A stretch of 44,180 nt of DNA from Candidatus Parcubacteria bacterium (GTDB lineage: Bacteria; Patescibacteriota; Minisyncoccia; JAHIHE01; JAGLIN01), in assembly GCA_023140775.1 (NCBI GenBank), contig JAGLLA010000011.1, positions 1-44,180 on the forward strand, written 5' to 3'. Positions 1 to 44,180 of the stretch are shown here, piece by piece. Both the position numbers and the translations under genes were made by a program. Within the stretch, counting starts at the first letter, position 1, and each line of letters starts with the position of its first letter. A model generated the notes under the pieces. That model saw only the letters and a program-made list of their open reading frames with translations, made no database searches and was not told the origin of the DNA.

Positions 1-196
1 CAATATGAGGTGGACTAGCACAAAAATTGGTTATATTAATAAAAGTATGCTATAATTTTAATAAATGTTATAATAGTTTTTATAGTAAAAGGATTGTAAT
101 TTGAAAAATAAATAAATAAATTTGAATATAAAAAAATTATAAAAATGGACAAGGCATAAAAATATATGCCTTTCGATATTAATTTAAAATAAATAT

Positions 197-1282
197 ATGA
201 CAAAAAAATCAAAAAAAATAAGTAAGAAGTTCGTAGCTCTAGTTTGCATGTTCACACTTGTGTTTTCGTACTCCGTCGTAAATGAAACGAGAGCGGCATT
301 GGCAATTATTAGTGACACTTTGACTGATTCTAGGCTTGGAGCTACTTCAGATCATATAATCGCATTTACAGTTAAAGCTGGAAGTCTGACGGCAGGTGAT
401 ACTGTAGTTGTTGTCTTCGAGGCAGATTTTACGACTACTAGTGTTGTTTTTGCGGATATTACAATTGCTGACGATACAGATTCTTATACTGTTGATGATG
501 GCGCATGTGCTTCAAATGAATTAGGCATTACGGGAGAGGGGACGAATACTATTACTTTTACGCTTTGTAGTGGAACTACTATTGCAGATGAAGAGCCTAT
601 CACAATAACATTTTCAAATTCACATATTACTAATCCAGCATCAGCTACTTGTGGTGGAAGTGATAATAGTTATGTTTGCGCAATAACTATCACGACATCA
701 GATGAAGCTGGTACGGCAAAAGTTGCTATAGTCTCTGGAGTTTCAGTTTCTGCTACAGTAGATGAGACATTAGCTTTTACGATTGCGGGGGTTGCTAATT
801 CTGTGGCTCAGAAAACTGGTGTTACAACAACGATTGATACAAGTGGTGATGCAACAACTCTTCCATTTGGAACTCTATCTGTTTCTGCGAATACTATTGT
901 TGGTCAAAATCTAACAGTTTCGACAAATGCTACCGGTGGCTATTCAACTACTCTTGAATATACTGCAGCCTTGACATCAGGAGCTGATACAATTTCAGAT
1001 CATAGTGGAACTAATGCGACTCCAACTTCTTTTTCTGGAGTTGGAACTGAAGGTTGGGGTTATACAACAGACGCAACTCCTTTGGGAACGGGCACAACTA
1101 CTCGTTTCGGTACTAACAATGTATGGGCTGGGCTAAGTGCTACTCCTTATGAAGTGGCATACAGTGCAACACCAATTGCATCTGACTTGACTAAGATTGC
1201 CTATCAAGCAGGAATTTCAGGAACGACTGAAGCAGGGTCGTACACCACAACTCTTTTCTATATCACTACGCCGATATACTAA
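197..1282 (+). CDS. Secreted beta-rich surface protein, WxL-like (tentative)
   Basis: N-terminal signal peptide (KKFVALVCMFTLVFSYSVVNETRAAL); Thr/Ser/Gly-rich beta-type sequence; C-terminal half with conserved-looking Trp motifs (EGWGYTTD, NNVWAGL); followed directly by a DUF916-like membrane protein. Confidence 0.7.
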   Translation: MTKKSKKISKKFVALVCMFTLVFSYSVVNETRAALAIISDTLTDSRLGATSDHIIAFTVKAGSLTAGDTVVVVFEADFTTTSVVFADITIADDTDSYTVDDGACASNELGITGEGTNTITFTLCSGTTIADEEPITITFSNSHITNPASATCGGSDNSYVCAITITTSDEAGTAKVAIVSGVSVSATVDETLAFTIAGVANSVAQKTGVTTTIDTSGDATTLPFGTLSVSANTIVGQNLTVSTNATGGYSTTLEYTAALTSGADTISDHSGTNATPTSFSGVGTEGWGYTTDATPLGTGTTTRFGTNNVWAGLSATPYEVAYSATPIASDLTKIAYQAGISGTTEAGSYTTTLFYITTPIY

Positions 1283-1303
1283 TTTAATTTACGGATTTGA
1301 AAT

Positions 1304-2269
1304 ATGAAGATTATGAAGAAAATAGTTTATTTATTTTTAATACCAATTATAAGTCTAATCTTTGGGTCTTTAATATCTAATGTTTTTGCACAAGAAAGTG
1401 TGGGAATTTTTATTTCTCCAGTGAGATTTGAGTTGACAGCCAATCCAGGAGATGTAATTGGAAATAAGATAAAAGTTAAAAATCCGACAGATAGTACGAT
1501 TTCACTTCGAGTTACAAGCGAAGACTTTAAGGCAATTGGCGAAGAGGGACATGTTGCTATTGATATTCAGGAAAGCGAATCAGACAAAAAAGTTTATTCA
1601 CTGAAAAGCTGGATAAAAATTCAACCAAACGAGTTTATTCTAAATCCAGGAGAAGAAAGAATTATAGATTTTATAATCGAAATACCAGAAAATGCGGAGC
1701 CAGGTGGAAAGTATGGTTCAGTTATTCCAACAATAACTGGTTTAACTGGAGAAGAGTTTACAGGAGCAACGGTTTCTTCAAGTGTGGCTGCTTTAGTTTT
1801 ATTGACTATTTCTGGTGATGTGAAAGAAGATATATTAGTCGATAGTTTTGTCGCTCCTAATTTTTCTGAGTATGGTCCCGTGCCATTTGAAATTAGATTT
1901 AAGAACAATGGAACGGTACATGTTGCGCCAAGGGGATATATAACAGTTGTTGACTGGATGGGAAATAAAGTTGATGATGTAGAGTTTTCACAGTTTAATG
2001 TAATACCTGGTGCTGTGAGAAAAATTAATAAAAAACTAGATAAAAAGTGGTTATTGGGAAAATATACGGCTACGCTCGTTGGAAGTTATGGAACGTCTAA
2101 TACTCCTTTAATTCCATATGTTACCACTTTTTGGGTTTTTCCATGGAAAATCTTCTTATCTGTTTTCGTAGTACTTTTGCTATTTATTATATTTTTCTAT
2201 ATTACAAGAAAGAGATGGAAGATGGCTTTGAAAATATTGCTTAAAGGTGAACATCGTGCACAAAACTAG
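1304..2269 (+). CDS. Membrane-anchored DUF916-like/COG1470-like extracellular protein
   Basis: Signal peptide; SVGIFISPVRFELTANPGDVIGNKIKVKNPTDSTISLRV resembles N-termini of WxL-interacting (DUF916) proteins; single C-terminal TM helix and basic tail. Confidence 0.65.
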   Translation: MKIMKKIVYLFLIPIISLIFGSLISNVFAQESVGIFISPVRFELTANPGDVIGNKIKVKNPTDSTISLRVTSEDFKAIGEEGHVAIDIQESESDKKVYSLKSWIKIQPNEFILNPGEERIIDFIIEIPENAEPGGKYGSVIPTITGLTGEEFTGATVSSSVAALVLLTISGDVKEDILVDSFVAPNFSEYGPVPFEIRFKNNGTVHVAPRGYITVVDWMGNKVDDVEFSQFNVIPGAVRKINKKLDKKWLLGKYTATLVGSYGTSNTPLIPYVTTFWVFPWKIFLSVFVVLLLFIIFFYITRKRWKMALKILLKGEHRAQN

Positions 2270-2301
2270 TCTATATTTATAAATTCTTATATCTTCTGCT
2301 T

Positions 2302-2332
2302 AAAAAATGACATTCATGATGTCGTTTTTTTT
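2302..2332 (+). terminator. Rho-independent terminator
   Basis: aaaaaatgacattcatgatgtcgtttttttt: TGACAT/ATGTCG stem followed by a T-tract, downstream of 1304-2269. Confidence 0.7.
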
Positions 2333-2366
2333 GTTGTAATTATTTTTTAATTCAAAATTAATATGT

Positions 2367-2372
2367 TATAAT
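2367..2372 (+). promoter_or_regulatory. -10 element TATAAT positioned for a leaderless transcript
   Basis: Perfect TATAAT ends 6 nt before the ATG at 2379, so the expected +1 is at or next to the start codon. Confidence 0.55.
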
Positions 2373-2378
2373 ACAAAA

Positions 2379-3698
2379 ATGAATACAAAAAGGAGATATA
2401 ATAATTTACGATATAAATTTGTCCCTGTAATATTTTTTATTGCAGTTATTTGCTCCTATTCAGTTTTTCAGACAAAGGCTATGAAAGTTTCTAATATCAG
2501 CGATACTATCTCTGACGCAAGGGTTGGAATTGCAAATGTCACTCATAATATTTCTTGGTCTGGAAGTTCTGCTAACACTTTATATTGTATTAAGGTTTTA
2601 TTTTGCACTACTTCAGGTGGTGGTTGTACTGTGCCGTCTGAGTTTAATAGTGTTTCAGCTATCAAGGAAAATCTTTCTGGATTAACTAGTTTAAATTGGG
2701 TTTTGGATAATACTTCAAACGGAATTTTGAAATTGGTAAATGTAGCAGGAGAGAGTCCTACTCCTAGTGTTGGTATGGAATTTTCAGGAATTACAAATCC
2801 GATCGTGAGTGGTAGTCTGTATTTGAGATTAGGAACTTATTCGGATGCGGGATGTCTAGCACAAGTTGATAATGGTATTACTATAATTAATATTGAAGAA
2901 CAAGGAATTAGTGTTTCGGCAACTGTTGGAGATACTACTCCACCGCCACCTAGCGGTGGGGGTGGGCAAATTACTCCATCTGGTTATGCCACAGTTGTAT
3001 TCAAAGGTAAAGCTTATCCTGGTTCTTATGTAACGATCTTAAAGGATGGAAATGTGACAGCCACTCTTAGCGCTGATCCAGGGGCTAATTTTGAGGCAAC
3101 TTTGACAGGCTTATCTGCGGGTGTTCGAAATTTTGGTTTGTGGTCAGAGGATAAGAATGGTGTAAAATCCATGACCTTAAGTTTTTCATCAGCCTTAACT
3201 GCTGGTACTGTTACAACTTTCTCTGGCTTGTTCTTGCCTCCTACTATTAATATTGAAAATAGCAGCGTAACAAAGGGAGAGATAATAAATATTTTTGGCT
3301 ATTCTTATCCTGCGAGTGAGGTTAATATTTTTTTAAATTCTGAATCAGAAATAGTTAAAAAAGTAACAGCTAAAGAAGATGGTGGTTGGCTTTTGGCATT
3401 TGACACTTCTTTGGTTGAAACTGGAGACCATAGTGCTCGTTCAAAAGCGGTATCGCCCGAAGCGGAAATTTCTCTTTTTTCGCAGGTTGTTGATTTTCGA
3501 GTTTTGAAAGAAGGGGAACAAGGAGCTTGTCAGGGGGCGGATTTAAATTTTGATAAAAAAATTGATTTAATCGATTTTTCAATTATGTTATATTTTTGGG
3601 ATCAAGCAATGCCATCTAATATATGTGCCGATATAAATTCTGGTGGAACAGTTAATTTGGTTGATTTTAGTATTATGATGTATTATTGGACCGATTAG
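2379..3698 (+). CDS. Secreted protein with Ig-like domains and C-terminal dockerin-like module
   Basis: Signal peptide; ISDTISDARVG N-terminus paralogous to that of 197-1282; PPPPSGGGG linker; two Ig-like domains; C-terminal duplicated Ca-binding-like repeats ADLNFDKKIDLIDFSIMLYFWDQ and ADINSGGTVNLVDFSIMMYYWTD. Confidence 0.8.
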   Translation: MNTKRRYNNLRYKFVPVIFFIAVICSYSVFQTKAMKVSNISDTISDARVGIANVTHNISWSGSSANTLYCIKVLFCTTSGGGCTVPSEFNSVSAIKENLSGLTSLNWVLDNTSNGILKLVNVAGESPTPSVGMEFSGITNPIVSGSLYLRLGTYSDAGCLAQVDNGITIINIEEQGISVSATVGDTTPPPPSGGGGQITPSGYATVVFKGKAYPGSYVTILKDGNVTATLSADPGANFEATLTGLSAGVRNFGLWSEDKNGVKSMTLSFSSALTAGTVTTFSGLFLPPTINIENSSVTKGEIINIFGYSYPASEVNIFLNSESEIVKKVTAKEDGGWLLAFDTSLVETGDHSARSKAVSPEAEISLFSQVVDFRVLKEGEQGACQGADLNFDKKIDLIDFSIMLYFWDQAMPSNICADINSGGTVNLVDFSIMMYYWTD

Positions 3699-3830
3699 AT
3701 TTTCAAATAAATATTAGACAACCAAAGAAAATTTTGTGGAATTTAATAAAATTTGGTTATTATGAAAAAATCAATAAATATTGTATAATATTAATAAAAG
3801 TATAGGATAATATAAAATTAAATATAAGAA

Positions 3831-4973
3831 ATGCAAAAAATTATCGTTACAATTTTTTCTTGTCTTTTTTTGGTAGTTCCTTTCGTGGTTAAGTCTGCTG
3901 ATATCTTTTTAATTCCGCAAGCATTTGAATATTACAAAGACAATACATTTATTAAGGAGGTTTATCTTGATACAGAAGATGAAAATATTAATGTTGTAGA
4001 GTCGAAAATAGTTTTTAATTTTGATGTTTTGGAGGCTGTTGATGTGATGACGGGTAATTCAATAATTAAACTTTGGGTAGAAGAACCAAGAATATCAAAC
4101 AAGGAAGGAAAAATTAAATTTTCAGGAGGAATACCTAATGGATACAAAGGAAATGGATTGTTGTTTAAAATATTATTTAAGGCAAAAAATAGTGGAGATT
4201 GTGGATTTAATTTTATTAGTGCTAGTATATATTTAAATGATGGCAAGGCGACGAAGGAAAATGTAGATATTATAGAAGATAACTGCAATATTGTAGAAAA
4301 GTTAGAAAATCTTATTGAAGTTTCATCAACAAGTCATCCTAATGAAAATAAATGGTATGGCGATAGTAATTTAAGTTTGCAGTGGGATTTGATTGAAAAC
4401 ATTGATTATAGTTATCTTTTAAGCAAAGATTCATTATCTATCCCTGATATGATAGCTAATAGGCCAGAAGGTGATTTGATTTGGATGGATTCAATGTCAT
4501 ATAAAGGTTTAGATGATGGAATTTACTATTTTCATTTAAGACAAAAAAAGATTGATAAGAAATGGTCAGAAAAAACAACATACAGAGCAATGATTGATGC
4601 GAGAAAACCAGAAAAGCTATTTGCTCAAGTGGAGGATATTGAAGGAAAAAAATATTTAGTTTTCAATGCGGAAGACAAAACTTCAGGAATTGAAAAATAC
4701 ATGATTTTGGAAAAACCGACAAAAAAAATAACTGATATTTTTCGAAAAATTGATTCAAAAGATCTGCTAATTGCGGTTAGTCCATATCTTTTAGAAGATC
4801 AAAAACTTCAAAGTGATATAGTTATTATGGCAATTGATAAAGCAGGTAATGAGTCAAGAATCGAAATTCTTGCTACTGAGGATGATTCTTCAATTTTACA
4901 ATTTTCAGTATTGTTATTAGCTATAATTATATTAATTATAATAATATTGATTGCGAAAAGGAAAAAAAAGTAA
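3831..4973 (+). CDS. Membrane-anchored cohesin-like surface protein
   Basis: Signal peptide; cohesin-like core (VVESKIVFNFDVLEAVDVMTGNSIIKLWVEEPRISNKEGKIKFSGGIPNGYKGNGLLFKILFKAKNSG); C-terminal TM and KRKKK; paralogous to 5193-6917. Confidence 0.72.
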   Translation: MQKIIVTIFSCLFLVVPFVVKSADIFLIPQAFEYYKDNTFIKEVYLDTEDENINVVESKIVFNFDVLEAVDVMTGNSIIKLWVEEPRISNKEGKIKFSGGIPNGYKGNGLLFKILFKAKNSGDCGFNFISASIYLNDGKATKENVDIIEDNCNIVEKLENLIEVSSTSHPNENKWYGDSNLSLQWDLIENIDYSYLLSKDSLSIPDMIANRPEGDLIWMDSMSYKGLDDGIYYFHLRQKKIDKKWSEKTTYRAMIDARKPEKLFAQVEDIEGKKYLVFNAEDKTSGIEKYMILEKPTKKITDIFRKIDSKDLLIAVSPYLLEDQKLQSDIVIMAIDKAGNESRIEILATEDDSSILQFSVLLLAIIILIIIILIAKRKKK

Positions 4974-5019
4974 AGAACGAATTTTAATATTTATATTATC
5001 TTTGTTGTTTTTCTGACCA

Positions 5020-5190
5020 TTTCATGCAATCGTTCTATCGTTAATTATAATTATATTTGTAATATGCCTTGTATTCAATAGAGGAAACAAAAAAAAGAAA
5101 AAAATTTGCAATGAAATTAAAAGAAAAAGAAGAAGTAATTATAAATCAATTAAGAAACATTGAAAGAGATAATAATAATCAAAATTTATA
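5020..5190 (+). pseudogene. Possible decayed TM and cytoplasmic tail of a cohesin-like paralog
   Basis: Frame-shifted reading gives LIIIIFVICLVFNRGNKKKKKICNEI then MKLKEKEEVIINQLRNIERDNNNQNL, the same architecture as the TM/charged tail of the 585-aa protein. Confidence 0.35.
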
Positions 5191-5192
5191 AT

Positions 5193-6917
5193 ATGAAAAA
5201 AATTATATTCATATTTGCATTATTTTTACTTATCATAATGCCAGCAGGGAAAACTGAAGCTGCTTCTTTATATATATCTCCAGTAAATGGAGAATATTTA
5301 GTAGATTCATCTTTTTCGGTGTCAGTTAGTGTAAATAGTTTAGGAACTTCAATTAACGCTATTGAAGCTGTTATAAATTATCCAGCTGATATTCTTGAAG
5401 TTAAAAGCATTTCAAAAAGTAATTCGATTTTGAAATTATGGATAAAGGAGCCAACATTTTCAAATGGGGTTATTAGTTTTAGTGGAGGAACTCCTGCTCC
5501 AGATTTTATTGGTTCGGGGAATAATATCGTTGTAAATTTTCTAGCGAAAAAAGAAGGAAAAGCAAGTTTGTTAATTTCTGAAGGAATGGTTTTAGCGGCT
5601 GACGGAAGAGGAACGAATGTGCTAACTTCAAAAAATGGTGCAATTTTTAATATTATTACAAAAATTAAGTCACCGATGCCACCTGATGACAGAAAAAAAA
5701 TAGTTATTCCAGATGCGAAAAAGATTATTAATAAAAAACCTGAAAAAATATTAATATCATCCAAAACACATCCAGACCAAAATCAGTGGTATAATAATCC
5801 AAATACCATAATTTCTTGGAAAATGCCAACGGATATTATTTTGCAAAATTTAAATTTTGACATGGAACAAAAATTATCGTCAGATACAATTACCAAGAAT
5901 TTATTTGATAATAATGAATATAATGATATTAGTGATGGCAAATGGTATTTTAATATCAAAGTAAAAAATAATTATGGATGGAGTCCAATTGCAAGCTATA
6001 AAATTAAAATTGATATCAAGAGTCCTTATGATTTTGAAATAAGAATTGAAAATAATAATGATGCAACTAATCCTAGTCCAGAATTATATTTTAAGGCAGA
6101 AGATGACTTATCTGGTATTGGTTATTATGAAATGATAATTGATGATATTAACCATTTCTCAATAGTTCCTTCGGAAGTTAATCCTTTTATAATGCCAGTG
6201 CAAAGTCCTGGATTGCATAGTGTAATCGTAGTTGCAGTTGATAAAGCAGGTAATCGAACAGAAAGTAAAACATCGATAAATATTAAATCAATTGAAATTC
6301 CTGAAATTACTATATACCCTCAGATATATAAAGCAGGAGATGAGATGATGTATCTTGAAGGAAAATCAATGCCTGAATCAATTTTAGTTTTGAATTTCAC
6401 TAAAGATGGAAAGATAATAAGAAATTGGGAGACAATCAGTGATAATGAAGGAAATTGGAAATATTTTACTGAAGAATTATTTAAAGAGGGGACTTATATA
6501 ATTTCAGCTCAAACAAAAGATGCAAGAGGGGCAATAAGCTATCCTTCTGAGGGGGAAGAGATTAAAATATTATTAAGTGGTTTTGCTATTGGTTCGTACG
6601 TAGTTAGCTATATCCCGTTTGTACGGATATTATTGCTGCTATTATTGATTATATCGATAGTGATTTTTGTATTTATAAATAGATCAAAAAAAGAAAAGAG
6701 AGCGATTATAAGAGAAATTTTTGAAGCAAGGGTAAGTTTGAAAAAAAACTTTAGAATATTAAAAAGCAAGATTGAAAAGAGGATTAAAATCATTGATGCT
6801 AAACCAGGATTTAATAGCAAAGAGAAAAAGATAAGAGATGATATATTTAGTGTTTTGGAAAAATCAGAGAAAAATATTGGGAAAGAAATTAAGAATATTG
6901 AAGATGAAGTAAAATAG
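5193..6917 (+). CDS. Membrane-anchored cohesin-like scaffold protein with cytoplasmic helical tail
   Basis: ORF track starts at a TTG (5160); ATG at 5193 begins a clean signal peptide. Cohesin-like motif INAIEAVINYPADILEVKSISKSNSILKLWIKEPTFSNGVISFSGGTPAPDFIGSGNNIVVNFLAKKEG; SSKTHPDQNQWY module; Ig-like domain; TM then about 90-aa Lys/Glu-rich tail. Confidence 0.78.
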   Translation: MKKIIFIFALFLLIIMPAGKTEAASLYISPVNGEYLVDSSFSVSVSVNSLGTSINAIEAVINYPADILEVKSISKSNSILKLWIKEPTFSNGVISFSGGTPAPDFIGSGNNIVVNFLAKKEGKASLLISEGMVLAADGRGTNVLTSKNGAIFNIITKIKSPMPPDDRKKIVIPDAKKIINKKPEKILISSKTHPDQNQWYNNPNTIISWKMPTDIILQNLNFDMEQKLSSDTITKNLFDNNEYNDISDGKWYFNIKVKNNYGWSPIASYKIKIDIKSPYDFEIRIENNNDATNPSPELYFKAEDDLSGIGYYEMIIDDINHFSIVPSEVNPFIMPVQSPGLHSVIVVAVDKAGNRTESKTSINIKSIEIPEITIYPQIYKAGDEMMYLEGKSMPESILVLNFTKDGKIIRNWETISDNEGNWKYFTEELFKEGTYIISAQTKDARGAISYPSEGEEIKILLSGFAIGSYVVSYIPFVRILLLLLLIISIVIFVFINRSKKEKRAIIREIFEARVSLKKNFRILKSKIEKRIKIIDAKPGFNSKEKKIRDDIFSVLEKSEKNIGKEIKNIEDEVK

Positions 6918-7059
6918 ATTTTTATTAGATATAAAAATTTCTTAAGAGAATAATATTAAATGAATAATATATGATATTTTAAATAAAGATTGCAGAAAAT
7001 TTACATAATTATGTAGATTATGTTATAATATTAGCAAATACTATAATAAAAAAATAAAC

Positions 7060-8289
7060 ATGAAAGTTTTAATGTTTGGATGGGAATTTCCTCCTCATAA
7101 TAGCGGGGGGCTTGGGACTGCTTGCTATGGAATTACAAAGGCTTTATCTGAAAAGGGCGTAGAAATTAATTTCGTTTTGCCGAGAAATTATGGAATTGAA
7201 GAAAATTTTTTGAACGTAATTCATACCAAGTTGCCAAAAATTAAAATGAGAGAGATCGATTCATTGCTTGTTGCTTATATGAATTCTATGAGCTACAAAA
7301 AAATGTTTTTATCCTTAGAGGACAAAAAAAATACAGAAAATTACTGTGGAGATTTATTGCAGGAAGTTCATAGATATGCTCAAGTTGCAAAGGAAATCGC
7401 GCAAGATGTGGAACATGATATTATTCACTCTCATGACTGGATGACATTTCCATCAGGAATTGAGGCAAAAAATCAATCCAGAAAGCCACTTGTTAGTCAC
7501 GTTCATTCGACTGAAGATGACAGAAGTGGAGGGCAAGGGGCAAACCCCCATGTGTTTGAAATCGAAAAAAGTGGAATTAAAGAGGCTGATAAGGTTTTGG
7601 CGGTAAGTAATTTTACGAGGAATAAAATTATAGATAATTATGATATTGAAAATGGCAAAATTGATGTAATTTATAACGCAGTTAACAAGGTAGACTTTGA
7701 TGATGTATGTCTCTCTAGGCGTTTGAATTTTGGAAAAAATAAAATAGTTCTATTTTTAGGAAGATTGACACTGCACAAAGGACCTGATTACTTTTTGAAA
7801 GCGGCTAAAAAGGCTTTAGATAAAAATAGAAATATTATTTTTATAATTTCAGGTTCGGGGGATATGGATAGTCAAATTATTGAACAAGCAGCAGACCTTG
7901 GTATTGCGGATAAAGTTTTATTCACTGGATTCTTGAGAGGAGAAGATCTAAAAAAAATTTATAAAATGGCTGATCTATACGTAATGCCTTCTATCTCTGA
8001 ACCATTCGGGATTACTTCCTTGGAAGCAATGGCGAGTGGAACTCCTGTCTTGATTTCAAAGCAGTCTGGAGTAAGTGAAATTTTGAATCATTGTCTCAGG
8101 GTTGATTTTTGGGATATTGATGAAATGGCAAATAAAATTTTGTCTGTTGTCGATTACAATGAGTTGAGAACATGCTTAGCTGACAATGGATTATCAGAAA
8201 TTGATAAATTTACATGGAACAAAGCTGCAGACGAAATTATTAAGGTTTATAACACTTTGGTCATATCAAAAAAAAGAATTAATATATAG
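7060..8289 (+). CDS. GT4-family glycosyltransferase, glycogen synthase-like
   Basis: MKVLMFGWEFPPHNSGGLGTACYGI N-terminus; LFLGRLTLHKGPDYFLKAA; MPSISEPFGITSLEAMASGTPVL E-x7-E motif. Confidence 0.9.
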   Translation: MKVLMFGWEFPPHNSGGLGTACYGITKALSEKGVEINFVLPRNYGIEENFLNVIHTKLPKIKMREIDSLLVAYMNSMSYKKMFLSLEDKKNTENYCGDLLQEVHRYAQVAKEIAQDVEHDIIHSHDWMTFPSGIEAKNQSRKPLVSHVHSTEDDRSGGQGANPHVFEIEKSGIKEADKVLAVSNFTRNKIIDNYDIENGKIDVIYNAVNKVDFDDVCLSRRLNFGKNKIVLFLGRLTLHKGPDYFLKAAKKALDKNRNIIFIISGSGDMDSQIIEQAADLGIADKVLFTGFLRGEDLKKIYKMADLYVMPSISEPFGITSLEAMASGTPVLISKQSGVSEILNHCLRVDFWDIDEMANKILSVVDYNELRTCLADNGLSEIDKFTWNKAADEIIKVYNTLVISKKRINI

Positions 8290-8319
8290 AAAGTATTATT
8301 ATTATTTAATATTAAAATT

Positions 8320-9525
8320 GTGCCTTCGATTTGCTTTTATTTTCAAGTTCATCAACCTTACCGGATAAAAAAATATTCAGTTTTTGATATTGGGCAAGAT
8401 CATAGATATTTTGATGATGATAATTTAAATGAAAAAGGAAATAGGGCGGTCCTGGAGAAAGTTGCTCAAAAGTGTTATATTCCAACAACTAAGATTCTTC
8501 TTGATCTTGTGCATCGACATCCTGAATTCAAAATAAGTTTTTCTTTTTCGGGAACTGTTTTGGAGCAATTAGAAAAATATTCTCCTGAAGCTCTTAGTCT
8601 CTTTCAAATACTCGTTAAGACGGGAAATGTTGAGATTCTTGATGAAACATATTATCATTCTTTATCTTTTTTTTATTCAGATGAAGAATTTATCAAGCAA
8701 GTAAAAATGCATCGAGAAAAAATTGAAGATCTTTTTGATTATCAGCCGCGAGTTTTTCGAAACACTGAATTGGCATATAATAACGAGCTTGCTGTTCTTG
8801 TGGAAAAAATGGGATATAGCGGAATAGTGGCAGAAGGGTGGGAACATTATCTGAATGAAAGGTCGCCAAATTTTTTATATAGACCTAAAGGAACAAACAG
8901 GATAAAACTGCTTTTAAAAAATTATAAACTTTCAGATGATGTGGCGTTTAGATTTTCCAATAAAGGATGGAAGGAATATCCTTTGGATGCTTCAAAATTT
9001 AGTCAATGGATCAATTCTATAAATGGCAGTGGTGATACAATAAATTTATTTATGGATTATGAGACATTCGGAGAGCATCAATGGGAAGATAGTGGCATTT
9101 TTGATTTTCTCAAAGCATTGCCAGAAGAGATATTGAAACATCCTGATAATATTTTCAAAACTCCTTCAGAAGTAATTTCCTCTTATGATTTTGTTGGCGA
9201 ATTAGATATCCATAATGTTTTGACCTGGGCAGATACCGAAAGAGATTTAAGCGCCTGGACAGGCAATTCAATGCAAAAATCATCTTTGAAAAAGCTTTAT
9301 GAGCTTGAAGATGATGTGACAAGTTCAGATGATGACTTGATTAAAGAAGATTGGCGAAGACTTCAGACCAGTGATCATTTTTATTATATGTGTACGAAAT
9401 GGTTTTCTGATGGAGATGTTCATAAATATTTTAGTCCTTACGAATCTCCATATGAAGCATTTATAAGTTTTGTTAATGTTCTAAATGATTTTAGATTTAG
9501 ATTAGATAAAATTAAAAGTAATTAG
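8320..9525 (+). CDS. GH57-family alpha-amylase-like glycoside hydrolase (GTG start)
   Basis: CFYFQVHQPYRIKKYSVFDIG; RNTELAYNN; MDYETFGEHQW; TWADTERDLSAWTGN motifs of GH57. Confidence 0.9.
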   Translation: MPSICFYFQVHQPYRIKKYSVFDIGQDHRYFDDDNLNEKGNRAVLEKVAQKCYIPTTKILLDLVHRHPEFKISFSFSGTVLEQLEKYSPEALSLFQILVKTGNVEILDETYYHSLSFFYSDEEFIKQVKMHREKIEDLFDYQPRVFRNTELAYNNELAVLVEKMGYSGIVAEGWEHYLNERSPNFLYRPKGTNRIKLLLKNYKLSDDVAFRFSNKGWKEYPLDASKFSQWINSINGSGDTINLFMDYETFGEHQWEDSGIFDFLKALPEEILKHPDNIFKTPSEVISSYDFVGELDIHNVLTWADTERDLSAWTGNSMQKSSLKKLYELEDDVTSSDDDLIKEDWRRLQTSDHFYYMCTKWFSDGDVHKYFSPYESPYEAFISFVNVLNDFRFRLDKIKSN

Positions 9526-9567
9526 TTAATTTCAACATTGTTTTTATTTTATTAATTAAATAAGAAA

Positions 9568-9837
9568 ATGAAAAAAACAAAAAATATTATCAGTGCAAGC
9601 GATGAACTTTGTTTTTGGTCTTGTGATGGATTAGTATTAAGAAATCTTGAGGATCTAAAAAAGTCTTTGATGAGAATGAGTAAAAAGACTTTTGAATATC
9701 ATGTAAATCGAGAAAAAAATGATTTTGCGACTTGGATAGATAATGTTTTGGGAGATAGGGTCTTGGCAAATAAGCTGAAAAAGATAAAAACAATTAAAAC
9801 AACGATCAAGACGATCGAGAATAATCTAAATAAATAG
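9568..9837 (+). CDS. Small protein, DUF5752-like
   Basis: FWSCDGLVLRNLEDLKKSLMRMSKKTFEYHVNREKNDFATWIDNVLGD pattern; located between polysaccharide genes. Confidence 0.6.
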   Translation: MKKTKNIISASDELCFWSCDGLVLRNLEDLKKSLMRMSKKTFEYHVNREKNDFATWIDNVLGDRVLANKLKKIKTIKTTIKTIENNLNK

Positions 9838-9879
9838 TTATTGAAGTTCACTTATAATTTAATTCATAATTTAATTACC

Positions 9880-10278
9880 ATGACTCAAAAAATACTACTA
9901 GTAGAAGATGACAAAGAAATTAGAGAAATTTACCAATTAAAATTTAAGCTTAGCGGATATGATATTGATGTGGCAGAGGATGGCGCAAAAGCAATGAAAA
10001 TGATAAAAGAAATAAAACCAGACTTGGTTTTACTCGATATTCTTCTGCCGTATAAAGATGGTTTTGAGATTTTAAGGGAGGTAAAAAATATGGACGATGT
10101 CGAAATGAAATCTATAGAATTTGTTATGTTATCGAATCTGTCAAATGACGATGATATTCAAGAAGCCAAAAAATTAGGTGCTATTGACTATATTGTAAAG
10201 GCAAAAAATAATCCAAGAGAGATCGTGGAAAAAGTAGAGATTATTTTAAAAAATATAGTAGATAAGCATTCATTATGA
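9880..10278 (+). CDS. Single-domain response regulator (CheY-like receiver)
   Basis: ILLVEDDKEIREIY, PDLVLLDILLPYKDGFEIL, SNLSNDDDIQEAKKLGAIDYIVKA. ATG at 9880 preferred over the TTG at 9841. Confidence 0.9.
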   Translation: MTQKILLVEDDKEIREIYQLKFKLSGYDIDVAEDGAKAMKMIKEIKPDLVLLDILLPYKDGFEILREVKNMDDVEMKSIEFVMLSNLSNDDDIQEAKKLGAIDYIVKAKNNPREIVEKVEIILKNIVDKHSL

Positions 10279-11219
10279 TTGAAATACGAAAGGACTATGT
10301 TTTAGATAGATGGAGCTATATCGCTGATGATCGAGGAAAGAGACCAGAGCAATTTAAAAAAGTTAAGGAGTCTAAGAGCGATTCTATTTGTTATTTTTGT
10401 CCTGGAAACGAAAGTTTAACTCCTCCAGAAATTGGAAGATTAAAAAAAGGAAAAAACGATTGGAAGATCAGATGGTTTTTGAATAAGTTTCCTATAGTCA
10501 ACGAAGATTCAAATCAAGAAATAAAGAACACGGGGCACTTTTTTGAATCAAGGGGAGGCTTTGGTTTTCATGAGATCATAGTTGAGACTCCTGACCACAG
10601 AAAGCAACTTGCAGACTTAAGCATTGCTGAGCTGAAAAGCATTTTAAAAACGTATTCATTGAGAATTGCCAAACTTAGTGAAGAAAAAAGAATTAGGTAT
10701 GTACAAATTTTTAAAAATAGTGGATCTGAAGCTGGAGCATCTCTCGTTCATTCTCATAGTTAAATTGTGGCCATGGACATTGTGCCTCAAGCAATACAGG
10801 CAAAAGTGGAGGCTGTTAAAAAATATAAAAAATGTCCTTATTGTGATATAATCAAACCAGAGGAAGACAGCGAGCGATTTGTATATGCAAACGAAGATTT
10901 TATAGTGCTTTGTCCTTTTGCTCCAAGATTCAATTATGAAATATTAATTTTGCCTCGCAGACATTATTTGAACATATCCGAGTTAGATGATGTAGAAATG
11001 GAGAATTTAGCAAAATCATTTCAAAAAGTTCTTTCAAAACTTGGCGCAATGAACATACCCTATAATTTTTATCTACATTATTCTCCCCAGGGCGAAAATT
11101 TGCATTTTCATATTGAAATTGTACCGAGAATAAATAACTGGGCTGGATTTGAATTGGCAACTGATTTCAATGTCATCACGGCTGCGCCCGAGGAAGCAGC
11201 TAGATTTTATAAAGAATAA
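10275..11219 (+). pseudogene. galT: Galactose-1-phosphate uridylyltransferase, interrupted by one in-frame TAA (10761-10763)
   Basis: ORFs 10275-10763 and 10767-11219 are in the same frame and join as GASLVHSHS-[TAA]-IVAMDIVPQAI; expected motif is HxHxQI. Zn-type CYFC and CPYC, and HFHIEI, present. Could be a point nonsense mutation, recoding/reinitiation or sequencing error. Confidence 0.85.
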
Positions 11220-11282
11220 GGATAAATCCTATCGGATTAGTGATAAGTATTTTTTGGTAATTTTAATAAAGGAATAAGATCG

Positions 11283-13118
11283 ATGAAAGTAATAAATAAG
11301 TATAAAAAAATAAAGATAGTTAAAAAGGCCGAAGCTTGTACTGGCTTGATGCTGGGCAATGATCTGGGTAATTATTTTTATTTAACAAATGGTAATGAAT
11401 CTCGTTATCAGGGGTTTTTTTATGCAAATGGTCGTAATTATAAAGATGAACTGGAAATTTACAAGATTATTGATGGAATAAATATTGTCGATAGTGGTAA
11501 GATCGATGAAATAGAAAATAATTTTTATGAAGTTAGTAGAAGATATAAAAATGGTATTTCAGAGAAATATTTTTTGCCCAATGGATTTAACTCACTTTGT
11601 GTGCAAATGAATAGGAAGGTTGTAGCTCAACTTGTTCTTGATATGAGGGCTCCATATGATTCGAGGGAATTCGGAAGGTTCTATGATATAAAGTTTACGA
11701 AGCAATGCATCTTAATCAAATTTACTAAACGTAGAAATGAGATCGAGGACTCAGTTTGTGAAGACAAAAAGGAGTTTTCTTTATATCTTGCAATAAAAAC
11801 AGATCGTAATGATTTTGTTAAAATTGAAAAATTTGTTTCAAAATATTATCAAAAAGATTATAATCGAAATTCATTCCCTTGTGGTCGATTTGTTTATGAA
11901 TCGATAAATCTTGAATTTAAAAAAGCAGTTTTTTCAGTTGCTAAAACTCCTCAAAAGGCGATCGATGAGGCGACTGAAGTTTTCAAAAACTTTAGAACAC
12001 TTAATGACAAAGGAAAGAATTTATATAAAAAATTAAAAATTAGGAAAATTACTGATGATGAAATCAAAATGGCTTGTTTGTGCGCGCAAAACTCTGTATA
12101 TACAATGATGGTTGAAAATTACAATAAAAAAGGAGTTTATGCTGGACTACCTTGGTTTTTTCAGTTTTGGCATAGAGATGAAGCGATTTCTCTTTTGCAA
12201 ATATATAATTTAAATGAAAATTTAGCCAAAGAAATAATTTTAGCTCAAATTAAATTTATAAACGAAGATGGACAAATTGCAAGAAAAAGATTTTACAAAA
12301 TGGATGGTGATGAACTGGCCAGTGTTGATGCTTTGGGATGGCTAGCTAATAGAACAATTAAATTAGATGAAAAACATATTTTTTCGGAAGATTTTAAGTT
12401 GGATGTTGTGTCTAAATTAGAAAAAGCAGTTGTCAGATCAATTCAGAAGAAAACTAATGGTGAGGGATTGGCAATGAGCCAAAAAAATGAAACTTGGATG
12501 GATAGTTTAGCGAGAGATGGAGAGAGAATCGAGATTCAAGCTTGTCGGTTAAATATATATAAACTTTTATATAATTTTACAAATAATGATCAATACGAAA
12601 TTTTGGAAAAAGAATTGAAATCAAAGGTTCTTGAAAAATTTTATACTAATGGAATTTTGCGTGATGGAATTAGTGATGAGACAATAAGATCAAATATTTT
12701 TATTGTGGCTTATTTATATCCTGAGCTTCTCGACGATGAAAAATGGGAAGATTGTTTTGATAAAATATTACCAAAGCTATATCTTGATTGGGGTGGTATA
12801 GCATCGCTTGATGTGACAGATAGTAATTTTATTTCAGAAGATACAGGAGAAAATAGTTTGAGTTATCATAGCGGTAATAGTTGGTATTGGATTAATAATT
12901 TAACGGCTCTTGTTTTGTATAGGATAAATCCTCATAAGTACTCTGATTACATAAATAAGATAATGGAAGCAAGTACGAATGAAATTTTATATAAAGGAAT
13001 TGCAGGGCATCATAGTGAAGTTAGTTCGGCTGAAAAACAAACGTCTTCTGGTTGTGAAGCTCAACTTTGGAGTAGCGCAATGTATCTTGAAGTGTTCGAT
13101 GAAATATTAGGAGATTAG
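11283..13118 (+). CDS. Glycogen debranching enzyme/amylo-alpha-1,6-glucosidase-like
   Basis: GLPWFFQFWHRDEAISLL, ETWMDSLARDGERIEIQACRLN, SGCEAQLWSSAMYLE, typical of the GDE C-terminal (alpha/alpha)6 domain. Confidence 0.82.
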   Translation: MKVINKYKKIKIVKKAEACTGLMLGNDLGNYFYLTNGNESRYQGFFYANGRNYKDELEIYKIIDGINIVDSGKIDEIENNFYEVSRRYKNGISEKYFLPNGFNSLCVQMNRKVVAQLVLDMRAPYDSREFGRFYDIKFTKQCILIKFTKRRNEIEDSVCEDKKEFSLYLAIKTDRNDFVKIEKFVSKYYQKDYNRNSFPCGRFVYESINLEFKKAVFSVAKTPQKAIDEATEVFKNFRTLNDKGKNLYKKLKIRKITDDEIKMACLCAQNSVYTMMVENYNKKGVYAGLPWFFQFWHRDEAISLLQIYNLNENLAKEIILAQIKFINEDGQIARKRFYKMDGDELASVDALGWLANRTIKLDEKHIFSEDFKLDVVSKLEKAVVRSIQKKTNGEGLAMSQKNETWMDSLARDGERIEIQACRLNIYKLLYNFTNNDQYEILEKELKSKVLEKFYTNGILRDGISDETIRSNIFIVAYLYPELLDDEKWEDCFDKILPKLYLDWGGIASLDVTDSNFISEDTGENSLSYHSGNSWYWINNLTALVLYRINPHKYSDYINKIMEASTNEILYKGIAGHHSEVSSAEKQTSSGCEAQLWSSAMYLEVFDEILGD

Positions 13119-13165
13119 AGTAGATTTTTTTGATAATAGGTATTTATTTTTAATTTTAAAATTAC

Positions 13166-14353
13166 ATGGTGATGGCAAAGAAGAAAAAACATAAATATAA
13201 AGCTCTTTCTGGTGGGCAGGCGGTGGCAGTAGCTATGAAGCAAATTAATCCTGATTTAGTTGCGGCATACCCAATTACTCCGCAAACTCCAATTATCGAA
13301 ACTTTTGCGCAGTTTGTAGCAGATGGTGAAGTTGATACTGAGCTAATCGATGTGGAGTCAGAACACAGTGCTCTTAGTGCGGTGGTTGGAGCATCGGCGG
13401 CTGGAGGTAGGGCAATGACTGCAACATCTTCGCAGGGCCTAGCCTTGATGGCTGAAATTGTTTATATCGCTTCTGGCTCCAGGCTTCCAATCGTAATGGC
13501 TATCTCAAACAGAGCATTGTCTGCTCCAATTAATATTCATTGTGATCATTCAGATTCGATGTTTTTGCGAGATGCTGGTTGGATCCAAATGTACAGTGAA
13601 GATGCGCAAGAAGCCTACGATAATATGCTGATAGCTCTTCGAGTTGCAGAAAATAGAAAAGTTTTAACGCCGGCAATGGTAATGCAAGATGGTTTTATTA
13701 CATCTCATAATGTTCAAAATGTTAAAATTTTAGATGATAAAGTTGTGAAAAAGTTTGTTGGAAAATACGAAAGCGAATTTCCACTTCTTCATATGAAAAA
13801 ACCAGTCACAGTTGGACCTCTTGATCTGTTTGATTATTTTTTTGAACATAAATATCAACAGGCAGAGGCAATGGAAAATAGCAGAAAAATAATAAAAAAA
13901 GTTGATCAAGAGTTTTATAAGCTCACCAAAAGAAAATACGATTTTGTTGAAAATTACAAGACTAACGATGCCGAACATATTATTGTGGCACTAAGTTCAA
14001 CATGCGGAACGATAAAAATGGTTGTAGATGATCTAAGGAAAAAAGGAAAAAAGGTGGGACTATTGAAGATTAGAGTTATGAGACCATTTCCTAATGATGA
14101 AATTTTCAAATCTCTTGGGAAAGCAAAGTCTGTAGCAGTTCTTGATAGATCAATGTCCTTCGGAAACTTTAGTCCAGTTTTTACGGAGGTAAAATCTGCA
14201 TTATATAATTTAAAAAGCAAACCAGAACTTTATAATTATGTGTATGGCATTGGTGGTAGAAATATAGGAATGAGCGATATTGAAAAAGTGTTTAAGAGCT
14301 TGATTAAAAAATCTTCGTCAAATAGTATAAACTACATAGGTCTGAGAAAATAA
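13166..14353 (+). CDS. 2-oxoacid:ferredoxin oxidoreductase alpha subunit (PorA-like)
   Basis: ALSGGQAVAVAMKQINPDLVAAYPITPQTPIIE; ESEHSALSAVVGASAAGGRAMTATSSQGLALM; HCDHSDSMFLRDAGWIQMYSEDAQEAYD. Confidence 0.9.
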   Translation: MVMAKKKKHKYKALSGGQAVAVAMKQINPDLVAAYPITPQTPIIETFAQFVADGEVDTELIDVESEHSALSAVVGASAAGGRAMTATSSQGLALMAEIVYIASGSRLPIVMAISNRALSAPINIHCDHSDSMFLRDAGWIQMYSEDAQEAYDNMLIALRVAENRKVLTPAMVMQDGFITSHNVQNVKILDDKVVKKFVGKYESEFPLLHMKKPVTVGPLDLFDYFFEHKYQQAEAMENSRKIIKKVDQEFYKLTKRKYDFVENYKTNDAEHIIVALSSTCGTIKMVVDDLRKKGKKVGLLKIRVMRPFPNDEIFKSLGKAKSVAVLDRSMSFGNFSPVFTEVKSALYNLKSKPELYNYVYGIGGRNIGMSDIEKVFKSLIKKSSSNSINYIGLRK

Positions 14354-14369
14354 TAATTAATCTTATTCT

Positions 14370-15326
14370 ATGAATAAAGAAATAACTGACATTTTTGATC
14401 AAATTAGAACTTTTAAGATTCAAGGAGCAACTATCATAGCAAAGAATATCATAGATTCTTTAACGGGACATATAGATGATATTGCAGAAGCGTCAAAGGA
14501 TAGAGATGAATTTATTGCACGCATTAAGAATATTGCCAGGAAGCTTGCTGTGGTTCAGCCCATTGAATCAATGGCGCAGAATATAATTGGTTTTATCATA
14601 TTTGAACTTCAGGATCCTAGTATTAATGACATTGAGGACTGCAAGAAAACGATGAGAAAGTCAACGTTTTCTCTAAATAGAACTATTGCAGAAAATGAAA
14701 AGAAATTTATAGAAAATGGAACTGATCTAGTTAGATCAATTACAAAAAAAACAAGACCACTTAATATTTTTACGCATTGTTATTCTTCGGGAGTAAGAAA
14801 TATATTAGAAAAAATTAATAATAGAAATATTGATATAAAGGTGTTTAATATTGAAACGAGACCTGTTTTTCAGGGAAGAATGACCGCAAAGAAAATGTCC
14901 GATATTGGTATAAATGTGACCATGTGTCTTGATAGTGCTACTCCATTTCTGATAAGCAAGAAGAGTGGAAGTAATATCGACGTAATTTTAATTGGCGCCG
15001 ATTCGGTTTCTTTGAGTGGATCGGTTGTGAATAAAAGTGGTGGATATGGAATGGCTTTGTCAGCTTTTAGTGAACAAATTCCAGTATACATCGTCGCTAG
15101 TCTTTTGAAAATTAAGAAAGGAACCACCAGCTTTGTAGACATCCCAGTTGAAACAAAACCCTTCAGAGAGATTTGGCCAGAGGCGCCGATTGGAGTTGAT
15201 ATTATGAATTTGGCTTTTGATGTTATTCCTCCCGAATTTATAACTGGATTTATTACGGAATTTGGCATATTAAAGCCCGAAGAAATCAAAGATACAGTAA
15301 TTGAGCATTATCCAAGATTGATCTAA
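14370..15326 (+). CDS. aIF2B/eIF2B alpha-family protein, ribose-1,5-bisphosphate isomerase-like
   Basis: TRPVFQGRMTAKKMSDIGINVTMCLDSA, VILIGADSVSLSGSVVNKSGGYGMALSA motifs. Confidence 0.8.
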   Translation: MNKEITDIFDQIRTFKIQGATIIAKNIIDSLTGHIDDIAEASKDRDEFIARIKNIARKLAVVQPIESMAQNIIGFIIFELQDPSINDIEDCKKTMRKSTFSLNRTIAENEKKFIENGTDLVRSITKKTRPLNIFTHCYSSGVRNILEKINNRNIDIKVFNIETRPVFQGRMTAKKMSDIGINVTMCLDSATPFLISKKSGSNIDVILIGADSVSLSGSVVNKSGGYGMALSAFSEQIPVYIVASLLKIKKGTTSFVDIPVETKPFREIWPEAPIGVDIMNLAFDVIPPEFITGFITEFGILKPEEIKDTVIEHYPRLI

Positions 15327-15410
15327 AAAAAGTGGGGTAGTGTTTTTTATTTCTGTGTACAGTATTAGAACATTATTTCTAAAAATAATTTTTATAAATA
15401 AAATATAAAT

Positions 15411-16106
15411 ATGGCAAAGATGAAAAATGGGAATCTTTATGTTCTCTCGTTGGGTGGGTCGTTGATCGTTCCTGACGAAATCGATTATAAATTTGTAAAG
15501 AAATTCAAAGGTTTGATTGAAAAAAAAGTAGCAAAAGGTAATAAATTTATTATTGTATGTGGTGGCGGAGGGTTGAACAGGAAATATAATGAAGCGGCAA
15601 AAAAAGTGAGAAAATTGAGTAATGACGAACTGGACTGGGTTGGAATTTATGCCACCAGATATAATGCTCAATTTATCAAAATATTATTTGGTGATTTAGC
15701 ACATTCTGAAATAAATATAAATCCTCATAAAAAAACGCTAACAAAAAAGCCAATTATAATTGGGGCGGCATATATACCGGGATGGTCAACTGATTATGAT
15801 GCGGTATATTTGGCAAAAACTTATGGTGCTAAAAAAGTGGCAAATTTGTCTAATATTGATTTTGCATATGACAAAGACCCAAAAAAATATAAAAGTGCTG
15901 TGCCTATCAAGAACATAGATTGGAAAGGTTTTCGAAAAATAGTTGGTGATAAGTGGGAGCCAAGAATGAACAAGCCTTTTGATCCAATTGCTTCTCGTGA
16001 GGCAGAAAAATTAGGACTAGAAGTTGCAATTTTAAATGGCAAGAAATTGAAAAATTTTGAGAATTATCTAGATGGGAAGAAATTCGTAGGTACAATAATA
16101 AAATAA
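15411..16106 (+). CDS. pyrH: UMP kinase, archaeal-type amino acid kinase family
   Basis: LSLGGSLIVPD; IVCGGGGLNRKYNEAAKK; GWSTDYDAVYLAKTYGAKKVANLSNIDFAYDKDPKK; PFDPIASREAEKLGLEV. Confidence 0.85.
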   Translation: MAKMKNGNLYVLSLGGSLIVPDEIDYKFVKKFKGLIEKKVAKGNKFIIVCGGGGLNRKYNEAAKKVRKLSNDELDWVGIYATRYNAQFIKILFGDLAHSEININPHKKTLTKKPIIIGAAYIPGWSTDYDAVYLAKTYGAKKVANLSNIDFAYDKDPKKYKSAVPIKNIDWKGFRKIVGDKWEPRMNKPFDPIASREAEKLGLEVAILNGKKLKNFENYLDGKKFVGTIIK

Positions 16107-16118
16107 GCTAAGAATTTT

Positions 16119-16982
16119 ATGCTTTGGATGATTTTTGCTTTTTTAACAGCAATATCTAATTCTTTTAAAGGAGTTTATGGTAAAAAGAGTAGTAAAACTG
16201 TTGATGTTTATGTAGTTTCTTGGTTTTTAAGATTTTTCGGAGTTGTTTTTTTGTTGCCATTTTTTTATTTTTTTGAAATTCCTACACTTGGAGATGATTA
16301 TTGGATGGCTTTGTTAATTGGGGGAAGTCTTAACGCAATTACAACTGTTCTTTTTATTAAAGCGCTAAAAATATCAGATATTTCGATTGTATCTCCAATA
16401 GCCACTTTTACTCCTTTGTTCTTACTTGTTACGTCTCCGTTAATTGTTAATGAATTTCCAACTACAATTGGTTTTATTGGGGTATTATTTATAATTTTAG
16501 GATCTTATTTTTTAAATATCAATGAAATAAAAAATGGTTATTTGGAACCTTTTAAAACTCTTTTGAAAGAAAAGGGTGCTTCATTAATGTTTATAGTGGC
16601 ATTTATTTGGAGTATAACTTCTAATATTGATAAAATTGGAGTTCAAAATTCATCTTCTGTTTTTTGGGTTTTTTCGGTAAATTTGTTTGTGGCAATCTTA
16701 ATATTTCCAATATTTTTGCTAAAAGTTTCTAATCAAAAAGCAAACATTTTAAAAAATATAAACAACTTAATAATTCTTGGTTTATTAACAATGCTAACAT
16801 TAATATTTCAGATGATTGCGATTACCTTAACATTAGTTATCTATGTTATTGCAATTAAAAGAACTAGTGCGATATTTAGTGTTTTTTGGGGGTATTATTT
16901 CTTTAAAGAGAAAAATTTTAAAAATAGATTGTTTGGGTCTTTAATCATGGTTTTAGGAGTTATCTTTATTATATTATCATAA
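16119..16982 (+). CDS. EamA/DMT-family transporter
   Basis: About 10 hydrophobic segments; EamA-like pattern (ISIVSPIATFTPLFLLVTSPLIVNEFPTTIGFIGVLFIILGSYFL). Confidence 0.8.
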   Translation: MLWMIFAFLTAISNSFKGVYGKKSSKTVDVYVVSWFLRFFGVVFLLPFFYFFEIPTLGDDYWMALLIGGSLNAITTVLFIKALKISDISIVSPIATFTPLFLLVTSPLIVNEFPTTIGFIGVLFIILGSYFLNINEIKNGYLEPFKTLLKEKGASLMFIVAFIWSITSNIDKIGVQNSSSVFWVFSVNLFVAILIFPIFLLKVSNQKANILKNINNLIILGLLTMLTLIFQMIAITLTLVIYVIAIKRTSAIFSVFWGYYFFKEKNFKNRLFGSLIMVLGVIFIILS

Positions 16983-16995
16983 TGTTTAATAAAAA

Positions 16996-17048
16996 ATAAA
17001 CCTATTATTAGATAATAAATTATATTAAATATCTATAATAGGTTTTTC
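16996..17048. terminator. Bidirectional terminator between convergent genes
   Basis: aaacctattattagata...tatctataataggttttt inverted repeat between 16982 (+) and 17054 (-). Confidence 0.5.
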
Positions 17049-17053
17049 ATATT

Positions 17054-17959
17054 TTATATTTCACATCCACAAGAAAAAAGATTATCCATTATTTTTTCAA
17101 ATTGAATGTTGGGGAAAATTTCATTAGCCCATGCTTCCATTACTGCATATTGTCTTGCAACTTTTTCGAGATGACGCCTTTCTCGCTCCCCTCCGAAATC
17201 AACGTTCCACTTTAATGGTTTTTTTCTACCAATTACGCCCCAGTTAAAAGGGTCGTTATCGTTAGAAAGGAGTTTTAGCATGGCATGAAAATCTTCCATG
17301 CCAGCAAGAGGAACTTCTCCAAATTCTTTTGTTAATACCTTTTTTCCGACACCATTGCAGGATTCGCTAAATCCCTTAACGGATAATAAAGTTTTTAAGT
17401 TCCATAATGCTACGGTATTTTGTGGAACTTTCCATTGAGGTCTTTCCCAATGACGTTCTCTTAACACTCCGACAACCGCTAAGTTTTTTTCTTTTGCATA
17501 TTCAAGCGCTGTTTCTACATAATCACCGTCAAGATCAATTTCAGGTGACCAAATTAGCACCCACTTTGCATTATTATTATTTGCGATTTCAAGACCAGTA
17601 TTTAGCGCCGTGGCACTTCCAGGATTGTCTCCCCATTTTTTACATAAGTGAACAACTATTTTACCACTTGTTATTTCATTAGGAAATGATTTTTCAAACG
17701 CTATCTGTGTCGGCGTTTTTCCGTTTGAATCAATAATTTCAGCAAGCGGATTACCTATTTCTGTGTTGACGAGTATAATCAAATCGCCAATCACCGTTTT
17801 TGTAGTCTGAAATAGTCTTCTTATTGGATTTTGAACCTTTTTTTCGAATAAATATTCGTCGAAGAGTTTTCCATTTTCTCCAGTTCCAGCTTGAAAGGAA
17901 CGAACTATACATGTAACAACTTTCAAAATTATCACCTTCTTATATATTTTGTATATCAC
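17054..17959 (-). CDS. GT2-like glycosyltransferase/GT-A fold protein
   Basis: NNAKWVLIWSPEIDLDGDYVETALEYAKEKNLAVVGVLRER; GSATALNTGLEIA. Confidence 0.6.
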   Translation of the reverse strand: MIYKIYKKVIILKVVTCIVRSFQAGTGENGKLFDEYLFEKKVQNPIRRLFQTTKTVIGDLIILVNTEIGNPLAEIIDSNGKTPTQIAFEKSFPNEITSGKIVVHLCKKWGDNPGSATALNTGLEIANNNNAKWVLIWSPEIDLDGDYVETALEYAKEKNLAVVGVLRERHWERPQWKVPQNTVALWNLKTLLSVKGFSESCNGVGKKVLTKEFGEVPLAGMEDFHAMLKLLSNDNDPFNWGVIGRKKPLKWNVDFGGERERRHLEKVARQYAVMEAWANEIFPNIQFEKIMDNLFSCGCEI

Positions 17960-18078
17960 TTATGCAATCTTAAAATATATCATTGTTTAATAAATATGTC
18001 AATAGCTTGTATAAGTTCACATACACTCTGAACCCTCATAAAGAAGAATCAGATATATGCAAAAAGGATATAAGAAAT

Positions 18079-18122
18079 TGGCAAAAAGGTAGATTTATTG
18101 TAAACTAATATTATATGAAACA
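18079..18122 (+). repeat. Copy 1 of duplicated tsaC promoter/5-prime element
   Basis: ttggcaaaaaggtagatttattgtaaactaatattatatgaaa, near match to 22400-22443. Confidence 0.6.
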
Positions 18123-18366
18123 AATTAAAAACTGGATTGATTCGGATAGATCCTTTTGATTGTCAGTTAAAATTAATGAGAATATATATTCTCATTGCAT
18201 TTTACTGAAAATCTAATATTTCAAAAGAATGTTTTTGCACCTCTTATGTTAATGTGTTAATATGATATTAATTTATCTTGTATTAATAAAACAATTTGCA
18301 ATATAAGATCAAAAGCGCTTTGTTGTGATAGGATGCTATGTGTTTATTAATGAAAAATATATAAAC

Positions 18367-21300
18367 ATGAAAAAGACGGTTTGTGACATTAAAGGTCAAA
18401 AGAAAAAAGAAGCAAAAAATGAATCTTTTTTCATTTTTAGTCCAAAATTTAACAAAACACTAAGTTCAAGACTGAGTAGTTTTTTATATTTCAATAAATC
18501 ATTTTCTTCTCAACATTTTGATTGCTGTTACTATAAAAAACAAAAGAATTCAAAGACTGTTCAGTATAATATTTCTGGAATGAAGAATAACAGAGTTCCA
18601 ACCATATCCACGCAGAGCTTTATACTAAAATCTCTTACTAGATCCATCTTAAATCTCAAATTAACTATAACGAAGCTTGAAGCTCACAAAAAAGCCACTG
18701 CTACTCTTCTTGCTTTTATTCTTATTTTTCAAACCATAAGCGGTGTTTTTTTTCCTCTTGATATCATAAATAAATTTGGGAACATAGCTGTTCATAAGGC
18801 AGATGCAGCATGGTATTCTGTTGGAGGAACATGGAGTTATCGAAAAGAAATTACAATTGACAGCACTAAAGTCTTGAACACTGATCAATTAAATTTTCCC
18901 ATTCTCATCTCTCACTCTGATTCCGCTCTTAAGCACACTTCTAATGGCGGGAAAGTGACAGACCTTGAAGGAGATGATATTATCTTTATCTCTTCTGATG
19001 GTAACACAAAACTGGATCATGAAATTGAAAAATATGACAACTCTACAGGAGAGATTGTTTCTTGGGTGAAAATTCCAACTCTTTCATCTTCAGCTGATAC
19101 AACGATCTATATTTACTATGCCAACTCAGCCATCACCACTTCTCAAGAAAACATCTCTAGTGTCTGGGATGATGGAGGAGCTGATAATTTCAAAATGGTT
19201 CAACATCTCAATGAAGACCCATCGGGCTCTGCCCCACAATCAACAGACTCGACTCAATATAATAATGATGGAACGTCAGGAGGAACGATGTTGACAGAAG
19301 ATCAAATTGCAGGACAAATTGACGGAAGTTTAGATTTTGATGGAAGTGATGATTATGTTGAATCAGATGATAGTGCTAGCTTAGATATTTCAGATGCTTT
19401 AACTATTAGCGCATGGATCAATTCAGATTCAATGACAAATGCTTATGACGATAGGCAAACCATTGCTACTAAAAGGCAATCTTATTATTTTGAATTAGAT
19501 GCTGGTGTGCCAATGATCTATTTATATGGTGTTGGAGGATGGTATTTAGCTACTTCGACATTATTGGCTAATAATTGGTATTATGTAACAGCAACTTACA
19601 GCGGTTCTCAAGTTGTTTTTTATGTCAATGGAATAAATGCTGGTAGCGATAATGTAAGTGGGACAATTGATCAAACTACTTATCCTTTGAGAATTGGATG
19701 GCTTGATAACGCTGTTGTTCCCAATAATAGATATTTTGATGGTCAAATCGATGAAGTCCGTATTTCTAACATCGCCCGTTCAGTAGACTGGATCACGACT
19801 GAATATAACAATCAATCACAACCAACAGAGTTTTATTCTCTTGGCATTGAAGAAAGTCAATCGCCAGTAGATCTTTCCGCCTGGTCATATAGAAAAGCAA
19901 TCACGATAGATAATACCAAAATTTCAGGTTCTACCAATTTAATCAACTTTCCATTTCTCATTGATCTTCCTACAGATGTAAATCTTCAAGCAAGCGCTCA
20001 AGTAGATGCAGATGACATTCTGTTTACCACAAGTGTCACAAATTGGTCATCTGCCACTCAAAATGACAAATTGGCTCATGAAATTGAAAGCTATATTTCT
20101 GCTACTGGAGAACTTCAAGTCTGGGTTAAACTCCCAGTTCTTGATTATAACGATGATACTATTATCTATATGTATTATGGCAACGCCAGTATCACTTCCC
20201 AACAAAACTCAACTGCAGTCTGGGGTTCAAATCAAAAAATGATTCAACATCTCAGCGCGGACCCATCGGGCTCTGCCCCACAGTCAACAGACTCAACTCA
20301 ATATAATAATAATGGAACGTCAGGAGGAACGATGCTGACAGAAGATCAAATCGCGGGACAAATTGACGGAAGTTTAGATTTTGATGGAGTGGATGATTAT
20401 GTTGATTTATCAGACTACGGGAGTCGATCAGGATTTAACACTTCCACTGGTGCAATTGAGATGTGGTTTAATCCCACAGGAGATGGTTATTTTAGTCAGC
20501 TGCTAAATTTTAGAAAAACCAGTATTCGGGACTTTATTATTGTTAGAGAAATAAATGAATCATATATTAGATTTTTCGGCGAAATTGATGATGTTGTTCA
20601 ATTTGATCTATCGACACCAGCTGGTTCAATTTCGGCAGGTAATTGGAGTCATTTTGTCTTTCAACAAACAGGCTCAGGAATTGAAGTTTATATTAACGGG
20701 GAAAGACAAACATTAATTGGTTCGGGAGAAAGCGCCACAATGTGGCTGGCAGATGTTTTTCCCGCATCACAAGATTTTACAATTGGTCATCATGGTTCTT
20801 GGCAGGATGGGGTTGGTACAGCATATTTTAATGGCCAGATCGACGAAGTTCGCATTTCAAACACGATTCGTGGCACGGATTGGATTTTAACAGAGTATAA
20901 TAATCAAAGCTTAGCTTCGTCATTTTCTACTCTTTCGATAGAACAGGTTTATGAAATCGCTATCACTGGAAGCGCAGTTCAAACAGCAGGACTAAGTCAA
21001 ACTATTACTATTACCGCTAAAGACGCAGAATCTAGCGTTATTGCCAATTTCACAGGAGATAAGTCAGTCATTTTTTCTGGTGCCAATGATTCACCAAATT
21101 CTACCGCACCAACTTGTACCGATAAAGATGCAGTGGATATTGATTTTGGATCTGCAACAATTTTGACTTTCACTAATGGAGTTGCTACATGCGATTTGAA
21201 ATTATACAAAGATGAAATTGCCACCATTACTACGAATATTAATTATGTGACGGACACTAATTTGGACATCACAGTTTCTCCAGCAGCTCTTGAGAACTTT

Positions 21301-22239
21301 TTTATTGATGTTCCAGAAAACGCTAATTATGGAGTTGCGTTTCCGATAACCATAACAGCAAGAGACATCTACCAAAATACAACTACAAATGTTTCAGGAA
21401 ACATTACTTTTAGTGTTGATCAAAATGGAACAATTATACCATCTACAGTCGCCAATACTAATTTCACTGATGATGGAACTCATACAGATAATTTCACAAT
21501 CACCAATATTAATGGACAATCTTCTGTTACTATCATTGTTGCAAATGAAAGTTCCACGGGGACAGATAATATTTTAATTTTAGTAGCAGCTGGTGGAGTA
21601 ATCGTTAGACCGACTCCTCCAATAATTAATTCTAATTTTGGACTTCCTTCTATTCAAATAATACAAACAGATGGCAAAAAAATCTTAATTTCTAATGTTC
21701 AAAATTCTTATCAAATGGCCATCTCCACGACCTTAGATTTTCAGAATGTTTCTTGGGAGCCATATAGAAAGGAAAAAGAATTAAACTTCTCTTCAGGTAT
21801 CACAAAGCTATATGTTAAATTCAGATCAATTACTGGCGGAGAAACAAAAGTAATTGAGAAAGAAATAATCCAAAATTTTGAGTCAGAAAAACTTCTCGAT
21901 GGCGATATTATCAGAATAGAAAATGATTATAAAATATATGTTAAAAAAGGAGATTATCTCAGACATATTCCGAATCCAATAGTATTTAGTTTTTATAATC
22001 ATTTAAAGTGGAACAAAATAGTAACTATAACACAACAACAATTCAATCAATTCAAAATTTCAAATCTAGTCAGAGAATTAAACGACAACAAGGTTTATGA
22101 AACAAGAGATAGTAAAACAAAGCACTGGCTTAATGTTTTAGTAGAACAATTTGTACGTCCTAACAGGTCCTGGGATATGGTTTATATTGTCAATAATAGG
22201 GAAAGAGATTTTTATGATATTGGAGTGGATGTAAAGTAG
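18367..22239 (+). CDS. Large surface protein with two DUF2341 + LamG (concanavalin A-like) units
   Basis: ORF opens at GTG 18325; ATG at 18367. Two DUF2341 blocks (WSYRKEITIDSTKVLN..., WSYRKAITIDNTKISG...) each followed by a LamG-like domain (DGSLDFDGSDDYVES..., DGSLDFDGVDDYVDL...; FDGQIDEVRISN); Ig-like repeats; C-terminal LLDGDIIRIENDYKIYVKKGDYLRHI module. Confidence 0.88.
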   Translation: MKKTVCDIKGQKKKEAKNESFFIFSPKFNKTLSSRLSSFLYFNKSFSSQHFDCCYYKKQKNSKTVQYNISGMKNNRVPTISTQSFILKSLTRSILNLKLTITKLEAHKKATATLLAFILIFQTISGVFFPLDIINKFGNIAVHKADAAWYSVGGTWSYRKEITIDSTKVLNTDQLNFPILISHSDSALKHTSNGGKVTDLEGDDIIFISSDGNTKLDHEIEKYDNSTGEIVSWVKIPTLSSSADTTIYIYYANSAITTSQENISSVWDDGGADNFKMVQHLNEDPSGSAPQSTDSTQYNNDGTSGGTMLTEDQIAGQIDGSLDFDGSDDYVESDDSASLDISDALTISAWINSDSMTNAYDDRQTIATKRQSYYFELDAGVPMIYLYGVGGWYLATSTLLANNWYYVTATYSGSQVVFYVNGINAGSDNVSGTIDQTTYPLRIGWLDNAVVPNNRYFDGQIDEVRISNIARSVDWITTEYNNQSQPTEFYSLGIEESQSPVDLSAWSYRKAITIDNTKISGSTNLINFPFLIDLPTDVNLQASAQVDADDILFTTSVTNWSSATQNDKLAHEIESYISATGELQVWVKLPVLDYNDDTIIYMYYGNASITSQQNSTAVWGSNQKMIQHLSADPSGSAPQSTDSTQYNNNGTSGGTMLTEDQIAGQIDGSLDFDGVDDYVDLSDYGSRSGFNTSTGAIEMWFNPTGDGYFSQLLNFRKTSIRDFIIVREINESYIRFFGEIDDVVQFDLSTPAGSISAGNWSHFVFQQTGSGIEVYINGERQTLIGSGESATMWLADVFPASQDFTIGHHGSWQDGVGTAYFNGQIDEVRISNTIRGTDWILTEYNNQSLASSFSTLSIEQVYEIAITGSAVQTAGLSQTITITAKDAESSVIANFTGDKSVIFSGANDSPNSTAPTCTDKDAVDIDFGSATILTFTNGVATCDLKLYKDEIATITTNINYVTDTNLDITVSPAALENFFIDVPENANYGVAFPITITARDIYQNTTTNVSGNITFSVDQNGTIIPSTVANTNFTDDGTHTDNFTITNINGQSSVTIIVANESSTGTDNILILVAAGGVIVRPTPPIINSNFGLPSIQIIQTDGKKILISNVQNSYQMAISTTLDFQNVSWEPYRKEKELNFSSGITKLYVKFRSITGGETKVIEKEIIQNFESEKLLDGDIIRIENDYKIYVKKGDYLRHIPNPIVFSFYNHLKWNKIVTITQQQFNQFKISNLVRELNDNKVYETRDSKTKHWLNVLVEQFVRPNRSWDMVYIVNNRERDFYDIGVDVK
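19201..19361 (+). repeat. Internal repeat copy 1 (LamG linker)
   Basis: 161 nt, about 92% identical by eye to 20245-20405. Confidence 0.85.
20245..20405 (+). repeat. Internal repeat copy 2 (LamG linker)
   Basis: Matches 19201-19361 (cccatcgggctctgccccaca...gatgattatgttga). Confidence 0.85.
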
Positions 22240-22399
22240 TGGGGTATATATAGAGATTACTATGATATATCTTGATTAAAAGAATATATTTTTCGCTACT
22301 GATCTTAAATATATACTATATCTTATTTGCAAGTGAGTAAAAACTTATAGCGCGGTAATTGAATTAAATCAATGAGATGTTAATCTGTCTTTTTTTATT

Positions 22400-22443
22400 G
22401 GCAAAAAGATTGATTTATTGTAAACTGAGACTATATGAAAAAA
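22400..22443 (+). promoter_or_regulatory. Promoter/5-prime element of tsaC, duplicated at 18079
   Basis: TTGGCA-17 nt-TAAACT immediately upstream of ATG 22435. Confidence 0.5.
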
Positions 22444-23082
22444 ATAAATTTAGATATAAATGACATTGAAAAAGTGACTAGCACTGCCTCTGAGGTTTTA
22501 AAAAGTGGCGGTGTCATTATTTTTCCAACTGATACCATTTATGGAATGGGGGCAAACGCTTTTGACGAAGAGACAATTGAGAAGGTAAAAAAGATCAAAG
22601 ATCGTGAGAATGAAAAACCTCTGTCAATATTTGTGAAAGATATAAGGTCGGCACGAAGAATTGCCTGTATTGATTTAAATATTGAGAAAATATTAGATAA
22701 CATCTGGCCAGGACCAATCACTGTTGTTTTGAGAAAAAAAGATATTGTGCCTTATTCCTTAACTGGAAATGGAGAAACTGTTGCGATTCGAATTCCTCAA
22801 AATGATTTTGTTTTGAAATTATTAAAGAAAGTAGATTTTCCAATTATAGCAACAAGCGCAAATATATCAGGTGAAAAAAATTTATTCAGTGCAGATGAAA
22901 TTATGCAAGAATTTTCCAAGAGCAAACCTAATCCTGACTTATTCGTCAGCTCAGGAGACATTCAAGACATTCAAGCTTCAACGATCGTAGATCTGACAAC
23001 TACAATTCCAAAGATCATAAGAATGGGAATTGTCGGAAAAGAAAATATGCAGAATTTTTTTAATAAATTTAATATCAACTAG
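22435..23082 (+). CDS. tsaC: L-threonylcarbamoyladenylate synthase (Sua5/YciO/YrdC family)
   Basis: GGVIIFPTDTIYGMGANAFDEETIEKVKKIKDRENEKPLSIFV; WPGPITVVL; VAIRIPQNDF; PIIATSANISGE. Confidence 0.93.
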   Translation: MKKINLDINDIEKVTSTASEVLKSGGVIIFPTDTIYGMGANAFDEETIEKVKKIKDRENEKPLSIFVKDIRSARRIACIDLNIEKILDNIWPGPITVVLRKKDIVPYSLTGNGETVAIRIPQNDFVLKLLKKVDFPIIATSANISGEKNLFSADEIMQEFSKSKPNPDLFVSSGDIQDIQASTIVDLTTTIPKIIRMGIVGKENMQNFFNKFNIN

Positions 23083-23085
23083 TCT

Positions 23086-24285
23086 ATGTCTAATTATTTT
23101 CTCGATCATTATTTGAAACACACTCTCAGACATGAAATCACAGAGCTCTATGCTTCGGTTGCAATTAAAAATTTTGCATTCTCAATGGTTACAATATTTG
23201 AACCAATATATCTTTACACTTTGTATGGTTCATTGTCAATTGTGTTCGCGTATTATGCAATTGCTTATACTCTTTATTTCTTTACGGCTTCTTTTGGGGC
23301 AAAAGCTGCTGCAAAGTATGGTTTTGAACATTGTATATTTTATAGTATTCCATTCGGAATTTTATACTTCTTGACACTTTCTCAGTTAGTCAATTATCCT
23401 TGGTTGGCATTTGTCGCTATAATTTTTATGGTTGTCTATAAAACATTTTTTTGGCCTTCCTATCATACCGATTTTGCTCATTATGGAGCCTCTGGATACA
23501 AAGGAAGGGAATTAAGCGTTCTGACCTTTATTCTGACAATCGCAACAATTTTAGGTCCGATTATTGGAGGAATAATTTTGGTTAATTTTGGTTTTCAAGT
23601 GCTTTTTGTTGTTGTCTCTTTGATAAGTTTAGTCTCGGCTATACCTCTATTTGCAACTCGTGAGCAATTTGAGCCACATAATTTTTCGTATAGGGACTCT
23701 TTTAAACGATTCTTAAAACCTTATGGGCACTACAAGAGAAAAGATTCAATTGCTTATTTTGGTTTTGGAGAAGAAGTGATTGCCTCAATCGGGTGGCCAA
23801 TTTTTATTTTTCTTATCATTGAAAAGTTTGATTTGATAGGAGTTTTGATCAGTACGATTGCAATTATAATTGCCATTGTGTCTTTGTATGTCGGAAAGTT
23901 ATCTGACGTTTTGCCAAAAAAAGATAAGAAGAAATTAGTTGCTTATGGAACGATTGTCTATGTGATCTCTTGGATCTTAAGACCTTTTTCTGCAAATTGG
24001 CTGGGAGTGCTCTTAGTAGATATTATGTCAAAGGGCTCAAAAACAACTATTAATTATCCTTTGTATACTTTTATATATAGCGCGGGAAAAAATCATAAAG
24101 GTTTTTTGAAATATAATATGTTCTATGAAATGTCATTATCGGCTGGAAAAGCGCTTGCGGCTTGGAGCGTTGCCTTGATCGCGCTAGTTTGGGGCTATTA
24201 TGGAAATTTTGACTTTTGGATCGTAGCCTTTTCTTTTGCTGGAATTTGGTCATCGTTATATCTTTTTAAATTTTATAAGTCTTAA
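23086..24285 (+). CDS. Major facilitator superfamily-like transporter
   Basis: About 10-12 TM segments; GYKGRELSVLTFILTIATILGPIIGGIILVNFGFQ MFS-like signature. Confidence 0.75.
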   Translation: MSNYFLDHYLKHTLRHEITELYASVAIKNFAFSMVTIFEPIYLYTLYGSLSIVFAYYAIAYTLYFFTASFGAKAAAKYGFEHCIFYSIPFGILYFLTLSQLVNYPWLAFVAIIFMVVYKTFFWPSYHTDFAHYGASGYKGRELSVLTFILTIATILGPIIGGIILVNFGFQVLFVVVSLISLVSAIPLFATREQFEPHNFSYRDSFKRFLKPYGHYKRKDSIAYFGFGEEVIASIGWPIFIFLIIEKFDLIGVLISTIAIIIAIVSLYVGKLSDVLPKKDKKKLVAYGTIVYVISWILRPFSANWLGVLLVDIMSKGSKTTINYPLYTFIYSAGKNHKGFLKYNMFYEMSLSAGKALAAWSVALIALVWGYYGNFDFWIVAFSFAGIWSSLYLFKFYKS

Positions 24286-25088
24286 TGGAAATTATTCAAT
24301 CGATTATTTTAGGATTTGTTCAAGGGCTTGCTGAATTTTTACCGATTTCAAGTTCTGCTCATTTGATTTTAAGCTCAAGGCTTTTTAACTGGCAAGATCA
24401 AGGACTGTCTTTTGATGTAGCCTTGCATCTTGGAACATTGATCGCAGTACTAGTGTATTTTAGGAAGGATTGGTATGATATAATTGTAAACTCATATCTG
24501 GTAAAAAATTTACGAAGTTTAAAGTTCAAGACAAAAGAACTAAAATTAGATATATTTTTTATCATTATTGCTGCCACAATTCCAGGTGTTTTTGCAGGTC
24601 TTGTTTTGAATGATTATGCTACAAATATTTTTCGTAATCCAGCTCTGATTGCCATGACCTTATCAATTGGTGCCTTGCTTCTGTTTTATTCTGATAGGGT
24701 TGGAATAAAAAAAGAAAATTTCACAGCATTAACCTTGAAAGCTGGGATTGTAATCGGTCTTTTTCAGGCCTTGGCGATTATTCCTGGAGTTTCTCGTAGT
24801 GGGATCACGATTACAGCGGCACTTCTCTTAGGTCTCTCCAGAACTGCCTCAGCGCGATTTTCATTTTTACTTTCTACGCCAATAATTCTGGGGGCGGGTA
24901 TTATGGAATTTCCAAATTTAATCAAAGAAGGTATTGATATTAGCATTTTAATTGGCATTATGACGGCGGCAATTAGTGGATATTTGGCAATCAAGTATAT
25001 GATTCGGTATGTTGAAAATAGAAGTTATAATATTTTTGTAGGATATAGAATAGTCTTGGCTATTTTTATATTATTTTTTCTATTGTAG
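24285..25088 (+). CDS. uppP: Undecaprenyl-diphosphatase
   Basis: IILGFVQGLAEFLPISSSAHLIL and IIPGVSRSGITITAALLLGLSRTASARFSFLLSTPIILGAG motifs. ATG overlaps the preceding stop codon. Confidence 0.95.
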   Translation: MEIIQSIILGFVQGLAEFLPISSSAHLILSSRLFNWQDQGLSFDVALHLGTLIAVLVYFRKDWYDIIVNSYLVKNLRSLKFKTKELKLDIFFIIIAATIPGVFAGLVLNDYATNIFRNPALIAMTLSIGALLLFYSDRVGIKKENFTALTLKAGIVIGLFQALAIIPGVSRSGITITAALLLGLSRTASARFSFLLSTPIILGAGIMEFPNLIKEGIDISILIGIMTAAISGYLAIKYMIRYVENRSYNIFVGYRIVLAIFILFFLL

Positions 25089-25110
25089 TTTTTGTTCCAA
25101 GAGATATGAA

Positions 25111-25143
25111 AAAAGAAGTTGAATGGAAATTCAACTTCTTTTA
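25111..25143. terminator. Bidirectional terminator
   Basis: aaaagaagttgaatggaaattcaacttctttt between convergent genes. Confidence 0.85.
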
Positions 25144-25176
25144 AATTGCGCTTAGTGCTTTTTATATAGTACTGCT

Positions 25177-26148
25177 TTATATACTTTCCCAAGTCGAGGA
25201 TTCGACATTCACATCAATATTGGCGCGATTGTCTTTTATGATTCTTCTCACTTTTCCATTAAAAACAAATCCGTCGGTCATATCTGCGCTTTCAATGAAA
25301 GCTCCATAAAATTTGAAGGGGGCGATCTCTTGACTTCCCAGAATTGCAACTGGGTCAAATTTTTTCTTGAGCTCCATTTTTTCAGAATATATTTCAAATA
25401 ATTCCCAAAGATTTTTTTCTGTCTCTGTCTCTGGTTCAATGACATTTAATCCAAGGTCAGATGCTTCATCTCTGGTGATAGGGTAGCCATGAATACAAAT
25501 GTCACCAGTGATCTCGTTGACAATGTTGGCGATTTTTTCTTTGTCATTGATTGCATCAAAATGCATCAAGAGAAGTTTTTGAGTGATTTGTTTTGCCATC
25601 CTGGTAGCGCGATAAGCATTTCCAAGTGAAAGAGGATGGATCTTTGTGGTTAGATCTTCAAAGACATTAACCATCTGATCATCCTTGACGCCAGCTTTTT
25701 CTTTGGCAAGGAGAAAATAGGAATTCAGATCTTCTACGCTAATTTCCATTTTTTGATTTTTATTCAAAGGGTTTTCAGGATTAAAAGGATGTCCCGTAGA
25801 GGGATCAACTGGACTAAGTTCACCAAGTTTACCCATGACGATCTTGTCTGCTCCAATTGAAATCAAGGTGCCAGCACTATGAGCGCGATAGGGGATAAGC
25901 ATTTCAATTTCATCAGCATAACTTCTGATCAGCTTGATAAGTCTGATTGGAGTAATCATATCTCCACCTCTGGTGTATAGAAATAAACTGATCTTATTTT
26001 GTTTGCCAATCTTTTCTAAATGTTTGGCAAAGATCGGAATAATATCATCTGCCACTTTTGTGACGAATGGTTGTCTGTCGCCAGTGACATAAGTGATAAC
26101 TTTTGAATTCCGCTCTTTTTCAATTTTGCTTATTAAATTTTGAGTCAT
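25177..26148 (-). CDS. ClpP-fold serine protease, SDH (serine dehydrogenase proteinase) family
   Basis: ISLFLYTRGGDMITPIRLIKLIRSYADEIEMLIPYRAHSAGTLISIGADKIVMGKLGELSPVDP. Confidence 0.85.
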   Translation of the reverse strand: MTQNLISKIEKERNSKVITYVTGDRQPFVTKVADDIIPIFAKHLEKIGKQNKISLFLYTRGGDMITPIRLIKLIRSYADEIEMLIPYRAHSAGTLISIGADKIVMGKLGELSPVDPSTGHPFNPENPLNKNQKMEISVEDLNSYFLLAKEKAGVKDDQMVNVFEDLTTKIHPLSLGNAYRATRMAKQITQKLLLMHFDAINDKEKIANIVNEITGDICIHGYPITRDEASDLGLNVIEPETETEKNLWELFEIYSEKMELKKKFDPVAILGSQEIAPFKFYGAFIESADMTDGFVFNGKVRRIIKDNRANIDVNVESSTWESI

Positions 26149-26195
26149 ATGTTTTTAGTTATTATTAAATTTTATAAATAAAATTTGTCATCCTG

Positions 26196-26241
26196 AACAA
26201 TGTCATGCTGAATTTATTTCAGTATTGATTCAGGATCTTTT
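26196..26241 (+). repeat. Intergenic inverted repeat, left arm
   Basis: aacaatgtcatgctgaatttatttcagtattgattcaggatctttt; 44/46 match to the reverse complement of 26586-26631. Confidence 0.9.
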
Positions 26242-26370
26242 ATCGATAATAAGTTAGGCTGTTTTATTAATTACATTACTGCAATTAACCTCCTATTCTT
26301 AATAACTTAACATTTTTAGACATAAATTGCAAAGTTTCGATTATATTAAAAAGAGAAATATGAATAATTA

Positions 26371-26410
26371 CTCCCTCCCTGATAAGGGAGGGGAGGGTTG
26401 GGGTGGGTTT
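26371..26410 (+). repeat. Short intergenic repeat of the ctccctccctgataagggagggg...ggttggggtgggttt type
   Basis: Composition and form match widespread bacterial intergenic repeat elements; within the repeat island. Confidence 0.5.
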
Positions 26411-26503
26411 GAAATTTCGCAAAACAATAAATTACATCAAGTTTAGAAACCTTTTTTTATTCTATTTGATGTATTAAAGATTGTAAATATGCAAAAAATA
26501 TAC

Positions 26504-26538
26504 TTTGTCATTCTGAATTTATTTCAGAATCTATCATC
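26504..26538 (+). repeat. Third, diverged copy of the gtcattctgaatttatttcag repeat
   Basis: tttgtcattctgaatttatttcagaatctatcatc shares its core with the 26196 and 26586 arms. Confidence 0.7.
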
Positions 26539-26585
26539 TGCTACCACTAATTTTGTGATTTATAGGTTAATATAACCTATACTCC

Positions 26586-26631
26586 AAAAGATTCTGAATC
26601 AATACTGAAATATATTCAGCATGACATTGTT
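26586..26631 (-). repeat. Intergenic inverted repeat, right arm
   Basis: Reverse complement matches 26196-26241 at 44/46 positions. Confidence 0.9.
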
Positions 26632-26644
26632 AATTTCTAATTCC

Positions 26645-26691
26645 ATCATCCCACTGTCATTTTCGACAGAGCGATAGCGACGATAAATCTA
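26645..26691 (+). repeat. cactgtcattttcgacagagcgatagcgacgataaatct-type intergenic repeat
   Basis: Resembles the common tgtcatttcgac-gagcga-agaaatct repeat seen in many bacteria. Confidence 0.5.
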
Positions 26692-26760
26692 TACACTAGC
26701 TAAAACTCTTCACGATTTAAATAGTTTTTCAGCCCAAGATTGATGAGCCTTGGGCTTATA

Positions 26761-26790
26761 AACCCCTTAATCCCCCTTGTTAGGGGGAAA
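26761..26790 (+). repeat. aaccccttaatcccccttgttagggggaaa palindromic repeat
   Basis: Internal palindrome tcccccttgttaggggga; same style as 26371-26410 in the opposite orientation. Confidence 0.5.
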
Positions 26791-26839
26791 TAGTGAGACT
26801 TGTCTAGTTTACAGATCGAGATAAAAAAAATTTTAGATT

Positions 26840-27207
26840 ATAAAAAAACAGGCCTTGATGCCTTTTTGGGATAATGAGAAATTGAGATTAAAAGAGGACG
26901 AAGTTGATGTATTATTTAAAGTTTACATCGACATATGCCTTGTTTCGTCCTCATTTGTTATTTTGTCATATGACACTTCCTTCATAGCTCTAGGCTATGA
27001 TTTTTTGCAATTGCGCAATTTGCGCTCTGCGGCCGGTGTACTGGTGATCAGAAATTGGTCTTATAATCTATTTTGCATTTTCTGAAATCTTTTGTATCTA
27101 TTTTCATTGTTACTTATTCCTCTCGAATCTAATACACCTTAGTGCAATTTTGTAGATTCTATATTTTAAAGTCCTGTCTTTCTAGCAAAAACTAGAAATC
27201 GACTTTA
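26840..27207 (-). ncRNA. Candidate structured ncRNA A (novel)
   Basis: Minus strand: TTGACA(27242-27237)-17 nt-TAGATT(27219-27214), hairpins TTTCTAG/CTAGAAA, GAATCTA/TAGATTC, TCATAGC/GCTATGA, TGTCATATGACA, GAGGACGAA/TTCGTCCTC, then AGGC-atcaag-GCCTGTTTTTTT terminator. Confidence 0.6.
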
Positions 27208-27213
27208 CTAAAT

Positions 27214-27242
27214 AATCTATCACGATATCGAAATCTTGTCAA
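27214..27242 (-). promoter_or_regulatory. Sigma70-type promoter for ncRNA A
   Basis: TTGACA, 17-nt spacer, TAGATT on the minus strand. Confidence 0.65.
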
Positions 27243-27367
27243 CCCCTATTCAGAAAAACTTATGCACATCACAAAACTTTACATAATCAATAAAAGTACT
27301 AGAATAAGGAATATGGTTGTGAATAGAAAATTATTTTGAATTTTTATAGGAAATAAAAAAAGTAATT

Positions 27368-28981
27368 ATGATCGAGATTGAGACAATATTTGAAATGTTT
27401 GGAGGATTGGCGATTTTGCTCTACGGAATTCATCTTTCAGGCGTTAGTTTGCAGAAGATCCTAGGATTTAGATTGGAGGAAATTCTCACAAAAACCAACG
27501 ATAATCCGATAAGAGGTCTGACGATCGGTACAGGGATCACGGCTGTGATTCAAAGCAGTGGTACGACCATCACAATGCTAGTTGGATTTATCAGCGCTGG
27601 TCTTTTGACTTTTGGTTCGGCAATACCTGTGATGCTGGGGGCAAACATTGGAAGCACAATTACAACCCAATTAGCATCCTTTCAGATCGGTGTATATGCT
27701 TTGCCAATTTTGACCGTGGGGGTTGTGATTCACATCTTTTCAAGCGGAAAAATAAGAAAGAATATTGGTGAAGCTCTTGTGGGCTTTAGTTTTTTGTTTC
27801 TTGGTATGAATTTTATTTTTTCTAGTGCTCATTCTTTGTCTCATGATACTTTGGCAGTAAATTTGATAAATTCTTTTTCTTCTACGCCATTTGTCTATAT
27901 ATTTGTACTGGCAATTTTAACGTTGATAATTCAAAGTAGTAGTGCTACGTCTGTCGTTGTTGTTGCCTTGGGATTGACGCAAGCCATCGATCTTCAAATT
28001 GCACTTTTTATGATCTTGGGAGTTAATCTCGGTTCTAGTTTGAAAGTTATTTACATAGGAGCAAAAAGAAGAGGTTTTTTAAGTGATCTCGCTATAACTC
28101 ACATATTGCTCAATGCTATAGGGGTGATTATATTTGTGATGTTCTTCAAATATTTTATTTATGTAGCAAGTATTACTTCTTCTGACACAGGAAGACAAAT
28201 TGCAAATGCTCATACAATATACAATCTTGTCACAGCGTTGATCGTCCTCCCCTTTGTTCCTTTTGTTGTGAAATTGATTAATAAATATGCCCCAAAAGGC
28301 GAAATAGGAGAGTTGAAATTTTCTTATCTAAGTCGAAAACTTCTTTATACTCCTTCGGTCGCGCTTAGGCAGGCTAATCGCGCCGTGGTTGAAATGGCAA
28401 ACAAGACTTCAGAAATGCTTGAAATGTCAAGAGTAATATTTTTTGAAAATAAAATAGAGTTGCTGGAAAAAGTTGAAAATTATGAAAATGATGTAGACGA
28501 AATGACCGGAAAAATTTCAGAATATATGTCTCAAATTTCCCAACAAAATTTAAGTAAAAAAGACTTAATGAAACTTTATAGTCTCATGCATTCTGTGACA
28601 GATCTTGAACATTTGTCTGATCATATTTTGGCAGTTTCTGAATTATTTGTGGAATTAAAAGATGAGGATATAGAGTTTTCTGAAAAAGCAGATCGCGAGC
28701 TTACCGCGATATTTGGTAAATTAAGAATTATGCAGAATTTGGTGACAAAAGCCCTGGAAGAAGATAATTTACATCTTGCTCATGAAATTATTAAGCATGA
28801 GAATAAGGTAGACGAAATTGTGAAAAAATCTTATAGTAATCACCTTGAAAGAATGAACAAGGGAGTATGTTCGCTGGAAAAGGGAAAATATTTTGCTGAA
28901 ATTCTGATGAATCTAGAGAGAATTGGAGATCATTCGGATAATATCGCCTATGCAGTAGTTGACAGGTTCCGGTATAAATAA
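27368..28981 (+). CDS. Na/Pi cotransporter family protein with PhoU-like C-terminal domain
   Basis: GLAILLYGIHLSGVSLQ; GTGITAVIQSSGTTITMLVGFISAGLL; IQSSSATSVVVVALG duplicated QSS motifs; PhoU-like helical C-terminus. Confidence 0.92.
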   Translation: MIEIETIFEMFGGLAILLYGIHLSGVSLQKILGFRLEEILTKTNDNPIRGLTIGTGITAVIQSSGTTITMLVGFISAGLLTFGSAIPVMLGANIGSTITTQLASFQIGVYALPILTVGVVIHIFSSGKIRKNIGEALVGFSFLFLGMNFIFSSAHSLSHDTLAVNLINSFSSTPFVYIFVLAILTLIIQSSSATSVVVVALGLTQAIDLQIALFMILGVNLGSSLKVIYIGAKRRGFLSDLAITHILLNAIGVIIFVMFFKYFIYVASITSSDTGRQIANAHTIYNLVTALIVLPFVPFVVKLINKYAPKGEIGELKFSYLSRKLLYTPSVALRQANRAVVEMANKTSEMLEMSRVIFFENKIELLEKVENYENDVDEMTGKISEYMSQISQQNLSKKDLMKLYSLMHSVTDLEHLSDHILAVSELFVELKDEDIEFSEKADRELTAIFGKLRIMQNLVTKALEEDNLHLAHEIIKHENKVDEIVKKSYSNHLERMNKGVCSLEKGKYFAEILMNLERIGDHSDNIAYAVVDRFRYK

Positions 28982-29058
28982 AATCAGTAAAAATCTTGGA
29001 ATAAATAAAAGTGACATAAAGGTAATCAATACAAAAACAGGAGATTGATGTATAATGC

Positions 29059-29090
29059 TCTAGGAAAAGATATCCTAGGGTAATTTTTTT
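29059..29090 (+). terminator. Terminator-like hairpin
   Basis: CTAGGA-aaagata-TCCTAG followed by ggtaattttttt. Confidence 0.5.
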
Positions 29091-29163
29091 ATGTGAATTA
29101 GGTTATTTTTAGGCTTTTTGTTTTTTTTGTGATAAAATAAAGGTATAATTATTTATTTTATGT

Positions 29164-30135
29164 ATGATCGGAAATTGGATAGATGTGATAATCGTGATAT
29201 ATTTGTTATTTTGTTTTATTAATGGCACAAAACAAAAATTGTTTTTTTTGATTATTAATATAATAAGTTTCATAGTTTCTTTTGGGTTATCCTTTTTCGC
29301 TTATTCGGTTTTAGCGTCTGTATTTTTGATTTATTTTGAATTGAGTGAAGTTTATGCAAATATCATCGGATTTTTTATTAGTATATTGTTTTTCAGGGTG
29401 ATTACTGTTTTTATTTTAAATAGAACAATAGATCGTAAATTATTTACAATACCTAAAATAAAAATAAGAAGATTTATTTATGGATTAATCGCTACCTTAT
29501 ACGGCATGATTGTAATCTTTCTGATGATGTCAATTGTTCATTCATTTTATTTGCCGAGTCTTTTTAGGTCTGAACTTGACTCTTCTGCTTTTGGGAGTTT
29601 TGTAAAAACTGACCCTATAGGTATAAATCAAGATTTTGAGAAAATATTTGGCGATATTATAATAGAGACAACAAACGATATAGAGGCTTTGATGGATGTG
29701 CAAGATGCTGAACCTCCAATCGAGCTGGGTTTTCAAGTCTTTGATTTGCGAATTGAGAATAATTTGGAAAATGAAATGCTTCTATTGGTGAATAAAGAAC
29801 GGGAGTTGAGAGGATTTAAACCTCTAGTTGTGGATGATAAATTACGCGATGTTGCTAGAAATTATGGAAAGGATATGTTTGAGAGAGGGTATTTTGGGCA
29901 TATTGATCTTGAAGGAAGGGGTCCAGCTGACCGTATGAATCTGGGAGGAGTATTATTCACTGCTTCTGGTGAGAATCTTGCCTTGCAACCAAATCTTTCT
30001 ATCGCTCATGATGGGTTGATGAAAAGCGATGATCATAGAAAAAATATTCTCCACTTCTATTTTCACAGAATTGGAATTGGTGTGATCAACGGCGGAGAAA
30101 AAGGGATGATTTTCGTGCAAAATTTCGCTGATTAA
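29164..30135 (+). CDS. CvpA-like membrane domain fused to a CAP/SCP domain
   Basis: Four N-terminal TM segments with CvpA-like pattern; C-terminal NEMLLLVNKERELRGFKPLVVDDKLRDVARNYGKDMFERGYFGHIDLEG...GENLA...HRKNILHFYFHRIGIG. Confidence 0.88.
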   Translation: MIGNWIDVIIVIYLLFCFINGTKQKLFFLIINIISFIVSFGLSFFAYSVLASVFLIYFELSEVYANIIGFFISILFFRVITVFILNRTIDRKLFTIPKIKIRRFIYGLIATLYGMIVIFLMMSIVHSFYLPSLFRSELDSSAFGSFVKTDPIGINQDFEKIFGDIIIETTNDIEALMDVQDAEPPIELGFQVFDLRIENNLENEMLLLVNKERELRGFKPLVVDDKLRDVARNYGKDMFERGYFGHIDLEGRGPADRMNLGGVLFTASGENLALQPNLSIAHDGLMKSDDHRKNILHFYFHRIGIGVINGGEKGMIFVQNFAD

Positions 30136-30160
30136 GAAGTCTCTGAAAAACGCATTTTTT

Positions 30161-30195
30161 GTCATTTCTGAGAAGTTGGGAATCCAGGATTTAGT
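30161..30195 (+). repeat. Degenerate gtcatttctgagaa...gggaatccagg intergenic repeat
   Basis: Resembles the common gtcattc...gggaatcca repeat. Confidence 0.35.
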
Positions 30196-30255
30196 TCAAA
30201 AAATAAATAATCAGAAGAAAAACTTCTTTACTTATCAGGTCTTTTTTAAAAAAAT

Positions 30256-30363
30256 ATGAAAAAACATTCATCAAAAAAATGTATAAAAGGAAAAACTGCA
30301 TACAGGGTTTGTAGTACTTTCAGAAATAATTGTAAGAGAAAAACAATTAGAAAAAAAATATAG
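30256..30363 (+). CDS. Putative 35-aa highly basic Cys-containing microprotein
   Basis: MKKHSSKKCIKGKTAYRVCSTFRNNCKRKTIRKKI; below the ORF-track length cutoff; 14 Lys/Arg and 3 Cys. Confidence 0.3.
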   Translation: MKKHSSKKCIKGKTAYRVCSTFRNNCKRKTIRKKI

Positions 30364-30487
30364 AAGCACTTTGAATTATGTAATTATAATTTTTCATTTC
30401 ACGGAATTCGATAGCTGGCGAATCATTTTGAGAGACAATTTGATCGTGTTTTGTAATTTAAGGTAGTAATTAAATGTAACAGAGCCT

Positions 30488-31396
30488 ATGACAGACAGAA
30501 GAGATTTAAAATTAAATTTTTTAATTCAAATTATTATTGCTTTTTTGTTAACTGCTTTTTTTACGCTAGTCATCACGAATAGCATGATAACTGGAGATGT
30601 TTTTTATACAACAGAGCCCGTACAGTCTGTTTTCGTTCCTCCTCAAGCAGTCCCAGTGCAAGGAGCAAATTATCAATTTGCGCAAATTGATTTGTTCCAA
30701 TTTCTACTTTCTTTTTTTATTGCTACTTCTTTGATGCTTTTTTTTCTGAAGGCTTTTAGGGGGAAATTTCTTTTTGAATTCTTTTTTTCAGGTGCAATAA
30801 TTTTTGGAGCTCAGGGATTATTTGGAATTTTCTTTACGAAAGGAATTGCATTTTTTGCATCAGTGTTGATCGTTGTGATTCGATTTGTCTATCCAAGGAT
30901 ATGGACGCAAAATTTCATTATTATAATTGGAATGTCCGGAATTGCAGCCAGTCTCGGAACAGGTGTCAGTCCATTATTAGCTATAATAATACTTGTTCTG
31001 CTCTCGATATATGATGTAATCGCGGTATATAAAACTCGTCACATGGTTAAACTTTTTCAAGGTATGGCAAAAAGAGGAGCTGTTTTAGCAATTGTGATCC
31101 CCAAAAAACTTTCTTTGTGGTCTCGTAAATTTGATCTCATTAATTCGGAAAATAAAGATGAATTTATTTTTATTGGGACAGGGGATATTATTCTGCCATT
31201 ATTTTTTGCTGCTTCAACTTTTTTTCTGGGAGTCAAATTTTCAATTGCAATTATATTTGGGGCAATTATCGGATTTGTTGTCGATCATCTGATTTTTATC
31301 GTTCAAAAAGAGAAAAAACCAATACCAGCTCTTCCGGCAATAGCATTGTTCTCTATAGCTAGTTATTTGATTTCCTTATATTTATTCAATTCTTAG
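30488..31396 (+). CDS. Presenilin/signal peptide peptidase-like intramembrane aspartyl protease
   Basis: Polytopic; YD in LLSIYDVIAVYKTRHM, GxGD in FIGTGDIILPLFF, and PALPAIALF (PAL motif). Confidence 0.85.
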   Translation: MTDRRDLKLNFLIQIIIAFLLTAFFTLVITNSMITGDVFYTTEPVQSVFVPPQAVPVQGANYQFAQIDLFQFLLSFFIATSLMLFFLKAFRGKFLFEFFFSGAIIFGAQGLFGIFFTKGIAFFASVLIVVIRFVYPRIWTQNFIIIIGMSGIAASLGTGVSPLLAIIILVLLSIYDVIAVYKTRHMVKLFQGMAKRGAVLAIVIPKKLSLWSRKFDLINSENKDEFIFIGTGDIILPLFFAASTFFLGVKFSIAIIFGAIIGFVVDHLIFIVQKEKKPIPALPAIALFSIASYLISLYLFNS

Positions 31397-31435
31397 TCAT
31401 AATGTTCTAGTATTAATTTATAACAAAAAATATAA

Positions 31436-31864
31436 ATGTCAGATGAAAAAAGATTAAAGGTGATTATAAGAAGATTTTTTATCTTCCAAAAGTTTTTATT
31501 AAGTGGAATAAAATTATTATTTTCTAGGCCTTATTGGAAGAATAAAATAATAGTGAATTTGACAGTTTCGAGTTTATTTTTAAATTTTTCTTTATTAATT
31601 TATTTATTTTATAACCAGATAAATGGAAATTATCCAATAATTCTTCATTATAATTTCATTTTTGGTGATGATTATCGAGGAGACTATGAGCAGATCTATT
31701 TAATTTTTACAGTCGGATTAATTGTCATTATCATAAATTCAATTTTGGGTTATATTTTATATTTAAGAGAAAAATTAGCTTCTTATTTTCTTATGTTTAG
31801 CGCTTTCGTGGTGCAAGTATTTTTACTTGTTGCTGGATATTTAATCATTTCAATAAATTCATAA
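31436..31864 (+). CDS. Hypothetical membrane protein, three or four TM
   Basis: Hydrophobic segments; no recognised family. Confidence 0.6.
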   Translation: MSDEKRLKVIIRRFFIFQKFLLSGIKLLFSRPYWKNKIIVNLTVSSLFLNFSLLIYLFYNQINGNYPIILHYNFIFGDDYRGDYEQIYLIFTVGLIVIIINSILGYILYLREKLASYFLMFSAFVVQVFLLVAGYLIISINS

Positions 31865-31881
31865 AATAACTGGATGTAAGA

Positions 31882-31911
31882 TCAATAATCGTCTATTAGG
31901 GCGATTATTGA
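31882..31911 (+). terminator. Terminator-like hairpin upstream of uvrA
   Basis: TCAATAATCG-tctattaggg-CGATTATTGA. Confidence 0.5.
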
Positions 31912-31989
31912 TTGATAGGGTTTTGTTATTGGCAAAATAATAAAAGTAGATTAAGATTATAAAGCAGTATATGTTAATTATTTTTAAAT

Positions 31990-34803
31990 ATGAATAAAAT
32001 AATCATCAAAGGTGCTCGAGAGCATAATTTGAAAAATATTGATCTTGAACTTCCACGTGATAAATTCATTGTTTTTACAGGTATATCGGGATCTGGAAAA
32101 TCTACGCTGGCTTTTGATACAATTTTTGCTGAAGGTCAGAGGAGATATCTAGAAAGTCTTTCAAGCTATGCTCGTCAGTTTCTGGGACAAATGGAAAAGC
32201 CTGATGTTGATCACATTGAAGGTCTTTCTCCGACGATTTCGATAAGTCAAAAAGCGACCTCCCATAATCCACGTTCCACGGTGGGAACAATCACGGAGAT
32301 CTATGATTATATGCGACTTTTTTTTGCAAAGATTGGAGTTCCACATTGTGTAAACTGTCAAAAACAAATTACTGCGATGACCGTGGAGCAAATGATTGAT
32401 AATATTTTAGATAAATTTGAAGGGAAAAAAATTAAAATTTTTTCTCCTATAGTTCGTGGCAAGAAAGGGGAGTATCTTCAGCTTCTGAATGATATTTACA
32501 AAAAGGGATATCACAAAGCGAGAATTGATGGAAAGCTCGTTGGCTTGGATGAGAAAATTGATTTGGCGCGATATAAGATACATCGGATCGATATTTTCAT
32601 TGATGAAATTGTGATTAACGAAGAAAATTTAAGTCGAATTTTTGAAGATGTTGAGCAGGCTGTGAACTTGTCCGATGGGTTAATGTCAGTTGTTTCTGGC
32701 AGAGATGAATTGATAATGAACAAAAAGCTGTCGTGTTACGATTGTGGAATTGCTTTTGTTGATATTGAACCTCGACTATTTTCTTTTAATAGTCCTTATG
32801 GGGCATGTCCTAATTGCAATGGTCTTGGCAATAAGATGGAAATTGATGCGAAACTTGTCATCCCTGATCACAACAAAACGATCAGTGAAGGAGGTGTTTT
32901 GCCTTGGAGTTATAAGTCGAACAATTATTATGGTTCGCTTTTGGATTCTATTGCGCAACAATTCCAGATTCCTTTGAACGTCAGATTAAAAGACATTCCC
33001 AAAGAAAAATTGGATATAATCTTATATGGCGGAAAGGAGGAGGAGCAGCTTGAAGTTCGATATTATACGAAAAAGGGAAGTAATGTCTTCCACTTGAAAT
33101 TTAACGGGCTTGTTAATGATCTGAAAAGAAGATATTTCAAAACTGATTCCTCGGCTGTCAGAAAAGAAATTGAAAAATATATGAGCATAAGTTCTTGTAA
33201 AACTTGTTTGGGGTCAAGATTAAAAACAGAAGCCCTGTCTGTCAAAGTTCATGGAAAGAATATTGCCGAAATTTCTGCTATGTCCATCAATCATTCTTTT
33301 GAATATTTCCGTAATCTGAAATTGAGCAAAAGAGAGGAGTTAACCGTAGGAAAGGTGGTTGTTGAAATTACAAATCGATTAGGTTTTTTGGTAGATGTTG
33401 GATTGAATTATTTGACGCTTGATCGAACAGGAACCACTTTGGCAGGAGGAGAGGCGCAAAGAATTCGCCTGGCATCGCAAATTGGCAGCGCTCTAGTGGG
33501 AGTTCTTTATGTCCTTGATGAGCCTTCAATTGGACTTCATGCCAGAGACAATAGGAAGCTTTTGGATACTTTGAAGCATTTGAGAGAGATCGGGAATACT
33601 TTGATCGTCATTGAACATGACGAGGAAACAATGAGAGAGGCAGACTATTTAGTTGATATTGGACCAGGAGCTGGAGCTCGCGGTGGAGAAATCGTTTTTG
33701 CTGGAAGTTACAGTGGAATTTTGAAGTGCAAAGATTCAATCACAGGACAATATCTTTCTGGAAAAAAGAAAATTGAAGTACCCAAAGTCAAAAGAAAAAT
33801 GGGCAAGAACTTTTTGACGGTTTACAAGGCGACGGAAAATAATTTGAAAAATATCGATGTGAGTTTTCCTCTGCGGTCTTTTGTTTGCGTGACGGGCGTT
33901 TCCGGAAGTGGAAAATCAAGTTTAGTAAATGAAGTTTTGTATAAATCACTAGCAAGAAAACTTCACCATTCTTTGCAAAAACCAGGAGCGCATCAAAAAA
34001 TTGAAGGAGTCGAAAACATTGACAAGATTATTCAAATTGATCAATCGGCGATTGGCAGAACTCCGCGCAGTAATCCAGCGACATACACGGGTCTTTTCAC
34101 GCCAATTAGAGAAATTTTCACATTAACAAAAGAGGCAAAGGCGCGGGGTTATCAGCCTGGTAGATTTAGCTTTAATGTTGCGGGTGGAAGATGTGAAGTT
34201 TGTAAAGGTGAAGGATTTATCAAAGTTGAAATGCAGTTTCTTCCCGATGTCTATCTGCCATGCGAGATTTGTGAGGGAAAAAGATATAATCAAGAAAGCT
34301 TGAAAATAAAATATAAGGGAAAAAATATTGCTGAGGTCTTGGAAATGACAGTGGAAGAAGCAGTAAATTTTTGGAAAGATGTTCCTCAGGTTTATGATGT
34401 CTTGAAAATATTAAAAGAAGTGGGATTGGGCTATATTCATCTTGGGCAAGCTGCCACAACGCTTTCCGGAGGAGAGGCGCAAAGAATCAAGCTGGCAGCT
34501 GAACTTTCCAGAAAAGCAACTGGTAGAACTTTGTATATTCTTGACGAGCCGACCACGGGTCTTCATTTTGATGATATAAAAAAGTTATTAGATGTTTTGA
34601 ATCGTCTTGTTGATGGCGGGAATACGGTCGTGGTCATTGAGCATAATTTGGATGTCATCAAGTCTGCTGATTATATCATTGATCTTGGTCCCGAAGGAGG
34701 AGAAGATGGTGGCAGAGTTGTTGTCACAGGGACCCCTGAAGAAGTGGTAAGACACAAGGAATCATTCACGGGTATTGCTTTGAAGGAGCTATTTAAAAAA
34801 TAA
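31990..34803 (+). CDS. uvrA: Excinuclease ABC subunit A
   Basis: [69 protein letters not shown]; two ABC ATPase units, zinc fingers. Confidence 0.99.
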
Positions 34804-34923
34804 AAAACAGCATAGATGCTGTAGCTTTAGAAGTGGAGGAAGTGGGAGGTGTTTGTTTGTGTAATTGTTTTGTATTACACCACCTCCCACTTTATTGTTT
34901 TTGTATGTCGAGTGCACTTATTA
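34802..34923 (-). ncRNA. Candidate structured ncRNA C (novel)
   Basis: Minus strand: TTGACA(34958-34953)-17 nt-TACTCT(34935-34930); hairpin GTGGGAGGTGgtgtaata...CACCTCCCAC; linker TTCCTCCACTTCTAAAG; terminator ACAGCAtctaTGCTGTTTTTT. Confidence 0.6.
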
Positions 34924-34929
34924 AGAATA

Positions 34930-34958
34930 AGAGTATCATAAATACAATATTTTGTCAA
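34930..34958 (-). promoter_or_regulatory. Sigma70-type promoter for ncRNA C
   Basis: TTGACA, 17-nt spacer, TACTCT on the minus strand. Confidence 0.65.
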
Positions 34959-35009
34959 GAGCTAAAATTCAAACCATGAAATTTATCTGTTTATCCAGTT
35001 TTTAAAAAT

Positions 35010-35323
35010 AAAAAAACAGGCCTCTGCCTTTTTGTATGATGAAAAGTGGAAGAGTGGGCATTGCTTATTTTGTTAATAAGCTTAAAATTGTATTTTAAAA
35101 TACCCACTTTCCTTTGGTCAAAAGAGATAAATATAATTTGAAGGGAGAATAAGGTGATGTTATTTCAGGCATTAAATTTTCCTGAGTTTTGTAGCGAATC
35201 CGGCTAACTCACACCTCTCCTTTTCTCCTTCGTCTTTCCTCTTTTCTTCTTTACAGGGATCCCTCTGGATCCCTTCTTATTTGGCTAATCTGTGTTACCT
35301 TACAGCTGGCAACTTTGACTAGC
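35010..35323 (-). ncRNA. Candidate structured ncRNA B (novel)
   Basis: Minus strand: TTGACA(35358-35353), weak -10 TACGTT; hairpins GTTGCC/GGTAAC, GGGATCC/GGATCCC, TCAGG/CCTGA, GTGGGTATT/AATGCCCAC; about 45-nt purine-rich stretch; terminator AGGCagaGGCCTGTTTTTTT. Confidence 0.6.
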
Positions 35324-35407
35324 ATTAATAACGTATCATACATCAAATAACTTGTCAACCCTTTCGTTGTGGATAAAAAAACGAAATTTTATAATAATCT
35401 AAATATC

Positions 35408-35446
35408 AAAAAACTAGTCAATTTCTGAATTGACTAGTTTTTTTGA
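35408..35446. terminator. Bidirectional-type terminator after prfA
   Basis: aaaaaactagtcaatttctgaattgactagttttttt. Confidence 0.85.
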
Positions 35447-35461
35447 ATATACGAATCTAAA

Positions 35462-36523
35462 TTATTTTTCTCTCAGCTCTTGTTCAGCTAGCGAAAGAGA
35501 ATCGATGATATTTTCAATATTTCCTTCGAGAACATTTTCAATTTCGTGCCAACTTTTTTTGATGCGGTGATCAGTAATTCGGTCTTGGGGAAAATTATAA
35601 GTCCTGATTTTTTCACTTCGGTCACCAGTTCCGATTTGACTTTTTCGTGCTCCGGATTCGGCTTTTTCTCTTTTTTCTTCTTCAATCGCCACAAGTCTAG
35701 AACGCAGAATTTGCATTGCTTTCGCCTTGTTTTTGAGTTGTGATTTTTCATCTTGACAGGAAACAACTAATCCACTTGGAGCATGAGTAATTCTGATGGC
35801 TGAGTCGGTGGTGTTGACGCTTTGCCCTCCTGGACCAGATGAACGGAAGACGTCAATTTTCAAATCTTCACTCTTGATCACTAAATCAGTTTCTTCAGCT
35901 TGAGGCAGTACGACAACTGTGACAGTTGAGGTGTGAATCCTTCCTTGTTTTTCGGTTTCTGGAGTTCTCTGGACTCGATGTACTCCACTTTCAAATTTCA
36001 TTTTTGAATAGACATCTTGACCGTTGATCTCGAAGATAATTTCCTTGAACCCGCCAACAGTGCTTCGATTTGAATTTAAGATGATTATTTTCCAACCATT
36101 CTGTTTTTCAACGAATTTTGCATACATCCGAAAAAGTTCACTGGCAAATAAACCAGCTTCGTCTCCACCAGCCCCGGCTCTAATTTCAACTATGACATCT
36201 TTTTCATCTTTTGGATCTTTTGGTATTATCAAAGATTTAATTTCTTTTTTAATCTCGGCAAGCTTTTTTTCTAGATATTCGTTTTCTTCACGGGCAAGTT
36301 CGATCAGCTCTTTGTCACTCTCTTCTTTAACAATTTGCTTATTTTCTTCAATTTCTTTTTCTGTCTTGAGATATTGTTCATATTCATCAACGATCTCTTT
36401 TAGCTTGCTCTGTTTTTTGCTAAGATCTTTGAATTTTTTTGCATCAAAAACAGCCTCATTACTACTGAGTTCTTTGGTAATTTGATCGTATTCTTTTTTT
36501 ATTATTTCCAGCTTATTTTTCAT
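35462..36523 (-). CDS. prfA: Peptide chain release factor 1
   Basis: [43 protein letters not shown] (GGQ); [14 protein letters not shown]. Confidence 0.98.
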
Positions 36524-36536
36524 GTTTTTATATATG

Positions 36537-36587
36537 AAATGACCCTATTTTTCCTATATGAATAATATAAGTAAAATAGGGTCATTT
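36537..36587 (-). promoter_or_regulatory. Perfect 15-bp inverted repeat between rpmE and prfA
   Basis: aaatgaccctatttt ... aaaatagggtcattt with a 21-nt loop, 13 nt upstream of the prfA ATG and 10 nt after the rpmE stop. Confidence 0.7.
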
Positions 36588-36597
36588 ATGATTACGG

Positions 36598-36894
36598 TTA
36601 TTTTTCAGTTTTGGCATCTTCGATCTTTTGCTTGGCTTCAATTTTCTTCTTTGATTTTTCTTCTCGTTTTGTCGCTTTTGACCTGAGGGAATCTTTCTTT
36701 TGCTCTTCCATCTTTTTGAATCTCTCAACTCTTCCTGTAGAATCAACAATTTTTTGTTTTCCAGTATAAACAGGATGACATGAGCCACACACTTCAATGC
36801 TTATGGTTGCGATGGTCGATTTGGTCGTAAAAGCATTTCCACAAACACATTTGACGTTACATTCTTCATACTTTGGATGTATATCTTTTTTCAT
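36598..36894 (-). CDS. rpmE: 50S ribosomal protein L31 with extended charged C-terminus
   Basis: [28 protein letters not shown]...[24 protein letters not shown] then a Lys/Glu-rich tail. Confidence 0.95.
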
Positions 36895-37039
36895 ACTTTA
36901 TTTTTGAAATATAATTAAATTCACATTTTTTAAATGCAAGCAAATTCTAACAGATATTTTTCATTTTGGCAAGTACTTGCGAAAATATTAATGAAAACCC
37001 TAAGTATACAATAGATTGAGTGATTCATTTGAATAGCTC

Positions 37040-37440
37040 GCAAGTTCAAATACTTTGGTATTATTCGCTTTGATGAACTGTCATTTGTATGATTTATGTA
37101 ACAGGTGACATTGGGTGCGCTTAAAAAAAGCACTTTTAATTTGTTTGCAATTTTATCAATGATCTTAATTTCCGCATCTTCTGCTGTTTTAGGTTTATTC
37201 CGTAAAGATCGGTCACTTCGACAATAATCTTATTTGCAACATTTCTTTCAAGCAATTCTTTTGGAAATAAAATTATTATTTTTCTTGGGTCGGTCTTCAA
37301 TTCTTTGATATATAAATTTCTGTCTTCAGCTTGGTCGCAATTTCATGAAGCGCTCTTTTGATGTATTCGGTACTCTCTGTAGTTTGATGATTTACAGCGC
37401 ATTCGTTTCTTGTTCGTCTTTCTTTTGTGATTGATATCAT
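37040..37440 (-). pseudogene. Frameshifted protein remnant, tautomerase (MIF/4-OT)-like (tentative)
   Basis: Three frames join into one sequence: MISITKERRTRNECAVNHQTTESTEYIKRALHEIATKLKT / DRNLYIKELKTDPRKIIILFPKELLERNVANKIIVEVTDLYG / KPKTAEDAEIKIIDKIANKLKVLFLSAPNVTCYINHTNDSSSK. Confidence 0.6.
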
Positions 37441-37588
37441 ATATGAAGTGTATAATACAATTTACGTAACTTTTTTTGATGTGTTATTTAATTCATTTTT
37501 GCTTTGAATATTGTTAAATCGTACCGTTTGACTTACCGAGTTAAAAGTTGTATTCTTAAGTAAATTAAATGATAAATAAAATATAATA

Positions 37589-38191
37589 ATGACTGATAGT
37601 AATATAGACTCAAATGGTAAACGATCTGAGTTAGATTTTTTATCTGAAGTAAAAAGTTTTTCATTCGAAACAATTAAAATTGTGATTATAAGTTTAATTG
37701 TTATAATTGGAATTAGGTCTTTTGTAATGCAACCATTTTTTGTGAGTGGGCAAAGTATGGAGCCTAATTTTCATGATGGAGACTATCTAATCGTGGACGA
37801 ACTAAGTTATAAGTTTGGAGATCCGAGTCGTGGAGATATAATTATTTTTCATTATCCAAATGATGTAAGACTATTTTATATAAAAAGGATAATTGGTCTT
37901 CCGGGTGAAAAAATCGAGATCACGAACAATATTATAACGATATTTAATTCTGAAAATCCGGAGGGTATGAAGCTTGATGAAGATCTTTACATACCATCTG
38001 ACAAAATTATTTTACGAGATTATGTTAAGGAGTTGAAAAATGATGAATATTATGTTTTAGGAGATAATCGGGTAGCAAGCGCAGATTCTCGAGTTTGGGG
38101 AGTGTTGAAGAAGAATTTTATAGTTGGACGCGCTTGGATACGAGCTTGGCCATTTGACAGTATTTCGGTTTTTGAAAAAATCGAATATTAG
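37589..38191 (+). CDS. lepB: Signal peptidase I
   Basis: FFVSGQSMEPNFHDGDYLIVDELSYKFGDPSRGDIIIFHYP; YIKRIIGLPGEKIEI; YYVLGDNRVASADSR. Confidence 0.96.
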   Translation: MTDSNIDSNGKRSELDFLSEVKSFSFETIKIVIISLIVIIGIRSFVMQPFFVSGQSMEPNFHDGDYLIVDELSYKFGDPSRGDIIIFHYPNDVRLFYIKRIIGLPGEKIEITNNIITIFNSENPEGMKLDEDLYIPSDKIILRDYVKELKNDEYYVLGDNRVASADSRVWGVLKKNFIVGRAWIRAWPFDSISVFEKIEY

Positions 38192-38230
38192 AGCGGTGCT
38201 GTCGTTATCATAAAAAATAACAATAAAATA

Positions 38231-38770
38231 ATGAAAATAGTTGCAATTAGTGGCAGTCCAAGAAAAGGGAATACCGAATTTATGTTAAAAAGAATTTTAA
38301 CTCAGGCAGAAAAAAGTGAAGTTAGTACTGCGTTGATTTTACTTCGGAATAAGAGAATTGAGTTTTGCGATGGTTGCCTGTCTTGTGATTCTTCTTTTAT
38401 CTGCAGAAAAAGAGATGATATGCAAATGATATATTCAAAACTAGAAGATGCAGACCTTATTATTTTGGGAAGTCCGACATATTTTGATAATGTGACTGGA
38501 ATGATGAAAAACTTTATTGACAGACTGAATATATATAATGTAAATAAAAAACTAAAAGGTAAAAAAATTATTATTGTTAATGTCGGTCAAGATGTTTCAG
38601 TTATTAGTAATAAAGTCGTAAAATATTTTGAATTATTATCTGAATGTCTTGAAAGTGTTGTGATAGGAGACTTAAGCTTAATTGCGAAAGAAGATCAAGA
38701 TATCGAAAACGATCCTGAACGGATAATGAAGATCGATGAGTTTGTCAAGAGCATATTAGGTCAAAATTAA
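38231..38770 (+). CDS. NADPH-dependent FMN reductase/iron-sulfur flavoprotein family
   Basis: IVAISGSPRKGNTEFMLKRIL; CDGCLSCDSSFICRKRDDMQMIYSKLEDADLIILGSPTYFDNVTGMMKNFIDR. Confidence 0.88.
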   Translation: MKIVAISGSPRKGNTEFMLKRILTQAEKSEVSTALILLRNKRIEFCDGCLSCDSSFICRKRDDMQMIYSKLEDADLIILGSPTYFDNVTGMMKNFIDRLNIYNVNKKLKGKKIIIVNVGQDVSVISNKVVKYFELLSECLESVVIGDLSLIAKEDQDIENDPERIMKIDEFVKSILGQN

Positions 38771-38792
38771 TTATTAATTTATAATAAAAGTT

Positions 38793-40118
38793 ATGCCAAG
38801 AGTAAAAAAGGAGATTCAAGAAGTAAAAAAAAGAAGAAGAAAAAAAATGACTTCAGTTCAAACGGTAAAAGGAATGAAAGACATCTTGCCCCCCGAACAA
38901 CTTCTTTGGGATCATGTCTTGGAAAATGGTAGAAAATTATGTAAAAACTTCGGTTTTGGAAAGATTGAAACTCCTATCCTGGAAAGAACTGAACTGTTTC
39001 AAAGAGGAGTTGGAGACAATACTGATATAGTCGAAAAAGAAATGTTCTCGTTTGAAACTCAGGGAAAAGATACGGTTTCTTTGAGGCCTGAAGGTACGGC
39101 GGGGTTAGTCAGAGCATATATTGAAAATGGAATGAGCAGGTGGTCGCAGCCCGTAAAACTATATTATGAAGGTCAAATGTTTCGATATGAAAAACCACAG
39201 GCGGGAAGATATAGGCAATTTCATCAGTTTGGATTTGAAATATTTGGAGATGAGAGTGCGGCAATAGATGCTCAGGTAATATATTTAGCCTGGAAGATCT
39301 TTCAAAAAATTGGAATCAAAGATATAAGTATCCAGATCAATAGTATCGGTTGTACGGAATGTAGGTCAAGTTACAAGAAATTACTTCAAGACTATTATGA
39401 AATGAAAATAAATAAATTGTGTATGGATTGCAAAAGAAGGCTTAACACTAATCCGCTGCGACTTTTGGACTGTAAGGAAGAAAAATGCATGCAGGTTGCA
39501 ACATCTGCTCCGCAAATAATTGATCATTTATGTGTAACTTGTCATGATCATTTTAAAAACGTTTTAGAATTTTTAGATGAGATCGAGATAACTTATGTGC
39601 TAAATTCAAGACTAGTAAGGGGATTGGATTATTATTCAAAAACGGTTTTTGAAGTATGGGAAAATAATTCTGAGGGTCAGCAGTCTTCTCTTGGCGGCGG
39701 TGGAAGATATGATGGTTTGGTGGAAATGCTGGGAGGAGATGAAACTCCTGCAGTTGGATTTTCGTTTGGTGTCGAGAGAACAATAGAGAGCTTGCTTGGA
39801 AAAGGAATTCAACTAAATCATAATATTAAGAAAGAAGTTTTTCTTGTCCAATTAGGAGATAAGGCAAGAAAAAAAATATTAAGACTTTTTGATAAGTTGA
39901 TAGACGCTAATATTGTAGCCGGTGAATCTTTGGGTAGAGATAGTATTAAATCTCAATTAAGAATGGCAAATAAGTTCAATTCGAAACTCGCCTTGATCAT
40001 TGGTCAGAAAGAGGCATTAGACGGCACAGTTATTATTAGGGATATGGAAAGTGGAATGCAAGAAGTTGTTGTCATGGATAACGTTGTTGAAGAAGTGAAA
40101 AAAAGATTAAAGAAATAA
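38793..40118 (+). CDS. hisS: Histidyl-tRNA synthetase
   Basis: VKGMKDILPPEQLLWDHV; LRPEGTAGLVRAYIENGM; YRQFHQFGFEIFG; LVRGLDYYSKTVFEV; GGGGRYDGLVE. Confidence 0.97.
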   Translation: MPRVKKEIQEVKKRRRKKMTSVQTVKGMKDILPPEQLLWDHVLENGRKLCKNFGFGKIETPILERTELFQRGVGDNTDIVEKEMFSFETQGKDTVSLRPEGTAGLVRAYIENGMSRWSQPVKLYYEGQMFRYEKPQAGRYRQFHQFGFEIFGDESAAIDAQVIYLAWKIFQKIGIKDISIQINSIGCTECRSSYKKLLQDYYEMKINKLCMDCKRRLNTNPLRLLDCKEEKCMQVATSAPQIIDHLCVTCHDHFKNVLEFLDEIEITYVLNSRLVRGLDYYSKTVFEVWENNSEGQQSSLGGGGRYDGLVEMLGGDETPAVGFSFGVERTIESLLGKGIQLNHNIKKEVFLVQLGDKARKKILRLFDKLIDANIVAGESLGRDSIKSQLRMANKFNSKLALIIGQKEALDGTVIIRDMESGMQEVVVMDNVVEEVKKRLKK

Positions 40119-40133
40119 AGTAAGTAAATAATT

Positions 40134-40463
40134 ATGGCTTGCGTCTTTTGTAAAATTATAAATAAGGAGATTTCAACTGATATTATTTTTGAAAATGATA
40201 ATGTTGTTGCGTTCAATGATATAAATCCAATTGCACCAGTTCATGTTCTTGTGATACCGAAAAGACACATAGGCTCTGTTATCGATATTGAAAATGAAGA
40301 TGTAAATTTGATGGGTGAGTTGATCTTTGTGGCCAAGAAAATTGCCGATAATCTTAACATTTCACAAAAGGGATACAAGCTTCTTCTCAGAGTTGGAAAG
40401 GATGGAGGACAGGAGATTCAGCATATTCATTTGCATCTGATAGGCGGGAAAAAGCTTGATTAA
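40134..40463 (+). CDS. HIT family protein (HinT-like)
   Basis: CVFCKIINKEISTDIIFENDNVVAFNDINPIAPVHVLVIPKRHIGS; GGQEIQHIHLHLIGG (HxHxH). Confidence 0.95.
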   Translation: MACVFCKIINKEISTDIIFENDNVVAFNDINPIAPVHVLVIPKRHIGSVIDIENEDVNLMGELIFVAKKIADNLNISQKGYKLLLRVGKDGGQEIQHIHLHLIGGKKLD

Positions 40464-40512
40464 GTTACAATAGTCAGTGTTATATCTGGATATGCATTTT
40501 AGTTAGATTTCC

Positions 40513-40540
40513 TTGCTAAATTATTTTTTTGTGTTATACT
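40513..40540 (+). promoter_or_regulatory. Promoter upstream of rpsU
   Basis: TTGCTA-16 nt-TATACT. Confidence 0.5.
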
Positions 40541-40597
40541 GATTTTGGATGGTTTTTAGAATTAATTAAAATAAATAGAAAGTGAGAGTGATAAAAG

Positions 40598-40843
40598 ATG
40601 ATAGAAGTTAAGAAAAAAGACAATGAAAGTATTGGAAGTCTTTTAAGGAGATTTTCGAAAAAAGTTCAACAAAGTGGTCTTCTCATACAAGCAAGAAGTT
40701 CAAGATTTAAAGATAAGAATCAAAGCAGGTCAGAAAGAAGAAAGAGCGCCTTACGAAGAAATGAAATCGTTACTGAAAAGGAAAAGTTACGAAAACTGGG
40801 TAAGCTGGAAGATGATTATCGTACAAATTATCGTACAAATTAA
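40598..40843 (+). CDS. rpsU: 30S ribosomal protein S21
   Basis: EVKKKDNESIGSLLRRFSKKVQQSGLLIQARSSRFKDKNQSRSERRKSALRR. Confidence 0.92.
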   Translation: MIEVKKKDNESIGSLLRRFSKKVQQSGLLIQARSSRFKDKNQSRSERRKSALRRNEIVTEKEKLRKLGKLEDDYRTNYRTN

Positions 40844-40860
40844 TTTTGTTTAATATCGTA

Positions 40861-41310
40861 ATGATGGATCTAAAAGAAAAGATTAGCGTTGACCTTAAAA
40901 ACTCTATGAAAAGCGGAGATGCCAAGATTCGTCAGGTTTTGAGAATGTTAAATTCTGATATCAAAAATTTTGAAATTGATAAAAAGACAGAGGCAACTGA
41001 TGATGAAATTCTGGGGATCATCAAAAAGAATGTCAAAAGTAGAAAAGATTCAATTGAGCAATACACAAAGGGAAATCGCCAAGATTTAGCAGAAAAGGAA
41101 AATGAGGAACTATTGATTTTGGAGAAATATATGCCAGTGCAAATGACCGAAGATGAAATTCGCAAAATCGTTCAAACTGTTATACAAAAACTTGAAGAAA
41201 TAAATCCTTCAGATTTTGGAAAAATAATCGGGATGTCTGTGAAAGAAACAAAAGGAATGGCTGATGGGAATATTGTGAGTAGGATCGTGAAAGAAGAATT
41301 GAATAAATAA
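40861..41310 (+). CDS. yqeY: GatB/YqeY domain protein
   Basis: LKEKISVDLKNSMKSGDAKIRQVLRMLNSDIKNFEID; EKENEELLILEKYMPVQMTEDEI. ATG 40861 preferred to TTG 40846. Confidence 0.93.
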   Translation: MMDLKEKISVDLKNSMKSGDAKIRQVLRMLNSDIKNFEIDKKTEATDDEILGIIKKNVKSRKDSIEQYTKGNRQDLAEKENEELLILEKYMPVQMTEDEIRKIVQTVIQKLEEINPSDFGKIIGMSVKETKGMADGNIVSRIVKEELNK

Positions 41311-41332
41311 TTTTTCTCTGGTTATTTTAGTT

Positions 41333-41363
41333 ACACAAGAGCGTATTACATACGCTCTTGTGT
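41333..41363 (+). terminator. Perfect 14-bp hairpin after yqeY
   Basis: acacaagagcgtat-tac-atacgctcttgtgt; weak T-tract. Confidence 0.55.
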
Positions 41364-41574
41364 TGTATATATTAATTTATATCCAATATATGTTTAATGC
41401 TGTTTAAAATGTATTATTAATTTAACAATAAAATAATGAGTTGGTTCATATTTGCAATGGGTCGTCGAATTATATTTTAAAAAAATAACTTAACAATAAA
41501 AAAACTAGTGGATTAGTTTTAATTATTTTAGGTATAATAATTTTATCAAGAAATTAAATTTTATCTTGAATTAT

Positions 41575-42036
41575 ATGATTTTACAAATAAAAAATTTCAC
41601 AAAGCAGAAAATTAACAAAAAATATTTGGATCAAATTGCGAATGAAACATTGAAAATTATCAAGATGAGAAAACCAGTTGAAATTAGTTTGGTGATCACG
41701 GGAGAAAAGAGGATTAGGTCTTTGAACAAAAAATACAGAGGCATAGACAAGGTTACCGATGTTTTGTCATTTGGAAATGAAGAGCCTGATGATACTGAGA
41801 GATTTATAATTCCGCCTGATGATGTTTTGCATTTTGGTGAAATTTTTATATGCTATCCTAAAATTGAAAAACAGGCAAAAAAGAAAAAACATTCGATAAA
41901 AGAAGAGTTTTCAATTTTATTGATTCATGGTATATTACATTTAGCAGGATTGGATCACATGGAAAGTTATGAAAATTCAGAAATGAAAAATATTGAGAAT
42001 AAAGTTTTGAGCGAGAGACGCGACGCCAGATTTTAA
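41575..42036 (+). CDS. ybeY: Endoribonuclease YbeY (rRNA maturation)
   Basis: LNKKYRGIDKVTDVLSFG; LLIHGILHLAGLDHM (HGxLHLxGxDH). Confidence 0.95.
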   Translation: MILQIKNFTKQKINKKYLDQIANETLKIIKMRKPVEISLVITGEKRIRSLNKKYRGIDKVTDVLSFGNEEPDDTERFIIPPDDVLHFGEIFICYPKIEKQAKKKKHSIKEEFSILLIHGILHLAGLDHMESYENSEMKNIENKVLSERRDARF

Positions 42037-42053
42037 ATTTTGATATAATTGTA

Positions 42054-42428
42054 ATGTTTTATCTTAAAAGATTTGTAAAAAGTATTTCATATGCGCTTAA
42101 GGGTTTAAGGATCGCTTTTAAGGAGCAAAACTTCAAAATTCATATATTGTTTTCAATAATTGTCATTTTTTTTATAATAAGTTTTCAGTTAAGGTTGTGG
42201 GAATCAGTGGTTCTGGTCATAATGATCGTCTTAGTTCTAGTTCTTGAGATAATAAATTCGATCATTGAAAGAATCGTTGACATCCTTGAGCCGAGAGTTC
42301 ACCCTTATGCAAAAAATATCAAAGATATGATGGCTGCGGCAGTTTTGGTTGCATCGTTAGGCGCTATTGTAATTGGATGTCTGATTTTTTTACCCTATTT
42401 TTTTTCTTTTGTGCAGTATCTGAAATGA
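42054..42428 (+). CDS. dgkA: Diacylglycerol/undecaprenol kinase
   Basis: FVKSISYALKGLRIAFKEQNFKIH; EIINSIIERIVDILEPRVHPYAKNIKDMMAAAVLVAS. Confidence 0.93.
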   Translation: MFYLKRFVKSISYALKGLRIAFKEQNFKIHILFSIIVIFFIISFQLRLWESVVLVIMIVLVLVLEIINSIIERIVDILEPRVHPYAKNIKDMMAAAVLVASLGAIVIGCLIFLPYFFSFVQYLK

Positions 42429-42553
42429 GACCTTTTTTATTTTTCAAAAATGTATTATAATGAAAATATAGAAAAAAAATATTTACATATTATTTGTAAG
42501 GTGTATTTTTAATACATTTTATAATTTTAGTTTATTTCTTTTTATTAAAAATT

Positions 42554-43789
42554 ATGTCAAGAGGAGATATTTTAACTGGAATAGATATTGGAAGTAGCGC
42601 CATTAGAACCATTATTTCTCAAAAGCAAGAAGGAGATATCAAGCCATTAATTTTGGGAGTGGGAATAGCACCTTCTTATGGTATTAACAATGGAGTGATT
42701 GTTGACATTGAAGAAACAATCGTTGCTATAACAAAATCAAAAGAAGCGGCAGAAAGAACTGCTGGAATACCAATTGAGCATGCGTATATTAGCATAAACG
42801 GTAAACACACATCTTCTCAGTTTTCAAAAGGAGTTGTTGCTGTTTCACGAGCTGACGGTGAGGTTAGCGAAGAGGATGTCAATAGGGTGATAATGGCTTC
42901 TCAGGCCATATCAATGCCAAATAATAAGGATATTATTGCAGTTATTCCTTGTGGCTATACGATAGACGAACAAGAGAAAATCAAAGATCCTGTTGGAATG
43001 AATGGTGTCAGATTGGAAATCAACGCTCTAATAATTGAAGGCATGGCTCCTTATATAAAAAATTTATATAAGTGCGTTCAGCGATGTGGAATTGATATAG
43101 ATGATTTAGTTTTTGCTCCTCTTGCCGCTGCAAAAGCCGTTTTGTCAAAAAGGCAAAAAGAATTAGGTGTAGTGGAAATTGATATCGGAAAATCATCTAC
43201 GGGAGTTTCTGTTTTTGAAGATGGGGGTATTATCCATTCAGTTGTTGTACCGATCGGAGCTGGTCATATTACAAATGATATAGCCATTGGACTTCGTACT
43301 TCTATTGATATAGCTGAAAAAATAAAGATTGAATATGGAACAACGCTTGTGAAGGAAGTGAACAAAAAAGATCGAATAGATCTATCAAAAATTAGTAAAG
43401 ATGAAGAAGGAATATTTACAAGGAAATATATTGCAGAAATTGTTGAAGCAAGAATGGAAGAGATCTTCACGATGGTCGATAAGGAGCTAAAGAAGGCTGA
43501 CCGAAGTGCTATGTTGCCAGCTGGTGCTGTGATAACTGGAGGAGGGGCAAAGATGACAGGAGCTATACAAATCGCTAAAGAAGTATTGAGATTACCTGCT
43601 CAAATCGGATTTCCAATGGAACTTAATGGTATAGTTGATAGGGTTGATGATCCTTCTTTTGTAACTTCTGTAGGACTTATTGCCTGGGAGCCTGAAGACG
43701 TCTCAAGGCGTAGTGGTGGACATTTATTGCCTGATTTTAATAAAATTATGCAAAAAACAAGAAAAATTTTTAAGACTTTTTTGCCATAA
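42554..43789 (+). CDS. ftsA: Cell division protein FtsA
   Basis: ILTGIDIGSSAIRTIISQ; YISINGKHTSSQFSKGVVAVS; VEIDIGKSSTGVSVFEDGGIIHSVVVPIGAGHITNDIAIGLRTSIDIAEKIKIEYG; GAVITGGGAKMTG. Confidence 0.96.
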   Translation: MSRGDILTGIDIGSSAIRTIISQKQEGDIKPLILGVGIAPSYGINNGVIVDIEETIVAITKSKEAAERTAGIPIEHAYISINGKHTSSQFSKGVVAVSRADGEVSEEDVNRVIMASQAISMPNNKDIIAVIPCGYTIDEQEKIKDPVGMNGVRLEINALIIEGMAPYIKNLYKCVQRCGIDIDDLVFAPLAAAKAVLSKRQKELGVVEIDIGKSSTGVSVFEDGGIIHSVVVPIGAGHITNDIAIGLRTSIDIAEKIKIEYGTTLVKEVNKKDRIDLSKISKDEEGIFTRKYIAEIVEARMEEIFTMVDKELKKADRSAMLPAGAVITGGGAKMTGAIQIAKEVLRLPAQIGFPMELNGIVDRVDDPSFVTSVGLIAWEPEDVSRRSGGHLLPDFNKIMQKTRKIFKTFLP

Positions 43790-44180
43790 AATTTGAATCA
43801 GAAATAAAGAATAATTAAGTATATGAGTGATTAAATTACAAACTTTATTGATTTTGGTTTAGGATTAATATGTATTATTGCTACATTTCTTGTTATTTTA
43901 TAGTGGTATAAAATTTATTTTAGCAAGAGGAGGTTAATGATAGGAAAAAGAGATTTGGAAAAATGTTTATATATGGGTGTGTAGTGTTGATTATTCTTAG
44001 TGTAATTTATGCTATATTAATTTCAGTACCAGTTGCTTCTCCTTTGTTATAAGAGTATAATTTTTCAAAAAACGATTATTTTAAACTAATTAATCGAGTT
44101 ATTGATTTGTAGTTCTTATTATATTCCTAATCGGCTTGCCTAAATTTTTGAAAAAGGGTAAAATAAAATTATAGAAATAA

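Follow-up and report, generated by a model that had tools for sequence, protein, structure and literature searches.

RNA A, which lies on the minus strand of a 44,180-nucleotide stretch of DNA (here called the window), is, judged by sequence comparison, a genuine and previously uncatalogued RNA gene that is family specific within the Patescibacteria. The reading we favor, held with about even confidence, is that it is an independently transcribed, lineage-specific, partly translated structured RNA gene that would use ribosomes for protection or gating; partial translation, rather than a plain non-coding character, is probable because RNA A carries two very short ribosome-binding frames. The window makes up contig C3 of a genome of 638 kb (70% complete), which has Candidatus Moraniibacteriota, Paceibacterota, and other Patescibacteria as its named relatives.

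The transcription unit is conserved, and its features are listed in the table. The minus-strand TTGACA-17-TAGATT promoter claimed in the preliminary description is present (27242-27214) and has an extended -10, with a TG one base 5' of TAGATT; the pyrimidine-rich linker and the terminator with seven T residues are likewise found at the 3' end on that strand, as it had proposed. All 11 homologues retain the arrangement TTGACA-N-TGNTANNNT. A loose scan for promoters in the RNA A region gives no excess (13 found, 13.7 expected), and the strict pattern TTGACA-N16-18-TANNNT occurs eight times in the window versus 2.6 expected, with none of 100 shuffles having as many. Promoters of the TTGACA plus extended -10 type are also located 5' of tRNA and protein genes elsewhere in the genome, and strong expression from the RNA A promoter is plausible.

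Table. Predicted features of the RNA A locus, in order of transcription (window coordinates)
Feature	Position	Strand	Remark
Promoter: TTGACA (27242-27237), 17-nt spacer with TG, -10 TAGATT (27219-27214)	27214..27242	-	
RNA A, predicted transcript of ~367 nt	26841..27207	-	Start placed from the -10 element
5' stem-loop (outer helix and inner hairpin)	27166..27208	-	Compensatory changes
ORF1, ATG start, 19 codons (MKIDTKDFRKCKIDYKTNF)	27048..27107	-	Counterpart ORF in homologues
Structured core with GCGCAA/TTGCGC hairpin	26983..27047	-	Length most variable among relatives
Mini-ORF, ATG ACA AAA TAA	26958..26969	-	AAGGAAG 5' at 26982-26976
Hairpin GAGGACGAA...TTCGTCCTC	26894..26952	-	Main helix 5 nt past mini-ORF stop codon
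Terminator AAAAAGGCATCAAGGCCTGTTTTTTT	26841..26868	-	Sequence recurs at 3' end in relatives

RNA A does not belong to a catalogued class. The inability of the preliminary description to match it to tmRNA, RNase P, SRP, or 6S signatures agrees with the Rfam search, in which the window has no match at the gathering score and nothing convincing at a relaxed E-value; across all families of Rfam 15, including 6S and SRP, neither the window nor the homologous loci give a match at the curated thresholds. Identity with tmRNA (RF00023) or RNase P RNA (RF00010) is rejected, as neither model matches in the window and the genome encodes both RNAs on other contigs. A limited literature search found no earlier description of RNA A.

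An equivalent RNA is present in single copy in 11 of the 15 genomes of the family, spanning six genera, and DNA similarity identifies RNA A in each of the four genomes of the genus of the window; there it lies upstream of a Na/Pi cotransporter gene, in divergent orientation, and is followed by a 323-aa ORF, the length of the SDH protease. In six genomes of other genera (G004, G005, G007, G008, G009, and G010) RNAs of the same architecture, 414 to 1,104 nt long, are positioned 5' of the cotransporter gene, giving an overall range of about 370 to 1,100 nt; the cotransporter gene directly adjoins the RNA in divergent orientation, with the RNA upstream, in 10 of 10 checkable cases. The neighborhood in G006 is only partly checkable because its cotransporter gene is not contiguous with the RNA in the assembly, and the DNA 3' of this RNA resembles that 3' of the RNA in sister genomes. 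Common to the homologues are the promoter, a 5' stem-loop that covaries, and a hairpin that precedes the 3' end; most also keep the terminator sequence. Ten homologues were used to build a search model covering the promoter and 5' helix. It recovers those ten and G006 at one place each with more than 58 bits; among 387 genomes drawn from across the class, no others score above 41 bits, the next best hit being at 40 bits, and RNA A was not found by this search in roughly 370 further genomes of the class. Four genomes of the family lack the RNA or have it truncated: G011 retains the terminator only, G013 retains a 3' part, and next to the cotransporter gene of G012 and G014 no counterpart is seen. 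The segment between the RNA A promoter and the cotransporter gene (27245-27310) is conserved at the same place in several genera and includes TTATGCACA, which is DnaA-box-like, as well as a plus-strand TTTACA/TAGAAT promoter.

This gene order bears on whether RNA A is a leader or attenuator of the SDH-type protease gene, a reading that we consider very improbable. The preliminary description placed the RNA downstream of the protease gene, but the order is the reverse, with the protease gene ~690 nt 3' of RNA A on the same strand, and in the genus of the window it is the next gene on that strand, as a leader would require. However, the terminator and another 690 nt or so separate the two, and in several other genera the DNA following the RNA reads by inspection as an opposite-strand gene, which we take, by eye, to be tgt. 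A cis-acting leader or attenuator is rejected, as the same-strand protease gene is found only in the genus of the window and not with all of the homologous RNAs. That RNA A is a leftover of a gene or mobile element that has decayed earns even less credence from us: its length and content vary and it is lost or truncated in some genomes, as a remnant might be, but the promoter, the terminator, and compensatory base changes are maintained, the long frames of the long RNA versions have no Pfam match above the cut-off, and the window copy has no phage match.

The RNA folds strongly. The approximately 370 nt of folding RNA noted in the preliminary description is borne out for RNA A by a z-score of -4.0, with none of 100 shuffles folding as well, and all 11 homologous RNAs outfold their shuffles (z of -2.9 to -8.0). 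In 10 of 10 homologues folded, the prediction includes the outer helix of the 5' stem-loop, which has double compensatory changes, with 90% of cells paired versus 39 to 56% when the alignment is slid. The covariation proposed earlier as a check is therefore present in the 5' helix, but not at the level of the whole RNA: the covariation term of an RNAalifold consensus of the four sequences of the genus is negligible (+0.25), the promoter itself is drawn into pairing, and no whole-RNA consensus structure was achieved because the core is too variable. The 5' stem-loop is probably a generic 5' element, because the weaker hits inspected (32 to 40 bits) belong to different transcripts, among them leaders of protein genes, that have a similar element, and as a mark of the family it is rejected on the same ground. 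Near the 3' end, the long GAGGACGAA/TTCGTCCTC hairpin recognized previously is present on the minus strand (26952-26894), and a stable hairpin precedes the terminator in all homologues, with arms that differ in sequence. The cores of G009 and G010 (L086 and L087) have in common a module of ~84 nt (GATCAGTG...CTGATC) with 75% identity and, by inspection, apparent compensatory changes; this module may fold as a domain of its own.

The two short frames would set RNA A apart from a simple non-coding RNA. The preliminary description saw no convincing ORF, but the frames at 27107-27048 (19 codons) and 26969-26958 match frames led by Shine-Dalgarno sites in relatives. ORF1 is present in all 11 homologues with 16 to 33 codons (in G008, where the first start gives only four codons, the ATG after it is taken as the ORF1 start), and all 11 RNAs have a mini-ORF of two to eight codons, coding at the same place in relatives for MTM, MKM, MRI, MTQ, MKKI, or MRRF. 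By a strict rule and with dinucleotide shuffles as the null, the 11 homologues contain 23 Shine-Dalgarno start sites versus 5.9 ± 2.6 (a 4-fold excess; the maximum in 300 shuffles is 13), and by strict automatic scoring over 130 nt the mini-ORF stop codon is located 5 to 6 nt before a helix in 8 of 13 cases, versus 8.6% of positions in the same RNAs, although both counts are weakened by the relatedness of the homologues, which are not independent. The mini-ORF site passes the strict rule in all 11 RNAs; that of ORF1 is weaker or more distant and fails it in G000, G002, and G010, and in the genome of the window it is GAGAGG at 27124-27119, both weak and distant. In the window copy three weak extra pairs precede the main helix, which begins 5 nt past the stop, and the G005 stop codon is 1 nt from the hairpin, contrary to the spacing rule. 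Since mini-ORFs with Shine-Dalgarno sites are common between genes (38 in 96.5 kb of intergenic DNA in the genome of the window), one genome alone proves nothing, and the comparison across genomes carries the argument. A GATCC motif after ORF1 was considered as a complement of the 16S rRNA 3' end and rejected, as the 16S tail of a relative shares by inspection little beyond GATCC.

The presence of ORF1 in 11 of 11 homologues, with one Phe aligned in 10 of them, could indicate a small mRNA whose product is the fast-evolving ORF1 peptide, such as a signal or bacteriocin-like peptide. We judge this distinctly improbable, as the peptides otherwise have almost no sequence in common, those tested have no Pfam match, and the mini-ORF and the core would be left unexplained. 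In the closest pair, G001 and G003, identity is 100% for the ORF1 ribosome-binding site and 92% for the linker and terminator, whereas ORF1 itself is 61% identical at the nucleotide level, lower than its flanks; the ORF1 body thus drifts while its ribosome-binding site is unchanged, which suggests that ribosome engagement, rather than the peptide, is kept.

A purely structural or antisense small RNA, with incidental frames and a pyrimidine-rich 3' part that pairs with mRNAs, is possible if rather unlikely. It would account for the strong folding, for the conservation of the hairpin, linker, and terminator, and for the similar purine/pyrimidine hairpin and terminator at the ends of two unrelated RNAs in the window, RNAs B and C (described below), and it is consistent with the frequency of mini-ORFs in intergenic DNA. 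It does not explain the 4-fold excess of Shine-Dalgarno start sites over shuffles, an ORF1 start context that is kept while the body drifts, or the spacing of mini-ORF stop codons to the hairpin. Of the original proposal of a novel structured ncRNA, what holds is a separate structured unit that is absent from Rfam and has covariation and synteny in relatives; the simple non-coding reading is unsupported because of the start-site excess and the positioning of the stop codons against the hairpin.

For the partly translated structured RNA that we favor, we infer expression, ribosome engagement, and any regulatory role from these sequence patterns. A strong sigma-70-type promoter would drive a transcript of 370 to 1,100 nt, ordered as 5' stem-loop, short ORF1, fast-evolving structured core, mini-ORF of two to eight codons with its stop codon abutting a hairpin, and terminator. 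The product is most likely the RNA itself, with ribosomes serving as part of its architecture: a ribosome that binds or terminates at the mini-ORF would protect the transcript against nucleases, hold the base of the adjacent hairpin open, or both, and the pyrimidine-rich arm of the hairpin and the linker could pair with other mRNAs. A bolder proposal, which we regard as quite unlikely, is that RNA A represents a new ribosome-gated RNA class built on modules in which a Shine-Dalgarno site and start codon are followed by one to seven codons, a stop codon, and, 5 to 6 nt farther on, a hairpin; the folding and activity of such an RNA would depend on ribosome availability, and it would sense translation without coding for a useful peptide.

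Known systems offer partial parallels. OLE, ROOL, GOLLD, and HEARO are large structured RNAs of unknown role, transcribed independently as long, strongly folding molecules; RNA A is likewise a strongly folding, predicted independent transcript, but it has no Rfam match, is much smaller in this genome, and has a core that is not conserved across genera. With the dual-function small RNAs SgrS/SgrT, RNAIII, SR1/SR1P, and VcdRP it shares an independent folded transcript that combines a short, Shine-Dalgarno-led ORF with an RNA part, and conserved sequence signals give the predicted transcript its own promoter and terminator, as is expected of that group; unlike them, its peptide is hardly conserved and it has a second mini-ORF. 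Small RNAs often contain ORFs (PMC5521070), and short ORFs or strong Shine-Dalgarno sites can protect or stabilize transcripts, an example being the two-codon mg2 of axe-txe (PMC8708949). RNA A resembles such regulatory minigenes in having ORFs of a few codons with Shine-Dalgarno sites, but mg2-type minigenes sit in the leaders of protein genes, whereas the RNA A transcript has no following gene and its stop codon is spaced to a hairpin.

Several other candidate RNAs were observed in the window and in relatives. RNA B (35358-35008, minus strand) has a TTGACA plus extended -10 promoter, a folding z-score of -6.0, and a purine/pyrimidine hairpin and terminator of the same kind as those of RNA A; no Rfam match was found for it, and similar transcripts are present in G001 (L044) and 3' of uvrA in G003 (L041:11241-11500, minus strand). 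RNA C (34958-34800, minus strand), for which no convincing Rfam match was found, has a TTGACA-17 promoter, a hairpin AAAGTGGGAGGTG/CACCTCCCACTT, and a terminator CAGCATCTATGCTG-T6. A conserved RNA of ~140 nt at L183:1535-1710 (also in L177 and L178), with a long closing helix TTTGTAGACAG/CTGTCTACAAA and a z-score of -3.4, has no Rfam match even at a relaxed E-value and is 6S-like in outline but unclassified; the start of a transcript like it is located at about 16945 of G000:C34, minus strand. The transcripts L182 and L186 (G010:C85 and G010:C49) closely resemble each other; both have a 5' stem-loop and, ahead of an ORF, a long inverted repeat, and they look like members of a repeated gene family.

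RNA regulation in the Patescibacteria, whose genomes are very small, is little known, and RNA A adds a family absent from Rfam that has a defined genomic place and architecture. If the favored reading is true, RNA A would be a concrete case of ribosomes serving an RNA as structural or protective components, with the ribosome-binding sites kept while the peptides drift.
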